Source of the DNA: Candidatus Villigracilaceae bacterium
Lineage (GTDB): Bacteria > Chloroflexota > Anaerolineae > Anaerolineales > Villigracilaceae
Direction of reading: 5' to 3'
Assembly (NCBI GenBank): GCA_026645935.1
Contig: JAPKMP010000002.1
Location: 124,001-188,000 of the forward strand
DNA: 64,000 nt
The notes under the pieces are model-generated. The model searched no databases, was not told the origin of the DNA, and was given only the letters and a program-made list of their open reading frames with translations. Positions 1 through 64,000 of this stretch are shown here, in pieces. The position numbers were made by a program, and so were the translations under genes. Numbering within the stretch: position 1 is the first letter of the stretch; every line of letters begins with the position of its first letter.

Positions 1-138
1 GCCCTTCTCAAGTGTTTCCACCATCCTCAGCATCGCCCCGCGGATTCCGCTGGCGCGGTGCGCAAGTACAGAATCAGCGGAGATTCGCTCGAGACGGGAG
101 AGCAGGAATAGGAGAGTGCGAATGAGATCCTGGCTCAT
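1..138 (-). CDS. Partial hypothetical protein (N-terminal 46 residues)
   Basis: An open frame begins with ATG at 138-136 and runs off the window edge. The visible peptide starts MSQDLIRTLLFLLSRLER and is mostly helical, with a leucine-rich start and no signal peptide motif. It lies upstream of the 3' end of the glycosyltransferase gene on the same strand, 36 bp away. Nothing in this stretch identifies a family, so no function is proposed. The start could be further upstream, although the leader between 139 and 174 is short. Confidence 0.45.
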   Translation of the reverse strand, partial: MSQDLIRTLLFLLSRLERISADSVLAHRASGIRGAMLRMVETLEKG

Positions 139-174
139 ATTGCTACAGTTTACCTTACCTCCAGCCTAAGATAT

Positions 175-1668
175 TCATTGAAATCTCCGCATCCCATCCC
201 ACATGTCTGCCCAGGGTTTGCGCAAGCCTTGGCAAAGGTAAATATCCCTGAGTTCGGTTTCTTCATTAACCACGCCGTAACTGTTGCTGACCGCGCCTAC
301 CAGTAGACAGGAGTTGAAATAAGAGCTTGCACTGTTATCTGGATAACCAACCACGACAAGCACATCGATGGTTTCAGGGGGCGAGCCTTTCATCCAGAAC
401 GAGTTGACAGGACTGATGACTTGCGGAAGGTTATATTCCGGACCGTAAAGGTCGAGCGCGCCTGCCTCGCCATAGTTCCCAGCCAGGATTCCTGCTCGTG
501 CTTTTTCCTCTCTTGGCAGGGATTGGTACACATCTGCGACGGCTTCGGTCATTTCACGCCAGCCGATCTGCTCGACAAAGTCATCGTGGACTTCGCGGTT
601 GATATTCCACACGGCTGAGTTGACGGGCGCGATGGGCAGTCCTAACGCCGCAACGAAGATAAAGCCCAAAAGAAGCGCAGACCAGCCCAGGGTCCGGTAG
701 AGAAGCGCGGGTTTGGGGTTGAGGGTCCCCAGCCATCGGTCGAATACGAACATTCCAGCCGCGACCAACACCACATACGATGGGGCTGGGTAGTAGCCGC
801 GTCCCTGCATGATGAGAAAGGTCAGGACGGGGAAGAGATACATGAAACCGATGATCCTGTATTTCGATTCGCGGAAGCAAAATAGCAAACCGGTGATCCA
901 GAAAGGAAGCATGAATGGGTTTGCCATCAGCAATTGTTCGGGCAGGTACCCGTCGGCGCGACCGATGCGCACATCGCGCTCGTGTATGGCGGCTTGATAA
1001 TCGAGCGATATGAAATCGTGTTGAATCTGCCAGAGAAGATTGGGCAGGAACATTAGGAGGGCGAGTCCTGCTCCGAGCCAAAGCCATTTTGATTTGAGAT
1101 ATTTGCGCGCCGGGGTGAGTAGTGTGGATAGCACCAATGCAATGACGTACACGCCCATGGTGTAGCGCGTCATCATGCCCAAGCCAATGATTGCGCCAAT
1201 GGCGAGCCACCAACGGGCGTCGTCTGTGTTGATCAGGCGAAGAATGAAGTAGGCAATGAGAACCACCCAGAGAAAATCGAAAGCGACATATTGAAACAAT
1301 GCGCCTTGAATGATCGAAAGCACATTGATGCCTGCGCCCAGGGCGGCAAGGATCTGAACCCGGCGCGAACCGCCGAATTCCTTTGCCATCAGACCGGCAA
1401 TGACCATGACGATGGCCTGTGAAAGCGCGGAAAAGACTCGAAACCCGACGGTTGTCGCGCCGAAGAGATATAGTTCAATACTGCCGAGAAACGGGGCAAG
1501 CGGCGGGTAGGATACGAATCCCCAGGCGAGGTTGCGCGCGGCATGCAATGTGGCAAGTTCGTCGCGATGGAATCCATAGTTATGGTTTGTGAGCAGGTGC
1601 AGGGTGAATTTTGCGGCTGCAAGCAGGATGAGAATGAAGAGATCGGATTTGAAAAACGATTTGTTCAT
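175..1668 (-). CDS. Glycosyltransferase family 39 (PMT/ArnT-like) membrane protein
   Basis: The 497-residue protein is a polytopic membrane protein with about ten hydrophobic segments. The first loop carries an acidic motif, HRDELATLHAARNL, followed by a short aromatic stretch (YPPLAPFL). This layout is typical of GT39/GT-C enzymes, which transfer a sugar from a polyprenyl-phosphate donor on the outer membrane face. A soluble extracytoplasmic domain of roughly 150 residues follows the last helices. A GAGGGAAC ribosome binding site precedes the ATG. The acceptor (protein, lipid or glycan) cannot be told from sequence. The family assignment is fairly secure and the substrate is unknown. Confidence 0.8.
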   Translation of the reverse strand: MNKSFFKSDLFILILLAAAKFTLHLLTNHNYGFHRDELATLHAARNLAWGFVSYPPLAPFLGSIELYLFGATTVGFRVFSALSQAIVMVIAGLMAKEFGGSRRVQILAALGAGINVLSIIQGALFQYVAFDFLWVVLIAYFILRLINTDDARWWLAIGAIIGLGMMTRYTMGVYVIALVLSTLLTPARKYLKSKWLWLGAGLALLMFLPNLLWQIQHDFISLDYQAAIHERDVRIGRADGYLPEQLLMANPFMLPFWITGLLFCFRESKYRIIGFMYLFPVLTFLIMQGRGYYPAPSYVVLVAAGMFVFDRWLGTLNPKPALLYRTLGWSALLLGFIFVAALGLPIAPVNSAVWNINREVHDDFVEQIGWREMTEAVADVYQSLPREEKARAGILAGNYGEAGALDLYGPEYNLPQVISPVNSFWMKGSPPETIDVLVVVGYPDNSASSYFNSCLLVGAVSNSYGVVNEETELRDIYLCQGLRKPWADMWDGMRRFQ

Positions 1669-1920
1669 GGTTCCCTCGAAATGGCAACCAATGGCCGTTC
1701 CACGCGGGCGGCTATCGATTGTTTTTACTTTTCATTATGCGGTTATTTTTGATTTTTGTGCGTTACAAAAATTCCGACGAACAGAGGAATCAAACCCAAC
1801 AAAGTCGCATTCTCAAGCGAATCACTAATTTTGGAAAGAGTGCATTGAGCTGACTCCCAAGCGGCGGTGGCTGTGGCGGCAAAGAGGGGATTGTTGGATT
1901 CATTGGAGCACACCTGCATT

Positions 1921-1926
1921 TATAAT
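1921..1926 (+). promoter_or_regulatory. -10 element of a probable leaderless transcript (SUI1)
   Basis: A perfect TATAAT sits 6 nt before the ATG at 1933. No ribosome binding site fits between them, so transcription should start at or next to the start codon. The -35 region is weak. Confidence 0.6.
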
Positions 1927-1932
1927 TGCCTA

Positions 1933-2268
1933 ATGTCAAACAATAATCGCACCGTTTGGTCTTCCGACTCAGGAGATCTTCGTAAGAAAAATCAAGCTAT
2001 TTCCCAAGCCAAGTCTTTGCCGGCGCAGCAGCAAACTGCCTACCTGCACCGCGAATCAGGCGGCAGAGGCGGGAAGATTGTTTCGGTGGTCAAGAATCTT
2101 GTCCTCACTGAAGATGACTTGAGAGCGCTCGCCAAGACACTCAAACAGGAATGCGGCACAGGGGGAACGGTCAAAGACGGTGTGATTGAGATTCAAGGTG
2201 AACACCGTCAGCGCATGGCGGAGGTGTTGACGAGGCTGGGGTACAAGGTCAAGATCGCGGGCGGGTAG
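1933..2268 (+). CDS. SUI1/YciH-family translation initiation factor
   Basis: This 111-residue protein matches the eIF1/SUI1 fold found in bacterial YciH. A disordered basic N-terminus is followed from about residue 42 by a core with RESGGRGGKIVSVVKNL, then a GTGGTVKDGVIEIQG segment and a terminal GYKVKIAGG. YciH binds the small ribosomal subunit and influences initiation fidelity. An in-frame ATG exists 66 nt upstream, but the TATAAT at 1921-1926 would lie inside that longer frame, so the internal ATG is preferred. The last 20 bp overlap the 3' end of the convergent GGDEF gene. Confidence 0.85.
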   Translation: MSNNNRTVWSSDSGDLRKKNQAISQAKSLPAQQQTAYLHRESGGRGGKIVSVVKNLVLTEDDLRALAKTLKQECGTGGTVKDGVIEIQGEHRQRMAEVLTRLGYKVKIAGG

Positions 2269-3139
2269 GAGGCGCTGTTCGTTCGTCGCTATTACCTGTT
2301 TTCTCCCAGAAGGTCTCGTAGCGGACATTATCCTTGCCGTTGTTCTTTACCCAATACATCAGCTTGTCAGCAAGGTTCAATGCCTGGTCCGCGGAAAGTT
2401 GCGGGGCATGTAATGTGAGAATGCCGATGCTAAAGGTAATGGGGCAATTCCTTGCCTTCATTTCTGAGGTCAATTTATTCCGCAAATTGGATATGGCGAC
2501 CTTTGCTTCACTCTCATTAGTTTCAGGCAGGAGGATACTGAATTCATCACCGCCTACGCGTGCAACGAAGTCTGTTTTCCGCAGGGTGTTTTTCATGGTG
2601 TCCGCTATCGCTGAAAGGATTTCATCTCCAAAGATATGGCCGAATGTGTCGTTGATGATCTTGAAATTGTCGGTGTCCAGGAAAACCACCGTGAAGGTAA
2701 GGTTGTACCTGGCGGAACGGTTGATCTCCATCTCCAAAACCTCATGGAAATATCGATGGTTATATGCGCCGGTCAGGAAATCAGTGCGTGCGTGTAAGCG
2801 TTCCCTTTCAAGGCTTTTCAACAGCAGGGCTGGCAGTAAAAAGAATCCAAGACGGATGACCGCATTCCATAAATGGAGCAGAAGATTTTCCCCTCTCGGA
2901 TGCGAAATAACCTCAATATAGAACCAGATGACCGTGCTCAAAAGGGACATCAAAATACCGTAGTTGTTTCCTAAGCCCAGGGAGGCTACGGCGATCGGTA
3001 TCAGGTAGAAGAGAGAAAAGGAAAGTTCGGTGCCGGTTGTGTAATCCAGAATGCCGACAGACACCAGGAGGAGAAAGCTCAAGCCGAACCAAAGCGGACG
3101 GTTGGTATTTTCAAACACCTTTCGGGTAATGAACTTCAT
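2249..3139 (-). CDS. Membrane-anchored GGDEF diguanylate cyclase
   Basis: The N-terminal ~100 residues hold about four transmembrane helices (a MASE-like sensor module), followed by a GGDEF domain from about residue 120. The catalytic GGDEF motif is intact (RVGGDEFSILLPE). An RKTD sequence five residues upstream matches the inhibitory I-site, so this should be an active, product-inhibited c-di-GMP synthase. The only likely c-di-GMP receptor in the window is the PilZ protein at 63.4 kb. A TATACT lies 7 nt before the ATG with no ribosome binding site, which suggests a leaderless mRNA. The C-terminus overlaps the convergent SUI1 gene. Confidence 0.9.
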   Translation of the reverse strand: MKFITRKVFENTNRPLWFGLSFLLLVSVGILDYTTGTELSFSLFYLIPIAVASLGLGNNYGILMSLLSTVIWFYIEVISHPRGENLLLHLWNAVIRLGFFLLPALLLKSLERERLHARTDFLTGAYNHRYFHEVLEMEINRSARYNLTFTVVFLDTDNFKIINDTFGHIFGDEILSAIADTMKNTLRKTDFVARVGGDEFSILLPETNESEAKVAISNLRNKLTSEMKARNCPITFSIGILTLHAPQLSADQALNLADKLMYWVKNNGKDNVRYETFWEKTGNSDERTAPPTRPRS

Positions 3140-3262
3140 GGCTTAAAGTATATGCTTCCTGAGAGAGGGATTTCAAACAAAATCATAATTGATTCTTATG
3201 TCGGTCGGCTATGCAAAAAAGTGTTGGTTTCGACCGATCCCCCAACAGTTCCCCCAAGACAA

Positions 3263-3293
3263 ACACACCCTCGAATTTATTTCGAGGGTGTGT
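3263..3293 (-). terminator. Terminator hairpin downstream of aminotransferase
   Basis: A perfect 13-bp inverted repeat (ACACACCCTCGAA and its complement) closes a 5-nt loop. On the minus strand it follows the aminotransferase stop codon by 14 nt and runs into a T-rich tract. Confidence 0.75.
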
Positions 3294-3306
3294 CATGCGA
3301 AAAAGG

Positions 3307-4485
3307 TCACCCGTGCCTGCTCATGAACTTTTCCATTCGGCGCAGGGCTTCTTCGATTTTTTCATACGAAGTGGCGTAACACATCCGTACGAAGCCATCG
3401 CCGCCCGGTCCAAAGGCATTGCCCGGCACGACCGCCACAGATTCTTCGCGCAGTAATTTTTCGGCGAAGGTTTCGTCGTCCATGCCGGAGGCCTGGATGT
3501 TGGGAAAGGCATAGAACGCACCCTTCGGTTCAAAAGTCGACAGACCGAGGCGGTTCAATCCTTTGACCAGCAAACGGCGGCGGCGGTCGTATTCATCGAT
3601 CATTTCCTTCACATACGACTCGCCCGTCTTCAATGCTTCGATGGCGGCATCCTGAGCGGTGGTCGGCGCGGACATGATGGAGTATTGATGGATGCGCACG
3701 AGACCTTTGATAATGTCCGAAGGACCGCAGGCATAGCCGATGCGCCAGCCCGTCATCGCATAATCCTTTGAGAAACCGCCGAGTAAAACCGTGCGCTCTC
3801 TCAGGCTGTCGCTCAAAGCAGGGAAGCAGACATGCTCGAAGTCATAGACGAGACGGTCATAGATCTCATCCGAAACGACGAGCAGGTCGTGCTCCTCCGC
3901 AATGCGGCCGATCTCGAGCATTACATCGCGCGGCGCAACCGCGCCGGTGGGGTTCGATGGATAACCGACAAAGATGACCTTTGTGTGCGGCGTGATGGCC
4001 TTGCGGATGTCATCGGGGTCAACGGTAAAATTATTTTCAAGCCTGGCGGGAATTTCGACCGGAACACCGCCCGCCAAAATGACCTCGGCTTGATACGAAA
4101 CGAAACACGGCGTGGGGATGATGACCTCGTCGCCGAGATCGAGGATGGCGGTGAACGTGAGATACAACGCCTCTGAAACCCCGACGGTCGCGATGATCTC
4201 GTGGATTGGATCGTATTTCACGTTGTACAGTTTTTTCAAATTATCCGAGATCCCCTGGCGGAGTTCCATTTTGCCCGAGTTCGACGTGTAATGCGTCTCG
4301 CCGTTCTGAAGCGAACGAATGCCCGCCTCGAGGATCGGTTTCGGTGTGGTGAAATCCGGTTCGCCGATGCCGAGCGAAATGACATCCTTCATCGTTGCCG
4401 CAATATCGAAAAATTTTCGAATGCCGCTGGGCTTCAGTCCAGCCACACGCTTCGAGAGTCTTTGTACTGCGCCGATTTCCTGCAT
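3307..4485 (-). CDS. Class I/II PLP-dependent aminotransferase
   Basis: The 392-residue protein is a fold-type I aminotransferase of the AspC/PatA group. Visible hallmarks are the early SLGIGEPDFTTP motif, YPSNPTGAV, SDEIYDRLVY and the PLP-lysine motif GGFSKDYAMTGWRIGY. The C-terminal arginine that binds the substrate carboxylate lies in GFVRMCYA. The amino-acid substrate is not clear from sequence; aspartate or aromatic residues are likely. The start at 4485 is chosen because AAGGAGG lies just upstream; a longer frame to 4521 lacks such a site. It is the last gene of a same-strand run after the nucleotidyltransferase and DUF6504 genes. Confidence 0.9.
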   Translation of the reverse strand: MQEIGAVQRLSKRVAGLKPSGIRKFFDIAATMKDVISLGIGEPDFTTPKPILEAGIRSLQNGETHYTSNSGKMELRQGISDNLKKLYNVKYDPIHEIIATVGVSEALYLTFTAILDLGDEVIIPTPCFVSYQAEVILAGGVPVEIPARLENNFTVDPDDIRKAITPHTKVIFVGYPSNPTGAVAPRDVMLEIGRIAEEHDLLVVSDEIYDRLVYDFEHVCFPALSDSLRERTVLLGGFSKDYAMTGWRIGYACGPSDIIKGLVRIHQYSIMSAPTTAQDAAIEALKTGESYVKEMIDEYDRRRRLLVKGLNRLGLSTFEPKGAFYAFPNIQASGMDDETFAEKLLREESVAVVPGNAFGPGGDGFVRMCYATSYEKIEEALRRMEKFMSRHG

Positions 4486-4495
4486 TAAGCCTCCT

Positions 4496-4717
4496 TTATA
4501 TGGGTCGGACGTACCAGTCATCTGAGATTTCCTGGTACGTCAATTCAAACGCCAGACCATCCACGGTCTTGACGCAAAAGCCTTTTTCGCCAGGACCGCG
4601 CCAGCGGGAGAAAATCTCCGCGATCTCATGGCGTTGCCCCTGCCAAAGCAACGAAAGCGGTCGCTCCGCATATTCTGTGTCAGACCTGCACTCCACAACT
4701 TCCATATGCGGACTCAC
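4496..4717 (-). CDS. Small DUF6504-like protein
   Basis: This 73-residue basic, tryptophan-rich protein contains LLWQGQRHEIAEIFSRWRGP and a terminal WYVRPI. It resembles the small DUF6504 proteins known from Actinobacteria and Chloroflexi (assigned from memory of the pattern). The start is a GTG whose last bases overlap the TGA of the nucleotidyltransferase gene by 4 nt, which implies translational coupling. An internal ATG at 4705 is an alternative. No function is known. Confidence 0.65.
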   Translation of the reverse strand: MSPHMEVVECRSDTEYAERPLSLLWQGQRHEIAEIFSRWRGPGEKGFCVKTVDGLAFELTYQEISDDWYVRPI

Positions 4718-5742
4718 AACTCGACTGAACTTGTATCCCCTACGTTTAATTTCATGACGTGACCATCGCCTCGTCCCTTAACTTTGGCCTGCCTGCCGAT
4801 CAGGGAGCGTTTCAACGCCGCATCCCTTATCTCGCAATCCGCTTCGATGATGGAATCTGAAATATGGGCATTCTCGATTCTGCAATTCGCGCCGATCGAA
4901 ACGAACGGACCGATCTTTGAATTATTGATCTTGGCGCTGGCATGAATTGCAACCGGTTCAACGATCTCCACGTTCGAACCTTCGAACCTTTCAACCTGCG
5001 AACCGATTTTCTCCAACAGAATCTTGTTCGTATCCAGCGTTGCTTCGATGGTGCCAGTATCCAGCCAGGTGTTGATCTTTTGAGTGCGGACCCTCGCACC
5101 GCCTTTGATCATGATCGAGATGGCGTCGGTCAGGAAATATTCGTTCTTCAACATCACACCGCGCTTCATCTGGTCGTCGATGGCGGCAAGCAGGCGCTCG
5201 GCGCTTTTAAAGTAATAACACCCAACCACCACAAGGTTATTGTCCATGCTTTGCGGCTTTTCGATGAAGCGCTTCACCCAGCCGTCTGCGCCCTCTTCCG
5301 CCACCCCAAAGCGGCGCGGGTCTTCCACCGGCATTACCCAGGCGACGCCGTCCGCTTCCTCCTTGTTAAGAAAAGAGAAATCCGTCTCCATGAGCGTGTC
5401 TGAAAAACACATGATCATGGGTCCCGTCAGATGTTTTCGTGAAAGCCACAGCGCATGCGACTGTCCCTTCATTTCATGCTGGACGATATAATGCGCTTTG
5501 AGATTCGGATAATTCTCCTTTATAAAAGCGGGGACTTGCAACTCGCCGAGATACGGTCCGACGATGAAAACGAACTCGGCATTGTCTGGATCCGGCAAGG
5601 TTTTGAACATATCCAACACATGCTCGAGCGAGGTCTTTCCAGCCACGCTGATCAGCGGTTTTGGCTTGCTCCAGGTGTGCGGGCGCATGCGTGTTCCCCA
5701 GCCTGCCATGGGGATGACGATCTTGATTGTTTTATGAGTCAT
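4714..5742 (-). CDS. Sugar-phosphate nucleotidyltransferase with left-handed beta-helix C-terminus
   Basis: The 342-residue protein begins with the nucleotidyltransferase signature IVIPMAGWGTRMRPHTWSKP (G-x-G-T-R-x-R-P..K), the NTP-binding loop of the GlmU/RmlA/GalU superfamily. Residues ~100-240 include the acceptor-side FIEKPQ and NEYFLTDAI motifs. From about residue 255 there are hexapeptide-like repeats of a left-handed beta-helix. Such enzymes make NDP-sugars for polysaccharide or compatible-solute synthesis; the exact sugar is not resolved. The start at 5742 is preferred over an upstream ATG because the superfamily motif begins within ten residues of it. Confidence 0.85.
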   Translation of the reverse strand: MTHKTIKIVIPMAGWGTRMRPHTWSKPKPLISVAGKTSLEHVLDMFKTLPDPDNAEFVFIVGPYLGELQVPAFIKENYPNLKAHYIVQHEMKGQSHALWLSRKHLTGPMIMCFSDTLMETDFSFLNKEEADGVAWVMPVEDPRRFGVAEEGADGWVKRFIEKPQSMDNNLVVVGCYYFKSAERLLAAIDDQMKRGVMLKNEYFLTDAISIMIKGGARVRTQKINTWLDTGTIEATLDTNKILLEKIGSQVERFEGSNVEIVEPVAIHASAKINNSKIGPFVSIGANCRIENAHISDSIIEADCEIRDAALKRSLIGRQAKVKGRGDGHVMKLNVGDTSSVEL

Positions 5743-5843
5743 GATTGCGGGTATCCATAGAAGGATGACTTTTCTTATTATACCGTCTGGAGTTTTCCGG
5801 AACACCCTTCCTCCCTGCAAAAAACAGCCAGCATGAATCCTTC

Positions 5844-6296
5844 CTACCACTCGCCAAAGTTCGACCTGACGCGGCCTTCACCATACTTTGTCAATAAATT
5901 CCGATGCAGGTAATACATGTTATCTGGCAGTTCATTTATGGGGAAGGCTCGCATCTCTGCGATCTCGGCATCCGACCTGCCAACGAACTTGAAATCCCTG
6001 CAAACAAACACCGCCGTGTGATCGGTCTTCCATTGAACATAACTGGTGAACACACCCACAAGCGCGATTTCGCCCAAGTCTGCGCCGGTCTCTTCGCGGG
6101 CTTCACGTCTCGCTGCCTGGTCGAGCGACTCCCATTTTTTGAGTCCGCCGCCGGGCAGAAACCAACCGTCCAGATAGGTATGGCGCACGAGCCATGCTTT
6201 GTCATCCTCGATCATAGCCACCCTAACGCCCATGCGTATGGGACGAAAGATAAAGCAGTAGATTTTGAATCCGAAATACAGTAGTTTGTAATACAT
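5844..6296 (-). CDS. NUDIX hydrolase
   Basis: The 150-residue protein carries a complete Nudix box at about residues 49-71: G-x5-E-x7-REAREETGA. The N-terminus is hydrophobic (YYKLLYFGFKIYCFIF), which may pack against the membrane. Substrates of this family are nucleoside diphosphates linked to another group; a sugar-nucleotide substrate would fit the neighbouring nucleotidyltransferase, but that is inference. Its ATG directly abuts the TAA of the upstream aldo-keto reductase reading frame, so the two are probably cotranscribed. Confidence 0.88.
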   Translation of the reverse strand: MYYKLLYFGFKIYCFIFRPIRMGVRVAMIEDDKAWLVRHTYLDGWFLPGGGLKKWESLDQAARREAREETGADLGEIALVGVFTSYVQWKTDHTAVFVCRDFKFVGRSDAEIAEMRAFPINELPDNMYYLHRNLLTKYGEGRVRSNFGEW

Positions 6297-7278
6297 TTAT
6301 GAATGCCCAAGTACTGGATGGGGCTGGTAGAACTCTTCGAGACGCTTGACCTCTTCTTCAGAAAGTTTGATATCCAATGCGGAAATTGCTTCATCCAAAT
6401 GTGGCTCCTTGCTGGACCCGATAATGGGTGCGGCGATATAAGCCTTGGACAACACCCAAGCCAACGCGATCTGTGAACCGCTCACGCCGCGTTCTCTGGC
6501 AATCTCCTGCACACGTTCCGCCACCTTGAAATCCTCCTCGCGGAAGTAAAGTTGATTGGCGAATGGATCGTTCTGTGCGCGGGACGTTTCCCCGCCGCCG
6601 CCGCGCTTGCGGTCACCGGCGAAGAATCCACGCGCCATCGGGCTCCACGGAATCAATCCCACACCTGAATCCACACACAGCGGAATCATCTCACGCTCTT
6701 CCTCGCGATAAACGAGATTGTAGTGATTCTGCATCGAGACGAACTTCGTCCAGCCGTTCATCTCAGCCACATGCTGTGCCTTCATGAACTGCCACGCAAA
6801 CATGGACGAAGCCCCGATATATCTCGCCTTCCCCGCGTGGACGACATCGTTCAACGCTTCCATCGTCTCTTCAATGGGGGTGTTGTAATCCCAGCGGTGG
6901 ATCTGGTACAAGTCCACGTAATCCATTTGCAGGCGTTTGAGCGAGTTGTCGATCGCATGCATGATGTGCTTGCGCGAGAGTCCGCGGTCGGACATCGTCG
7001 CTCAACTGTCCATGCACTTTGGTGGCGACAACGACGTTTTGCCGATTCACACCAAAGTGACGAAGGACATTACCTGTGATTCGCTCGCTCTCTCCCAGCG
7101 AATACACATCGGCAGTATCAAAGAAGTTGATGCCTGCATCCAATGCCTTCTTTACGAAAGGCTTTGTCTGCTCTTCGTCTAAAACCCAATCGCGCCAGGT
7201 CTTTGAGCCGTAGGTCATCATGCCGAGGCACATACGTGAGGCCTTCAATCCGGTTTTGCCGATGTTTGCGTATTGCAT
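6297..7278 (-). pseudogene. Aldo-keto reductase, frameshifted
   Basis: Two overlapping frames together encode one aldo-keto reductase of about 327 residues, the normal family length. The first (7278 to about 7000) has MQYANIGKTGLKASRMCLG, the catalytic aspartate/tyrosine region NFFDTADVYSLGESE and the lysine motif VVVATKVHG. The second continues from about 6995 with DRGLSRKHIM and carries the NADP-binding GSSKEPHLDEA. The shift lies at about 6993-7004. Alignment with family members from memory suggests loss of 2 nt, or gain of 1 nt, after GACGAT. The rest is not degraded, so it is either a recent mutation or an assembly error. A good AAGGAG site precedes the ATG. Confidence 0.85.
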
Positions 7279-7299
7279 GGATTCTCCTTATTACTCATT

Positions 7300-7315
7300 T
7301 CGCCGTCCCCGGCGA
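7300..7315. repeat. REP hairpin, left, inverted orientation
   Basis: TCGCCGTCCCCGGCGA forms a 6-bp stem with a 4-nt loop. Its 14-nt core is the exact reverse complement of the core of the hairpin at 7969-7984 on the other side of the transposase gene. Confidence 0.7.
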
Positions 7316-7333
7316 AAGCGTTTTCTGTAATCC

Positions 7334-7349
7334 GCGCCGAGGACGGCGC
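7334..7349. repeat. REP hairpin adjoining the transposase 3' end
   Basis: GCGCCGAGGACGGCGC forms a 6-bp stem with a 4-nt loop and differs by one loop base from the hairpin at 7969-7984. It lies 15 bp beyond the transposase stop codon. Confidence 0.7.
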
Positions 7350-7363
7350 TGTGAGCAAACAAA

Positions 7364-7942
7364 TTATGCTCCCTCCGCTGTCCTCGGCGGAGGTGTCGAA
7401 GCCAGCCATTCGTTTATATCAGTAACTTCAATGATTGGTTTTCGCCTGTAATCATAATACCCCGCGCTTGAATAAGCATAATCTGCCCTATCTGTTGCTA
7501 ATTTCCAATCTTTTGCAATTGGGTTTTGGTGAATGTATTCCAACTTCTGTTCCAGAACTTCTATTGAAAAGATGTTCTTTGCCTGAATATCCTGCCAGAT
7601 GCTGTGTTTGTGCCGAGAATCGCGTTTTTCCTGCTCGAAAGTATTCAACCATTCTGTTTTGTTGTCTTCACGTGCTTTCTTTAGGATTTCATGTGCTGTA
7701 AACGACCCAAATTGTTGAACAGTTTCCCCTATCGTTTGGTTCTCTGGTTTTATTAAGAAATGAGCATGAGTTGGCATGATTACAAACGCAAAAAGCGAAA
7801 GCCGTTTCTCTTTTTGCATCCAAGACAGGGAATTCAGAATGATTTTGGCGTATTTGGGGTGTTTGAACAAGGGAATCCATTCAACAACAGAAGCGGTGAC
7901 AAAATATAGGTGTGTTGAGTCGTGAATGGAGTTGAATGTCAT
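7364..7942 (-). mobile_element. REP-associated tyrosine transposase (RAYT, Y1/HUH)
   Basis: The 192-residue protein belongs to the Y1 transposase superfamily. The metal-binding HUH motif is in IMPTHAHFLIKP (H-A-H), and the C-terminal half has YIHQNPIAKDW and ADYAYSSAGYY, the usual RAYT tail with its tyrosine-rich region. RAYTs mobilise REP hairpins rather than their own gene. Here REP-like hairpins flank the gene on both sides, and the final codons overlap another palindrome (7372-7393). AAGGAG lies 14 nt before the ATG. The gene is intact and probably functional. Confidence 0.85.
7372..7393. repeat. Palindrome inside the transposase C-terminal codons
   Basis: CCTCCGC and GCGGAGG form a 7-bp stem around an 8-nt loop. 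The arm shares the GCCGAGGAC core of the neighbouring REP hairpins on the opposite strand, so part of a REP unit seems to have become coding sequence. Confidence 0.5.
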
Positions 7943-7968
7943 AAATTGAAATTACTCCTTAATCCGTC

Positions 7969-7984
7969 GCGCCGGGGACGGCGC
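7969..7984. repeat. REP hairpin, right of the transposase
   Basis: GCGCCGGGGACGGCGC forms a 6-bp stem with a GGGA tetraloop. It lies between the transposase start and the 3' end of the helicase gene. Confidence 0.7.
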
Positions 7985-7992
7985 TTGAGCAG

Positions 7993-10194
7993 CTATATGA
8001 TCTTCAAATTCGCCAAACTCGCGGCGAGACGTTTAATGCCGACTGACTCAAAGACGACGTCAATGATCTCGTCGCCGTCTTGCATGCGGGAGTCGAGCAC
8101 GATGCCGTCACCCCACATGGCGTGGCGGACGCGAGTCCCAGCTTTGTATAAGGCTTGTCCCTCACCCCCAACCCCTCTCCCGCTGGGAGAGGGGCGAAGG
8201 GGTGAGGGTGAAGGAAGCGACCATTTGATATCGGAAGGAGCGCCTTTGAGGCTGCGTCCAGTGCGTGTGCGACCCACGATCAAATCCGATGGCACGTCAT
8301 CCATGAAGCGCGAGGGGAAGGTTTCTTCTGCCATGCCGCGCCCGCCGCGTTGAATGGCGCGCAGGAGATAGAGGCGGTCTTTGGCGCGGGTAATGCCGAC
8401 GTAAAAGAGGCGGCGCTCTTCTTCCATTTGTTCGACCTCGTCGAAGGAACGGCTGTGCGGAATGATGCCGTCGTCGAGACCAACGATGAAGACCGCGCCG
8501 TATTCAAGTCCCTTCGCCGCGTGGAGCGTGAGCAGGGTGGGGGCGTTGGCATCGGTGAGCGTGTCTTGATCGGCGATGAGCGCGACGTTTTCAAGGAAGT
8601 CGTCGATACTGCGGGTATCGTATTCAAGTGCGAGACGTTTGAGCTCCTGCACGTTTTCCCAGCGGTCGGCGCTTTCTTCTGAGTCATCTTCGACGATATG
8701 TTCTTTGTAATTGATGTCGCGGACGATGCGGTCGAAGAGTTCGGCAACTGTGGAGGTTTTGGAAAGCGAATGCCAGTTGGCTAACATGCCGCCGAAATCT
8801 GCAAGCGGTAAAGCAGCACGACCGGTGAAGGATTTATAGAAATTGGACTCTGCACCGTGGGCAAGATTAAGCAGCACATACCCGGCATTGGTCTCGTTCT
8901 GGCGTGCGACCATATGTAATGTAGTAAGCGTCTTATCACCGATGCCGCGCGGAGGGACGTTGATGATGCGACTGAGGGCGGCTTCATCGGCGGGGTTGTG
9001 GGCGAGGCGAATGAAGGCGATGATGTCCTTGACTTCGCGGCGTCCATAAAAGCGTTGTGCGCCAACCAGTTTATAAGGAAGGCGTGCCTGCAAGAAGGCT
9101 TCTTCAATGAGGCGGGACATGGCGTTGGTGCGATACATCACCGCGCAATCCTTCGGCTCGAACTCACCCGAAGCGACGAGCTGCGCAATGGTATCCACAA
9201 CAAAGGAAGCCTCGCCGTAATCGTCACGCGCTTCGTAGAAGAAAATTTTCTCGCCCGCGCCGCGGTCACTGAACAGACGCTTCTTTCTGCGGTTCTTGGC
9301 GCGGTCGATCACGCCCATGGCTACGTCGAGGATGTTTTGATGCGAGCGATAATTCTGCTCCAGGAGAATCACCTGCGCGGTCGGGAAGTCCTGCTCGAAC
9401 TTGCGGATGTTGCGATAGTCCGCGCCGCGCCAGGCGTAGATGGATTGATCGGGATCGCCTACGCAGAAAATATTGTGATGATACGAAGCGAGGTGCTTCA
9501 CCAACGCATACTGCGCGAGGTTGGTGTCTTGAAATTCGTCCACCAGCACGTGGCGAAATCGCTGGGCGTATTTCTCGCGCACGGTCGGGTTGGTCTCCAT
9601 CAACTGCGTGGCATACACGAGAATGTCATCAAAATCCACGGCGTTGCTGGCGATGAGCCGCTTTTGATATTCGGTGTAGACGCGCTTCACCACTTCATCA
9701 CGGTAGGTGTTGATGGGGAAGTCGTCCGGCAGGATCAACTCGTTCTTGGCGCGCGAGATCGAAGCATGCACGCTGTTTACGCGATACAACTTCTCATTTA
9801 AATTCATATCGCGGATGACGGCTTTGACCAGGCTTTGCTGATCGTCCGAATCAAAAATAACAAAGTTCGATTCAATAGGCAGGTGTTCGGCTTCGCGCCG
9901 TAGAATTCGCGCGCATATCGAATGGAACGTGCCGAGCATCATGCCTTCGGTCGCCTGTTCATTCAATAACGACTTGACACGAGCCTCCATCTCCTTGGCA
10001 GCTTTGTTCGTAAAAGTTACGGCGAGAATCTGCCACGGGCGGACGCCTTCGTTGGCGATGAGGTAGGCAATCCGTTGAGTCAGCACCCGCGTCTTACCGG
10101 ACCCGGGACCTGCCACGATCATCACGGGTCCATCCGCCGCTGTGACCGCGCTGCGCTGCTGCGGGTTGAGTTTGTTGATGAAATCCAGATTCAT
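7993..10194 (-). CDS. pcrA: UvrD/PcrA-type superfamily I DNA helicase
   Basis: The 733-residue protein is an SF1A 3'-5' helicase for repair and replication-fork processing. Motif Q/Walker A is LNPQQRSAV...GPGSGKT, motif II is VDEFQDTN, motif III is GDPDQSIYAWRGA, motif V contains LTLHAAKGLEY, and motif VI is RRLFYVGITRAKD. The C-terminal Tudor-like domain (TRVRHAMWGDGIVL) typical of PcrA is present. At about residues 662-679, in the linker before that domain, the coding sequence contains a 50-bp palindromic repeat read in frame as a proline/glycine-rich peptide. The start at 10194 is preferred because TATAAT lies 9 nt upstream and family homology begins there; a longer frame to 10299 is unsupported. 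Confidence 0.93.
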   Translation of the reverse strand: MNLDFINKLNPQQRSAVTAADGPVMIVAGPGSGKTRVLTQRIAYLIANEGVRPWQILAVTFTNKAAKEMEARVKSLLNEQATEGMMLGTFHSICARILRREAEHLPIESNFVIFDSDDQQSLVKAVIRDMNLNEKLYRVNSVHASISRAKNELILPDDFPINTYRDEVVKRVYTEYQKRLIASNAVDFDDILVYATQLMETNPTVREKYAQRFRHVLVDEFQDTNLAQYALVKHLASYHHNIFCVGDPDQSIYAWRGADYRNIRKFEQDFPTAQVILLEQNYRSHQNILDVAMGVIDRAKNRRKKRLFSDRGAGEKIFFYEARDDYGEASFVVDTIAQLVASGEFEPKDCAVMYRTNAMSRLIEEAFLQARLPYKLVGAQRFYGRREVKDIIAFIRLAHNPADEAALSRIINVPPRGIGDKTLTTLHMVARQNETNAGYVLLNLAHGAESNFYKSFTGRAALPLADFGGMLANWHSLSKTSTVAELFDRIVRDINYKEHIVEDDSEESADRWENVQELKRLALEYDTRSIDDFLENVALIADQDTLTDANAPTLLTLHAAKGLEYGAVFIVGLDDGIIPHSRSFDEVEQMEEERRLFYVGITRAKDRLYLLRAIQRGGRGMAEETFPSRFMDDVPSDLIVGRTRTGRSLKGAPSDIKWSLPSPSPLRPSPSGRGVGGEGQALYKAGTRVRHAMWGDGIVLDSRMQDGDEIIDVVFESVGIKRLAASLANLKII
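8159..8208. repeat. 50-bp palindromic repeat inserted in the pcrA coding sequence
   Basis: Outer arms CCCTCACCCC/GGGGTGAGGG and inner arms CCCCTCTCCC/GGGAGAGGGG pair perfectly (20 bp in all) around a 3-nt loop, with CAA/CGAA internal bulges. Palindromes of this composition are common dispersed intergenic repeats in bacteria; here it is inside a gene and keeps the frame open. Confidence 0.85.
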
Positions 10195-10216
10195 GGTGGG
10201 GACATTATAAAGTAAA

Positions 10217-10313
10217 GGCGAGGACCATTGTCCTCGCCATGGAAAGTAGAAAGTAGGGCGGGTTTGCAACCCGCCATATGATTTTAAGCAAGTTGTCACG
10301 CTGTAAGCGTGAC
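10217..10313. repeat. Cluster of three perfect hairpins between mscL and pcrA
   Basis: Three separate inverted repeats follow each other: GGCGAGGAC with its complement (10217-10238), GGCGGGTT with its complement (10257-10275), and GTCACGC with its complement (10295-10313). The last ends 5 nt beyond the mscL stop codon. A GAAAGTA heptamer doublet lies between the first two. On the minus strand they could act as mscL terminators, but none has a clear T-run. Confidence 0.7.
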
Positions 10314-10318
10314 CTACA

Positions 10319-10702
10319 TTAAGCCTTCAATTCAGACGTGCAGTTCGGGCAGCGGGTGGCTTTGATGGAGATGGTGCTGATGCAATACGGACATTCCTTT
10401 GTGGTCGGGTCGGCGGGAGGCGGCGCCTTCTTCAATTTATTCGCAGATCTGACAATGAGGAAGATGATGAAGGCTATGATGAGGAAGTCGATGATGGATT
10501 GAATGAACGCCCCGTATTTGACGACTTCCGCAATCGTCAGGTTGCTGAAGTCGATTTTTCCGAGGATCAATCCGACGACCGGCATCAGAATGTCGTTGAC
10601 CAGCGAACCGACGATCTTCCCGAACGCTGCGCCGATGATGACGCCCACGGCGAGATCGAGCACATTTCCCCGCATCACGAACTCTCTGAACTCCTTGAAC
10701 AT
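10319..10702 (-). CDS. mscL: Large-conductance mechanosensitive channel with C-terminal zinc ribbon
   Basis: The 127-residue protein starts [20 protein letters not shown], the classic MscL N-terminal helix and gate, with two transmembrane helices (about 15-45 and 65-90). MscL opens under membrane tension to release solutes during osmotic downshock. Instead of the usual cytoplasmic helix, the C-terminus ends in a CPYC...CPNC zinc ribbon. The start at 10702 is set by AAGGAG upstream. A consensus promoter (10742-10770) would give a leader of about 33 nt. Confidence 0.93.
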
Positions 10703-10741
10703 GGTGTTTCTCCTTGGATGGATGGTGATGAGACAAAATAA

Positions 10742-10770
10742 ATTGTATGGCAGGGAAGTGGGAATGTCAA
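10742..10770 (-). promoter_or_regulatory. Sigma-70-type promoter of mscL
   Basis: On the minus strand, TTGACA (10770-10765) and TACAAT (10747-10742) are separated by exactly 17 bp. Confidence 0.8.
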
Positions 10771-10978
10771 CGCGGAGGGGAGCGGCTTGAGGGGAATGAA
10801 AAGCCAATGGGACCGGGCAGATTGTGGCAGGCGTGAGGCGCTCCTCTTTTCCTCAGCAAATTGGGGAGGGGTTGTCCGAAAAATAATTACCCAATCCTCC
10901 AGTAGGGTATCTGACGATACTTGTGGATGGTTTCATCTAAAAAATCTGACTATACAGGGCGATTCCCGGATGCCCCCG

Positions 10979-11006
10979 TTGACGCGCCTAAAGAATTAGG
11001 TATAAT
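10979..11006 (+). promoter_or_regulatory. Sigma-70-type promoter of the peptide ABC operon
   Basis: TTGACG at 10979-10984 and TATAAT at 11001-11006 are separated by 16 bp. Transcription should begin near 11013, leaving a long 5' leader before the binding-protein gene. Confidence 0.8.
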
Positions 11007-11148
11007 GCTATTTGCTTGATATCGGTTCGCAAATGCCTTTTATCTGACAAAAATAGAAGGAGGTGGTGCGGCAGGCGGTCATGTGTTTGTAGTTTGCGTT
11101 GATTGTGAAAGTTAAACCCCAAAATTTTCTTCTTGGAGGAGAAAACAA

Positions 11149-13095
11149 ATGTTACGTAACCGATTGTTTGCTTTGCTCGGTTTGCTTGTGATCGCCAGCA
11201 TGGCTCTTGCGGCTTGCGGCGCTCCCGCCGCCCCCGCAGAAGGCCCCGCTGCCACTGAGGCAGCGCCCGAAGCCACCGAAGCGGCTCCCGCTGAACCCAA
11301 GGTGATGGTTGCCTGTCTGGCTCAAGAGCCTTCCACGTTGTACATGTACAGCGAGTCCGCTCTCGTCAAATCCTTCGTCCTCGATGCGATCTATGATGGT
11401 TATGCAGGCCCCCTGGGTGGATATGATGCTCGAACCTACGACTATCAATCCGTCTACTATGACCTTTCCACCTTCGACGACACCGCTGAACAGAACACCA
11501 TCGAGGTTGGAGTCGGCGATGTGGTTTACGATCCCGCCCAGGATGCGGCAGTGCCCCTTGAAGCGGGCATGACCATCTCCATGAATCAGGCGGAAGGCGA
11601 CCCCGTCGAAGTAACCGTTGAAGAGGGCCAAAAGTACCCGATCGTCCAGATCGTTACCGCCTTCACTCTTGCCGATGGCATGACTTGGGAAGATGGCACC
11701 CCGGTGACCACTGCCGATGTGCAATTCTCCTATGATGTCGGCGCTTCGCCCGATACCCCCAGCGTCAAGTACTTCTGGACCACCCAAACACAGAAGATCG
11801 AGATCGTGGATGACTCGACCTACAAGTACTTCTTCATGCCGGGCTACACCAGCGGCACATACTTTATTGATGGCATGATCCATCCGTTGCCGGCTCACGT
11901 ATACGGTGAAGGTGGATCCAATCCGTTGACCCCCGCTGAAATGCTCGCCGATGAGAGCGTGAACCGCGCCCCGCTCGCTTTTGGTCCGTTCAAGATGGTC
12001 GAATGGGTCGCTGGGGATCACCTCACCGTTGAGAAGAACCCCACCTACTGGCGCGCCGGCGAAGGCTTGCCCAAGCTCGACACCCTGATCTACCGCTTCA
12101 TCCCCGATACCAACCAGCTCATCGCCCAGTTGGCTTCCGGTGAATGCGATTTCGGTACCCAGGATGCCGCGTTCGAAGGCTCCCTGCCCCTCATCCGCCA
12201 ATTCGAAGCCGAAGGTTTGATGGTGCCCCAGGTTGTGGCTGGTACGGTGTTCGAACACCTCGATTTCAATACCAAACCGGTTGAATCCTATACCGGCGCT
12301 GCCGCCACCCTTAAGGCTTCCGACGGTTCCCTCCTGTTCCAGAACGTTGATTTCCGCCACGCGATCGCCTATTGTATCGACCGCCAGGCTGTGGTAGACG
12401 CCGCGACCAACGGTGCGGCTGTTGTCCAGCACACTTACACCGCCTCGGATCACCCACTCTATGCCGGTGACGACAACATCACCGTTTACGAGTTTGATCC
12501 TGAAAAGGGCAAGGAATTGCTTGCCGGACTCGGTTGGACCGACTCCGATGGCGATGGCATTCTCGATAGCGGCGGTCAAAAATTGTCCTTCATTCACAGC
12601 ACCCGCGTCAACCCGCTGCGCGAGAAGGTCACCCAGATCGTCCAGGCTCAGTTGAAGGATAACTGCGGCATCGAGACCAAGATCGAACTCATTGGCAGCG
12701 AATACTTCGCCGATGGTCCGGATGGCTTGGTCTTCGGCCGCCAGTACGATTTGGGCGAGTTCGCCTGGTTGACCGGCGTCGAGCCGCCATGCACCCTCTA
12801 TATCTCTTCCCAGGTGCCCAGCGCTGAACTTGGCTGGGGCAACAGCAACAACACCGGCTTCGAGAACGCTGACTTCGACGCCGCGTGCAATGCCGCCACC
12901 CAGGCTCTCGACGAAGCCACCAAGGCTGCCGAACATGCCAAAGCCCAGGCAGTGTTTACCGAATACCTGCCCAGCCTGCCTCTGTTCGCCCGCGCTAAGA
13001 TCCTTGTGACCCGCCCGAACGTCGTGGGCGTGTTGATGGACCCGACCGCGAACAGCGAGTTTTGGAATGTCGAGAACTTCGACTTTGAGAACTAG
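11149..13095 (+). CDS. Oligopeptide/dipeptide ABC transporter substrate-binding lipoprotein
   Basis: The 648-residue protein has a lipoprotein signal peptide with lipobox LAAC (Cys23), followed by an alanine/glutamate/proline-rich linker and an SBP family 5 domain. Typical motifs include WEDGTPVTTADVQFSYD, FKMVEWVAGDHLTVEKNPTYW and AIAYCIDRQAVVD. It captures peptides or a similar ligand outside the membrane and delivers them to the permeases encoded next. A strong GGAGGAG site precedes the ATG. A hairpin between this gene and the permease suggests that this abundant component is expressed above the rest of the operon. Confidence 0.93.
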   Translation: MLRNRLFALLGLLVIASMALAACGAPAAPAEGPAATEAAPEATEAAPAEPKVMVACLAQEPSTLYMYSESALVKSFVLDAIYDGYAGPLGGYDARTYDYQSVYYDLSTFDDTAEQNTIEVGVGDVVYDPAQDAAVPLEAGMTISMNQAEGDPVEVTVEEGQKYPIVQIVTAFTLADGMTWEDGTPVTTADVQFSYDVGASPDTPSVKYFWTTQTQKIEIVDDSTYKYFFMPGYTSGTYFIDGMIHPLPAHVYGEGGSNPLTPAEMLADESVNRAPLAFGPFKMVEWVAGDHLTVEKNPTYWRAGEGLPKLDTLIYRFIPDTNQLIAQLASGECDFGTQDAAFEGSLPLIRQFEAEGLMVPQVVAGTVFEHLDFNTKPVESYTGAAATLKASDGSLLFQNVDFRHAIAYCIDRQAVVDAATNGAAVVQHTYTASDHPLYAGDDNITVYEFDPEKGKELLAGLGWTDSDGDGILDSGGQKLSFIHSTRVNPLREKVTQIVQAQLKDNCGIETKIELIGSEYFADGPDGLVFGRQYDLGEFAWLTGVEPPCTLYISSQVPSAELGWGNSNNTGFENADFDAACNAATQALDEATKAAEHAKAQAVFTEYLPSLPLFARAKILVTRPNVVGVLMDPTANSEFWNVENFDFEN

Positions 13096-13117
13096 GAACG
13101 ACTAGTTGGTAAAATAT

Positions 13118-13145
13118 GGAGGATGGTGGGGAACCACCATCCTCC
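13118..13145 (+). terminator. 12-bp hairpin between binding-protein and permease genes
   Basis: GGAGGATGGTGG and its exact complement enclose a GGAA loop. There is no T-run downstream, so it more likely stabilises the upstream mRNA or acts as a partial terminator, as often seen after binding-protein genes. Confidence 0.7.
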
Positions 13146-13221
13146 ATTCTGGTTATATAAAGCCATTATTTTCTAATTTTTTCGAATTGATCACCCTTGA
13201 TTTCAGAAAGGGAATACAGAT

Positions 13222-14349
13222 ATGACCAATTATCTGATTAGACGGTTCTTTCAAATGGGGTTGGTCGTCATCGCCGCCTCGATGGCGATCTACTATATCT
13301 TGTGGCTGGCACCCGGCGGGCCATTGGACGAATTGAAGCTTGTCGGGGCCGGGGGACGCGCAAATCAGGGCTTCACCGAAGAACAGATCCAGCGCATTTC
13401 CGAATATCTTGGCTTACATCGTGGACCGGTCTGGGGATACATTGCCTGGTTGACTGGTGAAGATTGGTTCGATAGCATCGGAAAACCTGAACTTCAGACA
13501 TCCTCCTGCCGTTCTGTGGAAACGACCTGCAGTCGAGGCGTTTTACGCGGCGATTTTGGCGTTTCGTGGAATGTGGCGCGCGGTTCACCGGTGGCAGACG
13601 TGCTGCTGTCCCGCCTGCGGAACACATTGATTCTGATGACATCCGCCACTATTATTTCCCTGCTGGTGGCTATTCCTATTGGGATTGTTTCAGCGGTCAA
13701 GCAATACTCCCGGCTCGATTATTTTGTCACCACCTTTTCGTTTTTTGGAACCGCAATGCCGGTCTTCTGGTTTGGCTTGATGATGATCATCTTGTTCGGG
13801 GGCAACCAATCGCCGTTATATAAGGCGTTCGGATTCCCATACCTCCCGACCGGGAATGTCACTCTCGTCCGCAATCCCCTGCCCGGAAGCCTCCTCGAAT
13901 TGCTCAATGCGACTCCCGGTTCCTCGTTGGATATTGCCGTCCATGCCATTTTACCGACCATCGTCTTATCCCTGCTTTACATGGCTGGATGGAGCCGCTT
14001 TATGCGCACCGCCATGCTGGAGGTGCTGCGCCAGGATTATGTGCGCACCGCCCGCGCAAAAGGCTTGCGGGAACGCGTGGTCATTTTGAAACACGCCATG
14101 CGTAATGGTTTAATTCCATTGATCACAATTGTGGTTTTCCAAATCCCCGGCATATTTGGCGGTGCGACCATCACCGAGACGGTCTTCAACTGGCCCGGCA
14201 TGGGTTTTCTGTACGTTCATGCGCTCGGGGCGACCGATTACCCCGTGGCGATGGCATTCCTTTTCATCAGCGCGGTGCTGGTCGTGATCGCATCCTTGAT
14301 CGGCGACGTCTTATATACCATTGTAGATCCGCGAATTCGTCTCGAATAA
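13222..14349 (+). CDS. Peptide ABC transporter permease, DppB/OppB type
   Basis: The 375-residue protein has six membrane segments and begins YLIRRFFQMGLVVIAASM, as in DppB. The EAA loop that contacts the ATPases is RTARAKGLRERVVILKHAMRNG. An extracytoplasmic insertion of about 60 residues (roughly residues 65-115) contains two cysteines (SSCRSVETTC) that might form a disulfide, longer than in standard DppB. It pairs with the next gene product to form the channel. A GGGA-type binding site precedes the ATG. Confidence 0.92.
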   Translation: MTNYLIRRFFQMGLVVIAASMAIYYILWLAPGGPLDELKLVGAGGRANQGFTEEQIQRISEYLGLHRGPVWGYIAWLTGEDWFDSIGKPELQTSSCRSVETTCSRGVLRGDFGVSWNVARGSPVADVLLSRLRNTLILMTSATIISLLVAIPIGIVSAVKQYSRLDYFVTTFSFFGTAMPVFWFGLMMIILFGGNQSPLYKAFGFPYLPTGNVTLVRNPLPGSLLELLNATPGSSLDIAVHAILPTIVLSLLYMAGWSRFMRTAMLEVLRQDYVRTARAKGLRERVVILKHAMRNGLIPLITIVVFQIPGIFGGATITETVFNWPGMGFLYVHALGATDYPVAMAFLFISAVLVVIASLIGDVLYTIVDPRIRLE

Positions 14350-14374
14350 ATCCCTTCCCATTGGAGATACTTAC

Positions 14375-15295
14375 ATGGCGGTTGCTCAACTCGATTCAGA
14401 AACCCTCTCGACCATCAAGGAAGAGAGTTGGTTTGTCATTATAGGAAGGCGCTTCATCCGGCATAAATTGGCTGTGGTGGGCATGGTGTTCGTTCTGGTC
14501 TTTATCTTCGCGGCTATATTTGCCAATGTCCTCGCTCCCTACGATCCTTATAAGCAAAATCTGGCGCCTTCCTACTCAAACCCCTCACCGGAACACATCC
14601 TAGGCACCGATGAACTCGGCAGGGATGTGTTCAGTCGCCTGTTATATGCTTCCCGTATTTCACTTTTCGTGACTGTGTTGGTAAATTTCACGGGCGAGAC
14701 CATCGGCGTTATCGTCGGGGCAACTTCCGGATATTTCGGCAAATGGGTGGATTCCCTCATCCAGCGCATCGTCGAATTCCTTCTCACTCTCCCCACCCTC
14801 CCGCTTCTTCTCTTCTTCTCCGCCATGCTGCGTGGAATTACGATTCCCGGTCTGCCGGATGAATGGTCCAAGGCGATCATTATTTCCCTTGTGTTGATTG
14901 CGTTTGGCTGGCTGACCGCCACACGCCTTGTGCGCGGTATGGTGTTGAGCCTGCGCGAACAGGATTTTGTGCAAGCCGCGCGAGCATTGGGTGCCAGCGA
15001 CTGGAAGATCATCACCAAACACATGATTCCAAACTCACTCGCTCCGGTCATCGTCAACCTGACCCTTGGACTTGGTGGCGTCATTGTTTTGGAGGCGGCG
15101 CTTTCCTTTCTTGGCTTTGGGATCACCCCGCCGGTTCCCACCTGGGGGAATATGCTGCAAAACGTCCAGGAACGCATGTGGCAACAGCCCTGGCTGGCGT
15201 TTTATCCCGGTTTGTGCATTTTCCTTACCTCCCTGTCCTTTAACTATATTGGCGACGGCCTGCGCGACGCGCTCGACCCGCGCCTGAAACTTTAA
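14375..15295 (+). CDS. Peptide ABC transporter permease, DppC/OppC type
   Basis: The 306-residue permease has the N-terminal OppC-like segment (RRFIRHKLAVVGMVFVLVF) and the short ILGTDELGRDVFSRLLY motif diagnostic of DppC/OppC. The EAA loop is QAARALGASDWKIITKHMIPN. Six transmembrane helices are predicted. It lies 25 bp after dppB-like and forms the heterodimeric channel with it. GGAGA lies upstream of the start. Confidence 0.93.
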   Translation: MAVAQLDSETLSTIKEESWFVIIGRRFIRHKLAVVGMVFVLVFIFAAIFANVLAPYDPYKQNLAPSYSNPSPEHILGTDELGRDVFSRLLYASRISLFVTVLVNFTGETIGVIVGATSGYFGKWVDSLIQRIVEFLLTLPTLPLLLFFSAMLRGITIPGLPDEWSKAIIISLVLIAFGWLTATRLVRGMVLSLREQDFVQAARALGASDWKIITKHMIPNSLAPVIVNLTLGLGGVIVLEAALSFLGFGITPPVPTWGNMLQNVQERMWQQPWLAFYPGLCIFLTSLSFNYIGDGLRDALDPRLKL

Positions 15296-15313
15296 ATTCT
15301 GGAGAAGAGGAAA

Positions 15314-15745
15314 ATGAAACGGATACTTACGGCATTAATTTTTGTGATGGTACTGGCGTTTACGTTGTATGGTTGCTCGAGACCCGTGGAAGAAGCGGGC
15401 AAAACGGATGCTGAAATTGTCGCCGCCACCGCAACCACACAAGCGCATCTCGACTCGCTTCCCCCCGATGTGCCCATTCATCCCCAGGCGGAGGAGTTAA
15501 AATTTGCCGCCTCCAATACCAGCATCACCTATGTGGTATTGGGCGATGTGGCCACGATCTCAGATTACTACCGCTCAGAACTGGAAACCGAGGGGTGGAC
15601 CAAGAGGGGAAACAGCCCCGAGAATCCCATCGGCGACGCGATCACCCTCCTGCGGGTCAAGCCGGATAAGAATATCTCTGTTACAATTCAGGGCATTCCC
15701 GAAAGCGACCGCGTCCGGGTTTTGATTACTCTCATCCTCAAGTAG
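15314..15745 (+). CDS. Small lipoprotein of unknown function in the peptide ABC operon
   Basis: The 143-residue protein has a lipoprotein signal peptide (lipobox LYGC, Cys21). After a polar linker it has a compact domain of about 80 residues (VPIHPQAEELKF...YYRSELETEGW...ITLLRVKPDKNISVTI). That domain resembles small alpha/beta modules in Chloroflexota lipoproteins that read YRxELxxxGW; no function is known. Its place between permease and ATPase genes suggests it is cotranscribed and perhaps an accessory of the importer. Confidence 0.75.
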   Translation: MKRILTALIFVMVLAFTLYGCSRPVEEAGKTDAEIVAATATTQAHLDSLPPDVPIHPQAEELKFAASNTSITYVVLGDVATISDYYRSELETEGWTKRGNSPENPIGDAITLLRVKPDKNISVTIQGIPESDRVRVLITLILK

Positions 15746-15761
15746 TTAGGACAGGGCTTTT

Positions 15762-16313
15762 GTGAGCGGATCTTATCAGCAGAGCTCAGGAAGAACCGCT
15801 TCCGTCTTGAATTTTCTGATAACGATTTTCCTGGCGATTGTGGCATTTATCTACCTGAGCCTCACGGCGTATACAAAGGACGCCTTGTGGTTCTATCCGA
15901 TCTTCGACTCTCAACCAGCCGTCGGGCTGGTGCGCTGTTATGGTGAGGAGGTTCCGCTTCAGGTAGGCTCTGAGGAATTGACCGCGATCACAGCCTTGGT
16001 GAATGAACAAATCTCCGGCGACAAGCGCTGGGATGAACTGAACCTTACCGATGAGACCTTCGAGTATTTTCAGACGAGCGACCAAATGATGCTCCTGGAA
16101 CTGCGCTATGATGAACCTCAGCGCATCCACTCGTACAGTCCGTTCTTTTCAAACTTTGATACCCTGCTTATCCCGCTGGACGGACGTCATGCCGACAAGA
16201 CCATCCTTTTCAGCCTGGTGCAGGGAAAACCCTCCGGCGGGTCTTTCCATTTGGAAACTTTTGCCCCGCTCCTGAGTTATATAGAAAATAACAACCTGTG
16301 CAAACGGAAATAA
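15762..16313 (+). CDS. Hypothetical single-pass membrane protein in the peptide ABC operon
   Basis: The 183-residue protein has one transmembrane helix near the N-terminus (LNFLITIFLAIVAFIYL), then an extracytoplasmic domain with two cysteines (RCYGEE and a terminal NNLCKRK). I do not recognise the family. The GTG start 16 nt after the previous stop keeps the whole frame. With the lipoprotein before it, it makes an unusual two-gene insertion in an otherwise standard Dpp/Opp operon. Confidence 0.7.
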   Translation: MSGSYQQSSGRTASVLNFLITIFLAIVAFIYLSLTAYTKDALWFYPIFDSQPAVGLVRCYGEEVPLQVGSEELTAITALVNEQISGDKRWDELNLTDETFEYFQTSDQMMLLELRYDEPQRIHSYSPFFSNFDTLLIPLDGRHADKTILFSLVQGKPSGGSFHLETFAPLLSYIENNNLCKRK

Positions 16314-16346
16314 AATATCCTACCGACCAAGGAGATTTGGTTAACC

Positions 16347-17372
16347 GTGTCCGAGATCACTAAACCCCTTTTGGAAGTAAAGAACCTCAAGACATATTTC
16401 TACACTGAGGACGGCATTGTCCGTGCTGTGGACGGCGTGGACTTCGAGGTCTACCCCGGCGAAGTGCTTGGCATCGTGGGTGAATCCGGGTGCGGCAAAA
16501 GCGTCACCTCTCTTTCCATCATGCGCCTGATCGGCGTCCCCGGCAAGATCGTGGAGGGCGAAATCGTTTTCGATGGAAAAGACCTGGTCAAAGCCACAGA
16601 AGAGGAGATGATGCAGGTGCGCGGAAATCGCATCTCCATGATCTTTCAACAGCCGCAATCCGCCCTCAACCCTGTCTTCCGTGCCGGGGATCAAATCTCG
16701 GAAGTCCTGAACATTCACCAGGATTTCGGCAGGGAAGCCGGCCGTGAACGCGCAGTGGAACTGCTCAAATTGGTCGGCATCCCAGAGCCGGAACGGCGCG
16801 CCGATGCCTTCCCTCATGAACTTTCCGGGGGTATGTCGCAACGCGTGATGATCGCCATGGCGCTTGCCTGCGTGCCCGACTTGCTGATCGCCGATGAACC
16901 AACCACTGCTCTGGATGTGACCATTCAGGCGCAGATCCTCGACCTGATGCGCGACATGAAGACCCAGCTTGGCTCCGCCATGATGCTGATCACCCACGAC
17001 CTCGGAGTGATCGCTGAGATGGCAAACCGTGTCGTGGTGATGTACGCAGGCGAGATCGTGGAACAATCCCCTGTGGCTTCTCTCTTCGATAAACCGCTTC
17101 ATCCCTACACCCAGGGCTTGATCGGCTCGATACCCGTTCTGGGAGAGATCCGAGACCGTCTGGATGTCATCCCGGGCTCCGTCCCCAACCTGATCAATCT
17201 GCCGCAGGGATGCCGCTTCGCGCCGCGCTGCCGCGCCCGGGTGGAAAACAATCTCACCGTCTGCACCGACCAGCATCCCGCGCTCATCGACGTGGCAGAA
17301 GGTCACAAGGTTCGCTGCTGGTTATATCAAGATACCGAAGGGCACACCGCCCCAATGAAATCTGGAAAATAA
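16347..17372 (+). CDS. Peptide ABC transporter ATPase, DppD/OppD type
   Basis: The 341-residue ATPase has Walker A GESGCGKS, signature LSGGMSQRV, Walker [13 protein letters not shown] and the switch histidine in LITHDLGV. The C-terminal oligopeptide/dipeptide domain carries the cysteine pattern [16 protein letters not shown] that can bind an iron-sulfur cluster in this family. It starts at GTG with GGAG 13 nt upstream. It powers import together with the next gene. Confidence 0.94.
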
Positions 17373-17387
17373 AGGAATAAAGCACTC

Positions 17388-18377
17388 ATGGATACGATGA
17401 ACAAACAAGCACAACCAGACTTGTTGGTGGTGGACAAACTTGTCAAGTATTTCCCTGTGCGCTCGGGTCTGCTTCAACGGGTGACAGCCTGGGTCCAGGC
17501 TGTGGATAAGGTCAGTTTTGCCGTCAAGAGGGGCGAGACGCTTGGCATGGTCGGTGAGTCGGGATGCGGAAAAACAACCGTTGGACGAACCCTTTTGCGC
17601 TTGATCGAACCGACTGCCGGGGATGTTTACTTCGAAGGCAAGAACGTCTTGAAGATGGGCCAGCGCGAATTGAAACCTCTGCGGCGCGACATGCAGATCA
17701 TCTTCCAGGACCCCTACGCCTCCCTGAACCCGCGCATGCCAATCGGTGAATCGGTGATGGAAGGCCTGCAGATTCACAACATCGGGCGGCCCAAGGAACG
17801 CTGGGAGATCGCCATCAACATGCTCAAGAAAGTGGGATTGGAGGAATATCATGCCAGGCGCTATCCGCATGAATTCTCCGGAGGGCAGCGACAGCGCATC
17901 GGCATAGCCCGCGCTCTGGCACTGAATCCCAAATTCATCGTCTGCGATGAGCCGGTCTCCGCGCTCGACGTTTCCATTCAGTCCCAGGTTTTGAACATTC
18001 TCAAAGACCTCCAATCCGAGTTCGGGCTGACCTACCTCTTCATCGCCCATAACCTTAGCGTGGTCGAACATATCTCAGACCGGGTGGCGGTAATGTACCT
18101 TGGCAAAATGGTCGAGTTGACCGACCGCGAATCCCTGTACCGCGAGCCGCTTCATCCATACACACAGGCGCTTCTCTCCGCGATTCCCATCCCTCACCCG
18201 AACGTGAAGCGCGATCGCACCATCCTCAAAGGCGATGTGCCGAGCCCGCTCAACCCGCCCAAGGGCTGCCGCTTCCATACCCGCTGCCCTATCGCGATCG
18301 ACAAATGCTCGCAGGAGGAACCGGAGTTCAAGGAAATCAAACCGGGTCACTGGGTTGCATGTTGGAAAGCCGAATGA
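17388..18377 (+). CDS. Peptide ABC transporter ATPase, DppF/OppF type
   Basis: The 329-residue ATPase has Walker [10 protein letters not shown], signature [15 protein letters not shown] and Walker [13 protein letters not shown]. The DppF-type tail [15 protein letters not shown] includes conserved cysteines. It is the last gene of the ABC operon, followed 12 bp later by a hairpin. The N-terminal [14 protein letters not shown] stretch is typical of DppF, which helps tell it from the DppD-like partner. Confidence 0.94.
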
Positions 18378-18389
18378 ACTGCCAGAAAC

Positions 18390-18416
18390 GAGACCGCGCA
18401 AGCGGTCTCGGTCTTA
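18390..18416 (+). terminator. Terminator of the peptide ABC operon
   Basis: GAGACCGC and its complement form an 8-bp stem with a GCAA tetraloop, followed by GGTCTTATAT. The T-tract is weak, so read-through into the second binding-protein gene is possible. Confidence 0.65.
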
Positions 18417-18472
18417 TATAACCCCAAGATCGCGACACAATCCCTTTATAAAGACAATGGGGCGATACTGGT

Positions 18473-18478
18473 TATAAT
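18473..18478 (+). promoter_or_regulatory. -10 element upstream of second binding-protein gene
   Basis: TATAAT lies after the operon terminator, giving the second binding protein its own promoter. An ATG follows 6 nt later (18485), but the preferred start is 18512. Confidence 0.6.
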
Positions 18479-18511
18479 TACAGAATGAATCGAATCCGCA
18501 GGCAGGAAACA

Positions 18512-20434
18512 ATGAAAAAAACACTCATCCCGTATTTTTTAATTCTCGCGCTTGTTGCGATCCCGGCCTGCTTGAGCACGCCTGGGCAAACGGGCACCCC
18601 CGACTCCGGCGTTGAATTGCAGACGACCCCGACGCAACGGGCTGATACACCAGGTGCGCTTACCGTTTGCATGGGGCAGGAGCCGAACAGTTTATACCCG
18701 TTCGGCGAGTTAAACTCCGCAGCGCGGAACGTTCTCGCCGCAATCTATGATGGACCGATGGACAATGTCGGCTACGAATACCAGCCTGTGATCCTCTCCC
18801 AATTGCCGTCGCTTGAAAACGAGGATGCACAAATCGTCAGTACAAACGTTCAGGCTGGAGATCGGGTGGTGGATGCGGAGGGAAATCTCGCCGAGTTGAC
18901 TACCGGTTTGCGAGTCCGCCCTGCGGGTTGTCGCAATGACGATTGTGCCATCGCTTATGACGGCGTTTCCCCGCTCGAGATGGATCAAATGATCGTTACC
19001 TTCCGGCTGCGACCCGATCTCAACTGGTCGGACGGTGCGCCGCTCACCGCCGATGATTCCATCTACTCCTTCGAACTTCAACGTGAAGCAAACATAAATT
19101 CCTTTTTGATCGAGCGCACGGAATCCTACGAAGCTGCCGACACGCAGACCCTGCAATGGTTCGGAACCCCCGGTTACATCGATTCAACGTACTTCATGAA
19201 CTTCTGGCAGCCAGCCCCAAAACATGTTTGGAGCGAATTCCCGGTCGACCAACTGTCCGAGGTGGATGTATCATCGCACACACCGATGGGATGGGGTCCT
19301 TACACCATACTTGAATGGATTCCCGGCGAGAGCATCATGCTGGAAAAGAATCCCAGTTATTTCCGGATTCAGGATGGATATCCAAGGACCGAACGGATTC
19401 AGATCCGCTTCATACCGGACCCTGACCTGGCTCTCTCCGAATTGATCGCCGGCCGCTGCGACCTGATCGACCCCACAGTAAATCTCGAAGATCATGTTGG
19501 ATTATTGGAGGAGATGCAAGCTGCGGACCAGGCTCAAATGTTCGTTGCAGCTGGCATGAGCATGGAATGGCTCGGGTTGGGCATCGTCCCCGCTTCGTAT
19601 GATAACGGCTACGATATCCAAAGAGACAGGCAGAACTTTTTTGCCGATACATACACACGCCAGGGGATCGCCTATTGCCTCGATCGGCAATCCATTGCGA
19701 CCAATGTCCTGCAGGGTCTGACGGAAGTTCCCACGACCTACCTGCCCTCGGATCATCCTGCAGTCGATGCGGATGCCAGCGCCATCCCCTACGACCCGCA
19801 GATCGGCATCTCCCTCTTGGAACAGGCTGGCTGGCTGGACTCCGATGACGATCCCTCCACGCCGCGGCGCACCATCAATGTAAAAAATGTTGCGTATAAT
19901 ACGCCGTTGATTCTAAATTACAAAACCACATCCACCGCCCAGCGCAGGCAGGTGGTTGCGATTCTCGAGCGATCGCTGGCGGAATGCGGCATCGGCATCG
20001 AAGTGGAATTTATCTCCCCAACCGACCTCTACGCGCCCGGACCGGACGGTCCATTATTTGGAAGGCAATTCGATCTGGCGCAGTTTGCACTGGGCGTGGA
20101 AGGAAGCGAACCGCCTTGCAATTGGTTCATCGGAGATGGCGTTCCATCCGATGCGAATTCATGGTCCGGCTCGAACATCACCGGTTTCCGCAACGACGAA
20201 TACGACTCGGCATGCCGCGCGGCACAAGCCTCCATGCGTGAAGATTCATCTTACCTGGCTTCATACCGCCAAACCCAGATCATCCTGGGGGAACAATTGC
20301 CGGCGATTCCGTTGTATTCCCGCCTGCGTATCGCTGCCGCCCGGCCTGACCTTTGCGGGTTCGACCTCGACCCAACAGCAAACCCGCTATGGAACGTTGA
20401 AGCATTCGAGACCGGCGCCACCTGTCAAAACTGA
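18512..20434 (+). CDS. Second peptide ABC substrate-binding lipoprotein
   Basis: This 640-residue SBP family 5 protein is a diverged paralogue of the one at 11149. It shares the family 5 layout (PDLNWSDGAPLTADDSIYSFE, YTILEWIPGESIMLEKNPSY, GIAYCLDRQSIA). The start at 18512 gives an ideal lipoprotein signal peptide (lipobox IPAC, Cys20) with AGGAAA upstream. The frame also opens at 18485, but that adds a charged stretch before the signal peptide. It probably feeds the same permease with a different ligand. Confidence 0.9.
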   Translation: MKKTLIPYFLILALVAIPACLSTPGQTGTPDSGVELQTTPTQRADTPGALTVCMGQEPNSLYPFGELNSAARNVLAAIYDGPMDNVGYEYQPVILSQLPSLENEDAQIVSTNVQAGDRVVDAEGNLAELTTGLRVRPAGCRNDDCAIAYDGVSPLEMDQMIVTFRLRPDLNWSDGAPLTADDSIYSFELQREANINSFLIERTESYEAADTQTLQWFGTPGYIDSTYFMNFWQPAPKHVWSEFPVDQLSEVDVSSHTPMGWGPYTILEWIPGESIMLEKNPSYFRIQDGYPRTERIQIRFIPDPDLALSELIAGRCDLIDPTVNLEDHVGLLEEMQAADQAQMFVAAGMSMEWLGLGIVPASYDNGYDIQRDRQNFFADTYTRQGIAYCLDRQSIATNVLQGLTEVPTTYLPSDHPAVDADASAIPYDPQIGISLLEQAGWLDSDDDPSTPRRTINVKNVAYNTPLILNYKTTSTAQRRQVVAILERSLAECGIGIEVEFISPTDLYAPGPDGPLFGRQFDLAQFALGVEGSEPPCNWFIGDGVPSDANSWSGSNITGFRNDEYDSACRAAQASMREDSSYLASYRQTQIILGEQLPAIPLYSRLRIAAARPDLCGFDLDPTANPLWNVEAFETGATCQN

Positions 20435-20456
20435 TGGGGGAAAACCCTGTGAATTT

Positions 20457-20465
20457 TGCTATAAT
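20457..20465 (+). promoter_or_regulatory. Extended -10 promoter of the response-regulator gene
   Basis: TGCTATAAT is a perfect extended -10 element. It gives a leader of about 64 nt before 20536. Confidence 0.65.
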
Positions 20466-20535
20466 TTGCGCATCTTTTTCAGGTTGACTTATTCTCCGAT
20501 CCATACCTGAAATAAACTTCATCCTGCAGGTCATC

Positions 20536-21615
20536 ATGATTCGCAATATTTTACTTGTGGACGATCAACGCGATATTCTTCGGCTTCTGCGTTCCACGCT
20601 CGAAACCCTGAAGAACGAGGATATCAAGATCTACGAAGCCCAATCGGGGGAGGAGGCTTTGATCGAATCTACGCGCCACAAGATCGACATGTTGGTTTCC
20701 GATTACAAACTCCCCGGCATGAGCGGCGTGGAATTGATGCACAAAGTTCGCGCCCGCCATACGGATGTGAAGGTCATCTTTATCACAGGCATGACCGACC
20801 GAAAAACGCGGGACGAGATGCTCAACACCGGCGCGTTCGCCATTTTCGACAAACCCATCCCGATCGCCGATTTTCTCGACTCCGTGGAACGCGGCCTGGG
20901 TTTTGTTCAAACCATTTTTCCGCCGGAAAACGCCCTGCCCGGCAAGGAGGAAGGTCCGCATCATGCCAGACTATCAGACCTGCTCGCAAATTTCAGGCAG
21001 GATTTCAAAGCCGACGCCCTTTTTCTTCTCAATGAACGCGGATTGATAAACGCCCGTACCGGCAGCCTGCACGATCCCAGCATGGAAGTTTCCCTTATTT
21101 CCACCTTAATGGCAATCCATAATACAAGTCTCAAAGTGGCTAGGCATAACCACCAGGAATCCATCGAGTCCTATCATGTCTTCAACGGCGGCGATCACGA
21201 CCTTCTGTTTATCCCGGTCACACCCATTTACGCTCTTCTTGTTGCGGGCAGGGGACTTGCCGACGATGAACAGCTCCTGGATACGATGCGCGGTTTGATG
21301 TCTCTGCGCGCGCAGGTGATCAAGGCGCTCGATCTCATGGGCGTTACAGGGGAATTGAAATTAAGAACTGCGCCTGCAGCGGCGCCGCCCGTTTCGGTGA
21401 CGCCAAAAAAGACCACCGACCAGCTTGCCAAAGCGGCTCCTGCGCCTGAGATGGAGGCATTGTTGAAGAAGGCTCCGGATGAAAAGGAGAAAGCAAAGTC
21501 TGCCGACGAATTTTGGGATGAAGCGGCACATGACCTTGGAAAAAAATCCACCAACCCCGAGGTGATCTCGCTTGAAGAGGCGAAGAAATTGGGCCTCATT
21601 CCAGGTGAGAAATAG
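20536..21615 (+). CDS. Response regulator with Roadblock/LC7-like output domain
   Basis: Residues 1-120 form a receiver domain with the acidic pair D9-D10, phosphoacceptor D56 (VSDYKLPGMSG) and lysine 106 (FDKPIP). Residues ~140-270 look like a Roadblock/LC7 (MglB-like) domain: ADALFLLNERGLI, a loss-of-strand pattern, then HDLLFIPVTPIYALLVAG. That second assignment rests on pattern alone. The tail is a charged alanine/lysine-rich linker. There is no DNA-binding domain, so output is probably by protein interaction, perhaps with a small GTPase. No histidine kinase is nearby. The binding site is weak (AGGT). Confidence 0.8.
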   Translation: MIRNILLVDDQRDILRLLRSTLETLKNEDIKIYEAQSGEEALIESTRHKIDMLVSDYKLPGMSGVELMHKVRARHTDVKVIFITGMTDRKTRDEMLNTGAFAIFDKPIPIADFLDSVERGLGFVQTIFPPENALPGKEEGPHHARLSDLLANFRQDFKADALFLLNERGLINARTGSLHDPSMEVSLISTLMAIHNTSLKVARHNHQESIESYHVFNGGDHDLLFIPVTPIYALLVAGRGLADDEQLLDTMRGLMSLRAQVIKALDLMGVTGELKLRTAPAAAPPVSVTPKKTTDQLAKAAPAPEMEALLKKAPDEKEKAKSADEFWDEAAHDLGKKSTNPEVISLEEAKKLGLIPGEK

Positions 21616-21620
21616 AATTG

Positions 21621-21629
21621 TGATACAAT
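21621..21629 (+). promoter_or_regulatory. Extended -10 promoter of tRNA-Gln
   Basis: TGATACAAT is an extended -10 element ending 11 nt before the tRNA. It begins just after the stop codon of the response-regulator gene. Confidence 0.65.
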
Positions 21630-21640
21630 TTCGCCCGCAC

Positions 21641-21714
21641 TGGGGCATGGTGCAATGGCAGCACACCAGCCTTTGGAGCTGTGGATCTTGGTTCGAATCC
21701 AGGTGCCCCAGCCA
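21641..21714 (+). tRNA. tRNA-Gln(TTG) with encoded CCA
   Basis: A full cloverleaf can be drawn: acceptor TGGGGCA pairs with TGCCCCA, D-stem GTGC/GCAC, anticodon loop CTTTGGA with anticodon TTG, a 4-nt variable loop, and T-arm with loop TTCGAAT. The discriminator G is followed by an encoded CCA. The U1-A72 pair is typical of bacterial tRNA-Gln. One mismatch is seen at the base of the anticodon stem. Confidence 0.93.
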
Positions 21715-21719
21715 GGAGA

Positions 21720-21793
21720 GTCCGCACAGGCGGACGATTTTATCGAACGGGATTTGTCGCGGAGGATCGCTCGACCGCACAAATCCTGTTTTT
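21720..21793 (+). terminator. Terminator region of tRNA-Gln (two hairpins)
   Basis: A first hairpin (GTCCGC/GCGGAC, 21720-21735) is followed by GATTTTATC. A second, stronger one pairs GGATTTGT and GCGG with their complements (21750-21786) and ends in TGTTTTT. The second is the better intrinsic terminator. Confidence 0.75.
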
Positions 21794-21808
21794 ATCTGAG
21801 GTGAATGC

Positions 21809-23173
21809 ATGAAGATTACCGCCATCCTTCTCGCAGCCGGTCAGGGCACGCGCATGAAATCGTCTCTGCCGAAGGTATTGCATCCGATTGCGGGCAAGCC
21901 CATGATCTGGCATGCCCTGCAGGCGATCTCACACTCGACCACTGAGAAACCGGTTGTGGTCGTCGGCCACGGCGCGGAGGAAGTGAAAACCTATCTCGGC
22001 GATTCCGCCCAAACGGTCCTGCAGGAGCCGCAATTGGGGACAGGTCATGCCGTTATGCAGGCAGAATCGCTCCTGAAGGGGAAATCAGATCTTGTCGTTG
22101 TGTGCTATGCGGATATGCCCCTGCTTCGCGGTGAAACGCTTCAAAAATTAGTGGATACCCAGAGGATGAATTCCGGCTCGATGTCCATTCTGACCGTGAT
22201 CGCAGATGACCCGCGCGGATTTGGGCGCATCATCCGCAAAGGCGATGGCACGGTGGCGGCAATCGTGGAGGAATATGTCGCAACGCCCGACCAGTTACAG
22301 ATCAAGGAATTGAACGTTGGCGGGTATTGCTTTGACTCGAACTGGTTGTGGGACGCCCTGCATCGTATTCCAAAGAATCCCAAAAAAAGCGAATATTACC
22401 TGACCGATACGGTGGAGCTTGCGGCAAAAGAAGGTTTGCCGGTCCACGCCACTGTGATGGACGATCTCGAAGAGACCATCGGTGTGAATACGCGTGTGCA
22501 TCTCTCTGAAGTGGAAACCGCCATGCGCCGGCGCATCAATCAGTCCCATATGTTGAACGGAGTTACGATGATCGATCCGTCCTCTGTTTATATCGAAGCG
22601 GACATCAGGATAGGCAGGGATACCGTGATCATGCCAAATACATTTTTGCATGGAAAGACGGAATTAGGCGAGCGAAATGTTGTCGGACCGAATACCATCA
22701 TCCGCGATTCAAAGATCGGTAATGGCTGTAAGATCCTTTCATCCGTACTGGAAGGCGCCTTGCTTGAAAACGACGTGGATATGGGTCCCTTTGCACGGTT
22801 GAGGAAAGGCGCGCATTTGGGGAATCACGTCCATATGGGAAATTTCGGTGAAGTGAAGGACTCGCACCTTGAAGATGGCGTTAAGATGGGGCATTTCTCC
22901 TACATCGGCAACGCCAGGATCGGGGCGAACACGAACATCGGCGCTGGCACGATCACCTGCAATTATGACGGCGAGAAAAAGCACAACACGGAGATCGGCG
23001 AAGATGTCTTCATCGGTTCGGATACCATGCTGGTTGCGCCGCTCAAACTCGGTGACGGCGCACGCACTGGCGCAGGCGCGGTGGTAACGAAGGATGTGCC
23101 GGACGATACACTGGTGGTGGGCATGCCCGCGCGCGCGATCCGTAAACTGGAACGAAAACCCAAGACGAAATAG
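21809..23173 (+). CDS. glmU: Bifunctional UDP-N-acetylglucosamine pyrophosphorylase / glucosamine-1-phosphate acetyltransferase
   Basis: The 454-residue protein has the expected GlmU length. Its N-terminal uridylyltransferase domain starts ILLAAGQGTRMKSSLPKVLHPIAGKP. The C-terminal half is a left-handed beta-helix acetyltransferase with the acetyl-CoA/active-site region ARLRKGAHLGNHVHMGNFGEVKDS and NIGAGTITCNYDG. It makes UDP-GlcNAc for peptidoglycan. GAGGTGA precedes the ATG. It probably forms an operon with cdd (11-bp gap) and recO. Confidence 0.95.
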   Translation: MKITAILLAAGQGTRMKSSLPKVLHPIAGKPMIWHALQAISHSTTEKPVVVVGHGAEEVKTYLGDSAQTVLQEPQLGTGHAVMQAESLLKGKSDLVVVCYADMPLLRGETLQKLVDTQRMNSGSMSILTVIADDPRGFGRIIRKGDGTVAAIVEEYVATPDQLQIKELNVGGYCFDSNWLWDALHRIPKNPKKSEYYLTDTVELAAKEGLPVHATVMDDLEETIGVNTRVHLSEVETAMRRRINQSHMLNGVTMIDPSSVYIEADIRIGRDTVIMPNTFLHGKTELGERNVVGPNTIIRDSKIGNGCKILSSVLEGALLENDVDMGPFARLRKGAHLGNHVHMGNFGEVKDSHLEDGVKMGHFSYIGNARIGANTNIGAGTITCNYDGEKKHNTEIGEDVFIGSDTMLVAPLKLGDGARTGAGAVVTKDVPDDTLVVGMPARAIRKLERKPKTK

Positions 23174-23184
23174 ACAGGCAAACC

Positions 23185-23598
23185 ATGACCATCACAAAAA
23201 CTGAGAAACAATCCCTGATCGATCTGGCAAACGAGGCGCGCCGTCGCGCGTATGTTCCATATTCCAATTATCCTGTCGGTGCGGCATTACGGACAAAGAC
23301 CGGGAGAATTTTCACGGGTGTGAACGTGGAGAATGCCGCCTACCCCCAAACGATGTGCGCCGAACGCGTCGCCATCTTCAAGGCGGTCTCCGAAGGTGAG
23401 ACGGATTTCGAGATCATTGCTGTCGTGACCAATAACGGCGGCTCTCCCTGCGGCGGATGCAGGCAGGTCATGGCGGAATTCGGTTTGGATGTGGTCGTGT
23501 TGTTCGGCAACGGGGAAGGGAAAATGGTCCATGAAACTACGGTAAGAGAATTGCTCCCCGAAGCTTTCACACCGGAACATTTGGTTCCAGATAATTAG
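23185..23598 (+). CDS. cdd: Cytidine deaminase
   Basis: The 137-residue protein is a homotetrameric-type cytidine deaminase. The zinc and catalytic motifs are MCAERVAI (C-A-E) and PCGGCRQVMAEF (P-C-x-x-C); the N-terminal PYSNYPVGAAL and NVENAAYP complete the signature. It converts (deoxy)cytidine to (deoxy)uridine in pyrimidine salvage. The next gene on the strand, recO, follows after 70 bp of heptad-like repeat sequence. Confidence 0.95.
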   Translation: MTITKTEKQSLIDLANEARRRAYVPYSNYPVGAALRTKTGRIFTGVNVENAAYPQTMCAERVAIFKAVSEGETDFEIIAVVTNNGGSPCGGCRQVMAEFGLDVVVLFGNGEGKMVHETTVRELLPEAFTPEHLVPDN

Positions 23599-23603
23599 AT
23601 GTT

Positions 23604-23624
23604 GGAAAGTGGAGAATGGAGAAC
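23604..23624 (+). repeat. Degenerate heptanucleotide repeat (cdd-recO spacer)
   Basis: Three consecutive 7-mers (GGAAAGT, GGAGAAT, GGAGAAC) lie between cdd and recO, flanked by GTTGG and CCAAC. The spacing matches the heptad repeats seen elsewhere in the window. Confidence 0.45.
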
Positions 23625-23668
23625 CAACACTTATTCACTATTCTCGATTCTTCACTCGCTGCTCTCCC

Positions 23669-24427
23669 ATGACCGACTTCCGTTCGTTTCGCGCTTCTGC
23701 CATTGTTCTCCGCCATTCAGATTGGGGCGAGGCGGACCGCCTGCTGACCCTGTACACCAGGGAGCACGGCATGGTGCGCGCGCTGGCAAAGGGCGCGCGG
23801 AAAGTCACTTCCCGCAAAGCCGGGCATCTGGAGCCCTTCACTCACGTCACGATTCAACTTGCAAAAGGACGCGACTTATTAATCGTCACACAAGTGGAGA
23901 CGATTAATGCCTTCCTGCCATTGCGCGATGACCTGGTAAAAACCGGATACGCTGCCTATGCTGTGGAATTGCTCCTGCGGTTTTCATATGAAGGTGAGAG
24001 CCCGAATCCTTCGATCTTTCGATTGCTCCTTGAAACCCTCAGCCGACTTGAACGGGAGGAAGACACCTGGCTTGCGGCTCGTTATTATGAAATGCGCCTG
24101 CTCGATGCAGTTGGATTTCGCCCCCATCTCTTCGAGTGCGCGAACTGCGGGCGGGAGATATTGCCCGAGGACCAGTTCTTTTCCTTTACGGCGGGTGGAG
24201 TGATTTGTCCGCGTTGCGGCGAAGGGCTTCCAAACCTGACGGGGATATCGCTGGAAACTCTAAAGTATTTGCGTCACTTCCAACGTTCCAGTTATAAGGA
24301 TGCCTCGCGCGCCAAGCCCGGTTCAGACGTCCGACGAGAGGCGGAAATTTTAATGCAGGGATACTTTACCTATCTGCTCGAGCGCGAATTGAACGTCCCC
24401 GGCTTTCTAAAAAAAATCAGGCAATAG
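23669..24427 (+). CDS. recO: DNA repair protein RecO
   Basis: The 252-residue protein starts FRASAIVLRHSDWGEADRLL, the OB-fold N-terminus of RecO. A zinc-binding CANC...CPRC pair follows at about residues 150-180. RecO loads RecA onto SSB-coated DNA with RecR. The start at 23669 is chosen because homology begins there; the frame upstream is repeat DNA. Its stop lies 1 nt from the stop of the convergent flavoprotein gene, with no terminator. Confidence 0.92.
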   Translation: MTDFRSFRASAIVLRHSDWGEADRLLTLYTREHGMVRALAKGARKVTSRKAGHLEPFTHVTIQLAKGRDLLIVTQVETINAFLPLRDDLVKTGYAAYAVELLLRFSYEGESPNPSIFRLLLETLSRLEREEDTWLAARYYEMRLLDAVGFRPHLFECANCGREILPEDQFFSFTAGGVICPRCGEGLPNLTGISLETLKYLRHFQRSSYKDASRAKPGSDVRREAEILMQGYFTYLLERELNVPGFLKKIRQ

Positions 24428-24428
24428 C

Positions 24429-25598
24429 TCACCGCATTGCTTTGATGTCCTTTTTACTCCAGTTCAATACGAAAGCCCAAGATACAAGCAATACGAAGGG
24501 TTTAAGAATCCGCCAGAGCAGGATTTGAAACCAGTGCCATTTGAAGGAGTAGATAATTTGGGCGATTAGCCAGCGGGTAAATAGAGCCTGACCGAGTCCG
24601 CTTCGTGCCAGCCGACGCTTGTACCCGCGAAAGGAAAATTCATTACGCTGATACGACTCCGCGATCTCGCGTGCGGCGATGATTCCATATCCAAGCGCCA
24701 TGCTGATCCCTTCGCCGAAGATCGCGTCGGCTCCGACGGCGTCGCCGACAAGCAGGACTCTTGGGACGGATATCCTGTTTTGCGGGCTGTACCAGCGGAT
24801 GGGATGACCCTGAATTTCATATTCATTCAAATCAAAACCCCAGCGGTTCATTTCCCTGGCAAGCAGCTGAATTAATGCCGGTCGCTTCTGGTCGGAAAGA
24901 AGGTTTGTGTCGTACACACCCCAGCACCGCATCGCCTCGCCTTTTACCTGTGTGGGGAAATCCCAGACATAACCTGCTATATTTTCAGGAACAGGAAAGA
25001 AATCGAAGAATGCCGTTTGCCCCCTCCCAGCCTCTCCTCTCATTCCGCCGGGGGCTGAAGGGGTCAAAACCTCCAATACTCGCGCTGTGTAGACCGGGTC
25101 ATTCGGCAGGATGCTTCTTCTTGTGATCCCATTCGAGCCGTCTGCGCCAATGAGACAGGTCGCGCGAAAATTTCCTTGGTCCGCTTCGGCAGTTACGCCG
25201 TCTTCGTCTTGTGAGATTCTTTTGACGGTGACCCCTTGCCTGATCTCTATTCCTCTGCCCTCTGCCTTTCTTGCCAGCCAGTGATCGAACTCATCCCTGC
25301 GGACGATGCGCAAGGCATGGCGTTTCGACATCCGTACGCGTAAACCCCTGCCTTCATAATCGAAGCGGATCTCCTCCGATGTGATATTTGGGATTTCATT
25401 CACATCCAGGTCGAGGGCTTCGAGAATCCTCTCCGCGTCGATGACCAGCCCGCCAGCGCACAGCTTCGGACGTGGATAAAGTTCCCTTTCGAGAATCAGG
25501 ATACGGGGAGTGAGATGCGGGGCGAGTTTCGCAAGATGAAGCGCGGTGGAGAGTCCGCTCGGGCCGCCGCCGATGATCAGGATGTCGTGATTTGGCAT
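24429..25598 (-). CDS. Geranylgeranyl-reductase-family FAD-dependent oxidoreductase
   Basis: The 389-residue protein begins with a Rossmann FAD motif, ILIIGGGPSGLSTALHLAK, followed by CAGGLVI, the family pattern for lipid-reducing flavoproteins, and the second FAD motif VLLVGDAVGADAIFGEGI. A hydrophobic C-terminus suggests membrane association. Likely roles are saturation of isoprenoid chains or another lipid reduction. A proline/glycine stretch near residue 180 (SAPGGMRGEAGRGQ) is encoded by degenerate palindromic, G/C-strand-biased DNA and may be an inserted repeat. CAAAAT with an upstream TGG lies 6 nt before the ATG, so the mRNA may be leaderless. Confidence 0.85.
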   Translation of the reverse strand: MPNHDILIIGGGPSGLSTALHLAKLAPHLTPRILILERELYPRPKLCAGGLVIDAERILEALDLDVNEIPNITSEEIRFDYEGRGLRVRMSKRHALRIVRRDEFDHWLARKAEGRGIEIRQGVTVKRISQDEDGVTAEADQGNFRATCLIGADGSNGITRRSILPNDPVYTARVLEVLTPSAPGGMRGEAGRGQTAFFDFFPVPENIAGYVWDFPTQVKGEAMRCWGVYDTNLLSDQKRPALIQLLAREMNRWGFDLNEYEIQGHPIRWYSPQNRISVPRVLLVGDAVGADAIFGEGISMALGYGIIAAREIAESYQRNEFSFRGYKRRLARSGLGQALFTRWLIAQIIYSFKWHWFQILLWRILKPFVLLVSWAFVLNWSKKDIKAMR

Positions 25599-25624
25599 AT
25601 CCCCATTTTGCCAGAATTCATAAA

Positions 25625-25655
25625 GGCCTGGCAGGATTTTTAATCCTGCCAGGCC
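25625..25655 (-). terminator. 14-bp hairpin downstream of the MFS gene
   Basis: GGCCTGGCAGGATT and its exact complement enclose a TTT/AAA loop. It lies between two minus-strand genes, 10 bp beyond the MFS stop codon. There is no long T-run outside the stem. Confidence 0.7.
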
Positions 25656-25664
25656 CTGATTGAA

Positions 25665-26951
25665 TTAATCCGCTGCCGCTTGCGCAGGCAAAGGCTCGAT
25701 GGACCTTCTCCAGAAAAACGCCCAATACATGAAAACGGAAATGGTGTAAAGCGTGATCGTCCCGATGAAGGGAGGCGCGAAACCGTATTTGACCTGCAGC
25801 CAGCCGCTGATGGTGGGACTGAACGCCCAACCGAAGTTCCATGCCATGCTGGTGAGACTGGCAACCGTGGCGCGGCCTGAAGGGTCGACGTGCTCCATCA
25901 CGAACGCTTGATAAACGGGGCTGCTCATATTCATCAACGCAAGACGGATGTAGTAGGTTGCTGCGCCGACCCAGAAGATTGGTGAAAAACCAAGCAGGAT
26001 AAGAAACGGGATGGACAACGCCTGTGAAATGACAACCAATTGGATCTTTCCGGTTCGATCGGCGAGAGGAGGCGCGGCGAGCAAACCGATGCCCATCGCC
26101 AAGGATCCCCATGCGAACAATGCGCCGATCACCGGGTCGGGCTGGTTATGAACAACGCGGAAGAACACATTCATGAACGGCATGATGAGCCCGGCGCCGA
26201 GAGAGGTAAGCAGCATGGGCAGGATGAACTTGACGAGCAGGCCGGGGTGTTTCGCTGCATATTCAAAAGGTGCAAACACAGCGCGCTGGCTTCGAGAGAT
26301 ATTCGGCGATTTGATGAAGACCAGGGGGAGAACGGCTATGATTGCAAAAATCCCCGAGACCAGAATTGAGTTGCCGTAGGCGTGACTGCTGGTTGGCGGG
26401 ACGTTTTGCGCCTGTCCCATCCAGGTTGGCAGATAACCGCCGATCCAGTTGCCGACGGATGCCATGGTCATGGTGAGTCCCTGACCGAAACTGAACAGAT
26501 ATGTGCGTTCCTTCTCGTCGCTGTTTTCCATCAGGAAGGGAGACATGGTCACGCCTGCCAGGCTTTGCGCGAGACCGGAAATAACGTTCATGGCGTAGAG
26601 TGACGTTTCCGTCTGCCAGAGCGCCATGGCGAGGATGGAGATGGCAAGCAAGGCGCTCGAAAGCACGAGAGAAGATTTGCGCCCGATCGTGTCCGCGAGA
26701 TAGCCCATGGGCAGGGCGGCGATCAACGCAACGAAACTGCTGGTGGTGATGAGGTTACCCAACACCGACTCGTCGAAACCGAGGCTGAGCGCATAGAAAT
26801 TGAAAATGAGCCGGAAGACGCCCATCACCGCGCCGGTGATGACGACATTGAGAAGATAAAGCCGCGCATTCGGCTTGAATGCGCGGATGTGAGAGCTGTA
26901 CTCTCCCAGGATGCGAAAGGGATTGCGGGCTGGTGGGTTTTGTGTGTTCAT
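25665..26951 (-). CDS. Major facilitator superfamily transporter
   Basis: The 428-residue protein has 12 predicted transmembrane helices. The loop between helices 2 and 3 carries GYLADTIGRKSSL, the MFS D-x-x-G-R-K/R motif. It is probably an exporter. Its ATG overlaps the TGA of the ArsR-type regulator gene by 4 nt, so both are translated from one mRNA and the regulator probably controls it. The cargo cannot be read from sequence; drug or metabolite efflux is plausible. Confidence 0.88.
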   Translation of the reverse strand: MNTQNPPARNPFRILGEYSSHIRAFKPNARLYLLNVVITGAVMGVFRLIFNFYALSLGFDESVLGNLITTSSFVALIAALPMGYLADTIGRKSSLVLSSALLAISILAMALWQTETSLYAMNVISGLAQSLAGVTMSPFLMENSDEKERTYLFSFGQGLTMTMASVGNWIGGYLPTWMGQAQNVPPTSSHAYGNSILVSGIFAIIAVLPLVFIKSPNISRSQRAVFAPFEYAAKHPGLLVKFILPMLLTSLGAGLIMPFMNVFFRVVHNQPDPVIGALFAWGSLAMGIGLLAAPPLADRTGKIQLVVISQALSIPFLILLGFSPIFWVGAATYYIRLALMNMSSPVYQAFVMEHVDPSGRATVASLTSMAWNFGWAFSPTISGWLQVKYGFAPPFIGTITLYTISVFMYWAFFWRRSIEPLPAQAAAD

Positions 26952-28057
26952 GCCATTTCTTTGATCTGTTCGCCTTCAAGGAAGGCGTTTAAGTTTTGAT
27001 ATACGGCTTCGAGCGCCTGTTTGCGGGCGGTGTAGCGGTTCTCCTCGTGCATCAGCGAGAGTTCCACGAGGCCTGCAAGGCGCAATTCCCTCAGGTGGTG
27101 CGTCACGGTGGGCGGGCGGAGTTGAAGTTTGCGGGCGATCTCGGAAGGCGTCAGGCTTTCACTGGTGAGATAGCGCATGATCTTCAACCTCGTGGGATCC
27201 GCGAGTGCCTTAAGCGAACGAACCAGCGCATCGGGCACCATCTCACCTGGTACGACAGACATTTCTGCGGGGCGCGCGCCGAAGGCAAGCAACATGGTAT
27301 CGCCGCCGAATTTTTCAAAGAAGACCAAAGGTGTAGTCCAGAAGGCGGGGACAAGGACGAACGTCGAGGCATAGAATTCGCCGCCGAATTGAAGCCCCTG
27401 GGAGAGTTCGACGAAGAGCTCTTCAAAATCCATCGTGGAGGACAATGCCTGGGCTCTTTCCAACCCGGCCCGGAGCACGGGTTCGATGCGCTTTTCCTCC
27501 TCTTCGAAAAATGCCTGGTAGTAGGATTGGAACGCCGTCAGGAACGCTTCGCCCAGGTCCGCCTGCCGGCTCCACCAATCCATGGCGGATTCAACGGCTT
27601 CGCGTTTGATTCCGCCGTGTTTTTTGGTAAATAGTTTGTGGAAGAAATCCACATCGGAAGAAAGCCATTTTCCTTCATCTGCAATGCGCAAAAGAATCTG
27701 TCGAAAAGCCTTGTGTTTTTCATTCTCTTCGGGGTTGTCCGATTCGTAGTTTTCACGGACGCTGTACAACTCGATCAGCCGTTCGGCAGGCGGTATTTGT
27801 TTGAGCGCCCAAAGCGCGCTGATGGCATCTTTGGGGCTGGGAAGCGCGTTCAACCATTTGAGTGGAACCCCCAATAGCGGATACAACTCCTCCAGTAGTT
27901 TTCGTTCCGCCGCCGGGATTCTAGCGCGGACGCTGGCGGCATAGGATGGGCGGATGCCGAAATATTCAGGCTCGAGCAGGACGTGAAGGCTGATGAACAG
28001 TTCGTAGGCAGTGCCAAAATCCCAAACGATTTGAGGGGAGGAGGTGGGTTTCGCCAT
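26948..28057 (-). CDS. Long ArsR-type HTH transcriptional regulator
   Basis: The 369-residue protein has an ArsR winged helix at the C-terminus (about 285-360): LKALADPTRLKIMRYL, then the recognition segment LQLRPPTVTHHLRELRLAGLV. The N-terminal ~270 residues are helical and probably sense a ligand. No metal-binding CxC is seen, so metals are unlikely effectors. It overlaps the MFS gene and follows a small gene, forming a three-gene unit under one operator-like promoter, so negative autoregulation is likely. Confidence 0.87.
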   Translation of the reverse strand: MAKPTSSPQIVWDFGTAYELFISLHVLLEPEYFGIRPSYAASVRARIPAAERKLLEELYPLLGVPLKWLNALPSPKDAISALWALKQIPPAERLIELYSVRENYESDNPEENEKHKAFRQILLRIADEGKWLSSDVDFFHKLFTKKHGGIKREAVESAMDWWSRQADLGEAFLTAFQSYYQAFFEEEEKRIEPVLRAGLERAQALSSTMDFEELFVELSQGLQFGGEFYASTFVLVPAFWTTPLVFFEKFGGDTMLLAFGARPAEMSVVPGEMVPDALVRSLKALADPTRLKIMRYLTSESLTPSEIARKLQLRPPTVTHHLRELRLAGLVELSLMHEENRYTARKQALEAVYQNLNAFLEGEQIKEMA

Positions 28058-28084
28058 GGGGGAGATTCTCCGGAGTGAAATAAT

Positions 28085-28119
28085 CCGGGTGGCAGCTGTT
28101 ACAGGGGACTGCCACCCGG
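28085..28119 (-). repeat. 11-bp hairpin between the small gene and the ArsR-type gene
   Basis: CCGGGTGGCAG and its complement flank a 13-nt loop. It sits in the intercistronic gap and has no T-run on the minus strand; an mRNA-processing or attenuation role is possible. Confidence 0.6.
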
Positions 28120-28130
28120 CCTTGGAGGAG

Positions 28131-28361
28131 CTATTTTTTGCCTTTCAGTTTTTTGCCGATGGAAATCAATGTGTCTCCGGTGTTTTTGTCGATGGTTTCG
28201 TTGAAGGGCGGCACATGCTTGAAAAGCATACCCAGCGTTATGAGGGTCTGACCGGTTTCCCGTGTGAAAAGCCTTCGGGCGGAGGTTTCAGTTTCGGCGC
28301 AGTCTGAGGCGGATGTCGTTTTTATATTTTCCATGGTCGTGGTCTCTGTCGTAAGTGACAT
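28131..28361 (-). CDS. Small hypothetical protein, first gene of the ArsR/MFS unit
   Basis: The 76-residue protein has a threonine/serine-rich N-terminus and a lysine-rich end (SIGKKLKGKK). The central RETGQTLITLGMLFKHVPPF is amphipathic. No family is recognised. Evidence that it is real: AGAGAGGACACC before the ATG and a consensus promoter 57 nt upstream. It leads the operon, so it may be a regulator or accessory factor of the transporter. Confidence 0.65.
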   Translation of the reverse strand: MSLTTETTTMENIKTTSASDCAETETSARRLFTRETGQTLITLGMLFKHVPPFNETIDKNTGDTLISIGKKLKGKK

Positions 28362-28417
28362 GGTGTCCTCTCTCTCTGAACAGGACAGTTAGGTGACTGG
28401 CTGGCTTAGGCAAATAC

Positions 28418-28454
28418 CTAATTAGATGATAGTCTAAATTAGACGGTTTGTCAA
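28418..28454 (-). promoter_or_regulatory. Promoter with palindromic operator (ArsR/MFS operon)
   Basis: On the minus strand, TTGACA (28454-28449) and TATCAT (28431-28426) are 17 bp apart. A perfect palindrome GTCTAA-T-TTAGAC (28432-28444) fills the spacer, and a second palindrome CTAATTAG (28418-28425) lies just after the -10. A dimeric repressor bound here would block RNA polymerase. The adjacent ArsR-type protein is the obvious candidate. Confidence 0.8.
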
Positions 28455-28593
28455 GTTAATTAGCCATGGAAATTGTAAGAAAACGCCTGATTTTTAACAG
28501 TTTTTACTTAAAACAGCGGTTTTTCAGCCCCTGAAACTCCCTGTCTAAACGATTTGGTAACATCAGTGTTCTAATCAACGAAAGGAATAGGTC

Positions 28594-29406
28594 ATGAAAA
28601 GAAAAATTCTGGCGGGCGCGTTGATCGGGTTGAGTTCTGTTTTTCTACTGGCAAGCCTGGCGGGGATGGTCCTTGCCTGGGTTTATAACGAGCCAATGAC
28701 CCTCGAGGCGACGACCCGGCTCGCAGATGCGGAGGAGCAATTAACCCAGATCCAGGCCGACCTGCGCAAAGCCAAAGCCGAGGTCGAACGCGCTTTGCGG
28801 ATCATCCAATCGGCAGAGGATGCATTGGCTTCCCTTACTCAACAAGCGACAAGTGCCAGGGAAGCGTTGGATCAGGTCAATCAAACGTTGGACGATGAAC
28901 TGATTCCCGGCTTGGAAAATACGCGCGCAAGGATCAATGAAGTCCGTTCTGTGTTGGAGGATTTACGCGGCGCACTCGAACAGTTGAATTCCCTTCCCAT
29001 CATTAATTTCGAAGTGCCCGGCGACGAACTGCTGGCGGATATCATCTCCGGGGTCGATTCGCTGGATGCGGAAATCGCGGACGTGCAGGACCTTGCCCAA
29101 CGCGCCTCGGTCTTTATCAGCGATACATCTTATTTGCTTGGCGGCGATTTCCAGACGACAAAAGAGAATCTACAAGACCTGCTTGAAACCCTTGAAGGCT
29201 ACGATACGAAAATTAACGACTGGCTGGCAGAGGTGCGGAACTTGAAAGATTCCACTCCCGGCTGGATCGACCGCGCTTCTTTCTCCCTTTCGCTTGTCCT
29301 GTTCTGGTTTGCCTTTTCCCAGCTCGGGCTGATTCTGCACGGGCTGGCGATCCGGCGCGGGGAGAATCCGTGGGAGGTTTTGAAGAGAAAGGCAGACCCC
29401 GTGTAG
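28594..29406 (+). CDS. Coiled-coil membrane protein of unknown function
   Basis: The 270-residue protein has an N-terminal transmembrane segment (about 7-30). A long heptad-rich coiled coil follows (about 38-130), and again about 150-220. A second transmembrane helix (about 235-258) comes before a short basic cytoplasmic tail. Both ends are therefore on the same side, with the coiled coil extracytoplasmic. No family is recognised. AAAGGAATAG precedes the ATG. It lies upstream of the kinase gene with a 76-bp gap; a structural or signalling partnership is only a guess. Confidence 0.75.
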   Translation: MKRKILAGALIGLSSVFLLASLAGMVLAWVYNEPMTLEATTRLADAEEQLTQIQADLRKAKAEVERALRIIQSAEDALASLTQQATSAREALDQVNQTLDDELIPGLENTRARINEVRSVLEDLRGALEQLNSLPIINFEVPGDELLADIISGVDSLDAEIADVQDLAQRASVFISDTSYLLGGDFQTTKENLQDLLETLEGYDTKINDWLAEVRNLKDSTPGWIDRASFSLSLVLFWFAFSQLGLILHGLAIRRGENPWEVLKRKADPV

Positions 29407-29482
29407 CTACCAATAGAAATTGCAATTGAGCCAAAGAATGGGTGATGATAAAATTTATCCTATCTCACTCGATGGGAAAGGT

Positions 29483-32287
29483 ATGAACGATTTATCCGGG
29501 CAGTATCTCGGACGTTATCGCCTCACCGAACGGCTTGGAGAAGGGGGCATGGCAGTCGTTTACAAGGGGTACGACACCCGTCTTGAACGAGATGTGGCGG
29601 TCAAGATCATTCGATCGGGGGCGTTTCCCACTGACACCTTGGGGGAGATTTTAAAGCGCTTCGAACGCGAAGCAAAGTCTCTGGCAAAACTTTCCCATCC
29701 AAACATAGTCAAAGTTTACGATTATGGGGAACACGAGGGCGAACCCTATCTTGTGATGGAATACCTACCGGGCGGGACATTGAAGAAGCTGCTTGGAAAA
29801 TCCCAACCCTGGCAGGACGCGCTTCGTTTGATCCTGCCTGTTGCGCGCGGCGTGTCATACGCCCATCAGCGTGGGGTCTTGCACCGCGACATCAAACCGG
29901 CAAATGTATTGATGACGGATGGGGGCGAGCCGATGCTCTCCGATTTTGGGATCGCCAAGTTATTTGGCGGCGACCAGACCACCACATTGACCGGTTCCGG
30001 CATGGCGATCGGCACGCCGGACTACATGGCTCCTGAACAATGGACGGGTGTTACAAGCCCGCAATCGGATTTGTATTCGCTGGCGATAGTTTTGTATGAA
30101 ATGGTAACCGGGCGAAAGCCTTACGAAGCAGATACGCCCGCCGAGCTACTCATCAAACAGGCAACCCAACCCCTTCCAAGCCCGCGTGAATTCGCTGTAG
30201 ATTTGCCGGAAGCCGTAGAGCAAGTTTTGCTCACATCTCTGGCAAGGGAGCCGAAGGATCGCTTCGAAAGCATCGCTGCCTTTATTAAAGCATTGGAATA
30301 TCTGGAAGTAACCGCGTCCATTGATCTTTCTCACGTCCCCAAAAAGCCCATCGAAAAAACTGTAAAACTTCATCCGCCGGAACCTGTCGCCCATATTCCC
30401 ACGAAAACTTTCCCGCAAGTTCGCGGGGATACGATGCACGCTCAAGATTTGGTCTTACCCGAAAAGAGGAGCATCATCCCGAAACCGGTTGAGGCGAATA
30501 AATCATCTCGTAGGTGGGTTGGATTTCTGATTGGCGGAGCGCTGATCGCATTTGGCTTGTGGTTTGCCTCCCCTTCCATGGGAAAGTGGGTTGAGTCTGC
30601 GCCGGAAGTGACGGAAGTATCATTGCCCACTCCGACTGCTACTGAAGCAATACAATCAATTGAAACATTAACCCCGGATAGCACAGCGACTGAGTCTTCC
30701 CCAACCCCCGAACCCGGCGCAGTTCAGATTTCTCCGGTTGACGAGATGCGTATCCACTATATACCGGCGGGGACGTTTACCATGGGCGAGTCCGCCCCTA
30801 CCATGTCTGTCAAATGCCAAGAAAGTGGCTCCCCGCCACATGGATGCGATGTTGATCGATTTACCGATGGTGAACCTGCGCATCAGGTTTATTTGGATGC
30901 TTATTGGATGGACGAAACCGAAGTCACAAATGAGAAATATCAAAAATGCGTTACCGCCGGTGAATGCAAGGAACCGTCTAGCTTGAGTCCGTATTACCAG
31001 GATGATCGGTATGGTAACTATCCGGTCGTTTTCGTTTCATGGGAGGATGCAAATAGTTATTGCCGTTGGGCGGGACGTAGACTTCCCACAGAGGCGGAGT
31101 GGGAAAAAGCCGCTCGCGGCGAAGATGGTCGTACCTATCCGTGGGGTGAATCCTTTGGAACCGAGTACGCCAACTACAATACCTCACCAGGCGATGTGAC
31201 CGAAGTCGGGAGTTATGAACTTGGTAAAAGTCCCTACGGCTTATACGATATGGCTGGGAACGTGTGGGAGATCGTTGCTGATTGGTATCAGGAAGATTAT
31301 TTCAAAACATTGGGCGATAATACTGTAAATCCTCAGGGACCCGCAAATGGGGACGTGCATGTTAGAAAAGGAGGTGGTTTCTTGTATAACGACATTCAAT
31401 CCGCACAACGAGATGGCGGAGGTGGGGATTTTCCCACTAATGAAATAGGTTTCCGTTGCACGATTTCTGACGCTTTATTAGCACAACAATCCTCAATTGA
31501 GCAGACGCAGACTCCCGAATCAGATCCTTTGCCAACTAAAATCACGGACGATAAAGGCGTGTCAATGGCGCTTGTACCAGCGGGCGAATTTACGATGGGG
31601 AGCATGGATGGAGAGGCTGATGAACAGCCCGTTCACCAGGTATATCTGGATAGCTTTTATATGGATAAGTACGAAGTAACAAACATATTGTATAGAGCCT
31701 GTGTCGATGCGGGAGTTTGTATCCCTCCCGTCCCAAATCGTTACACTCAGAAAGGTTATTTCACCGACGGCTCATTTTATAACTATCCAGTGGTATCTAT
31801 GGGGTGGGACATGGCGAAGGCGTATTGCGAATGGCGCGGCGCACGGCTGCCCACTGAAGCGGAATGGGAAAAGGCTGCCCGCGGAACGGAGGGGAGAATC
31901 TATCCATGGGGAAATATTTTCGATGGCAGTCTGGTTAATTTTTGCGATGCCTATTGCGTCTTTCAAAATAATAACCCGGCATTTACAGATAATTATTCCT
32001 ACACATCCCCAGTCGGCGCATTTCCACAAGGTGCGAGCCCCTACGGTATTCACGATATGGCAGGCAATGCTGTCGAGTGGGTTGCCGATTGGTATAGTGA
32101 GAGTTATTATTTCCAATCGCCTCTAATAAATCCAATCGGACCGACAACAGGTTCCGTGCGCGTAGCACGAGGTGGTAGTTGGGGCTCAAACGACTTTGGG
32201 ATCCGTACGACGGAACGCTCTGGTGCTCCGGATAGTTATCATACTAACCTGATGTCGGGTTTTCGTTGTGTAAGGGATGCTCAATGA
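29483..32287 (+). CDS. Serine/threonine protein kinase fused to two FGE-sulfatase (SUMF1-like) domains
   Basis: The 934-residue protein starts with a Hanks-type kinase (about 10-275). It has glycine loop GEGGMAVVYKG, Lys41, HRDIKPAN (134-141) and DFG (154-156), so it should be active. A basic linker and one transmembrane helix follow (about 344-363), then a Thr/Pro-rich stalk. Two tandem FGE-sulfatase domains come last (about 422-650 and 685-930). Each has the GTFTMG/GEFTMG start, RRLPTEAEWEKAARG-like block and MAGN motif. The kinase faces the cytoplasm and the FGE domains face outside. The ATG at 29483 is used; the frame extends to a TTG at 29420 without support. Confidence 0.92.
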   Translation: MNDLSGQYLGRYRLTERLGEGGMAVVYKGYDTRLERDVAVKIIRSGAFPTDTLGEILKRFEREAKSLAKLSHPNIVKVYDYGEHEGEPYLVMEYLPGGTLKKLLGKSQPWQDALRLILPVARGVSYAHQRGVLHRDIKPANVLMTDGGEPMLSDFGIAKLFGGDQTTTLTGSGMAIGTPDYMAPEQWTGVTSPQSDLYSLAIVLYEMVTGRKPYEADTPAELLIKQATQPLPSPREFAVDLPEAVEQVLLTSLAREPKDRFESIAAFIKALEYLEVTASIDLSHVPKKPIEKTVKLHPPEPVAHIPTKTFPQVRGDTMHAQDLVLPEKRSIIPKPVEANKSSRRWVGFLIGGALIAFGLWFASPSMGKWVESAPEVTEVSLPTPTATEAIQSIETLTPDSTATESSPTPEPGAVQISPVDEMRIHYIPAGTFTMGESAPTMSVKCQESGSPPHGCDVDRFTDGEPAHQVYLDAYWMDETEVTNEKYQKCVTAGECKEPSSLSPYYQDDRYGNYPVVFVSWEDANSYCRWAGRRLPTEAEWEKAARGEDGRTYPWGESFGTEYANYNTSPGDVTEVGSYELGKSPYGLYDMAGNVWEIVADWYQEDYFKTLGDNTVNPQGPANGDVHVRKGGGFLYNDIQSAQRDGGGGDFPTNEIGFRCTISDALLAQQSSIEQTQTPESDPLPTKITDDKGVSMALVPAGEFTMGSMDGEADEQPVHQVYLDSFYMDKYEVTNILYRACVDAGVCIPPVPNRYTQKGYFTDGSFYNYPVVSMGWDMAKAYCEWRGARLPTEAEWEKAARGTEGRIYPWGNIFDGSLVNFCDAYCVFQNNNPAFTDNYSYTSPVGAFPQGASPYGIHDMAGNAVEWVADWYSESYYFQSPLINPIGPTTGSVRVARGGSWGSNDFGIRTTERSGAPDSYHTNLMSGFRCVRDAQ

Positions 32288-32290
32288 TCT

Positions 32291-33085
32291 TTACCTCCCC
32301 GGCCACGGAATCTCAGCCGGACCCGCATAACCATGTTTCTCTTGAATATACACCCTTCCATGTGAGGGTACGGAGCAGCCAACCTCGTCGGTGAAGGTGA
32401 TCTCTGGCACGCGCGAGCCTAGGGTATCGAAGTAGATCTCGCCGTCCTTGCAGTACCAGATTTCGACGATGTAGGGGAACATGTACTCGTTTTCGTATTT
32501 GCCGGGGCTGACGATGACCTCCACCCATTTCACGATCACTTCGTCGCCTTCGCGCTCGGCGGTAAGCACGGTCGTGGGACCGTAATACGGCGAGACGGGG
32601 ATCTTATATTCGCCGGGGTACACCATGCGAAGGGACTCAATGCTTGCGCCGTTATCGATGGAGACCTGGGTCGAATCCAGCCAGCAGTCCTGCGTCCCGT
32701 TTTCCACCAGCACCCAGTCATTTTTCCCTTCGGTGCGCCCGAGCAGGCGGATGGGGGTGTTGATATTGAACGCGATCAGATAAAGATAATTCCTGCCGGG
32801 TCCGTAACGGCAGACGATCTTCTCAACGGATACTTTGGCTTTCAGGCTTTCCACCGGAGTGGATGTTGCAGTGGGAATCGGAGTCTCTGTCGGTGGGATA
32901 GGGCTGGGGGTGAGAGTCTCGGTTGGCGTGAGGGCGGCGGTCAATGTTTCGGTGAGAGCGGGCTCTTCGTTGATTGAATCAGGCTCCGGCGTGGAAACCG
33001 AGGCGCTGCCCTGCTCTTGTCGAAGGACGGGCGCGCATGCGCTCAATATTAGAATTAAAGAAGCGAATATCAGAGTGCGGGTCAT
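32291..33085 (-). CDS. SH3-domain lipoprotein
   Basis: The 264-residue protein has a lipoprotein signal peptide with lipobox LSAC (Cys17), then a long Thr/Pro/Glu-rich stalk (about 25-78). A bacterial SH3-like module follows (about 82-145: CRYGPGRNYLYLIAFNINTP...WVLVEN...CWL). The last ~110 residues are a cysteine-containing domain of unknown type. SH3b lipoproteins often bind the cell wall. Its stop lies 3 nt from the stop of the convergent kinase gene. The start has only a weak site (GGA). Confidence 0.8.
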   Translation of the reverse strand: MTRTLIFASLILILSACAPVLRQEQGSASVSTPEPDSINEEPALTETLTAALTPTETLTPSPIPPTETPIPTATSTPVESLKAKVSVEKIVCRYGPGRNYLYLIAFNINTPIRLLGRTEGKNDWVLVENGTQDCWLDSTQVSIDNGASIESLRMVYPGEYKIPVSPYYGPTTVLTAEREGDEVIVKWVEVIVSPGKYENEYMFPYIVEIWYCKDGEIYFDTLGSRVPEITFTDEVGCSVPSHGRVYIQEKHGYAGPAEIPWPGR

Positions 33086-33179
33086 GTTGAGTCCATTCCA
33101 GTTCTAAGGTTTTCGCAATTGTACCGAAAAGTTTAGGAAACCTTTAGGGTCTTTTCATTATTTGGTGATTTTTTTTCGT

Positions 33180-33185
33180 TATAAT
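33180..33185 (+). promoter_or_regulatory. -10 element of a probable leaderless VanW transcript
   Basis: TATAAT lies 8 nt before the ATG at 33194, with no ribosome binding site between. Confidence 0.55.
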
Positions 33186-33193
33186 TCTGCCCC

Positions 33194-35068
33194 ATGAGCG
33201 CATTGATCTCGGGACGCGACTTTCCAAAACAAATCATCGCCGCGTTGAGCGGCGGGTTTGCGTTATTCATTTTCATCGTCCTTGTGTGGGCGGTTGGCTA
33301 TCAATTGTCGTACGCCGGGCGGATTTTTCCCGGCGTATCTGTGGCGGGTGTGGATCTTTCCGGGCTTTCCCGCAGCGAAGCCGCATTGAAGTTGAGTCAA
33401 ACGCTTTCCTATCCGAACACGGGCAAGGTGCTTTTCCGTGACGGGGATAAAGTGTGGGTGGCTTCTCCGGTCGAGTTGGGCATGGTCTTCGATCCCACCG
33501 CCAGTGCGAACGCAGCCTACGATCACGGACGCAAAGGCGGATTTTTTGCGGCTCTTTCGGGACAAGTCAGCGCGCGCGGTCTCGGAGCAGACGTTGCTCC
33601 GGTGGTGATCTTCGATCAGCGCGTGGCTTATGCTTATTTGCAGAATATTGCAACCCAGGTGGATCAGCCTGTTGCCGAGGCCGTCCTGCGCGTGGAGGGG
33701 ACGAATGTGGTTTCGGAGCCGGGTCGTTTGGGACGTTCTTTGAACCTGGATGCAACTTTGATCTATCTCGGCGCGCAATTGCAAAGTTTTCGAGACGGCG
33801 AAGTGCCGCTTGTCATTCAAGAAACCGCGCCGCGGATGTTGGATGTGACCGCGCAAGCCGAACAGGCGCGGATCATGCTCAGCCAGTCCTTTACCATGTA
33901 CCTGCCCAACACGGCGGCGGGCGATCCCGGTCCGTGGACGTTCGATGTGCCTGTTCTGGCGAACATGCTTGTGGCAACAGTTGTAGACTCAGGCGGCGCG
34001 CAGCAGGTGCAGGTCGGGCTGGACGAAAAGGAATTGCGCAAATCGCTGGGCGACCTGAAAGTGATCGTGGACCGATTACCGCGCGACGCGCGGTTTGAGT
34101 TCAACGATTCGACGGGGCAGATCGAAGCGATCTCCCCCTCGACCGTCGGCCGCGTGATGGATGTGGAAGCCAGCATCGATGCGATCAACTCGGCGTTACA
34201 GCGCGGCGAGCACAGCGTCAATCTTATTGTCGCAGAAGGACAGCCCGCAGTATCGGATCAAGCCACAGGCGCGGAATTGGGAATCGTGCAACTGATCGCC
34301 ACTCAGACGACCTACTTTTACGGTTCCAGCGAGGCGCGTATTCAAAATATCGTTACCGCCGCCTCGCAGTATCACGGTTTGCTGGTCGCTCCCGGCGAAA
34401 CCTTCTCGATGGGCAGCGTCCTCGGCGATGTGAGTCTGGAAAACGGGTACGCGGAAGCGCTCATCATCTATGGCGGACGCACCATCAAAGGCGTGGGCGG
34501 CGGCGTGTGTCAGGTCAGTACCACGCTCTTTCGCACGGTCTTCTTCGCGGGCTTTCCGGTCATCGAACGGTATTCTCATGCGTATCGCGTGTCATATTAC
34601 GAAATGAATGAAAGGGCGCAGGTGGATACCCAATTCGCAGGGATGGATGCCACGGTTTATTTCCCGTTGGTGGATTTCAAATTCCAGAACGACACACCGT
34701 ATTGGTTGTTGATGGAGACCTACGTCAATGTTGGCGCGCGCACGCTGATCTGGAAACTCTACTCCACCAGCGATAATCGGTCTGTTACATGGGAGACGAC
34801 CGGTCCGCAAAATGTCGTCCCGCCCCCGGAAACGGTCTTCGAGGAAAATTCGGATCTTAAACCCAACGAGATCAAACAGGTGGATTATGCCGCTGAAGGC
34901 GCAGATGTGACTGTGACGCGCACGGTCTGGCGCGGAGGCTTGGTTTATTTTACAGATCAATTCCAAACTCACTATGAACCGTGGGCGGCGGTCTGTCAGT
35001 ATGGACCCGAGACGGAAGATCCGCTCAGGCTGGCAAGAAAAAATAAAGTCTGCAACGTGAGTTCGTAA
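33194..35068 (+). CDS. VanW-family cell-wall protein with peptidoglycan-binding-like domains
   Basis: The 624-residue protein has an N-terminal transmembrane anchor (about 15-40), then two YoaR-like putative peptidoglycan-binding modules (about 45-360; each starts near a GVSVAGVDLSGLSRSEA-like segment). A VanW domain follows (about 370-520: FSMGSVLGDVSLENGY, GVGGGVCQVSTTLF, ERYSHAYRVSYY). A G5-like tail ends the protein. The VanW cysteine in GGGVCQVSTT is present. The function is cell-envelope related but not biochemically defined. It starts a same-strand run with Trm112, HEAT and LCP genes. Confidence 0.88.
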   Translation: MSALISGRDFPKQIIAALSGGFALFIFIVLVWAVGYQLSYAGRIFPGVSVAGVDLSGLSRSEAALKLSQTLSYPNTGKVLFRDGDKVWVASPVELGMVFDPTASANAAYDHGRKGGFFAALSGQVSARGLGADVAPVVIFDQRVAYAYLQNIATQVDQPVAEAVLRVEGTNVVSEPGRLGRSLNLDATLIYLGAQLQSFRDGEVPLVIQETAPRMLDVTAQAEQARIMLSQSFTMYLPNTAAGDPGPWTFDVPVLANMLVATVVDSGGAQQVQVGLDEKELRKSLGDLKVIVDRLPRDARFEFNDSTGQIEAISPSTVGRVMDVEASIDAINSALQRGEHSVNLIVAEGQPAVSDQATGAELGIVQLIATQTTYFYGSSEARIQNIVTAASQYHGLLVAPGETFSMGSVLGDVSLENGYAEALIIYGGRTIKGVGGGVCQVSTTLFRTVFFAGFPVIERYSHAYRVSYYEMNERAQVDTQFAGMDATVYFPLVDFKFQNDTPYWLLMETYVNVGARTLIWKLYSTSDNRSVTWETTGPQNVVPPPETVFEENSDLKPNEIKQVDYAAEGADVTVTRTVWRGGLVYFTDQFQTHYEPWAAVCQYGPETEDPLRLARKNKVCNVSS

Positions 35069-35109
35069 AACCTGGCATGGTACAATCCCTCCCCGGATAA
35101 GGAGAAACA

Positions 35110-35328
35110 ATGGTCAGTACCGAATTGCTCGAGATATTGCGTTGTCCGAATTGTGTGCGTGAGAAGGACGGCATCCTTACTCTCTACAAAGACTCATGGC
35201 TTATTTGCCAGGATTGCGGGCGTAAATATCCCATCGTGGATGACATCCCCGTCATGTTGATCGATGAAGGAGACAAGTGGATCAACACCGCACAGGACGC
35301 CCTGCCCGTTCCGCCTCCCGCAAAATAA
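35110..35328 (+). CDS. Trm112-family zinc-ribbon protein
   Basis: The 72-residue protein has ELLEILRCPNC and CQDCGRKYPIVDDIPVML, the two cysteine pairs and the terminal strand of Trm112. Trm112-like proteins activate or stabilise methyltransferases in eukaryotes and archaea; the bacterial partner is unknown and none is adjacent. AAGGAG precedes the start. The next gene begins 1 bp after its stop. Confidence 0.88.
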   Translation: MVSTELLEILRCPNCVREKDGILTLYKDSWLICQDCGRKYPIVDDIPVMLIDEGDKWINTAQDALPVPPPAK

Positions 35329-35329
35329 A

Positions 35330-35893
35330 ATGAATGACCCGCTGGCTGAACTGACCTGCGGCGACGACAACCGCGCAGAACAAGCCATTCCCTCCATCGT
35401 AAAAATGGGTGCATCGGTGATTCCCGGTCTATTGGAATTGACCCGCTCTGAGAATTTGGATTCACGCTGGTGGGCGGTCCGCGCCCTCGCTGCCACGCCG
35501 CATACGCGGACCTCGGACCTGATTCCCTTCCTCGACGATTCCAACCCTGAAATTCGAGCCGCTGCCGCATTGGGCTTATCCCATCATCCCGGCCTGGATG
35601 CGCTCCCAGCGTTGATAAAAACTTTGGGAGATAACGATCCGCTCACGGCGGGGCTTGCGGCGAATGCCCTTGTCAAATTGGGCAGGGAGTCGGTCGAGTA
35701 TCTCATCGAAGCTGCCAAAGAAGGTCAGTTGAACGTCCGGATATTGGCGCTGCGCGCGCTTGCCGAGATTCGCGATCATCGCGCCATCCCTGTCATGATG
35801 AAATGTATCCAGGAGGATTCTGCGGTGCTTGGGTATTGGGCGCAAATCGGTTTGGAACGGCTTGGATTGGATATGGTATATATTAAGCCTTGA
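35330..35893 (+). CDS. HEAT-repeat protein
   Basis: The 187-residue protein consists of about five HEAT-like helical repeats, for example WWAVRALAATPHTRTSDLIPFLDD, IRAAAALGLSHHPGLDALPALI and VRILALRALAEIRDHRAIPVMM. Such repeats act as scaffolds for protein binding; PBS-lyase-type HEAT modules look the same. No catalytic motif is seen. The start at 35330 follows the Trm112 stop by 1 bp, indicating translational coupling. Confidence 0.85.
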   Translation: MNDPLAELTCGDDNRAEQAIPSIVKMGASVIPGLLELTRSENLDSRWWAVRALAATPHTRTSDLIPFLDDSNPEIRAAAALGLSHHPGLDALPALIKTLGDNDPLTAGLAANALVKLGRESVEYLIEAAKEGQLNVRILALRALAEIRDHRAIPVMMKCIQEDSAVLGYWAQIGLERLGLDMVYIKP

Positions 35894-35899
35894 GGATGA

Positions 35900-37384
35900 A
35901 TGGATAGATTTGAATTTCTGAAGAACATGAAGATCGGGCGTCCGTCGATTGGACAGATCATATTTTGGGTTGTGAGCCTTGCACTTGCCGTCACCGTTTT
36001 CATCATGGTGGGCAATTTCACTCAATGCTGGACCATCACCGAATTGCCCGGCATCCCACCTGCGCAATGCGGCGTTGTGGCAACCAGCGACGGTCCCGTG
36101 CTCGATGCCGAGGGAACGCCGCAAACGAATGATTTGCCTCCCGCGCCGGATATCATCCCCGAAGCGGCCCTGCCTCCTGCCTGGGATGGCGCAAGCCGCA
36201 TCAACATCCTTTTTATCGGTTTGGATGAGCGCGACCTTATCGAAAATGAAGGACCGCCCCGCACAGACTCGATGATCCTTTTCACCATCGATCCGGTTTC
36301 GAAAACGGCGGGCATGTTGTCAATTCCACGCGATATGTGGGTGAATATCCCCAATTTTGGTTACAGCCGAATCAATACCGCCTACCCAAGCGGTGTGGGG
36401 TCGCAGTTGCCGGGCGGCGGGCCGGGACTTGCCATGAAGACCGTTTCGCAATTCATCGGCGTGCCTGTCGATTATTATGTGCAGGTCGATTTCAATGTGT
36501 TCGTCCGCATGGTGGATGAACTCGTGAAGATCGGCGGATGTATCTATGTCGCTCCCACCGAGAAGATGGTCCTCGATCCCATTGGTCCCGGTTTGGACAA
36601 GGTCATTATCACACCGGGCGGCGAGCGAAGGTTGTGCGACGGTTGGAAGGTGCTTGCCTATGCCCGCAATCGTAAAACTTCCGGCGGCGATGCCGACCGC
36701 GCCCGCAGGCAGCAGGAAGTGGTATTGGCTTTGCAAGCGATCATCATCGAGCCGGAGAATTTCCCCAAATTTATCAGCGCCGCGCCGCAGTTGTATGCCG
36801 ACCTTTCGTATGGCATCAAAACCAACATGGCATTCGAAGATGCAGTGAAACTGGCGATCCTCGGCAAGGATATCCAGCCTGATAGCGTCAAGAGGGGCGT
36901 GATCGATCCACAACAAGGTATGGCGATCTTCGACAAAGTGATTCTCGCCGGAGAAGATGCCAGCATCCTCAAGCCGGTCATGGATAAGATCCGCGTTTTG
37001 CGCGACGAGATCTTCACCACCACAGGTCCAACCAGCCCGGTGGCAGTTCCGATTGGTTATACAGACATCAATTTGATCGCCCAGGCGATGCAGGGCGAGG
37101 AGGCGCGCGTTCGGGTCTTGGACGGGACCTTCACACCGGGCCTCGATCAGCGCGCCGCGAGCGTCTTCCAATCCTACGGCATGACCGTGACCGAAGTCGC
37201 GCCTTCGCCCGAGATCTACAATCAGACCATCGTTGTCGTCTACGGACCGAAACTTTATACGATCAAGTGGCTGCAGGGCACATTCGGAATTTCAGACCGT
37301 CAGATCCGTTTTGTCCCCGACGCCACCCAGACGGTTGACATCGAAATCCGCCTCGGCTCGGATATTGCGGGGAGCATTCCATAA
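35900..37384 (+). CDS. LytR-CpsA-Psr (LCP) family protein with LytR C-terminal domain
   Basis: The 494-residue protein has one N-terminal transmembrane helix (about 18-40). The LCP catalytic domain spans about 105-270: INILFIGLDER, GPPRTDSMIL, MLSIPRDMWVNIP, and the arginine motif YARNRKTSGGDADRARRQQ. A LytR_C domain (about 380-490) follows. LCP enzymes attach polymers such as teichoic acid or capsule to peptidoglycan, using a polyprenyl-pyrophosphate donor. Its presence fits a cell wall with anchored glycopolymers. GAGG precedes the start. Confidence 0.93.
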   Translation: MDRFEFLKNMKIGRPSIGQIIFWVVSLALAVTVFIMVGNFTQCWTITELPGIPPAQCGVVATSDGPVLDAEGTPQTNDLPPAPDIIPEAALPPAWDGASRINILFIGLDERDLIENEGPPRTDSMILFTIDPVSKTAGMLSIPRDMWVNIPNFGYSRINTAYPSGVGSQLPGGGPGLAMKTVSQFIGVPVDYYVQVDFNVFVRMVDELVKIGGCIYVAPTEKMVLDPIGPGLDKVIITPGGERRLCDGWKVLAYARNRKTSGGDADRARRQQEVVLALQAIIIEPENFPKFISAAPQLYADLSYGIKTNMAFEDAVKLAILGKDIQPDSVKRGVIDPQQGMAIFDKVILAGEDASILKPVMDKIRVLRDEIFTTTGPTSPVAVPIGYTDINLIAQAMQGEEARVRVLDGTFTPGLDQRAASVFQSYGMTVTEVAPSPEIYNQTIVVVYGPKLYTIKWLQGTFGISDRQIRFVPDATQTVDIEIRLGSDIAGSIP

Positions 37385-37435
37385 GACATTAGATTTCTTG
37401 CAAAATTCATTTTTTATCTTGCTCAAGGCAGCGTC

Positions 37436-37459
37436 CCCGCCGCCGAGGATTGCGGCGGG
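37436..37459. repeat. Hairpin with REP-like core
   Basis: CCCGCCGC and GCGGCGGG form an 8-bp stem. The GCCGAGGA core resembles the REP hairpins near the transposase, but the match is partial. Confidence 0.4.
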
Positions 37460-37491
37460 AGCACTTATGCAAGAGGTCTATTTTGAAAATA

Positions 37492-37520
37492 AACGTCCCC
37501 TTCATTGTGAAGGGGACGTT
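37492..37520. terminator. Bidirectional terminator between LCP and DUF4870 genes
   Basis: AACGTCCCCTT and its exact complement form an 11-bp stem with a 7-nt loop, flanked by A/T-rich tracts on both sides. It serves two convergent genes. Confidence 0.8.
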
Positions 37521-37525
37521 TTGCT

Positions 37526-37960
37526 TTATCCGGTCAGCGTACTGCGGAACCAATCGCCGATCAACCAGTATTTGAAATCTGCGCCCTGGTTGCATTGAAT
37601 CCCGCCGTAAACGCCGTAGCCCAACGCCACAAGCGGCATTGCACTGATGATGCAGGCAAACGGGATACATATCAACCCGATGATCACAGCGCTCAATGCG
37701 CCTGTGATCGCCCAGGCGACACCGGACAATACTCCACCGCCAACCCACCAGATGAACTGGAAGACCAATGCTTGCAGAGATTGATATGACACATATCTTG
37801 AACGGTCCTTGTAGATCATATAGATCACCAGCGGCACGACCGGACCTAAAAACCCGGTTACCAGATTTGCCAAAACACCCAAATGCGCGAGCATTGCCCA
37901 CTGGCGTTCCTCTTGAGGGGTGAGGGGCGCGGGCGGTTGTTGGGGTGTGTATTCGCTCAT
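37526..37960 (-). CDS. DUF4870 membrane protein (Tic20-like)
   Basis: The 144-residue protein starts with a Pro/Gln-rich segment and EERQWAMLAHLG, then three to four hydrophobic helices. DUF4870/Tic20-like proteins all share the AMLAHL...GP..PLVIY pattern seen here; the function is unknown. AAGGAGAATG precedes the ATG at 37960. It is a paralogue of the gene just upstream on the same strand, separated by a terminator. Confidence 0.85.
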   Translation of the reverse strand: MSEYTPQQPPAPLTPQEERQWAMLAHLGVLANLVTGFLGPVVPLVIYMIYKDRSRYVSYQSLQALVFQFIWWVGGGVLSGVAWAITGALSAVIIGLICIPFACIISAMPLVALGYGVYGGIQCNQGADFKYWLIGDWFRSTLTG

Positions 37961-38049
37961 AACATTCTCCTTTTTATTATTCGGTGAGTTTATCACGTAA
38001 ATTACGAATGGGATGATTTGGGGGTTCCAGGCGGTCCGGGGTCCATAAC

Positions 38050-38082
38050 AAAAAAGCCCGCGCGTTTGCGCGGGTCTTTTTT
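38050..38082 (-). terminator. Terminator between the two DUF4870 genes
   Basis: CCCGCGC and its complement form a 7-bp stem with a GTTT/AAAC loop, flanked by A-run and T-run, so it works in either direction. On the minus strand it ends in TTTTTTG. Confidence 0.85.
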
Positions 38083-38094
38083 GTAGAGAACAAC

Positions 38095-38403
38095 TTACGC
38101 CCAGCCCTGATTGCGAATGAAATCGGTGACGACCGGGATGCGGATATCCTGACCTTGATACGCCTGGTATGCCCACCAGAGAAGCGCGAGGACGAGGATG
38201 CTTCCGCAGCCAAGGGTGACTGCAGAGATGATCGAGATCGCGATCGACGCCACGATCGACTGCACGGCGTTGAATTTGACGTACGGACGGGCTTTCTTGT
38301 CTTCCATGAACAACACAACAATCGCAATGAGGGGGATCAGATAACTGAGCATCGCCCACAGTTTGTCGTCCTGTGTAATATCCGACATGGGTGCTTGAGA
38401 CAT
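38095..38403 (-). CDS. DUF4870 membrane protein, short form
   Basis: The 102-residue protein has DDKLWAMLSYLIPLIAIVVLF and ARPYVKFNAVQSI, the DUF4870 core, with about three transmembrane helices. It ends in VVTDFIRNQGWA. GGAGG lies before the ATG at 38403. It has its own promoter region upstream (38404-38515), shared with the divergent fmt gene. Confidence 0.83.
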   Translation of the reverse strand: MSQAPMSDITQDDKLWAMLSYLIPLIAIVVLFMEDKKARPYVKFNAVQSIVASIAISIISAVTLGCGSILVLALLWWAYQAYQGQDIRIPVVTDFIRNQGWA

Positions 38404-38500
38404 GGTGTATTCCTCCGAAATGAATTGGGTTTGGATTTTCAGTATTTTACAACCATTCACGTTACGGCGCAACCAGCGAGTTTCACCCAATGGTACTGTA

Positions 38501-38509
38501 TGTTAAAAT
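38501..38509 (+). promoter_or_regulatory. Extended -10 of a probable leaderless fmt transcript
   Basis: TGTTAAAAT (TGn plus TAAAAT) lies 6 nt before the ATG at 38516. There is no ribosome binding site. Confidence 0.6.
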
Positions 38510-38515
38510 TACCAC

Positions 38516-39433
38516 ATGCAGCTTCGAGTTGTGTTCATGGGTTCGCCCGATTTTGCGCTCCCCGCTTTGAGATTGCTTGCACAAACATACCGGGTCGTCG
38601 GCGTCGTCACCCAACCGGACCGCGCGTCGGGCCGCGGACGCGAACTCAAAGCGCCGCCGGTCAAATCGCTGGCGCAGAACCTGAACATTCCGGTCATCCA
38701 GCCCGAGCGTTTGCGTGAGCCCGAAGCGATGGCGCAGCTCAAAGCATGGAATCCGGATTTGATCGTGGTGGCCGCGTTCGGCCAGATTTTGAAGAAGGAT
38801 GTTTTGGAATTGCCGCAGCATGGCTGCATCAACGTCCATGCCTCTTTGCTTCCGCGTTGGCGCGGCGCTGCGCCCATCAATGCCGCGGTCCTCGCCGGGG
38901 ATGAGGAAACGGGCGTGACCATCATGAAAATGGATGTTGGATTGGACACCGGGCCGATGCTCGCGAAACGCTCCCTGCGCATCAAACCGGACGATACGAC
39001 TGGTACGCTCATTGGGGCATTGTCCACACTGGGAGCGGATCTGCTCATCGAAACCCTGCCTGGTTATATTGACGGAATGATCACGCTGGAACCCCAGCCC
39101 GAGGATGGTGTGACGTACGCTCCCATGCTAAAGAAGGAGGATGGGCGTTTGGATTTCGAAAAACCTGCTGTCGAATCGGAAAGAAGAATCCGGGCAATGA
39201 ATCCCTGGCCCGGGGCGTGGTTCGAATGGAATGGGAATCCGCTCAAGGTGATGAGGGGCGCTGTCGGTAAAACGAAAAACTCGAAGCCCGGACTCAGGCT
39301 CATCGTCGAGGGAAGACCCGCTGTGTCCTGTTCAGATGGGGTGTTGATCCTTGAAGAGGTGCAACCTCCCGGCAAGAAAATCATGAGTGGAAAAGCATTC
39401 CTCTCCGGCGCGCGGAACTGGGAATCCTCGTAG
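38516..39433 (+). CDS. fmt: Methionyl-tRNA formyltransferase
   Basis: The 305-residue protein has VVFMGSPDFALPAL, the formyl-tetrahydrofolate-binding loop HASLLPRWRGAAPINAA with catalytic Asn/His, and GVTIMKMDVGLDTGPML. The C-terminal OB-fold domain follows from about 205. It formylates initiator Met-tRNA. The def gene that often accompanies fmt is not next to it here. Translation from a leaderless mRNA is predicted. Confidence 0.95.
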   Translation: MQLRVVFMGSPDFALPALRLLAQTYRVVGVVTQPDRASGRGRELKAPPVKSLAQNLNIPVIQPERLREPEAMAQLKAWNPDLIVVAAFGQILKKDVLELPQHGCINVHASLLPRWRGAAPINAAVLAGDEETGVTIMKMDVGLDTGPMLAKRSLRIKPDDTTGTLIGALSTLGADLLIETLPGYIDGMITLEPQPEDGVTYAPMLKKEDGRLDFEKPAVESERRIRAMNPWPGAWFEWNGNPLKVMRGAVGKTKNSKPGLRLIVEGRPAVSCSDGVLILEEVQPPGKKIMSGKAFLSGARNWESS

Positions 39434-39488
39434 CAAAAACGGGCGGTTGGGGTTTTATACGTCAAATCATTCTTTCATTGGAGGCAAT

Positions 39489-40235
39489 ATGTTTAATTGG
39501 AAAGTATTTCTCGCCGAATTCATCGGCACGTTCGCGCTTGTATTCATCGGCGCAGGGGCGGGTGTGGCTGGAGCGGGTTTGGTGGGTGTTGCGCTCGCTC
39601 ACGGTCTGACCCTAATGGTCTTTGCTTATGCGTTCGGTTACATCTCCGGAACACATGTCAACCCGGCGGTAACCTGGGCATTCGTATGGAACGGGACCTT
39701 GAAATGGGGTGAGGCGGCGGTGTATTGGCTGGCTCAGATTTTCGGCGCAATCTCGGCGGCAGGCTTGCTGCATCTCTTTGCAAATGCGGTCGGCGGCTCG
39801 ATCAACGCCGGCGCGACGACCGGGGTTTTGACAGATACGAATCCGATTCTCGCGATGGTGGCGGAAGCGGTCATGACCTTCTTCCTCGTCAACACGATCC
39901 TGCATACCGTTCTGGGGGGCAGGGGCGGCCAGATGGCCGGATTGGCGATCGGCATGACGTTGACAGCCGCGATCCTTATCGGCGGTCCGTTGACAGGCGC
40001 TTCGCTCAACCCGGCGCGCACACTTGGACCTGCGGTGTATACAGCCCCGAGCCTCGCGAATGTTTATACCTATGTGATCTACCTATTTGGTCCGCTGATC
40101 GGTTCGACAGCGGCTTTGCTGGTGTATAACTTCTTTACCGGCACGGATGTGAAAGCCTCTCCTGCGGAGGTTGCTCCCCCGAAGGCGTCGGGAAAGGCCG
40201 TCTCGCGCAAGCCCGCCACAAAATCGAAAAAATAA
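39489..40235 (+). CDS. MIP-family aquaglyceroporin / glycerol facilitator
   Basis: The 248-residue protein has six transmembrane helices and both NPA signatures, GTHVNPAVTW and SLNPARTLGP. The second motif ends in NPARTLGPA rather than NPARDFGPR, which is closer to aquaporin than to classical GlpF. Its position just before glpK and glpD nevertheless supports glycerol uptake. The C-terminus is Lys/Ala/Pro-rich. GGAGG precedes the ATG. Confidence 0.87.
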   Translation: MFNWKVFLAEFIGTFALVFIGAGAGVAGAGLVGVALAHGLTLMVFAYAFGYISGTHVNPAVTWAFVWNGTLKWGEAAVYWLAQIFGAISAAGLLHLFANAVGGSINAGATTGVLTDTNPILAMVAEAVMTFFLVNTILHTVLGGRGGQMAGLAIGMTLTAAILIGGPLTGASLNPARTLGPAVYTAPSLANVYTYVIYLFGPLIGSTAALLVYNFFTGTDVKASPAEVAPPKASGKAVSRKPATKSKK

Positions 40236-40253
40236 CCTTACCATCTTCAAATC

Positions 40254-40288
40254 AAGCCTTCGTCTTCTAAACGAAGGCTTTTTGTTTT
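40254..40288 (+). terminator. Terminator after the aquaglyceroporin gene
   Basis: AAGCCTTCGT and its complement form a 10-bp stem with a 7-nt loop, followed by TTTGTTTTA. A TACAAT at 40288-40293, overlapping the tail, may be the -10 of glpK. Confidence 0.8.
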
Positions 40289-40317
40289 ACAATTAACCCG
40301 TCACCCGGAGGCAGATA

Positions 40318-41802
40318 ATGACCAAATACGTCGGCGCAATCGACCAGGGCACCACAAGCACGCGTTTCATCCTCTTTGACCGCGCGGGAAATGTGGTCAC
40401 CATCCACCAGAAGGAACATGGACAGATCTACCCCAAACCGGGCTGGGTGGAGCATGACGCGCTCGAGATCTGGGAAAGGACTCAGGAGGTCATCGAAGGA
40501 GCGCTGGCGAAGGGTGGATTGTCTGCTGTTGATATCGCCGCCGTCGGTGTGACGAACCAACGCGAGACGACCGTGGTTTGGGATAAGAATTCCGGCCTGC
40601 CGGTTTACAACGCCATCGTCTGGCAGGATACACGGACCGACGCGATCATCGCGAAGTATTCGCGCAAGGGTGGGCAGGACCGGTTTAGAAAGAAAACTGG
40701 TCTGCCGCTCGCGACTTATTTTTCCGGCCCGAAGATCCGCTGGATCTTGGATAACGTCAAAGGTGCAAAGGAAAAAGCCAAAAGAGGGGAATTGCTCTTC
40801 GGCAACATGGATACATGGATCATATGGAAACTGACCGGGGAGCATGTCACGGATGTGACGAATGCCTCACGGACAATGTTGATGAATCTCAAGAGTTTGG
40901 ATTGGGATCACGAGATTCTGAAAGCGATGGGCATCCCACGTGGAATCTTGCCGCAGATACGGTCGTCATCTGAGATCTATGGCGATGTCAAGTCTGGCAT
41001 CTTGAAGGGAATCTCCGTCGCAGGCGACCTTGGGGATCAGCAGGCGGCTTTATTCGGTCAGACCTGTTTCAAGGCCGGTGAAGCAAAGAACACATACGGC
41101 ACGGGTTGTTTCATGTTGATGAACACCGGGAAAAAACCGGTCCATAGCAAGGCAGGATTGCTGACCACGCTGGGTTACAAGATCGGTGATGCGGATGCCG
41201 TCTATGCATTGGAAGGCTCGATCGCCATCACAGGCGCATTGATTCAATGGCTGCGAGATAACATGGGCTTGATCCAAGCGTCGGCGGATGTCGAGGCGCT
41301 GGCGAAATCCGTCGAGGATAACGGCGGGATTTACTTCGTCCCAGCCTTCAGCGGGTTGTATGCCCCATATTGGAGGTCCGATGCGCGAGGTGTGATCGTG
41401 GGGATGACACGCTATGTCAACAAGGGTCACTTTGCCAGAGCCGCGTTGGAGGCTACGGCATTTCAAACCCGTGAAGTGCTGGATGCGATGGAACAGGATT
41501 CCGGGGTCAAACTCCGTTCCCTCAAGGTGGACGGCGGGATGGTGTTCAATGAATTGTTGATGCAGTTCCAATCCGATATATTGAACGTTCCCGTTGTGCG
41601 GCCAAAAGTGGCGGAGACGACAGCCCTCGGCGCGGCATATGCGGCGGGGCTCGCGGTCGGGTTCTGGAAGGATATTGATGAACTGAAGCAGCATTGGGGA
41701 CGCGATAAGGAATGGAAACCCAAAATGGACTCAAAGCGCCGTGCGGGTTTATACTCGGGTTGGAAGAAGGCCGTCACAAGGTCTTTCGATTGGGTTGAAT
41801 AG
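40318..41802 (+). CDS. glpK: Glycerol kinase
   Basis: The 494-residue protein belongs to the FGGY kinases. It starts [18 protein letters not shown] and has the glycerol-binding [12 protein letters not shown] and WQDTRTD motifs, plus [11 protein letters not shown]. It phosphorylates glycerol to glycerol-3-phosphate for GlpD, encoded 8 bp downstream. CGGAGG precedes the ATG. Length and motifs match active GlpK enzymes. Confidence 0.96.
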
Positions 41803-41809
41803 ATAAAAA

Positions 41810-43501
41810 ATGAATCGTAAAGAAATCATCTCCTCTCTAAAATCAAACCCGAAGATATCTGTGCTGATCGTCGGCGCGGGTATCAACGGCATTGGCACAT
41901 TCCGCGACCTTGCTCTTAACGGGGTGGATGTATTGTTGATCGACCGCGGTGATTTCTGTTCTGGGGCGAGCGCGGCATCCTCGCACATGGCGCACGGGGG
42001 AATCCGCTATCTCGAGAACGGCGAGTTTCGACTCGTCCGCGAGGCGGTGGTGGAACGCAACCGCATGATTCAAAACGCGCCGCATATAGTCTCACCCTTG
42101 CCGACCACGATTCCCATCTTCAAATATTTTTCCGGAATCTTGAATGCGCCACTCAAGTTTTTGGGCTGGCTCGATAAACCCTCCGAGCGCGGTTCCCTGA
42201 TCATCAAACTCGGGTTGATGATGTATGACGCCTATACCGGCGGTCAGCGGATCGTGCCGCGCCACAGGTTTTATTCAAGAAAAGAATCCTTGAAAAGATG
42301 GGGCAAACTAAACCCGGAAGTCGTCAACACAGCGGTCTATTACGACGGCCTGATCTCCAATCCCGAGCGCCTCGCCCTGGAACTCGTGCTGGATGCCGAA
42401 GCCGATAACCCGCGCGCCAACGCCTTGAACTACGTCAGCCTGGTGAGCGGCTCCGGCAGGACAGTCGTTTTGCGCGATGAACAGAGCGATGAAACCTGCG
42501 AGATCGAACCAAGGCTGGTCATCAACGCCGCCGGTCCATGGATCGATTTTGCAAACCACAGCCTCGGCGTGACCACACATTACATCGGCGGGACGAAAGG
42601 CTCGCACCTTGTCTTGAACCACCCGGAACTGCGCGCCGCCATCGGCGATCACGAATTCTTCTTCGAGAACAAGGATGGACGCATTGTCTTGATCTTCCCG
42701 CTTCAAGACCGCGTCTTGATCGGCACCTCGGACATCAAGATCGACCATCCCGATAATGCGTATTGCACCGATGAGGAAGTGGGGTACTTCCTGGAAATGA
42801 CAGCGCGCGTGTTCCCGGAGATCAAGGTCGGGCGTGAACATATCGTCTTTGCGTTTTCAGGCGTTCGTCCGCTGGTGGGAAGCGCCGCGAAAACCACCGG
42901 CCAATTCAGCCGCGACCATCATATCGAAGTGCTCAGCGGCGATTGGACAAATTTGGGTTATCCAGTCTATTCCCTGGTGGGAGGCAAATGGACTTCCTTC
43001 CGCGCTTTCTCGGAGGAAGTGACGGACAAATCGCTCCAGTTCCTCGGGGTCAAACGAAATAAGAACACGCGAGACCTTCCCATCGGCGGCGGTCGCAGGT
43101 ATCCGCGCAGTGCGGAAGAACGCGCAAAATACATTGCCGGTCTTGCCGCATGGACCGGGCTTTCACGTGAACGGCTTGAAACCCTGTTCGAGCGTTACGG
43201 CTCGCGCGCCGAAGTGGTGGCGGGATTCATCAACAAAGGGGAGGATGCGCCGGTCGTTTCCCTGCCGGAATATACAAAACGCGAAATGCTATTTATGATC
43301 CAGCATGAAAAGGTCGAACATCTCGACGACCTGCTTTTGCGCCGCACCATGCTCGCCATGCTTGGCAGGCTCACCCGCGATGCGATAAACGAAGTCAACG
43401 ACCTGCTGGGTAACGCGCTCGGCTGGGATGCCGCTCAAAAAAGTGCCGAAGCGGAAAGAACGCTTCGGCTGCTGGCGGAGAGGTATCGGGTCCGGTTGTG
43501 A
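41810..43501 (+). CDS. glpD: Aerobic-type glycerol-3-phosphate dehydrogenase
   Basis: The 563-residue flavoprotein has the FAD motif VLIVGAGINGIGTFRDLAL and the GlpD/GlpO pattern SSHMAHGGIRYLENGEF. It also has FAFSGVRPLVGSAAK and a C-terminal helical domain (DAO_C). It oxidises glycerol-3-phosphate to dihydroxyacetone phosphate and passes electrons to quinone or oxygen at the membrane. Together with glpK and the aquaporin it completes glycerol use. The ATG is only 8 bp after glpK, with weak Shine-Dalgarno, so coupling is likely. Confidence 0.94.
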   Translation: MNRKEIISSLKSNPKISVLIVGAGINGIGTFRDLALNGVDVLLIDRGDFCSGASAASSHMAHGGIRYLENGEFRLVREAVVERNRMIQNAPHIVSPLPTTIPIFKYFSGILNAPLKFLGWLDKPSERGSLIIKLGLMMYDAYTGGQRIVPRHRFYSRKESLKRWGKLNPEVVNTAVYYDGLISNPERLALELVLDAEADNPRANALNYVSLVSGSGRTVVLRDEQSDETCEIEPRLVINAAGPWIDFANHSLGVTTHYIGGTKGSHLVLNHPELRAAIGDHEFFFENKDGRIVLIFPLQDRVLIGTSDIKIDHPDNAYCTDEEVGYFLEMTARVFPEIKVGREHIVFAFSGVRPLVGSAAKTTGQFSRDHHIEVLSGDWTNLGYPVYSLVGGKWTSFRAFSEEVTDKSLQFLGVKRNKNTRDLPIGGGRRYPRSAEERAKYIAGLAAWTGLSRERLETLFERYGSRAEVVAGFINKGEDAPVVSLPEYTKREMLFMIQHEKVEHLDDLLLRRTMLAMLGRLTRDAINEVNDLLGNALGWDAAQKSAEAERTLRLLAERYRVRL

Positions 43502-43549
43502 GGCGGGATTTTCGCGTCCGAACTGCAGCGATGGCAGATCGTATGCGCG

Positions 43550-43558
43550 TGGTAGAAT
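43550..43558 (+). promoter_or_regulatory. Extended -10 of a probable leaderless GT2 transcript
   Basis: TGGTAGAAT (TGn plus TAGAAT) lies 7 nt before the ATG at 43566; no ribosome binding site is present. Confidence 0.6.
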
Positions 43559-43565
43559 CCTGCCG

Positions 43566-44528
43566 ATGTCTTCACGGCGAAAAACCAAACTAAAAATAGA
43601 CCTCGTCATCCCCATCTATAACGAAGTGGAATCGATCTCGAAAACGTACGCGGACGTCCGCCAGGTGGTGGACGGGTTGCCGCACGAGTTTCGATTCATC
43701 TATGTGGATGACGGCTCGAACGACGGGACGGCGGATTCGCTACGAGAGATCTCGGCAAACGACCGGAGAGTTACCTTGCTCACTCTCAGCCGGAACTTTG
43801 GGCACCAGGCCGCGTTGACAGCCGGCATGGACGCTTCGCAGGGCGACATCATGATCTCGCTGGACGCGGATGGACAGCATCCTCCCGCGATGATTCCAAA
43901 AATGATCGGGTTGATCACCCAGGGGTACGATATCGTCCAGGGGCAGCGTATGGAAGATGGACGCGCGGCGTCTTTCAAAAAGCTCACATCGAATTTTTTT
44001 TACTGGCTCATCAACAAGATCAGCGGCACGCAGGTGATGCCCGGCGCTGCGGATTTTCGCGCGCTTTCAAGGAATGCGTTGGACGGCGTCCGCTCGATGC
44101 AGGAATACCACCGCTTTCTGCGCGGCATGATCTCCTGGATGGGATACAACAGCGTCATCCTTCCATATCACGAACCGGAACGGATCGCGGGCAGGTCGAA
44201 ATACTCGCTTGGAAAAATGTTCAGGCTCGCCTCCGACGCGATTTTTTCGTTCTCCCTCGCGCCGTTGTACATCGGCTTGAGCGCCGGGTTTGTTTTTTTC
44301 ATCCTCGCCTGCGGGCAGTTGACATACGTGCTTTCCCTATGGTTGACGGGCAATACACAACGCGTGGAGCCCGGCTGGAGTTCGTTGATGGGAGTATTGC
44401 TGATCGCCAGCGGAATCATCATGATCCTGCTCGGTTTCATCGGCGTGTATGTCGGTTATATTTTTCAGGAAGTCAAGCGTCGCCCGGTATATCTGATCAA
44501 GGGGAAGACAAACGATGACAGTGAATAG
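43566..44528 (+). CDS. Family 2 glycosyltransferase, polyprenyl-phosphate sugar synthase type
   Basis: The 320-residue protein has the GT2 fold (DLVIPIYNEVESI, YVDDGSNDGTAD, SLDADGQHPP with the metal-binding DxD) and two C-terminal transmembrane helices. This is the GtrB/DPM1 layout, so it probably loads a sugar onto polyprenyl phosphate, giving a donor for GT-C enzymes such as the one at 175-1668. The frame runs upstream through glpD without support; the ATG at 43566 fits both homology and promoter. Its 3' end overlaps the next gene by 14 nt. Confidence 0.9.
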   Translation: MSSRRKTKLKIDLVIPIYNEVESISKTYADVRQVVDGLPHEFRFIYVDDGSNDGTADSLREISANDRRVTLLTLSRNFGHQAALTAGMDASQGDIMISLDADGQHPPAMIPKMIGLITQGYDIVQGQRMEDGRAASFKKLTSNFFYWLINKISGTQVMPGAADFRALSRNALDGVRSMQEYHRFLRGMISWMGYNSVILPYHEPERIAGRSKYSLGKMFRLASDAIFSFSLAPLYIGLSAGFVFFILACGQLTYVLSLWLTGNTQRVEPGWSSLMGVLLIASGIIMILLGFIGVYVGYIFQEVKRRPVYLIKGKTNDDSE

Positions 44529-45174
44529 GCAGAGGTATTTTAATATCACACTATTGCGCCATGGCGAATCGGTGGGGAATGCCGAATCGCGATGGCAGGG
44601 TCAGGCGGATTTCCCGCTGACAGATGTCGGCCGTGAACAGGCGAAAGCCCTGGCGGAGAGATGGAAGCGTGAGAAGGTCAAGTTCGATTTCATCATCTCC
44701 AGCCCGCTCTCGCGCGCGCGGGAAACGGCGGAGATCATTGGCGACCAGCTTGGGTTGCTGGTGGAATTCGATCCGCTATGGCTGGAACGGGACAATGGCG
44801 AATTTGCCGGGTTGACCGCTCACGAAGTCAGGAGCAATTTCTCGCATCCGGATTTCACGACGCCTTACGACTCGGTTGGCATGGACGGTGAAGGGGATTG
44901 GGAGTTGTTCCTGCGCGCAGGGCAGGCGTTGCACGACCTGCTCAAAAGGGAACCCGCCCGGTATTTGATCGTCTCTCATGGCGGCTTGCTGAACCAATTG
45001 ATGCATGCCATCGTGGGTATCATTCCCCAGGCGCATAACTCGGGGGCGAGTTTCCGCTTTAGCAACACGGCCTTTGCCCAGGTCATTTACTCCCCGAACC
45101 AGCACCGCTGGATGATCGATAAACTCAACGATCACAATCACTGGCTGGAAGCGGAGTCTGAAGGGCGTGCATAA
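44515..45174 (+). CDS. Histidine phosphatase family protein
   Basis: The 219-residue protein has the RHG catalytic motif (TLLRHGESVGNAESRWQGQ), a second conserved arginine region (SSPLSRARETAEII) and the distal histidine (IVSHGGLLNQL). It belongs to the phosphoglycerate-mutase-like histidine phosphatases; the substrate is unknown. It overlaps the GT2 gene by 14 nt with AAGGGGAAG in the GT2 coding sequence as binding site, so the two are translationally coupled. Confidence 0.9.
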   Translation: MTVNRQRYFNITLLRHGESVGNAESRWQGQADFPLTDVGREQAKALAERWKREKVKFDFIISSPLSRARETAEIIGDQLGLLVEFDPLWLERDNGEFAGLTAHEVRSNFSHPDFTTPYDSVGMDGEGDWELFLRAGQALHDLLKREPARYLIVSHGGLLNQLMHAIVGIIPQAHNSGASFRFSNTAFAQVIYSPNQHRWMIDKLNDHNHWLEAESEGRA

Positions 45175-45191
45175 AAGGAATTCAATTTTTC

Positions 45192-46280
45192 ATGAGTCTC
45201 CCCTCCTCCCACCCCCTTGAAATGAAATTCCTCGTCTTCGGCGCGGGCGCCATTGGCACCTACATCGGCGGCTCGCTGGTCTTGGCAGGATATCAGGTGG
45301 TCTTTGTGGAACAGCCGAAGATGGTGGAGGAACTTCGCTCGAAGGGACTTCGGCTGGATCTGACTGTCGATAACCGGCGGAAGACAAAAGATTCCTTTGT
45401 GGTCGATCCGCGCTCCATTGTGATCGAACCGTCTCTGGAAGAGGCTTTGAATTACGGACCTTTCGATGCAGCGATCTTTGCCCTTAAATCCTTCGATACG
45501 GCCGCCGCATTGGAAGGCATGAAACCGTTTTCGGCGAAACTCCCGCCATTGCTGTGTCTTTCCAACGGCGTGGAGAATGAACCGATGATCGCGGCCGCGC
45601 TGGGCAATGATAAGGTCATTTACGGCACGGTCACGACCGCCATCGGCAGGCGGGGACCCGGCGATATCGTCCTCGAGCGGTTGCGCGGTGTGGGTGTCGC
45701 CGCAGGGCATCCGTTATCGGAGAGACTTGCCGCCGCTTTGAATAGCGCGTTCCTCAAATGTCATCTTTATCCCCATGCGTCGGGCATGAAGTGGTCGAAG
45801 ATGCTCACGAACCTGATCTCGAATCCGACCTCTGCGATTCTCAACATGACCGCGGCGCAGGTCTTCGCGGATAAACGTCTTTACAAACTCGAAATTGCCA
45901 TGCTGAAGGAATGTCTTGCCGTGATGAGAGCCATGAATCTGGTTGTCACTGACCTGCCGGGAACGCCTGTCCGGGCATTGGCGTTCGCAACCAAAATGCC
46001 TCTCTGGCTTTCCAAACCATTTTTATCCAAAGCCGCGGGAAGCGGGCGCGGCGGTAAGATGCCATCTTTTCACATCGATCTGTATTCAGGCCGCGGGTTA
46101 AGCGAAGTGGAATATCTGCACGGGGCTGTCGTCCGCGAAGGGAAGGCGCGCGGGATCCCGACACCCGTAAATCAGATCCTTACCGAAACCTTGATGGCGT
46201 TGGCAAAAAAGGAAATTCCGCTCGAGGAATTCGCAGGGAAACCGGAAAAGCTGTTGGTGAAAATTGAAAGTAGAAAGTAG
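45192..46280 (+). CDS. Ketopantoate reductase-like protein (PanE/ApbA family)
   Basis: The 362-residue protein has the NADP-binding FLVFGAGAIGTYIGGSL and the ApbA-type catalytic lysine region (MKWSKMLTNLISNP). PanE proper is about 300 residues; here extra hydrophobic residues near 260-285 (KMPLWLSKPFL) make the C-domain longer. A pantoate or other 2-ketoacid substrate is plausible. The last codons run into a (GAAAGTA)n repeat, so the C-terminus KIESRK is repeat-encoded. A second ATG at 45222 is possible. Confidence 0.85.
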   Translation: MSLPSSHPLEMKFLVFGAGAIGTYIGGSLVLAGYQVVFVEQPKMVEELRSKGLRLDLTVDNRRKTKDSFVVDPRSIVIEPSLEEALNYGPFDAAIFALKSFDTAAALEGMKPFSAKLPPLLCLSNGVENEPMIAAALGNDKVIYGTVTTAIGRRGPGDIVLERLRGVGVAAGHPLSERLAAALNSAFLKCHLYPHASGMKWSKMLTNLISNPTSAILNMTAAQVFADKRLYKLEIAMLKECLAVMRAMNLVVTDLPGTPVRALAFATKMPLWLSKPFLSKAAGSGRGGKMPSFHIDLYSGRGLSEVEYLHGAVVREGKARGIPTPVNQILTETLMALAKKEIPLEEFAGKPEKLLVKIESRK

Positions 46281-46286
46281 AAAGTG
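46266..46286 (+). repeat. (GAAAGTA)n heptanucleotide repeat at the ketopantoate reductase 3' end
   Basis: Three consecutive heptamers, two GAAAGTA and one GAAAGTG, supply the stop codon of the upstream gene. The same doublet occurs at about 10243-10256. Confidence 0.6.
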
Positions 46287-46313
46287 TCAGGTTGCCGGTT
46301 TGATCCATTAACT

Positions 46314-46348
46314 TGAAACCTTCAACCTTTAACCTTCAACCTGTAATC
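46314..46348 (+). repeat. Heptanucleotide repeat directly before the uridine kinase start
   Basis: Five 7-mers in register (TGAAACC, TTCAACC, TTTAACC, TTCAACC, TGTAATC) end exactly at the ATG at 46349. No ribosome binding site exists in this stretch. Confidence 0.65.
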
Positions 46349-48040
46349 ATGATCCAAACCGCACAACCCAATCCAAACGTCGAAATACATCTTCCCAATG
46401 GAAAAACATTGACCGGTCCGCGCGGGACGATAGTGGGTGAGTTTCTTGCGCAGGTGAAGGACGATTTCTCAGCGCCCATCGTGGCGGCGGTCATCAATAA
46501 CGAGATTCATGAACTGACCTATCCCATCAGGATCGAATCGAATTGCATTCCCGTCACCATGGACAGCGCCGACGGCGCGCGCATCTACCGCCGATCGTTG
46601 ATCTTTTTGCTGGAAATCGCCTTCTCTCAATGCATCAAAAACGGATATTTGATCATCGACCATTCGGTTTCCTCAGGCGGTTTCTATTGCGAGGTCAATG
46701 ATCGCGATCCGCTTTCGCAAGAGGAACTGGATGCGCTTGAAAAACAAATGCGGAAACTTGTCGCCGACGATCGCGTTTTCGGACGCCGCGAAGTGCCGAT
46801 CCAGGAAGCCGTCGATTATTTCACCAAGCATGGTCATGTGGACAAGCTTCGCCTGCTCAAACATCGCCGAAAGGAATATCTGACCCTCTATTCCTTCGAT
46901 GGCTTAATGGACTACATGCATGGTTATATGGTCCCTTCCACCGGGTATCTCAAATGGTTTGCCTTGAAACAGGTCAATGACGGTTTCATCCTCCAATATC
47001 CGCGCCGCCATTCGCCGACGGATCTCGCGCCTCTCGGCGATTACCCGAAACTTTTGCGCGCCTTCCGTCAATACGGCGACTGGCTGGCGACGCTTCGTAT
47101 CGACAGTGTCGGTTCGCTCAACGACGCCATCCAATCCGGCCGTGCAGACGAGGTTGTGCTTGTCTCCGAGGCATTGCACGAGCAGCATATTGCCGATATC
47201 GCGCAACAGATCGCGGAAAAAAATTCCCGCATCATTCTCATCGCGGGACCTTCGTCGTCCGGTAAAACGACGACATCGAGACGCCTTGCCGTTCAACTGC
47301 TCGCGCGCGGCATCTCGCCTTATCCGCTCGAGCTCGACCATTATTTTGTGGATAGAGATAAAACCCCGCTCGATGAAAGCGGCGTTCACGACTTCGAAGC
47401 CCTCGCAGCATTGAACTTGAACCGCCTCGCGCAGGACATCGAGAAACTCATCAGCGGAGAGCAGGTTCAACTTCCGCGATACAACTTCAAGACCGGGCGA
47501 AGCGAAGAGGGGGATGTGATCCAGCTTCGAAAGGGACAGCCGCTCATCCTCGAAGGAATCCACGGAATGAATCCGCGCCTCATCCCGGACCGTTGGGCTG
47601 ACTCTGCGTTTCGACTTTATGTCTCCGCCTTGACTCAAATCAACCTGGACCGCCATAACCGCGTATCGACAACCGATACGAGACTCATTCGCCGCATGGT
47701 GCGCGACGCGCGCGAACGCGGATATTCCGCGCAGGCGACTCTCTCGCGCTGGGAGTCGGTGCGGCGCGGCGAGAAACGGCATATCTTCCCATACCAGGAA
47801 AATGCCGATGTGATGTTCAATTCGGCGCTGGTGTATGAGCTCTCGGCGTTGAAGCCGCTGGTCGAGCCGCTGCTTCGTCAAGTCCCGTTCAATGTGCCCG
47901 AATATATCGAAGCCCGCCGCCTGCTCGCCTTCCTCGATTGGATCCTGCCCCTGGATGCGAGCCTGATCCCAATGAATTCGATCGTGCGGGAATTCTTCGG
48001 CGGTTCGAGTCTGAAGGATTTCAAGATCTGGAGAGGATGA
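46349..48040 (+). CDS. Uridine kinase-like protein with N-terminal TGS/threonyl-tRNA-synthetase-like region
   Basis: The 563-residue protein starts with a TGS-like domain (VEIHLPNGKTLTGPRGTIVGEF) and a region like the second domain of threonyl-tRNA synthetase (to about 220). The kinase domain (about 300-500) has P-loop LIAGPSSSGKTTTSRRL, the LDHYFVDRDKTP substrate motif and LILEGIHGMNPRL. The kinase resembles uridine kinase or phosphoribulokinase; similar fusions are known in other bacteria and their role is unclear. The start is poorly defined because the upstream sequence is a heptad repeat. Confidence 0.88.
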   Translation: MIQTAQPNPNVEIHLPNGKTLTGPRGTIVGEFLAQVKDDFSAPIVAAVINNEIHELTYPIRIESNCIPVTMDSADGARIYRRSLIFLLEIAFSQCIKNGYLIIDHSVSSGGFYCEVNDRDPLSQEELDALEKQMRKLVADDRVFGRREVPIQEAVDYFTKHGHVDKLRLLKHRRKEYLTLYSFDGLMDYMHGYMVPSTGYLKWFALKQVNDGFILQYPRRHSPTDLAPLGDYPKLLRAFRQYGDWLATLRIDSVGSLNDAIQSGRADEVVLVSEALHEQHIADIAQQIAEKNSRIILIAGPSSSGKTTTSRRLAVQLLARGISPYPLELDHYFVDRDKTPLDESGVHDFEALAALNLNRLAQDIEKLISGEQVQLPRYNFKTGRSEEGDVIQLRKGQPLILEGIHGMNPRLIPDRWADSAFRLYVSALTQINLDRHNRVSTTDTRLIRRMVRDARERGYSAQATLSRWESVRRGEKRHIFPYQENADVMFNSALVYELSALKPLVEPLLRQVPFNVPEYIEARRLLAFLDWILPLDASLIPMNSIVREFFGGSSLKDFKIWRG

Positions 48041-48044
48041 TTTT

Positions 48045-49481
48045 CTATTCCTGCTCGACCTTTAATCCTTCCACCCCGTAATACCGGGCAGCGCAGTTGT
48101 ATTCGTAATCCGTCCAACCGATGCCGCTCGAACGGAACATGTCGCGGGTGTTGATGTCAGCCGTGTCGATGGCGGGAACTTCGATCAACAGATTCCCCTT
48201 TTCTTTTTCAGAGCGGATGGTCGCATCGCGGTCGTCCCAGATTGCCGCGCGGTGAATGAATCCGGGCAGTTCTGCATAAACGGATGCCATGCTTCGCACT
48301 GTATACGCCAAACCGAGCAATAGAACGATGATCGAAGCAAGGGATAGCCAGTTTGATTTGAATTTTTCCGCTGTCCACGCGCCGCTGATCCAAGCCATGA
48401 AACCGAGTCCGGCAAGCAGGGTGAAACGAGCCAGCGATTTTCCGCGCGGGTCGGGTGGCGTGGAGTAGAAATAAGCGGACGGCGTATGCATGGCAATGAT
48501 GAGTAGGACGGTTATGAAAACCGAGACTGCCAGGAGGATCAAAAGCCGTTTGAACGTCAACTGCGGAAATACTGAATGCTGAGTGATGATCGAAAGGCTG
48601 AAGGCAAAAAGCACGAAGACCACATGGGGGATGGGGAGGGTTCTGAGGGAAAGACCGATAAAGGCAAAAGAATTCGATACGGCTTTGAAAGGGACGTCCA
48701 TCAGGCTGGCCCGGACGACTCCCATTTCTGCGATGCGAACATTGGAGGGAGAAGCGATCAGCGCCGCCATCCCCAGCAGAAGGAAGAGCAGGGCGATGAA
48801 TGTGGGTTTGAGAAGTTGTTCTGCCCATGCTTTCCCATTCCGCTTTGCAAGCCATAGCCCGAAGAGGATGATCGAGGTGGCGGTAACCAGCAAAGTCGCG
48901 CTCATTTCGCCCAAACCCGCCGTTAGAAATGCAAACGGCGCGAGAACGTAATTGACCCAATCCGCTTTTCGGATCAACTGACTGGTCATCAATCCCATCA
49001 TCAACAACCAGAAAAGGATTGCTGTGCTGTAGGGCAAAACCCCCGAACGCCAGTAAAGGATTTGAAATCTCTGCGGAGAGATATAGAGGTTGAAATAGAG
49101 AAGGAAGGCGGATGCCAGCAGGATCGTCCAAAACGATATGGACGTCTGGCGCGTGATGTTATAAAGTACCCAGGTGATTCCTATTAACCAAAGGATTATA
49201 GTTATTGGTCCGTAGAGCTGCGTGCCGAAAACGCCCAGGGTGTTTTCGGTCAATGTGGAGAGGAAGGTCAAGGAATATCGGTTGGGGGAATACCCCGTCC
49301 CTTCGAAACCGAAATATTGCATGGTCGCGCCGACAGTGCCGAGTTGGCGTGCGTCTGCGCTGTAGCACCAATCATCCGCCCAATAGCGGTTATAAATGCC
49401 AAGATAGGCGAGCAGGACAAGCCCGGAGAATACGATGACGATGCCAAGAGGAATCGCGAAGGAGGATAATCTTTTCAACAT
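48045..49481 (-). CDS. Multi-spanning membrane protein, DUF6056-like
   Basis: The 478-residue protein has about eleven transmembrane segments and an early extracytoplasmic motif, YNRYWADDWCYSADARQLG. A D-D motif in the first loop with this topology recalls DUF6056 and GT-C glycosyltransferases. No donor or acceptor is evident. The stop lies 4 nt from the stop of the convergent uridine kinase-like gene. Confidence 0.75.
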   Translation of the reverse strand: MLKRLSSFAIPLGIVIVFSGLVLLAYLGIYNRYWADDWCYSADARQLGTVGATMQYFGFEGTGYSPNRYSLTFLSTLTENTLGVFGTQLYGPITIILWLIGITWVLYNITRQTSISFWTILLASAFLLYFNLYISPQRFQILYWRSGVLPYSTAILFWLLMMGLMTSQLIRKADWVNYVLAPFAFLTAGLGEMSATLLVTATSIILFGLWLAKRNGKAWAEQLLKPTFIALLFLLLGMAALIASPSNVRIAEMGVVRASLMDVPFKAVSNSFAFIGLSLRTLPIPHVVFVLFAFSLSIITQHSVFPQLTFKRLLILLAVSVFITVLLIIAMHTPSAYFYSTPPDPRGKSLARFTLLAGLGFMAWISGAWTAEKFKSNWLSLASIIVLLLGLAYTVRSMASVYAELPGFIHRAAIWDDRDATIRSEKEKGNLLIEVPAIDTADINTRDMFRSSGIGWTDYEYNCAARYYGVEGLKVEQE

Positions 49482-49503
49482 AGGAGCCGATCTTTGGATG
49501 ATT

Positions 49504-50517
49504 TCATGATTGACCTTTTGTAATTGGTTGCTTCAAAATATTTTCAATTTGCTGCAATTCGTCTCTTGATAATTCCAGCCTGCCCAGCATCCCGATGGCG
49601 TCTTCGATCTGGGAGACCTCGCTTGCTCCGATCAACACGGAGGTCATCTCTTCGTGGCGCAAAACCCAAGCCAATGCCATTTGAGCGAGGGTCTGTCCGC
49701 GGTTCCGGGCAAGTTCATTGAGCTTCTGGACTTTGGCGATCTTTTCTTCCGTAATATGTGCGGGTTTAAGGAAGCCATGAGATTTGGAAGCACGCGACCC
49801 ATTTGGGATACCGTCAAGGTATTTATCGGTCAGAAGACCTTGAGCGAGGGGGGAGAAGGCAATACAGCCAATCCCTTCACCCTTCAACGTCTGGAGCAGG
49901 TCATCTTCTACCCAACGCTCGAACATGCTGTATTTCGGCTGGTGGATGAGACAGGGTGTGCCCAATGATTTCAATATCCGTGAGGCTTCGCGCGTTTTAT
50001 CGGCGGGATAGTTCGAAATGCCGACATATAAAGCCCGTCCATTGCGGACAATGAAGTCGAGGGCTTGCATGGTTTCTTCGAGCGGAGTGTCTGGGTCGGG
50101 GCGGTGGTGGTAGAACAGGTCAACGTAATCCAAACCCATCCGCTTGAGGCTCCGGTCAAGGCTGGAGACGAGATATTTGCGTGATCCCCATTCTCCGTAG
50201 GGACCTTCCCACATGTAATATCCCGCTTTCGATGAGATGAACAACTCGTCCCGATATGGTTTCAAATCCTTGGCAAGAATTTGCCCGAAGGTCTCTTCCG
50301 CCGAACCGGGGGGAGGACCGTAATTATTCGCAAGATCGAAGTGCGCGATTCCAAGATCGAATGCGCGCAAGACCATTTTACGGCTGTTTTCGTAAACGTC
50401 CACGCCGCCGAAGTTGTGCCATAAACCGAGGGAAACGACGGGAAGTTTGACCCCGCTCCGACCTGAGCGGCGGTATTGCATGAACTGATAGCGGGTTTCT
50501 GATGGAAGGAAACTCAT
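49504..50517 (-). CDS. Aldo-keto reductase, YghZ/Gpr-like
   Basis: The 337-residue protein aligns with L-glyceraldehyde-3-phosphate reductases: MQYRRSGRSGVKLPVVSLGLWHNFG, catalytic FDLANNYGPPPGSAEE (Asp and Tyr), ELFISSKAGYYMW (Lys) and FYHHRPDPDTPLEETM. The start at 50517 gives the same N-terminal length as E. coli YghZ; an upstream TTG adds four residues. It reduces aldehydes with NADPH, possibly detoxifying methylglyoxal. Unlike the frameshifted paralogue at 6.3-7.3 kb, it is intact. Confidence 0.92.
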   Translation of the reverse strand: MSFLPSETRYQFMQYRRSGRSGVKLPVVSLGLWHNFGGVDVYENSRKMVLRAFDLGIAHFDLANNYGPPPGSAEETFGQILAKDLKPYRDELFISSKAGYYMWEGPYGEWGSRKYLVSSLDRSLKRMGLDYVDLFYHHRPDPDTPLEETMQALDFIVRNGRALYVGISNYPADKTREASRILKSLGTPCLIHQPKYSMFERWVEDDLLQTLKGEGIGCIAFSPLAQGLLTDKYLDGIPNGSRASKSHGFLKPAHITEEKIAKVQKLNELARNRGQTLAQMALAWVLRHEEMTSVLIGASEVSQIEDAIGMLGRLELSRDELQQIENILKQPITKGQS

Positions 50518-50525
50518 GATTTCTC

Positions 50526-51314
50526 TCAAAACGTGAAAAGGATCAAAGCCGTCGCCACTCCAAACGTTCCGCAGGCGAAATTGACCCGGTCATTGTCGAG
50601 CCACTTCCAGCCGCGGATGTGAACGGTTTCTGTACCGCATGAATGGAGGGGATGTTTCTCAGTCTCCTTCATGTCGGTGGGGCAGTAATACATGGCTTGG
50701 ACGGTCCCGCCGAGGAGGGAGTCAAAAAGGGAACCAGCCAACCCGGCGGCAGTAATCAGTGGAAGGAGCGACCAGTTATCAGTCAGGAGAGAGGCGAGGA
50801 AGGCGATTAACGCAGATCCTGCTAAAGAGGCGAGAGTTCCGACCAAAGAGATTCCGCCCGAGGTGCCTTTTTCAACGATTTTTGATAAGTTCGTGATCAT
50901 GCGCGGAGGGGTTGAATTCAATACACCGAGTTCGGTCGCCCACGTGTCGGCGTTGACGGCAGCAAGCGCAGAAGAAAAGCCGATCCAGACCCAAATCTCG
51001 TTCGGAAAAAAGAAATTAAGGGCGGCGAAGAACGCGGCGGCACCGCCGTTGCCGAAAACCTGCCCCGCGTCGCGTTCATGACCTTTGGAGAATTTTTCAT
51101 CGAGCCCTGCCTTGCGTTTTTTGAAGGCGCGGCTCAACCCGGACGAAGTGATGAAGAAGGTGAGCAGGAGGACAGCCCATTTCCAACCGCCGATTCCAAA
51201 AATGATCGTGCCGGTGATCGCCGCCGCGATCGCCCCGCTTGGATTGAGGCTGCGGGCTTTGTATGCGAGAAAAGCGATGACGATGGCGAGAATGAAGCCG
51301 AGGATGAGTTGCAT
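50526..51314 (-). CDS. DUF92 family membrane protein (phytyl-phosphate kinase-like)
   Basis: The 262-residue protein has about six transmembrane helices. Diagnostic DUF92/TIGR00297 motifs are AVNADTWATELGVL, ISLVGTLASLAGSALIAF, and GLAGSLFDSLLGGTVQA. Plant VTE6 and cyanobacterial homologues phosphorylate phytyl phosphate; in a non-phototroph the substrate would be another isoprenoid phosphate. This could link to the geranylgeranyl reductase-like protein at 24.4 kb. It lies 8 bp upstream of the aldo-keto reductase gene. Confidence 0.88.
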   Translation of the reverse strand: MQLILGFILAIVIAFLAYKARSLNPSGAIAAAITGTIIFGIGGWKWAVLLLTFFITSSGLSRAFKKRKAGLDEKFSKGHERDAGQVFGNGGAAAFFAALNFFFPNEIWVWIGFSSALAAVNADTWATELGVLNSTPPRMITNLSKIVEKGTSGGISLVGTLASLAGSALIAFLASLLTDNWSLLPLITAAGLAGSLFDSLLGGTVQAMYYCPTDMKETEKHPLHSCGTETVHIRGWKWLDNDRVNFACGTFGVATALILFTF

Positions 51315-51317
51315 AAT

Positions 51318-51365
51318 GGTTGAAGGTTGCAGGTTGAAGGTTGATTTTTGACTTGAAACCTTCAA
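51318..51365 (-). repeat. GGTTGAA heptanucleotide repeat with hairpin
   Basis: Four 7-mers in register (GGTTGAA, GGTTGCA, GGTTGAA, GGTTGAT, 51318-51345) are followed by an inverted arm. TTGAAGGTT at 51334-51342 pairs with AACCTTCAA at 51357-51365. It lies between the DUF92 start and the next gene. Confidence 0.65.
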
Positions 51366-51375
51366 TCTGTCACTT

Positions 51376-52284
51376 TTACACAGGCGTCGTGACGACGAAC
51401 AGAACAGCGAGTAAAAACAACAGGCTGCTCAACGTACTCGAACCCCAAACGATGAAAGAAAGAGTGCGTTCGCGTTCCCAGCGATAGAAATACAGTCCGG
51501 CGATCCAGCCTGCCACGGCAAGCAGGAGGCTTGCCACCGGTAGGATCAACAGTTGGGAAGAGGGTACGATCTCGAGCGCGCCGCCCGAACCCTGCAGGTC
51601 GATCGCCACTTGCTGCGTGGAAGGAATGATGAGGCTTGCCCAAATGAAGAGACCGATGTTCAGAAAAAGCGCGGAGAGCCACAAATATCGCGCCAGCCCG
51701 TTTTCCCATGCCTGTGAGACGATGAAGGACGGATACACCGATTTTGCATCGCTGGATGCAAGACTTCCCAATTCTGTGGCTCGAGCAAAGGTTTGAGCCA
51801 GCCCGGCGGGATTATCCGGTGAGATGGCGAAGATGCGTTTTGCCGTTGCCACGAGCAGAAGTTTTTTCATGTCGGATGCGATAAATTCCACGACACCCAG
51901 GTCAGGGTGGCGCCGCAGACCGAGCAAGGCACCGGGAAGCGGAAGAGGGGGCAGGCTGAGAGGTTTGGTGAGGTCCTCGACAGGACGAATCCACTCGATA
52001 TCGTTGAGCGGAATATCTTCGACTCGTAATCCCCAGTGGATGGCGAGGCTGTCGCGGTCGATCGTATACCCGGCGCGATAGAGCGCGAAGATTCGATAGG
52101 CGAAAAAGGGAATGGGGGCAAAAGCCGCCAAAGAGACCAAGAGCCAGGTGAGAAAGCTGAGTCCCACATCGGCGGAGGAAAGTTGCAGGAATCCAACGAC
52201 GACCATGCTCGTCAGGACAAACAGGATGATGCCGTGAATGAGCAATCCGCGTTGTTTGGGCGGGGGAAAGAAACCGGTGTTCAT
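51376..52284 (-). CDS. PH-like domain membrane protein
   Basis: The 302-residue protein has two N-terminal transmembrane helices (about 13-65), then a bacterial PH-like domain (about 70-165: YTIDRDSLAIHWGLRVEDIPLNDIEWIRP). Two further helices lie near the C-terminus. The PH assignment comes from the strand pattern with IPLNDI and is moderately certain. Function is unknown. A TCTAAT 6 nt before the ATG and no Shine-Dalgarno suggest a leaderless transcript. Confidence 0.75.
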   Translation of the reverse strand: MNTGFFPPPKQRGLLIHGIILFVLTSMVVVGFLQLSSADVGLSFLTWLLVSLAAFAPIPFFAYRIFALYRAGYTIDRDSLAIHWGLRVEDIPLNDIEWIRPVEDLTKPLSLPPLPLPGALLGLRRHPDLGVVEFIASDMKKLLLVATAKRIFAISPDNPAGLAQTFARATELGSLASSDAKSVYPSFIVSQAWENGLARYLWLSALFLNIGLFIWASLIIPSTQQVAIDLQGSGGALEIVPSSQLLILPVASLLLAVAGWIAGLYFYRWERERTLSFIVWGSSTLSSLLFLLAVLFVVTTPV

Positions 52285-52434
52285 GAAAAGATTAGAGACT
52301 ATTTCTTAAAGAATTTTGTAACCACAGATGAATGCAAATAAACACGGATTCTTGATGAAAACAGCCTCATAAATTCCCTTGAATCCCTGTATCCGTATTT
52401 ATCTTTGGTGAATTGGACATTAAGAAACACTCTC

Positions 52435-53631
52435 TCAGGCAAGAAGCGCTGTTACGCGGTCGGTCAATTCGTTTAGTGGGACCGCCGTGTTCTCTTTTTC
52501 TTTGCGCGGCTTCAATTCTACCATTCCGTTCTGAAGCCCCTTTTCCCCTACCGTGACGCGAATGGGACAACCGATCAAATCCGCGTCGTTGAATTTGACC
52601 CCGGCGCGTTCATCGCGGTCGTCGAATAAAACTGAGATCCCTGCGTTTTGCAATGCATTATGGATTTCTTCAGCTTTGGACTTTGTATCCAGCGTCCTGC
52701 CGGGGACGTGCATCAGGTACACGTCAAAGGGCGAGGCGGAAAGAGGCAGGGTCAAGCCTTTTTCGTCGTGATGGGTCTCAGAGATGGCGAGCAGAATGTT
52801 TTCAAATTCGATCTTTCCATTCGATGCCAGCACGACAGCAGATCGAACCTCAAGCGGATTTCCGCAATTCGGGCATCCATCGCCCGCCTTTGCCTGCACC
52901 ACATCCGCGATGATCTCGGCTGAATAATCGCGCAGATAATTCGTATTGAGCAGGTGATATCCTTCCTCGTTCGCGCCTGCCACGAGGTTTTGCGATTCGG
53001 GAATGAGATCATCCACGATGATGAGCGCATCTTTCAACCCGACCGGCGATGCATACCCCGCCGCTGCGCCGGACCTTGAAATTGTCTCCGCATCTGCAAG
53101 CTGGATCTCGCCGAGGATTTCCCCCAGTTTTGCATCGCTCAACTGCATGTCTCCGCGTATGACGACAAAGACGAATTTTCCATCCGCTTTGCGGGTATAC
53201 ATCATTGCCTTGGCGGTCTTTTCCTTTGGGATGTTCAACAGGCTCGCCAGTGCTTCGATGGTATCGCAATCCGGCGTGGATATTTTCTCTAGGGGGAGTT
53301 CCGCTTCGCGGGGCATGGGAATCTTTTTGAATTTTGCAATTCGAAGCGGATCGACATAACCACATGCCGGGCATTGGGCAACCTCGATGGTGCCGGTCAA
53401 AAGCGGAAAATAAACGCCTCTTTCGCTCTTCAATATTTTCAAGCCAGCCTTGCTCCAAAAAGCCGGGTCATTCGAGAGCATCTCAAGCCGATTGGTCATT
53501 TGTACGCCCAGGGGCAGGAGTTGATTCTCGCGGGTCAAATATCCCGCACGGACGAGCCAGCCCCACCCCGGAGTGCGGGCGTTGTTGGGGAATTCACGCT
53601 GGGTTTGGATTTTCAAATCAGTGTATTTCAT
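52435..53631 (-). CDS. Prolyl-tRNA synthetase paralogue lacking the catalytic core (editing plus anticodon-binding domains)
   Basis: The 398-residue protein aligns with bacterial ProRS only in parts. Residues ~27-50 (LVRAGYLTRENQLLPLGVQM) match the ProRS N-terminus. A CPACGYVDPLR zinc-like motif leads into a complete YbaK/INS-type editing domain (about 112-255, including LLNIPKEKTAKAMMY and VVIRGDMQLSDAKL). A second cysteine pair (CPNCG) follows. The anticodon-binding domain spans about 300-398 (VLFDDRDERAGVKFNDADLIGCPIRV). Class II motifs 1, 2 and 3 are missing, so it cannot activate proline. It may clear mischarged tRNA-Pro in trans. GGAAGGGG precedes the ATG. Confidence 0.85.
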   Translation of the reverse strand: MKYTDLKIQTQREFPNNARTPGWGWLVRAGYLTRENQLLPLGVQMTNRLEMLSNDPAFWSKAGLKILKSERGVYFPLLTGTIEVAQCPACGYVDPLRIAKFKKIPMPREAELPLEKISTPDCDTIEALASLLNIPKEKTAKAMMYTRKADGKFVFVVIRGDMQLSDAKLGEILGEIQLADAETISRSGAAAGYASPVGLKDALIIVDDLIPESQNLVAGANEEGYHLLNTNYLRDYSAEIIADVVQAKAGDGCPNCGNPLEVRSAVVLASNGKIEFENILLAISETHHDEKGLTLPLSASPFDVYLMHVPGRTLDTKSKAEEIHNALQNAGISVLFDDRDERAGVKFNDADLIGCPIRVTVGEKGLQNGMVELKPRKEKENTAVPLNELTDRVTALLA

Positions 53632-53728
53632 AATCGAGGTCCCCTTCCAGATATTTTTCTCGCGGAAATCACGGCTGCCACAAAACTTAATCGCTTATTC
53701 GTATTCTTGAGCGGTTCTGCGGATGCAG

Positions 53729-54247
53729 TCAGGCTTTCTTCTTCCGCGCCACCTTTTGGGTGGATTCGGGGATGGACGCCGGCTCAGGGATTCGAAGCGG
53801 GGTCTGCGCAATCACTTCAGCCTGGGCGGCTTCAGACGGCGTGGCTTCGGGCGTCGGTTCGAGATTGAGATCGACCGATTCCTCCATTCGAATCTGCCCG
53901 CGCAGGAAAGCGCCTTCCTCGGTGACAAAAGCGGTGGTGATCACATCGCCCCACACGCGTCCTGTGGCGCGAATTTCCAATTTCTGGGTGGTGATATTTC
54001 CGCGCACCGCGCCCGCCACAATGACCGAGTTGGCGCGCACGTTCTGGCAGGTCACGCGACCCGTCTCGCCGACGACAAGCATACCGCGCAAGGCGATCTC
54101 GCCTTCGAAGGCGCCTTCCACCCGTACGCCGCCGGAACCGTTGATCGAGCCGTGCCAGATCACGCCCGAGCCAAGGACGGAAGTGATCCGTTCCACAGCC
54201 TGGACGGGTTGAGCGGTCTCTGACGGGGCAGTGTTGCGTTTGAACAT
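53729..54247 (-). CDS. Bactofilin
   Basis: The 172-residue protein has the beta-helical bactofilin core (about 22-125: SVLGSGVIWHGSINGSGGVRVEGAFEGEI, then repeated strands ending GAFLRGQIRM). It polymerises into membrane-associated filaments that scaffold wall or shape factors. The C-terminal tail is Pro/Ala/Glu-rich and ends in RKKKA. TAAAAT lies 6 nt before the ATG with no ribosome binding site, so a leaderless mRNA is likely. Confidence 0.9.
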   Translation of the reverse strand: MFKRNTAPSETAQPVQAVERITSVLGSGVIWHGSINGSGGVRVEGAFEGEIALRGMLVVGETGRVTCQNVRANSVIVAGAVRGNITTQKLEIRATGRVWGDVITTAFVTEEGAFLRGQIRMEESVDLNLEPTPEATPSEAAQAEVIAQTPLRIPEPASIPESTQKVARKKKA

Positions 54248-54253
54248 AAAGTA

Positions 54254-54259
54254 ATTTTA
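54254..54259 (-). promoter_or_regulatory. -10 element of a probable leaderless bactofilin transcript
   Basis: On the minus strand, TAAAAT is followed by TACTTT and then the ATG at 54247. Confidence 0.55.
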
Positions 54260-54268
54260 CCCTAAAAG

Positions 54269-54303
54269 AAAATGGCGTTGATCTCATCAATCAACACCAT
54301 TTT
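54269..54303 (-). terminator. fabI terminator
   Basis: AAAATGGCGTTGAT pairs with ATCAACACCATTTT (14 bp, one mismatch) around a 7-nt loop. On the minus strand it ends in TTTTCTTTT, 26 bp after the fabI stop. Confidence 0.8.
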
Positions 54304-54329
54304 CATTACTCTACTCTGTTGCTCAACGG

Positions 54330-55130
54330 TTACTCGCTCTTTTCATCCCGTTTCACCATCTGGACGCCCATAATGTTGAAGCCAGAATCCACGTACAGCA
54401 CTTCGCCGGTAATGCGTTTCGAAAGGTCGCTGGCAAGGAAAACCGCTGCATCGCCCACATCGTCGATGGTCACATTCTCCTGCATGGGGGACATTTCTGC
54501 AAAGTGTTTGTACATGTCGCGGAAGCCGCCTACGCCCGCCGCTGCCAGGGTGCGGATCGCTCCGGCAGAAATCGCATTGACGCGAATCTTCCTCGGTCCC
54601 AAATCGTAAGCCAGGTACCTTGTCGAAGATTCCAGCGCCGCCTTGGCAACGCCCATCACGTTGTAATGGGGGGCGACCTTCACAGCGCCCGAACCGTAGG
54701 TCAGGCACATGACCGAACCGCCGTCGTTCATGATGGGCAGGAAGGCGTTCGTCAAAGCCACGAACGAAAAGACGGAAATATCCATCGCGTTCTTGAATCC
54801 TTCCCGGCTGGTTTGATGATACGGCTTGCTCAACTCGTCGCGCCCCGCAAAAGCTATCGAGTGGACCAGGATATCGATCTTGCCAAAGTGTTTCGCCGCG
54901 CTCTCGGCAGTCGCCGCAATGTGTTCGTCCTTCGTCACATCGCATTCTTCGACCCACTTGCATCCGATCTTTTCCGCAAGTGGTTTTACGCGCCGTTCGA
55001 GCGCCTCGCCTGCGTAACTGATGCCGATGTTCGCGCCTTCACGATGAAAGGCTTGTGTAATGCCCCAGGCGATGGATTTGTCGTTCGCCAGACCAAAGAC
55101 CAGGGCGTTCTTGCCGTCAAGTAAACCCAT
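54330..55130 (-). CDS. fabI: Enoyl-[acyl-carrier-protein] reductase (NADH), FabI
   Basis: The 266-residue SDR protein has NALVFGLANDKSIAWGI, the FabI-specific cofactor loop, and the SIAFAG motif. The catalytic Tyr-x6-Lys is Y-NVMGVA-K, with the upstream tyrosine in LTYGSGAVKV. It catalyses the last step of each fatty-acid elongation cycle. GGAGGAG precedes the ATG, and its own terminator follows, so it is probably monocistronic. Confidence 0.95.
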   Translation of the reverse strand: MGLLDGKNALVFGLANDKSIAWGITQAFHREGANIGISYAGEALERRVKPLAEKIGCKWVEECDVTKDEHIAATAESAAKHFGKIDILVHSIAFAGRDELSKPYHQTSREGFKNAMDISVFSFVALTNAFLPIMNDGGSVMCLTYGSGAVKVAPHYNVMGVAKAALESSTRYLAYDLGPRKIRVNAISAGAIRTLAAAGVGGFRDMYKHFAEMSPMQENVTIDDVGDAAVFLASDLSKRITGEVLYVDSGFNIMGVQMVKRDEKSE

Positions 55131-55216
55131 AACTCCTCCGAAAATGTTGCGCAGCAGACGTTCTCCCTGGACTGTCCGCCCAGGACAGGCTTACGCCCAC
55201 GCGTTAGTGAACCTCG

Positions 55217-55795
55217 CTACGCCAAAATTATCTTCCAATCTTTCACCATAAACCGCCAGGGTTTGCTTAACCACGGCTCCGGTGTCTTATTTAACCCCAC
55301 ACGCGCGCCAATCGTCACGTTTTTGTCGGGAATGTTTTCCCCCGCCTCGATCCATAGACTTGAGCCTGGATCCGTTAAATCGGCAAAGTTCTCGCCTCTG
55401 CCGATCCCCATCGCCTGAGTCAATTTGCCCGGACCATTTGTGTCCCGCCCCTGTCGCCGTTTCATCATCACTTCGGTCCCCTCGACCGGCTGTATCGCGC
55501 GGATCAACACAGCCGCCGGAAACCCCTCCTTCTCCGTGACGACGTTCAGCATCCAATGATTCCCGTACGTGAAATAGACATAAGCATGCCCCGGCGGACC
55601 GTACATTGGCGCGGTCCGTTTTGTCAGCCCGGCTTTGGCATGGCAGGCAAGGTCTTCCTCACCGATGTACCCTTCGGTTTCGGTGATCAGTCCCACCAGC
55701 TTTTTCCCGCGCGAAATCCGCACCAGTCGCGCGCCAAGCAATTCGCGCGCGACGGTCAGTGTGGGACGATTGTAGAATTTGCGGGGGAGAATCAT
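55217..55795 (-). CDS. 3-methyladenine DNA glycosylase (AAG/Mpg family)
   Basis: The 192-residue protein carries ARELLGARLVR, ITETEGYIGEEDLACHA (catalytic Glu and water-binding region), MYGPPGHAYVYFTYGNHWMLNVV and NGPGKLTQAMGI. These are hallmarks of the AAG/MPG glycosylases that remove alkylated bases. The length matches the bacterial family. The next gene upstream on the strand is the epimerase; no clear promoter of its own is seen. Confidence 0.94.
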   Translation of the reverse strand: MILPRKFYNRPTLTVARELLGARLVRISRGKKLVGLITETEGYIGEEDLACHAKAGLTKRTAPMYGPPGHAYVYFTYGNHWMLNVVTEKEGFPAAVLIRAIQPVEGTEVMMKRRQGRDTNGPGKLTQAMGIGRGENFADLTDPGSSLWIEAGENIPDKNVTIGARVGLNKTPEPWLSKPWRFMVKDWKIILA

Positions 55796-55841
55796 TTTGC
55801 CTAAAGGTTAGAACGTCCGCACCTGAGAATCTCCAAACGAA

Positions 55842-56765
55842 CTACTTAAACCTTGGGTCGCGCTGAAGGGTCAACCTCAATCCATCTTCCAACTGGATGG
55901 ACGGGGTGAAGCGCAGTTTTTCCTTTGCGAGAGTCAGATCCGCTTTCATCCGGGATACGCCACCGGAGGTTTGGGAGTTGTACACGACATTGGCATTGCT
56001 ATTGGTAACCATGAGCACGGAACGGATCAAAACCTTGATGGAGGTTTCCACACTCGAACCGACGTTGATGACCAGCCCATTGATGTTGGGCGCCGTCGAA
56101 GCGGCGACCATCGCGCTGATCACGTCGTCGACGTAGACATAATCGCGGGTCTGACTTCCGTCGCCATGCGCCACCAGGGTTCCGCCGCGAAGCGACTGTT
56201 TCAGATAATGAAGAACCACGGGAGGATGAGAGGGCGGGAGATGTTGACCCGGTCCATAGGCGTTGAAGATCCGCAGGCTGACGGTTTCGATGTTCCACAA
56301 ATTGCCGATGGTGCGCACGTAATGTTCCGCCGAGATCTTGGAAACAGCATACGGCGAGCGTGGATTGGGAATGTCCGTTTCTTTCAGACTGCCGTCATTC
56401 ATGTCGCCATACACTGCGCCGGAGGAAGCGAGGACAACGCGCTTCACGCCGACATCGCGCATGGCTTCCATCAGCGCCACCGTCCCGCCGACGTTTACAG
56501 CGTTGTAATCGCGCGGGTAGAGGATCGATTCCTGGACGGAGACACGAGCCGCAAGGTGATAGACCACATCCACATCCTGGAGCAAAGTCCACAGTTTGGG
56601 GCGGTCGCTCACATCCCCGCGTGTGAAATGGACATCGGGAGAAAGCACCTTCGGATCGCCGGTGGAAAGGTCATCCAACCCGCGGACTTGATGCCCCTCA
56701 CGCGCGAGGTGATTGGCAAGCGAAGAGCCGAGGAAACCCGCGGCTCCGGTAATCAAAAAGTTCAT
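55842..56765 (-). CDS. NAD-dependent epimerase/dehydratase (UDP-glucose 4-epimerase-like)
   Basis: The 307-residue extended SDR starts FLITGAAGFLGSSLANHL. The catalytic Tyr/Lys is in SPYAVSKISAEHY, with GAVYGD as the serine/threonine motif equivalent (ASSGAVYG). Nucleotide-sugar binding is suggested by FNAYGPGQ. It probably epimerises a UDP-sugar for surface glycan synthesis. TATAAT lies 9 nt before the ATG, with no Shine-Dalgarno, suggesting a near-leaderless mRNA. Confidence 0.91.
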   Translation of the reverse strand: MNFLITGAAGFLGSSLANHLAREGHQVRGLDDLSTGDPKVLSPDVHFTRGDVSDRPKLWTLLQDVDVVYHLAARVSVQESILYPRDYNAVNVGGTVALMEAMRDVGVKRVVLASSGAVYGDMNDGSLKETDIPNPRSPYAVSKISAEHYVRTIGNLWNIETVSLRIFNAYGPGQHLPPSHPPVVLHYLKQSLRGGTLVAHGDGSQTRDYVYVDDVISAMVAASTAPNINGLVINVGSSVETSIKVLIRSVLMVTNSNANVVYNSQTSGGVSRMKADLTLAKEKLRFTPSIQLEDGLRLTLQRDPRFK

Positions 56766-56806
56766 GGTAGAAGGATTATACTCTCAATATTGGTCGTCTT
56801 TTTTTA

Positions 56807-56835
56807 TTGACGTTTGTAAATTCGTGTGTTATTGT
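56807..56835 (+). promoter_or_regulatory. Promoter of the cold-shock gene
   Basis: TTGACG (56807-56812) and TATTGT (56830-56835) are 17 bp apart. Transcription would start near 56842, leaving a leader of about 130 nt. Confidence 0.65.
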
Positions 56836-56841
56836 TGGCGC

Positions 56842-56974
56842 CAGATAGGAAAACGGTAGTTACGTTGGTTTGAAGAACATCAACAGCCTGCGGTTTGACT
56901 GCGGGCTGTTTGTTTTGACCTCCGATGGAACAAACAGATTTACCTATACATCTCAATTGCCATAGGAGGCAAAA
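56842..56974 (+). promoter_or_regulatory. Long structured 5' leader of the cold-shock gene
   Basis: The leader can form an attenuator-like hairpin, CAGCC...GGCTG at about 56885-56909, followed directly by TTTGTTTT. A second pairing, GTTTGTT...GAACAAAC, overlaps it. Long alternative-fold leaders are typical of cold-shock mRNAs, where structure changes with temperature. Confidence 0.5.
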
Positions 56975-57187
56975 ATGTCTGACAGAATTATTGGAACTGT
57001 GAAGTGGTTCAACGGCGATAAGGGCTACGGCTTCATCGAACGTGAAGGCGGAGCGGATGTGTTCGTTCACTTCTCCGCCATCCAGGGTGATGGATACCGC
57101 AATCTGACCGAAGGCCAGAAAGTGGAGTTCGTAGTCGAGAAGGGTCCGAAGGGTCCGCAAGCCAGCAACGTCACTGTTCTGAGCTAA
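56975..57187 (+). CDS. Cold-shock protein (CspA family)
   Basis: The 70-residue protein has both RNA-binding motifs, GYGFIE (RNP1) and VFVHFSAI (RNP2), and starts [11 protein letters not shown]. It acts as an RNA chaperone. AGGAGG precedes the ATG. It is convergent with a DEAD-box RNA helicase across a strong bidirectional terminator; the two proteins are a natural functional pair in cold adaptation and RNA remodelling. Confidence 0.96.
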
Positions 57188-57194
57188 GTAGACA

Positions 57195-57230
57195 AAAAAG
57201 AGCCCCGCGAAATCTCGCGGGGCTCTTTTT
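57195..57230. terminator. Strong bidirectional terminator (csp / DEAD-box)
   Basis: A perfect 16-bp stem (AAAAAGAGCCCCGCGA and its complement) with an AATC/GATT loop has A and T runs at its base, so it works in both directions. Confidence 0.93.
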
Positions 57231-57236
57231 GATTAA

Positions 57237-58487
57237 TTATTTCTTTTTTGGCGCAAGCCTGTTTTTGGAATAGCTTGTCATCGTGGAAGCTCGCGGCGGG
57301 CGGCGACTTTCGCTTCGGGGGGAACCCCTGCCTCTTCCGCCAGATTCAGAGCGCGGCGGGGCGGGACGCGAGTAATCGAATCCTTCGATGGTCTCGCGTT
57401 TGAGCGGCGCCCCCATGATTCGTTCGAGTGTGCGGATCATATCCTTGTCATCATCCGTGACCAGCGTGAATGCGTCGCCGGTACGTTGCGCGCGGCCTGT
57501 CCTACCAATGCGATGAATATATGCATCGGCAGTGTCGGGCATGTCGTAATTGATCACGTGTGAGATGGTTTCGATGTCCAGCCCGCGCGCGGCGATATCG
57601 GTGGCGACCATGATGTCGTGATGCCCGCTTTTGAAACCTTTGAGTGCCGCCTGTCGTTGCCCTTGCGAACGATCTCCGTGAAGGCTCGTCACTTTGAATC
57701 CCGCGCGTTGGATCTGCTGCGCCACGCGATGGGCGCGATGCTTGGTGCGCGTGAAGACCAGGACCGAATTCGTGTCGGTGCGCTTCAGCAATTCGATCAA
57801 CATGGTCGTCTTCAAATGCTGGGGGACGGGGTACAACGCATGCGCGACCGTGTGTGCTGGTTTGATGATACCCATCGCGATCTTTTGCGGATGAGTCAGC
57901 GCCTGCTGCGCAAGCAATTCCACATCCGGCGGAAAGGTGGCGGAGAACAACATGGTCTGTCGCTTTTGCGGCACGGCTTTGACGATGCGCCTCACATCGG
58001 GCAGAAAGCCCATGTCGAACATTCTGTCGGCTTCGTCGAGCACGAGGATTTCGATGTTCGCCATCTTTGCATGACCCTGCGCGATCAAGTCAAGCAAACG
58101 CCCCGGGCAGGCGACGAGAATCTCCGCGCCGTTTCGCAATGCCTGGATTTGCGGCGCGGCTCCGACCCCGCCGTAGATGGTCGCGCTCTTCAGCTTTGTC
58201 CCCGCGGAGAGTGTTTTGATCACGTCGTGAATCTGTTCCGCCAGTTCGCGCGTCGGCGTGACGATCAGCGCGCGCGGCATATTGCGCTGACCGTTCAGCA
58301 ATTTATTGAGAATGGGCAATACGAAGGCGGCGGTTTTGCCGGTTCCGGTTTGGGCTGTACCGATAATGTCCCGTCCGCGAAGAGCGGCTGGGATTGCGGC
58401 TTGTTGAATGGGGGTGGGCGATTCGTAGCCCGCCTTTTCAATTCCCTGCTTGAGGCGGGGATCGAGATGAAATTGGTTGAAGTTCAT
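57237..58487 (-). CDS. DEAD-box ATP-dependent RNA helicase
   Basis: The 416-residue protein has the Q motif (YESPTPIQQ), motif I AQTGTGKT, motif Ia PTRELAEQ, motif II VLDEADRMFDMGF, motif III SATFP, motif V TDIAARGLDI and motif VI HRIGRTGRA. The RGRG/SR-rich basic tail resembles RhlE/CshA proteins and aids RNA binding. AAAGGAAATA precedes the ATG. A TATAAT at 58555-58550 on the minus strand gives a leader of about 55 nt. Confidence 0.95.
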   Translation of the reverse strand: MNFNQFHLDPRLKQGIEKAGYESPTPIQQAAIPAALRGRDIIGTAQTGTGKTAAFVLPILNKLLNGQRNMPRALIVTPTRELAEQIHDVIKTLSAGTKLKSATIYGGVGAAPQIQALRNGAEILVACPGRLLDLIAQGHAKMANIEILVLDEADRMFDMGFLPDVRRIVKAVPQKRQTMLFSATFPPDVELLAQQALTHPQKIAMGIIKPAHTVAHALYPVPQHLKTTMLIELLKRTDTNSVLVFTRTKHRAHRVAQQIQRAGFKVTSLHGDRSQGQRQAALKGFKSGHHDIMVATDIAARGLDIETISHVINYDMPDTADAYIHRIGRTGRAQRTGDAFTLVTDDDKDMIRTLERIMGAPLKRETIEGFDYSRPAPPRSESGGRGRGSPRSESRRPPRASTMTSYSKNRLAPKKK

Positions 58488-58559
58488 TATTTCCTTTAGA
58501 GGCCGGTAATCACGATAAAGCGACTGCCAACTGATTGATTGTACGAACTATTATATCCC

Positions 58560-59426
58560 CTACGTGTCCTCTGGCTGCATTTCTGCCCGGGTCAAAATCA
58601 CAACTGCAATGAGGATCAAAACACCACCAACGAGGACGATGGGGAGGAGTTTATCGCCAAATAGCCAGGACGCCAGCAACACCGTGACGATGGGTTCGAT
58701 GGTCGAAAGCATTGCTGCATTGGTGGGTCCGACTCGTTCCAGCCCGGCAAGAAAGGTGGAAACTGGAATGACGGTGGCTATTAAAACAATTCCCAAAACG
58801 ACGAGCCAGCCGGAGTCAGTCTGGGGAAAGTTTGCCCCATTGGCGCAGGTCAGCGCGCCGTACACAGCCGCGCCAGAGGTGAAGATCACCGTGGATGATT
58901 GAAAGGCAGAGACGTGCCGGGTCACATTCGCGCCAACAATGATGTAAAAGGAATAGACCAATGCCGCACCAATCGCCATGAGTGCGCCGACCAGCTGCCC
59001 GCTAACGGGTCCCACCGTAAGGGCGGTTCCGCAAAGGGCAAGGATCAATGCAATGGCTTTGACGAAGGTCGGTTTTTCGTGCAGGAAGATCATTGAAAGA
59101 AGGGCGACGAAGAAGGGATACAAATACAGCAGCAATGCCACCAAACCCGCCGAAGCATATTTAATGGCGGTCAGATAGAAATAGGATTGTCCAGCGTATC
59201 CCACCGCTCCCATGCCGATCAATCGGGCGAGAATCCGTCCGCGAGGGAAAGGCTCTTTGCGCAGGATCAGCATCAAGATCATGAAAGAGGCGGAGAGTCC
59301 GAAACGGAGAAAAAGCAGGGTAAACGTGTCTATATTTTCGCTGTAAGCAAATCGACCAAAGATGGCAAGCGTCCCGAACGACGCAGCAGAAACGATGATA
59401 AGCAGGATTCCGGTGAGGCGTCTCAT
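58560..59426 (-). CDS. EamA/DMT-family transporter
   Basis: The 288-residue protein has ten transmembrane helices in two EamA halves, starting LTGILLIIVSAASFGTLAIF, with the typical end of each half (YFYLTAIKYASAGLVALLLYLYPFF and ERVGPTNAAMLSTIEPIVTVLLAS). These transporters export small metabolites such as amino acids. TATAGT lies 8 nt before the ATG and directly follows the terminator of the upstream gene, suggesting an independent leaderless mRNA. Confidence 0.9.
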   Translation of the reverse strand: MRRLTGILLIIVSAASFGTLAIFGRFAYSENIDTFTLLFLRFGLSASFMILMLILRKEPFPRGRILARLIGMGAVGYAGQSYFYLTAIKYASAGLVALLLYLYPFFVALLSMIFLHEKPTFVKAIALILALCGTALTVGPVSGQLVGALMAIGAALVYSFYIIVGANVTRHVSAFQSSTVIFTSGAAVYGALTCANGANFPQTDSGWLVVLGIVLIATVIPVSTFLAGLERVGPTNAAMLSTIEPIVTVLLASWLFGDKLLPIVLVGGVLILIAVVILTRAEMQPEDT

Positions 59427-59448
59427 AGCGGGAAACTATACTCGAAAA

Positions 59449-59472
59449 AAATCCCCTGGTTGAAGGGGATTT
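59449..59472 (-). terminator. Terminator of the NlpC/P60-like gene
   Basis: AAATCCCCT and AGGGGATTT form a 9-bp stem with a 6-nt loop. On the minus strand it is followed by a T-run, overlaps the stop codon region and ends just before the EamA promoter. Confidence 0.75.
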
Positions 59473-60061
59473 ATGCAGAGGCTGTCATCGGTCGCAGGGT
59501 TGTTTTCCGATGGGTGAACCCAACCCAAATTTCCTGCGGGTAGATGATCTGATTTGTTCCGGGCAGCTGCTCCATGGCGAGACCGGTGTTCATGTCGATG
59601 CCGATGGTTTGATAGGCTTTGTAAGCCAATTGACTGCAATAGAAAGCCTCTTCCGTTTCGGCGTTGAGGAAATTCAAGTTGTACGGTTTGCCGACCTGCG
59701 CCAGCACATATCGGGCAACACTTTTGCGCATCAGGCGTTCTTCTTCATCGGAGAAACCCAAAACATCGAGAGGTGAAACCACTCCGTAAAACGTATCGAA
59801 CAAAAGCCCGCGCTGGCGCGCCATGCGTTCCGTATCCCATTCGCCGTTGGGGACATCGAACGTAATGACGCCGCGCGCGCCAGCTTCGGCGCACCGTCCA
59901 TCGGGACCAAGGTAAATGGCGACATGGTCCACGTCGCCGGGCACGAGGCGGCCGATAAGACGCCAAAACTCGCCCGGCAGGATGTCGGGTTTGCCGTTCA
60001 TGGTGCAAATGATATCGCCCGTTTGCACGGGCATGCCGTTGATCTGATAAGTGTAAATCAT
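59471..60061 (-). CDS. Permuted NlpC/P60 (YiiX/YebB-like) papain-fold protein
   Basis: The 196-residue protein has the permuted order of the YiiX family: histidine first (VDHVAIYLGPDG) and cysteine later (EEAFYCSQLAYKAY). It may be an amidase or acyl/peptidyl hydrolase. The frame opens at 60070, but that ATG lies inside a TATAAT (60074-60069), so translation should begin at 60061, 7 nt after the -10, on a leaderless mRNA. No signal peptide is present; the protein is cytosolic or lipid-associated. Confidence 0.82.
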   Translation of the reverse strand: MIYTYQINGMPVQTGDIICTMNGKPDILPGEFWRLIGRLVPGDVDHVAIYLGPDGRCAEAGARGVITFDVPNGEWDTERMARQRGLLFDTFYGVVSPLDVLGFSDEEERLMRKSVARYVLAQVGKPYNLNFLNAETEEAFYCSQLAYKAYQTIGIDMNTGLAMEQLPGTNQIIYPQEIWVGFTHRKTTLRPMTASA

Positions 60062-60104
60062 CGTATCCATTATACGGAGTTTCGCCCCTGAAAGTTTCAG
60101 CCGT

Positions 60105-61181
60105 TCATCCTAAAAATGAAAGCAGAAATTCACGGATCTGACCTGCCGTCCGATTCCACTTGGGCTGGCGCTGATAGCGGCTCCGCGCTGCGAGGCTCAT
60201 CTCCAGAAGCAGATCGCGCCTCTCGCTCAGGAGTTGAAGTTTTTCCGCCAACCCGCGAGCGTCCCCCGGCTGGATGAGGAATCCCGTGCGCCCATCTTCG
60301 ATGACTTCGGATGCCGCGCCGAGAGTGGTGCCGATGGCAGGCAGACCAAATCCCATCCCCTCGAGGTAGACGATTCCGAAGCCTTCAAAGCTTGATGGCA
60401 CAACAAGGATGTGGGCGGCACGGAGTTTTTCGATGAGTGGTTGATTGTTGAGGGCGCCATGAAGAAATACGAAAGAGGAAAGATGGTTGTCGGCGATGAA
60501 TGTTTGCATTTGTTTGGCATGGGCGGAATCGGTCGTGAGGGAACCAACGACATCAAGGATGAAGGCTTGCCCTGAGTTGGGTCGATGGGATGAAGGACGG
60601 AGGATGCGGAGAGATTGAAGAAGCGTGTGCAGACCTTTGCGCTCGATGACATTGCCGAGAAAAAGGACCCTGAATTCATTCTTCCTTCCCCTTTCTTTTA
60701 TCTCCTCCTCCGAGATCGCTTCCCCAAACCGATCCGTCGGTGGGAATGCCACCGTTTCTGGAAAACCATTCCCTATCAACCTGTTCACCACCGCCCTGGT
60801 AGTTTCCGAATTGAAAATAAATCCATCCACGCTCTGCAAATATTTTTTCTCCACAACACGATACAGGTCGTTTTGCCACCTCGGGCGGAGTTCGGAACAG
60901 CGCAGGTGGTGGACAAGGCTGATGACGGGGTAGGGATGCGGGCGTTTGTTCGCAAATATCAACGACGGATGGTTCAACTCATCCTGTATCAAAATATCCA
61001 AACCAGGCGGAAGTGTGAAGGTGAAATTATCCGTCAGGTGCGCGGCGTAATTCCGCCAGGGGAGCGGGATGATCTCCACGGTGTCGCCTTGCGCGCGGAG
61101 ATATTCCACCAGCATGCGGTCGTACATGTACCCGCCGCTGAGCGTGTCGAGCGAGCCGTAGATGATTAAGCCCAGTTTCAT
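60105..61181 (-). CDS. Family 4 glycosyltransferase
   Basis: The 358-residue GT-B protein has the N-terminal glycine loop (YGSLDTLSGGYMYDRML) and the C-terminal nucleotide-sugar site EGFGIVYLEGMGFGLP (EX7E-like). Around residue 205 a stretch RPSSHRPNSGQ may be inserted sequence. It is the last gene of the dehydrogenase/ComB/PTPS operon. The acceptor is unknown; given the PTPS next door, a pterin or a pterin-derived lipid is one hypothesis. Confidence 0.9.
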   Translation of the reverse strand: MKLGLIIYGSLDTLSGGYMYDRMLVEYLRAQGDTVEIIPLPWRNYAAHLTDNFTFTLPPGLDILIQDELNHPSLIFANKRPHPYPVISLVHHLRCSELRPRWQNDLYRVVEKKYLQSVDGFIFNSETTRAVVNRLIGNGFPETVAFPPTDRFGEAISEEEIKERGRKNEFRVLFLGNVIERKGLHTLLQSLRILRPSSHRPNSGQAFILDVVGSLTTDSAHAKQMQTFIADNHLSSFVFLHGALNNQPLIEKLRAAHILVVPSSFEGFGIVYLEGMGFGLPAIGTTLGAASEVIEDGRTGFLIQPGDARGLAEKLQLLSERRDLLLEMSLAARSRYQRQPKWNRTAGQIREFLLSFLG

Positions 61182-61234
61182 GTTGAAGGTTGAAGCTTAC
61201 AAGTTGAAAAGAACTTGCATCCTTCAACTTGTAA
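61182..61234 (-). repeat. Heptanucleotide repeat with 12-bp inverted arms
   Basis: In-register 7-mers GTTGAAG, GTTGAAG, CTTACAA, GTTGAAA run from 61182. TTACAAGTTGAA (61197-61208) pairs exactly with TTCAACTTGTAA (61223-61234). The right arm supplies the stop codon and last codons of the PTPS gene. Confidence 0.7.
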
Positions 61235-61610
61235 ACCTGTCAACTCGATAGGCTGCCCAGGCATTCTCATGCTCCCACAAAACGACTTTCAATCCGGTGA
61301 TGTTCTTCGCCCGAATGCGCTCGTTCAAGGTTGTGGCGAGGATTCGCGCGAAATGCTCGATGGACGGGTTGAGTCCGGCAAATTCGGGTTTGTCGTTCAG
61401 CATTTGTTCCCTGTAATAGCCAACAACTTCATCCAGGTGTTTTTCCACATCGACGATATCCACAAGGTAACCGTGTCTGTCAAGTTCTATCCCTTCAAGG
61501 ACAAGCTCGAGTGTGTAGTGATGCGAGTTGGGGAAATTTTCCGGTCCCCAATCCCCGCCGATCAAAAAGTGACGCGCGATAAATTCCCGTCTTACGCCGA
61601 GTGAATACAT
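61224..61610 (-). CDS. 6-pyruvoyl-tetrahydropterin synthase/QueD family protein
   Basis: The 128-residue protein has the PTPS fold markers: FIARHFLIGG, PNSHHYTLELVLEG, GYLVDIVDVEKHLDEVV, PSIEHFARILA and WEHENAWAAY. The residue usually a catalytic Cys (C-x3-HGH) appears to be Glu in GPENFPNSHHY, and one zinc-ligand histidine position is not obvious. The reaction may therefore differ from standard QueD or PTPS. Its 3' end overlaps a heptad repeat. It is 14 bp after the ComB-like gene. Confidence 0.85.
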   Translation of the reverse strand: MYSLGVRREFIARHFLIGGDWGPENFPNSHHYTLELVLEGIELDRHGYLVDIVDVEKHLDEVVGYYREQMLNDKPEFAGLNPSIEHFARILATTLNERIRAKNITGLKVVLWEHENAWAAYRVDRFTS

Positions 61611-61623
61611 ATTATTCTCCAGG

Positions 61624-62298
61624 TTAAGGCTTTACAGCCTGCATGATCAAAGATCCATTTTTTCTTTCAATGGGCAGGGCAAAGTCAAATGCATCGATGC
61701 GCGAGCTATAATCCAGATCGGAGAGCGGAAATTGCGGATGTTCTTCCATGTGCTGAAGCGCATCCCGCGCCGCATATACCCGGTCGATGAAACTCTGCGC
61801 TTCCACGGCTCGACCTTCGATCCGCATCTCGATGAATTCGGCGCAAGCCACATCTTCATCGTTTCCCATTCCCCCGGTGATGATGAAACTGAGCTCGTTT
61901 GGTTCCTCTTTCATCACATAATCCATTGTTCCCTTTGCATTGACGAAACTGGTCGCGAGCATTACTTCCGCATTGACCGCGCGGACCGCGCCCTGCGTCC
62001 CTGCTCCAGTGCGCTGGATCAGGATAATGCCGGTCAGATCATGTTCAAGAATACGAGTGGGGGAATTGCCGAAATCGAATCCTTCCGGCGGGAGCCCGCC
62101 CACTTCACCCATTGCTTTGGCGTTTTGAATTTGCGCTTTCAAATCCAATGCTTCTTGAATTCCGCTGACAAGGCGGATCTCTTTCGCTCCACGCGAGAAC
62201 GCGTACGCGGCTGTGGAGAATGCGCGCAACACGTCTATGACAAGGACGATGCCTGTGGCTTCATGGCAATCGTCGAGTGTGTAGTGATGGAATTTCAT
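61624..62298 (-). CDS. ComB-like 2-phosphosulfolactate phosphatase
   Basis: The 224-residue protein shows ComB features: VLVIDVLRAFSTAAYAF, AMGEVGGLPPEGFDFGNSP, and IIQRTGAGTQGA-like LIQRTGAGTQG, ending with MADE-type acidic motifs (ACAEFIEM). ComB dephosphorylates 2-phosphosulfolactate in coenzyme M synthesis; many bacterial homologues act in unknown pathways. The ATG at 62298 is 1 nt from the dehydrogenase stop; a longer frame to 62343 overlaps that gene. Confidence 0.88.
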   Translation of the reverse strand: MKFHHYTLDDCHEATGIVLVIDVLRAFSTAAYAFSRGAKEIRLVSGIQEALDLKAQIQNAKAMGEVGGLPPEGFDFGNSPTRILEHDLTGIILIQRTGAGTQGAVRAVNAEVMLATSFVNAKGTMDYVMKEEPNELSFIITGGMGNDEDVACAEFIEMRIEGRAVEAQSFIDRVYAARDALQHMEEHPQFPLSDLDYSSRIDAFDFALPIERKNGSLIMQAVKP

Positions 62299-62299
62299 T

Positions 62300-63301
62300 T
62301 TAGTATTCAAATATGACCTGTATCGCCTCTTGCGGGTGTTCATCCAGCAGTTGATATGCCCCGGCGGCGTCTTTCAACGAATAGCGATGCGTGATCCACT
62401 TCTGCGGCTGGATTCTTTCCAGCGCCTGCCATGCCGCGCCGAAGCGACGGGATTTGTCCCAGCGTCCGCTTAACTCTGGTGAGATCGTGCTGACCTGCGA
62501 AGAAATGAGTTTGATGCGTGACCGGTGGAATGAACCGCCGAGGTCGATCTCCGAGCGTTTTTGCCCGTACCACGAGCCGATGACAATTCTTCCGCTAAAA
62601 GCAGTGCATTCGATGGCGGTATTCAACACGGTAGGGGTGCCGGTGAGTTCGAAAACCAAGTCAAAGGGTTGAAGGTTGAAGGCCGAAGGTTGAAGGTCGT
62701 GGGGAGAGAGATTTTTGACCTTTGACCCTCGACCTTCGACGTTGAGCGCCTTCCTTCTCAAATCTATCGAATCCACAACGGTCAAATTTTCGAGTGGAAA
62801 CTCGCTTAGCAATGAAGCCGTCAACAAACCCACCACACCTTGTCCCAACACTAAAACTCGTTCACCTAAAACTGGAGCGCCATCTTGCACCAGGTTTACA
62901 GCCGTTTCCATGTTTGGAAGGAAGCAGGCGTTTTCGGGAGAGAGGGAATGAGGAATTGCGAATAGATTTTCAGGTTTGGCAGCAAAATGCGTAGTATGCG
63001 GCTGAAATGAGAAGACAATTTTTCCCTTCCATTCCGTATCTATCAACTTACCAATGTCCTGCACAACACCCACACATGCATATCCATATGCCAGCGGATA
63101 CTTCAGCTCACTGCTGACCGCATCATGCGCATCGTGAAGCGATGGAAATTCGCCGCGATAGACCAGCATCTCCGTCCCGGCACTGATGGCGGAACAGAGC
63201 GATTCCACCAGGACTTCGTCATCCCTCAAGGGCGGCAGGGCCGTTTCGCATATCTCCACCCGACGGGGCGCGGTAAACATAAGGGTCCTGGCAGCAGGCA
63301 T
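62300..63301 (-). CDS. MDR-superfamily dehydrogenase (BchC-like), with repeat-encoded insertion
   Basis: The 333-residue protein is a medium-chain dehydrogenase: CSAISAGTEMLVYRGEFP, YPLAYGYACVGVV, VLVLGQGVVGLLTASLL (NAD(P)-binding) and ELTGTPTVLNTAIE. The SAGTE pattern recalls bacteriochlorophyllide dehydrogenase BchC, but there is no photosynthetic context. At about residues 187-212 the reading frame runs through a heptanucleotide repeat, giving VEGRGSKVKN and SAFNLQPF. TGTTAAACT lies 6 nt before the ATG, so the operon probably starts with a leaderless mRNA. Confidence 0.87.
   Translation of the reverse strand: MPAARTLMFTAPRRVEICETALPPLRDDEVLVESLCSAISAGTEMLVYRGEFPSLHDAHDAVSSELKYPLAYGYACVGVVQDIGKLIDTEWKGKIVFSFQPHTTHFAAKPENLFAIPHSLSPENACFLPNMETAVNLVQDGAPVLGERVLVLGQGVVGLLTASLLSEFPLENLTVVDSIDLRRKALNVEGRGSKVKNLSPHDLQPSAFNLQPFDLVFELTGTPTVLNTAIECTAFSGRIVIGSWYGQKRSEIDLGGSFHRSRIKLISSQVSTISPELSGRWDKSRRFGAAWQALERIQPQKWITHRYSLKDAAGAYQLLDEHPQEAIQVIFEY
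62667..62741. repeat. Heptanucleotide repeat inside the MDR dehydrogenase gene
   Basis: Left arm in register: GGTTGAA, GGTTGAA, GGCCGAA, GGTTGAA, GGTCGTG (62667-62701). Right arm in inverted sense: TTTGACC, TTTGACC, CTCGACC, TTCGACG (62714-62741). The whole element is open in the coding frame. Confidence 0.75.
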
Positions 63302-63307
63302 GGACGA

Positions 63308-63316
63308 AGTTTAACA
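63308..63316 (-). promoter_or_regulatory. Extended -10 of the dehydrogenase/ComB/PTPS/GT4 operon
   Basis: TGTTAAACT on the minus strand lies 6 nt before the ATG at 63301. It is nearly identical to the fmt element. Confidence 0.55.
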
Positions 63317-63363
63317 TAAACGAAGACAGCCCTGGCGGCTGTCATTTCGATTTGAAATTCCCA

Positions 63364-63753
63364 TCATGATTTGGGACCCGGTCCGCGCGTGGGATATTTT
63401 GGGACGTCTCGCCGGAATTCATAGTTTTCGATGATCGACTCGATCAGGCTCTTCTGTTGGGGGGTGATTTCCCTGAACTCGAAACCGATGTTGAAATACT
63501 GTGGGCTGAGGTCCTGCTGGCACCAGGCGACCCGGGTCGCAAGACTCATGCGTGTGGAGTTGATCTCCGGCAGGTCGGGCAGTTCGATGGCAAGTGTGAT
63601 CTCGGTCTCGGGTTTAATGGGCTTTTCGCTGATGATCATTGCCCCCGATACGGTCAGGTCGCCAAGGTACCCGATCAGATTTCCCCCGTAAAGATCGAAC
63701 ACCTGCGTGTACGCCACCAGATTCTTTCTTTCCTGTTTACGTCGTTCTTGCAT
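63364..63753 (-). CDS. PilZ-domain protein
   Basis: The 129-residue protein is a single PilZ domain: the N-terminal RxxxR (RRKQERKN) and the second motif DLTVSGAMI. Both c-di-GMP-contacting elements are recognisable, the second as D-x-x-x-S-G. It is therefore a likely c-di-GMP receptor, perhaps for the GGDEF protein at 2.2-3.1 kb. The start has a GAGGTCTT stretch just upstream. It is divergent from the PIG-L gene. Confidence 0.88.
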   Translation of the reverse strand: MQERRKQERKNLVAYTQVFDLYGGNLIGYLGDLTVSGAMIISEKPIKPETEITLAIELPDLPEINSTRMSLATRVAWCQQDLSPQYFNIGFEFREITPQQKSLIESIIENYEFRRDVPKYPTRGPGPKS

Positions 63754-63812
63754 AAGACCTCATGTTTGCCCAAGTGTACAGGAAGGGTGCTGCGTCTTTC
63801 ATTGCTGTTATA

Positions 63813-63821
63813 TGGTAAAAA
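63813..63821 (+). promoter_or_regulatory. Extended -10 of a probable leaderless PIG-L transcript
   Basis: TGGTAAAAA lies 8 nt before the ATG at 63830, without a ribosome binding site. Confidence 0.45.
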
Positions 63822-63829
63822 TAAACCCG

Positions 63830-64000
63830 ATGCGTTGGATTTATCTTTCCCCCCATCTCGATGACGCCGCGCTCTCCGCTGGCGGCTGGATCTACGATCA
63901 AACCCGGGCGGGCATTCCAGTCGAAATCTGGACCATCATGTGCGGATTTCCAAAGACCAGGAAACTTTCACCGTTTGCGGAATATCTTCATAACCAATGG
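63830..64000 (+). CDS. PIG-L family deacetylase (N-terminal fragment)
   Basis: The 57 visible residues start MRWIYLSPHLDDAALSAGG, the zinc-binding P-H-x-D-D motif of PIG-L/LmbE N-deacetylases. The family removes acetyl groups from N-acetylglucosaminyl or related compounds. The gene is cut by the window edge. It lies close to the PTPS/GT4 operon, which may be functionally related. Confidence 0.85.
   Translation, partial: MRWIYLSPHLDDAALSAGGWIYDQTRAGIPVEIWTIMCGFPKTRKLSPFAEYLHNQW

Follow-up and report, generated by a model that had tools for sequence, protein, structure and literature searches.

Can a gene that keeps the editing and anticodon-binding parts of a prolyl-tRNA synthetase (ProRS) and has lost its charging part still encode a working protein, and what would that protein do? 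The question is raised by a locus of a Candidatus Villigracilaceae bacterium (Chloroflexota, Anaerolineae, Anaerolineales; assembly GCA_026645935.1), within positions 124,001 to 188,000 of contig JAPKMP010000002.1. This stretch of 64,000 nucleotides is referred to as the window.

Architecture of the mini protein

The gene lies on the minus strand of the window, starts with ATG and forms an uninterrupted open reading frame of 398 codons. Its product (mini-ProRS-B, or ProRS-ed) is called the mini protein below, and the full-length enzyme that it resembles is called ProRS-B, a name used in PMC11580382. The following features were delimited.

52435..53631, minus strand: whole gene of mini-ProRS-B / ProRS-ed, 398 aa (ORF call; conserved clade)
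53641..53648, minus strand: putative Shine-Dalgarno sequence, purine-rich GGAAGGGG, 9 nt ahead of the ATG (read by eye)
53476..53631, minus strand: residues 1-52, N-terminal segment and motif-1 remnant of ProRS-B (alignment, pN/pS)
53374..53475, minus strand: residues 53-86, collapsed core, with about 130 residues including motif 2 missing (alignment, pN/pS)
53362..53373, minus strand: residues 87-90, first CxxC pair (alignment)
52903..53301, minus strand: residues 111-243, INS / YbaK-type aminoacyl-tRNA editing domain (PF04073, structure matches)
53209..53211, minus strand: Lys141, in the INS domain (invariant in all 44 aligned proteins)
52864..52875, minus strand: residues 253-256, second CxxC pair (alignment)
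52774..52863, minus strand: residues 257-286, shortened motif-3 region, GxGxxR lost, helix kept in the model (alignment, AlphaFold2 model)
52438..52773, minus strand: residues 287-398, ProRS-type anticodon-binding domain, ABD (PF03129, structure matches)

The start Met is invariant across the 44 aligned proteins. In the mini protein Pfam finds tRNA_edit (PF04073; residues 119-234) with 70.7 bits against a cut-off of 25.5 and HGTP_anticodon (PF03129; residues 312-394) with 71.3 bits against 21, and no synthetase core domain is on its list; in a phmmer search, the INS and ABD parts match bacterial ProRS structures. An earlier note on this DNA had described a 398-residue protein with a ProRS N-terminal stretch, an INS domain and an ABD, a description borne out by the reading frame, Pfam and the alignment. 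The same note held that the stretch expected to carry class II motifs 1 and 2 had shrunk to about 40 residues and that motif 3 was missing. The loss is correct for motif 2 and for the motif-3 GxGxxR, neither of which is found in the aligned mini protein (0 of 8 canonical catalytic residues), but motif 1 is not wholly lost, since the motif-1 region of normal ProRS-B can be aligned with residues 1-52 of the mini protein. Between this remnant and the first cysteine pair the window protein has 45 residues, where relatives with 7 or 8 of the 8 canonical catalytic residues have 176-180. The two cysteine pairs to which the note drew attention are present but not distinctive: nearly all aligned full-length ProRS-B have them too. 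They were rejected as a new feature of the mini protein and are ancestral, inherited from normal ProRS-B.

The window protein falls under the cut-off of every whole-protein family model that it matches. It scores 231.1 bits with the bacterial proline--tRNA ligase model NF006625 (cut-off 558), 146.8 bits with TIGR00409 (cut-off 306.7), 19.9 bits with the YbaK/EbsC Cys-tRNA(Pro) deacylase model TIGR00011 (cut-off 153.25) and 26.9 bits with the ThrRS-ed model NF011500 (cut-off 362), the last alignment covering residues 289-393, that is, the ABD. Nor is it a single-INS-domain protein of the ProXp/YbaK type, since the ABD (PF03129) is present.

The INS superfamily is defined by an active-site Lys, a G-x-x-x-P loop and a His. 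K141, G192 and H226 are invariant in the 44 aligned proteins and P196 is conserved in at least 90% of them; across 58 mini rows the frequencies are 1.00 for K141, 1.00 for G192, 0.86 for P196 and 1.00 for H226. Lys141 is aligned with a Lys of the ProRS structures 5znj, 2j3l and 5ucm, and we take it to be the equivalent of E. coli ProRS K279. The K279A mutant of the E. coli enzyme is called editing-defective in PMC3973320.

The AlphaFold2 model of the window protein (44 sequences) has a pLDDT of 94.7, a pTM of 0.86 and no residue below 70, from an input alignment that included full-length ProRS-B and may bias the model toward that arrangement. VIA-align superposes 395 of the 398 residues on E. 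faecalis ProRS 2j3l_B (Z 29.7, rmsd 3.9), with rmsd values up to 5.9 for other ProRS-B entries, and the Foldseek alignment to 2j3l_B gives a TM of 0.79 by model length and an rmsd of 6.7. The INS part (residues 111-246) structurally matches 1wdv with a Z of 17.4. The spread of rmsd values from 3.9 to 6.7 means that domain positions are not tightly fixed; the model predicts that the INS-ABD geometry of full ProRS roughly survives on the shrunken core.

Charging enzyme, tRNAs and other INS proteins of the genome

The genome (98.7% complete, 70 contigs) encodes one full-length archaeal/eukaryotic-type ProRS (ProRS-A) on contig 3, which reaches 575 bits with TIGR00408 (cut-off 437); the check for a full-length ProRS elsewhere, proposed in the earlier note, thus has a positive outcome. 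By eye, motif 2 (RWE..) and the motif-3 Arg are present in this ProRS-A, and its locus is not among the seven places in the genome with an INS domain. Full-length ProRS-B was found neither with the window protein, whose only matches besides the mini gene were two anticodon-binding domains, including the one in ProRS-A, nor with the ProRS-B model, whose best match (E 3.3e-31) is the mini gene itself. Consequently, the only full-length ProRS found lacks cis-editing. On the evidence of these sequences, charging of tRNA-Pro is the task of the separate, INS-less ProRS-A, and the synthetic active site of the mini protein is gone.

Two tRNA-Pro genes, UGG and GGG, were found among the 39 of 42 tRNA places scanned. 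In our reading the UGG tRNA has C1:G72 and A73; G72/A73 is given as the bacterial tRNA-Pro identity set in PMC3973320.

Six further INS-domain proteins are encoded besides the mini protein, which may therefore not be the sole editor. L001 is ProXp-x-like (best PDB match 2cx5) and L003 YbaK-like, with 128.5 bits for TIGR00011, below the cut-off of 153.25. L002, L004, L005 and L007 have no NCBIfam family above cut-off and no close PDB relative; L002 lists ProXp-ala 5vxb at E 5.5e-4, weaker than its own YbaK match. A ProXp-ala was sought and none was clear among the five paralogues searched against PDB (L001, L002, L004, L005 and L007).

Distribution of the mini form

All 37 genomes of the genus that were searched (our own and 36 others) carry the mini protein, and in those 36 the best-matching piece shares 57-96% identity with the window protein. 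Thirty-three of the 37 copies are uninterrupted (the one in G004 with an in-frame insert), two are truncated by a contig end (G003, G014) and two are frameshifted (G017, G035). In the G004 protein (L091 / L066) the INS domain is longer by about 70 residues, inserted in frame between positions 153 and 173 of the window protein. A frameshift or stop, whether sequencing error or decay, breaks up three copies: L295 (G215), L085 and L063 (G017), and L065 (G035).

A contig scan over 84,980 species had 80 of 416 confirmed loci among the matches listed; among these 80, L071-L091 have the short architecture, some of them cut by contig ends, and the rest are longer or contig-end-cut. In 301 genomes across the phylum, our own included, at least 17 have a single-piece full-length match, all of those listed belonging to the family of the window, where the mini form also occurs in other genera with nearly constant architecture. 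The distance from motif 1 to the first CxxC pair is 34-53 residues in short forms other than fragments (178 aligned ProRS-B-like sequences). Homologues of the same length that retain motifs, for which the earlier note had asked, did not appear: none of the 58 short-architecture rows (window included) has motif 2 or 3. Short forms are monophyletic, with 100/100 support for 8 sequences in a careful tree and an SH-aLRT of 99 for 14 in a quick tree.

Genomic context

The genes flanking the mini gene in the window are as follows.

53729..54247, minus strand: bactofilin (PF04519), conserved synteny
54330..55130, minus strand: enoyl-ACP-reductase-like SDR, conserved synteny in mini-bearing genomes
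55217..55795, minus strand: methylpurine-DNA glycosylase (PF02245), conserved synteny
51376..52284, minus strand: protein with a bacterial PH domain (bPH_5), conserved synteny
50526..51365, minus strand: DUF92 membrane protein, conserved synteny

At the further mini loci, bactofilin is nearby in 20 of 20 and the PH-domain neighbour in 19 of 20 (22 loci entered, L067 and L068 being pieces of our own genome without the gene). No functional hint comes from these neighbours: bactofilin, SDR, glycosylase, PH-domain, DUF92 and aldo/keto reductase genes are all non-translation genes.

We compared 62 longer ProRS-B loci. The normal proS loci L108, L110 and L112 have the same bactofilin before them and the same PH-domain and DUF92 genes after them, L129 has bactofilin in common with the mini loci, and the degenerate L133 and L139 have bactofilin and the glycosylase. 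Since 56 of the 62, some with short flanks, show none of the four counted near neighbours, the shared chromosomal place rests on few loci. ProRS-B and the mini protein are of common descent, as INS, ABD, cysteine pairs and N-terminal segment align, and in a few genomes their chromosomal neighbours agree as well; ProRS-B has motifs 2 and 3 and about 160 core residues that the mini protein is missing. The mini gene thus occupies a site at which a normal or degenerate proS is found in a few relatives. Most simply, the mini protein is the native ProRS-B, shortened in place after ProRS-A took over charging.

Selection and retained positions

The dN/dS of the window gene is 0.17 overall and 0.09 in INS against L071, and 0.26 (0.018/0.068) against its nearest relative L015. 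Pairwise comparison of 17 mini genes (136 pairs) puts the median pN/pS at 0.25 in INS, 0.29 in the ABD and 0.28 in residues 1-50, and 0.54 (residues 51-86, the least constrained) and 0.50 in the two collapsed linkers, values that are rough because synonymous sites are near saturation. Mean dN for the same 17 sequences is 0.21 in INS and 0.26 in the ABD. By these sequence comparisons, the mini gene is under purifying selection; together with conservation across the genus, this agrees with the earlier view that its clean frame is not that of a decayed gene.

A decaying proS remnant or an assembly artefact is, accordingly, scarcely credible. Three of the examined mini copies are interrupted (G215, G017, G035), as decay would have it, but the protein, near-constant in architecture, is conserved across the genus and in further genera of its family, dN/dS is well below 1, the neighbours are constant, some of the genomes are single-contig and the predicted fold has high confidence. 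A mis-assembled proS in particular was rejected, given the presence of the mini protein in 37 of 37 genus genomes, two of which (G021, G026) consist of a single contig.

At columns conserved in at least 90% of 85 canonical ProRS-B, mean retention among the 58 mini proteins is 0.80 in INS and 0.90 in the ABD, and the mini consensus is identical at 42 of 49 INS and 28 of 29 ABD columns. Unchanged INS positions include K141, G192, S195, N221 and H226. INS ranks with the most strongly constrained regions of the protein, and its K141 and H226 are invariant, which a tRNA-Pro-binding translation regulator or sensor without deacylase activity would not need. Truncated synthetase paralogues that have lost charging and gained new roles are known generally, according to PMC4787780, but we found no positive evidence for the regulator suggested in the earlier note and hold it to be quite improbable.

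Mini-specific INS changes are F144 to M (at 1.00) and P191 to A (at 0.83; 58 mini rows), which may have shifted the substrate or specificity of the domain. Lying at conserved columns, they would suit a trans-editor of some other misacylated tRNA-Pro (Cys-, Ser-, Thr- or a non-protein amino acid) and not of Ala-tRNA-Pro. Members of the INS superfamily with the same fold differ in amino-acid specificity (PMC11295145), and duties could be divided with the YbaK-like and ProXp-x-like paralogues in the genome. Against this, the canonical consensus persists at those 42 of 49 strongly conserved INS columns, and, with no clear ProXp-ala among the five PDB-searched paralogues, the mini protein is free to fill the Ala role. 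We judge a substrate other than Ala-tRNA-Pro to be distinctly unlikely.

Degenerate ProRS-B in relatives

Twenty-six longer ProRS-B (INTERMEDIATES) have 0-2 of the 8 canonical catalytic residues and keep INS and ABD. Their mean retention is 0.83 in INS, 0.86 in the ABD and 0.18 in the catalytic core, the last scored on the 77 conserved columns missing from the window protein; L095 (5/8) and L200 (7/8) were left out of the retention classes. Degenerate forms are about 500-610 aa long and occur in families f4, f5, f7, f12 and f13 of the order, the Anaerolinea thermolimosa protein L133 being one of them. Four more come from f16, f17 and f22, in the same class as the window. Two further proteins are only partly changed: in L280 (f16) motif 2 is mostly kept, the second motif-3 Gly is replaced by Asn and the canonical THEE segment is altered, and L095 has its motif-2 Arg replaced by Gln and two more changes. 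Further beyond the order, in f35, which is one genus outside the class, seven genomes have forms of 530-540 aa from which both motifs are gone. At the f35 loci L269-L275 (G337, G352, G449, G420, G308, G278 and G482) the ProRS-B without motifs 2 and 3 is found beside ProRS-A.

A census of 201 genomes of the order, with ProRS-A counted at E ≤ 1e-40 and the genomes of L133 and L139 left out of that search, links the state of ProRS-B to the presence of ProRS-A. ProRS-A was present in 23 of 23 genomes with the mini form (22 clean copies; that of G215 interrupted), in 20 of 25 with a degenerate form (24 motif-checked across the core; L199 a fragment) and in 26 of 81 with an intact ProRS-B as defined by the NF006625 cut-off, only part of these being motif-checked; the counts are 48 of 65 for genomes with no ProRS-B and 2 of 7 for those with contig-edge pieces. 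Among the five degenerate-form genomes without ProRS-A, four are 62-82% complete, while G053 is 96% complete with a best ProRS-A match of only 34 bits and counts against the pattern. Outside the order, ProRS-A is above cut-off in 12 of 12 genomes with a degenerate or partly changed ProRS-B.

In the careful tree, drawn from 71 rows (36 intact, 27 degenerate and 8 mini) with a bootstrap that had yet to settle, intact and dead forms are separated by six changes, and its starred branches force at least three for the label 'intact'; the quick tree (93 rows) needs five, with at least two forced. Seven fragments were dropped before the quick tree, and near-duplicates by identity thinning. The careful tree is a hand-picked subset of the quick-tree rows with nine new out-of-order degenerate rows added, and omitted eight degenerate rows (including the long branches L198 and L057) and some mini and intact rows. 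With weak deep branches, these trees give no firm number of independent losses.

Six relatives with ProRS-A only were searched for INS domains. Their INS proteins are L001-like, L003-like or without assignment, and in two of the six (G115 and G131, 97-99% complete) there was no INS-domain match, from which it follows that relatives can live without such editing; it may be dispensable in them. G115 and G131 have no visible Ala-tRNA-Pro editor of the INS superfamily.

ProRS-A itself varies among these genomes, as seen in a motif comparison that took in L011 (our own), L301-L338, L200-L202, L093, L107, L142 and L218-L220. The motif-3 Gly is replaced by Ala (WGLSTR to WAISSR/WAISTR) in 13 of 22 mini-bearing genomes and 0 of 25 others, and the residue ahead of TTSW is W in 0 of 22 mini-bearing genomes and 24 of 25 others. 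Such changes may reflect drift within the lineage or co-evolution with the editor. They bear on the possibility, compatible with the best explanation, of a heteromeric ProRS in which the mini protein binds ProRS-A, for example via its motif-1 remnant, and edits in complex. In mini-bearing genomes ProRS-A is changed in or next to motif 3, rarely or never elsewhere; the N-terminal/motif-1 remnant is under constraint and follows a consensus of its own; and ThrRS T1/T2 heterodimers with trans editing are published (PMC4787780). The mini protein and ProRS-A nevertheless belong to ProRS types far apart from each other, and the changes in ProRS-A may be no more than a mark of the lineage, so that we regard such a subunit as possible, if unlikely.

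ProRS-A and a longer ProRS-B lie within about 2 kb on the same strand at L200, L201, L202, L093, L107, L142 and L150. The three genomes of the window's family with such a pair (G113, G204, G224) are without the mini form, as if a two-gene cassette had replaced it.

Proposed function

In E. coli ProRS, INS editing of Ala-tRNA-Pro needs ABD contacts with G35/G36 and tolerates acceptor-stem changes, whereas single-domain ProXp-ala reads the acceptor stem and YbaK is without tRNA specificity (Das et al., PMC3973320). INS and ABD are hence the parts needed for INS editing, which depends on the ABD and hardly on the acceptor stem; that the mini protein keeps both and has dropped the charging site therefore fits an anticodon-guided trans-editor. 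With the charging part lost and the tRNA-recognition and editing parts kept, it is probably a dedicated proofreader beside an INS-less synthetase. The reading that we favour, with a probability of about 0.7, is that the mini protein would be a tRNA-Pro-specific trans-editing factor, derived from the organism's own ProRS-B, that clears Ala-tRNA-Pro made by ProRS-A. The trans-editing role put forward in the earlier note is in this way the best-supported candidate.

In the proposed mechanism, ProRS-A would sometimes form Ala-tRNA-Pro, and the mini ABD would grip the tRNA-Pro anticodon at G35/G36. The reduced class II core would, together with the cysteine pairs, keep INS at the distance from the ABD that it has in full ProRS. 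The misacylated 3' end would then enter INS and be hydrolysed, freeing tRNA-Pro for recharging. The mini protein may meet the tRNA after its release from ProRS-A or in complex with ProRS-A. Ala as the substrate is our inference.

ThrRS-ed lacks the synthetic core and occurs together with a ThrRS that charges but has no editing. The mini protein resembles it in layout, though not in membership, having an editing domain and an ABD, no core and an editing-less synthetase beside it. For ThrRS-ed, a Ser-tRNA(Thr) hydrolase of some archaea, the same editing domain plus ABD arrangement is given in the Figure 2 legend of PMC11295145. Its editing fold and tRNA are different, those of the mini protein being INS and ProRS-type, and unlike ThrRS-ed the mini protein has relatives that still show intermediate stages of the loss. 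ProXp-ala, YbaK, ProXp-x and ProXp-ST1/2 have the INS fold and act in trans beside a synthetase, as we infer for the mini protein. ProXp/YbaK trans-editors are described as single-domain (PMC11295145), whereas the mini protein keeps a full ABD and a core remnant; and where ProXp-ala reads the acceptor stem (PMC3973320), the mini protein is predicted to read the anticodon. In Anabaena, one of two ThrRS, T1 and T2, edits in trans (PMC4787780), but T1 is a complete synthetase that loses charging reversibly at low zinc, while in the mini protein charging has gone for good, with the structure that carried it. ProRSx, found in Streptomyces and relatives, is likewise a second, altered ProRS in one genome (PMC10365949); it charges tRNA with proline, and the mini protein is without the charging motifs 2 and 3.

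Taken across the phylum, it seems fairly probable that in Chloroflexota with ProRS-A the native ProRS-B turned into a tRNA-Pro proofreader more than once, with the motifs decaying first and one family cutting the core to a strut of about 45 residues. Traces of the proposed conversion would then be found in several families of this order, in further families of the class and in a single genus beyond the class. Among titles and the openings of abstracts, most subscription papers lying outside this scope, we found no published ProRS-derived INS+ABD protein without a synthetic core, which is not proof of absence.

The mini protein is real, conserved and unusual, and it is probably a trans-editing protein that arose when a synthetase lost its charging core. 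If this is true, it would represent a multi-domain, anticodon-reading class of INS trans-editors, the ProRS counterpart of ThrRS-ed with its evolutionary steps visible. It would also be a natural minimal construct for signalling from the anticodon to the editing site across some 70 angstroms. INS of E. coli ProRS does not itself recognise tRNA-Pro, and INS-ABD communication is called an open question in PMC3973320; the mini protein, consisting of both ends with little synthetase between them, would be a ready minimal system for it. For annotation, some Chloroflexota proteins of about 500-610 aa, such as L133 of Anaerolinea thermolimosa, resemble ProRS and are without charging motifs. For the organisms themselves, the finding suggests that replacement by an editing-free synthetase can be balanced by keeping the old enzyme as a proofreader.
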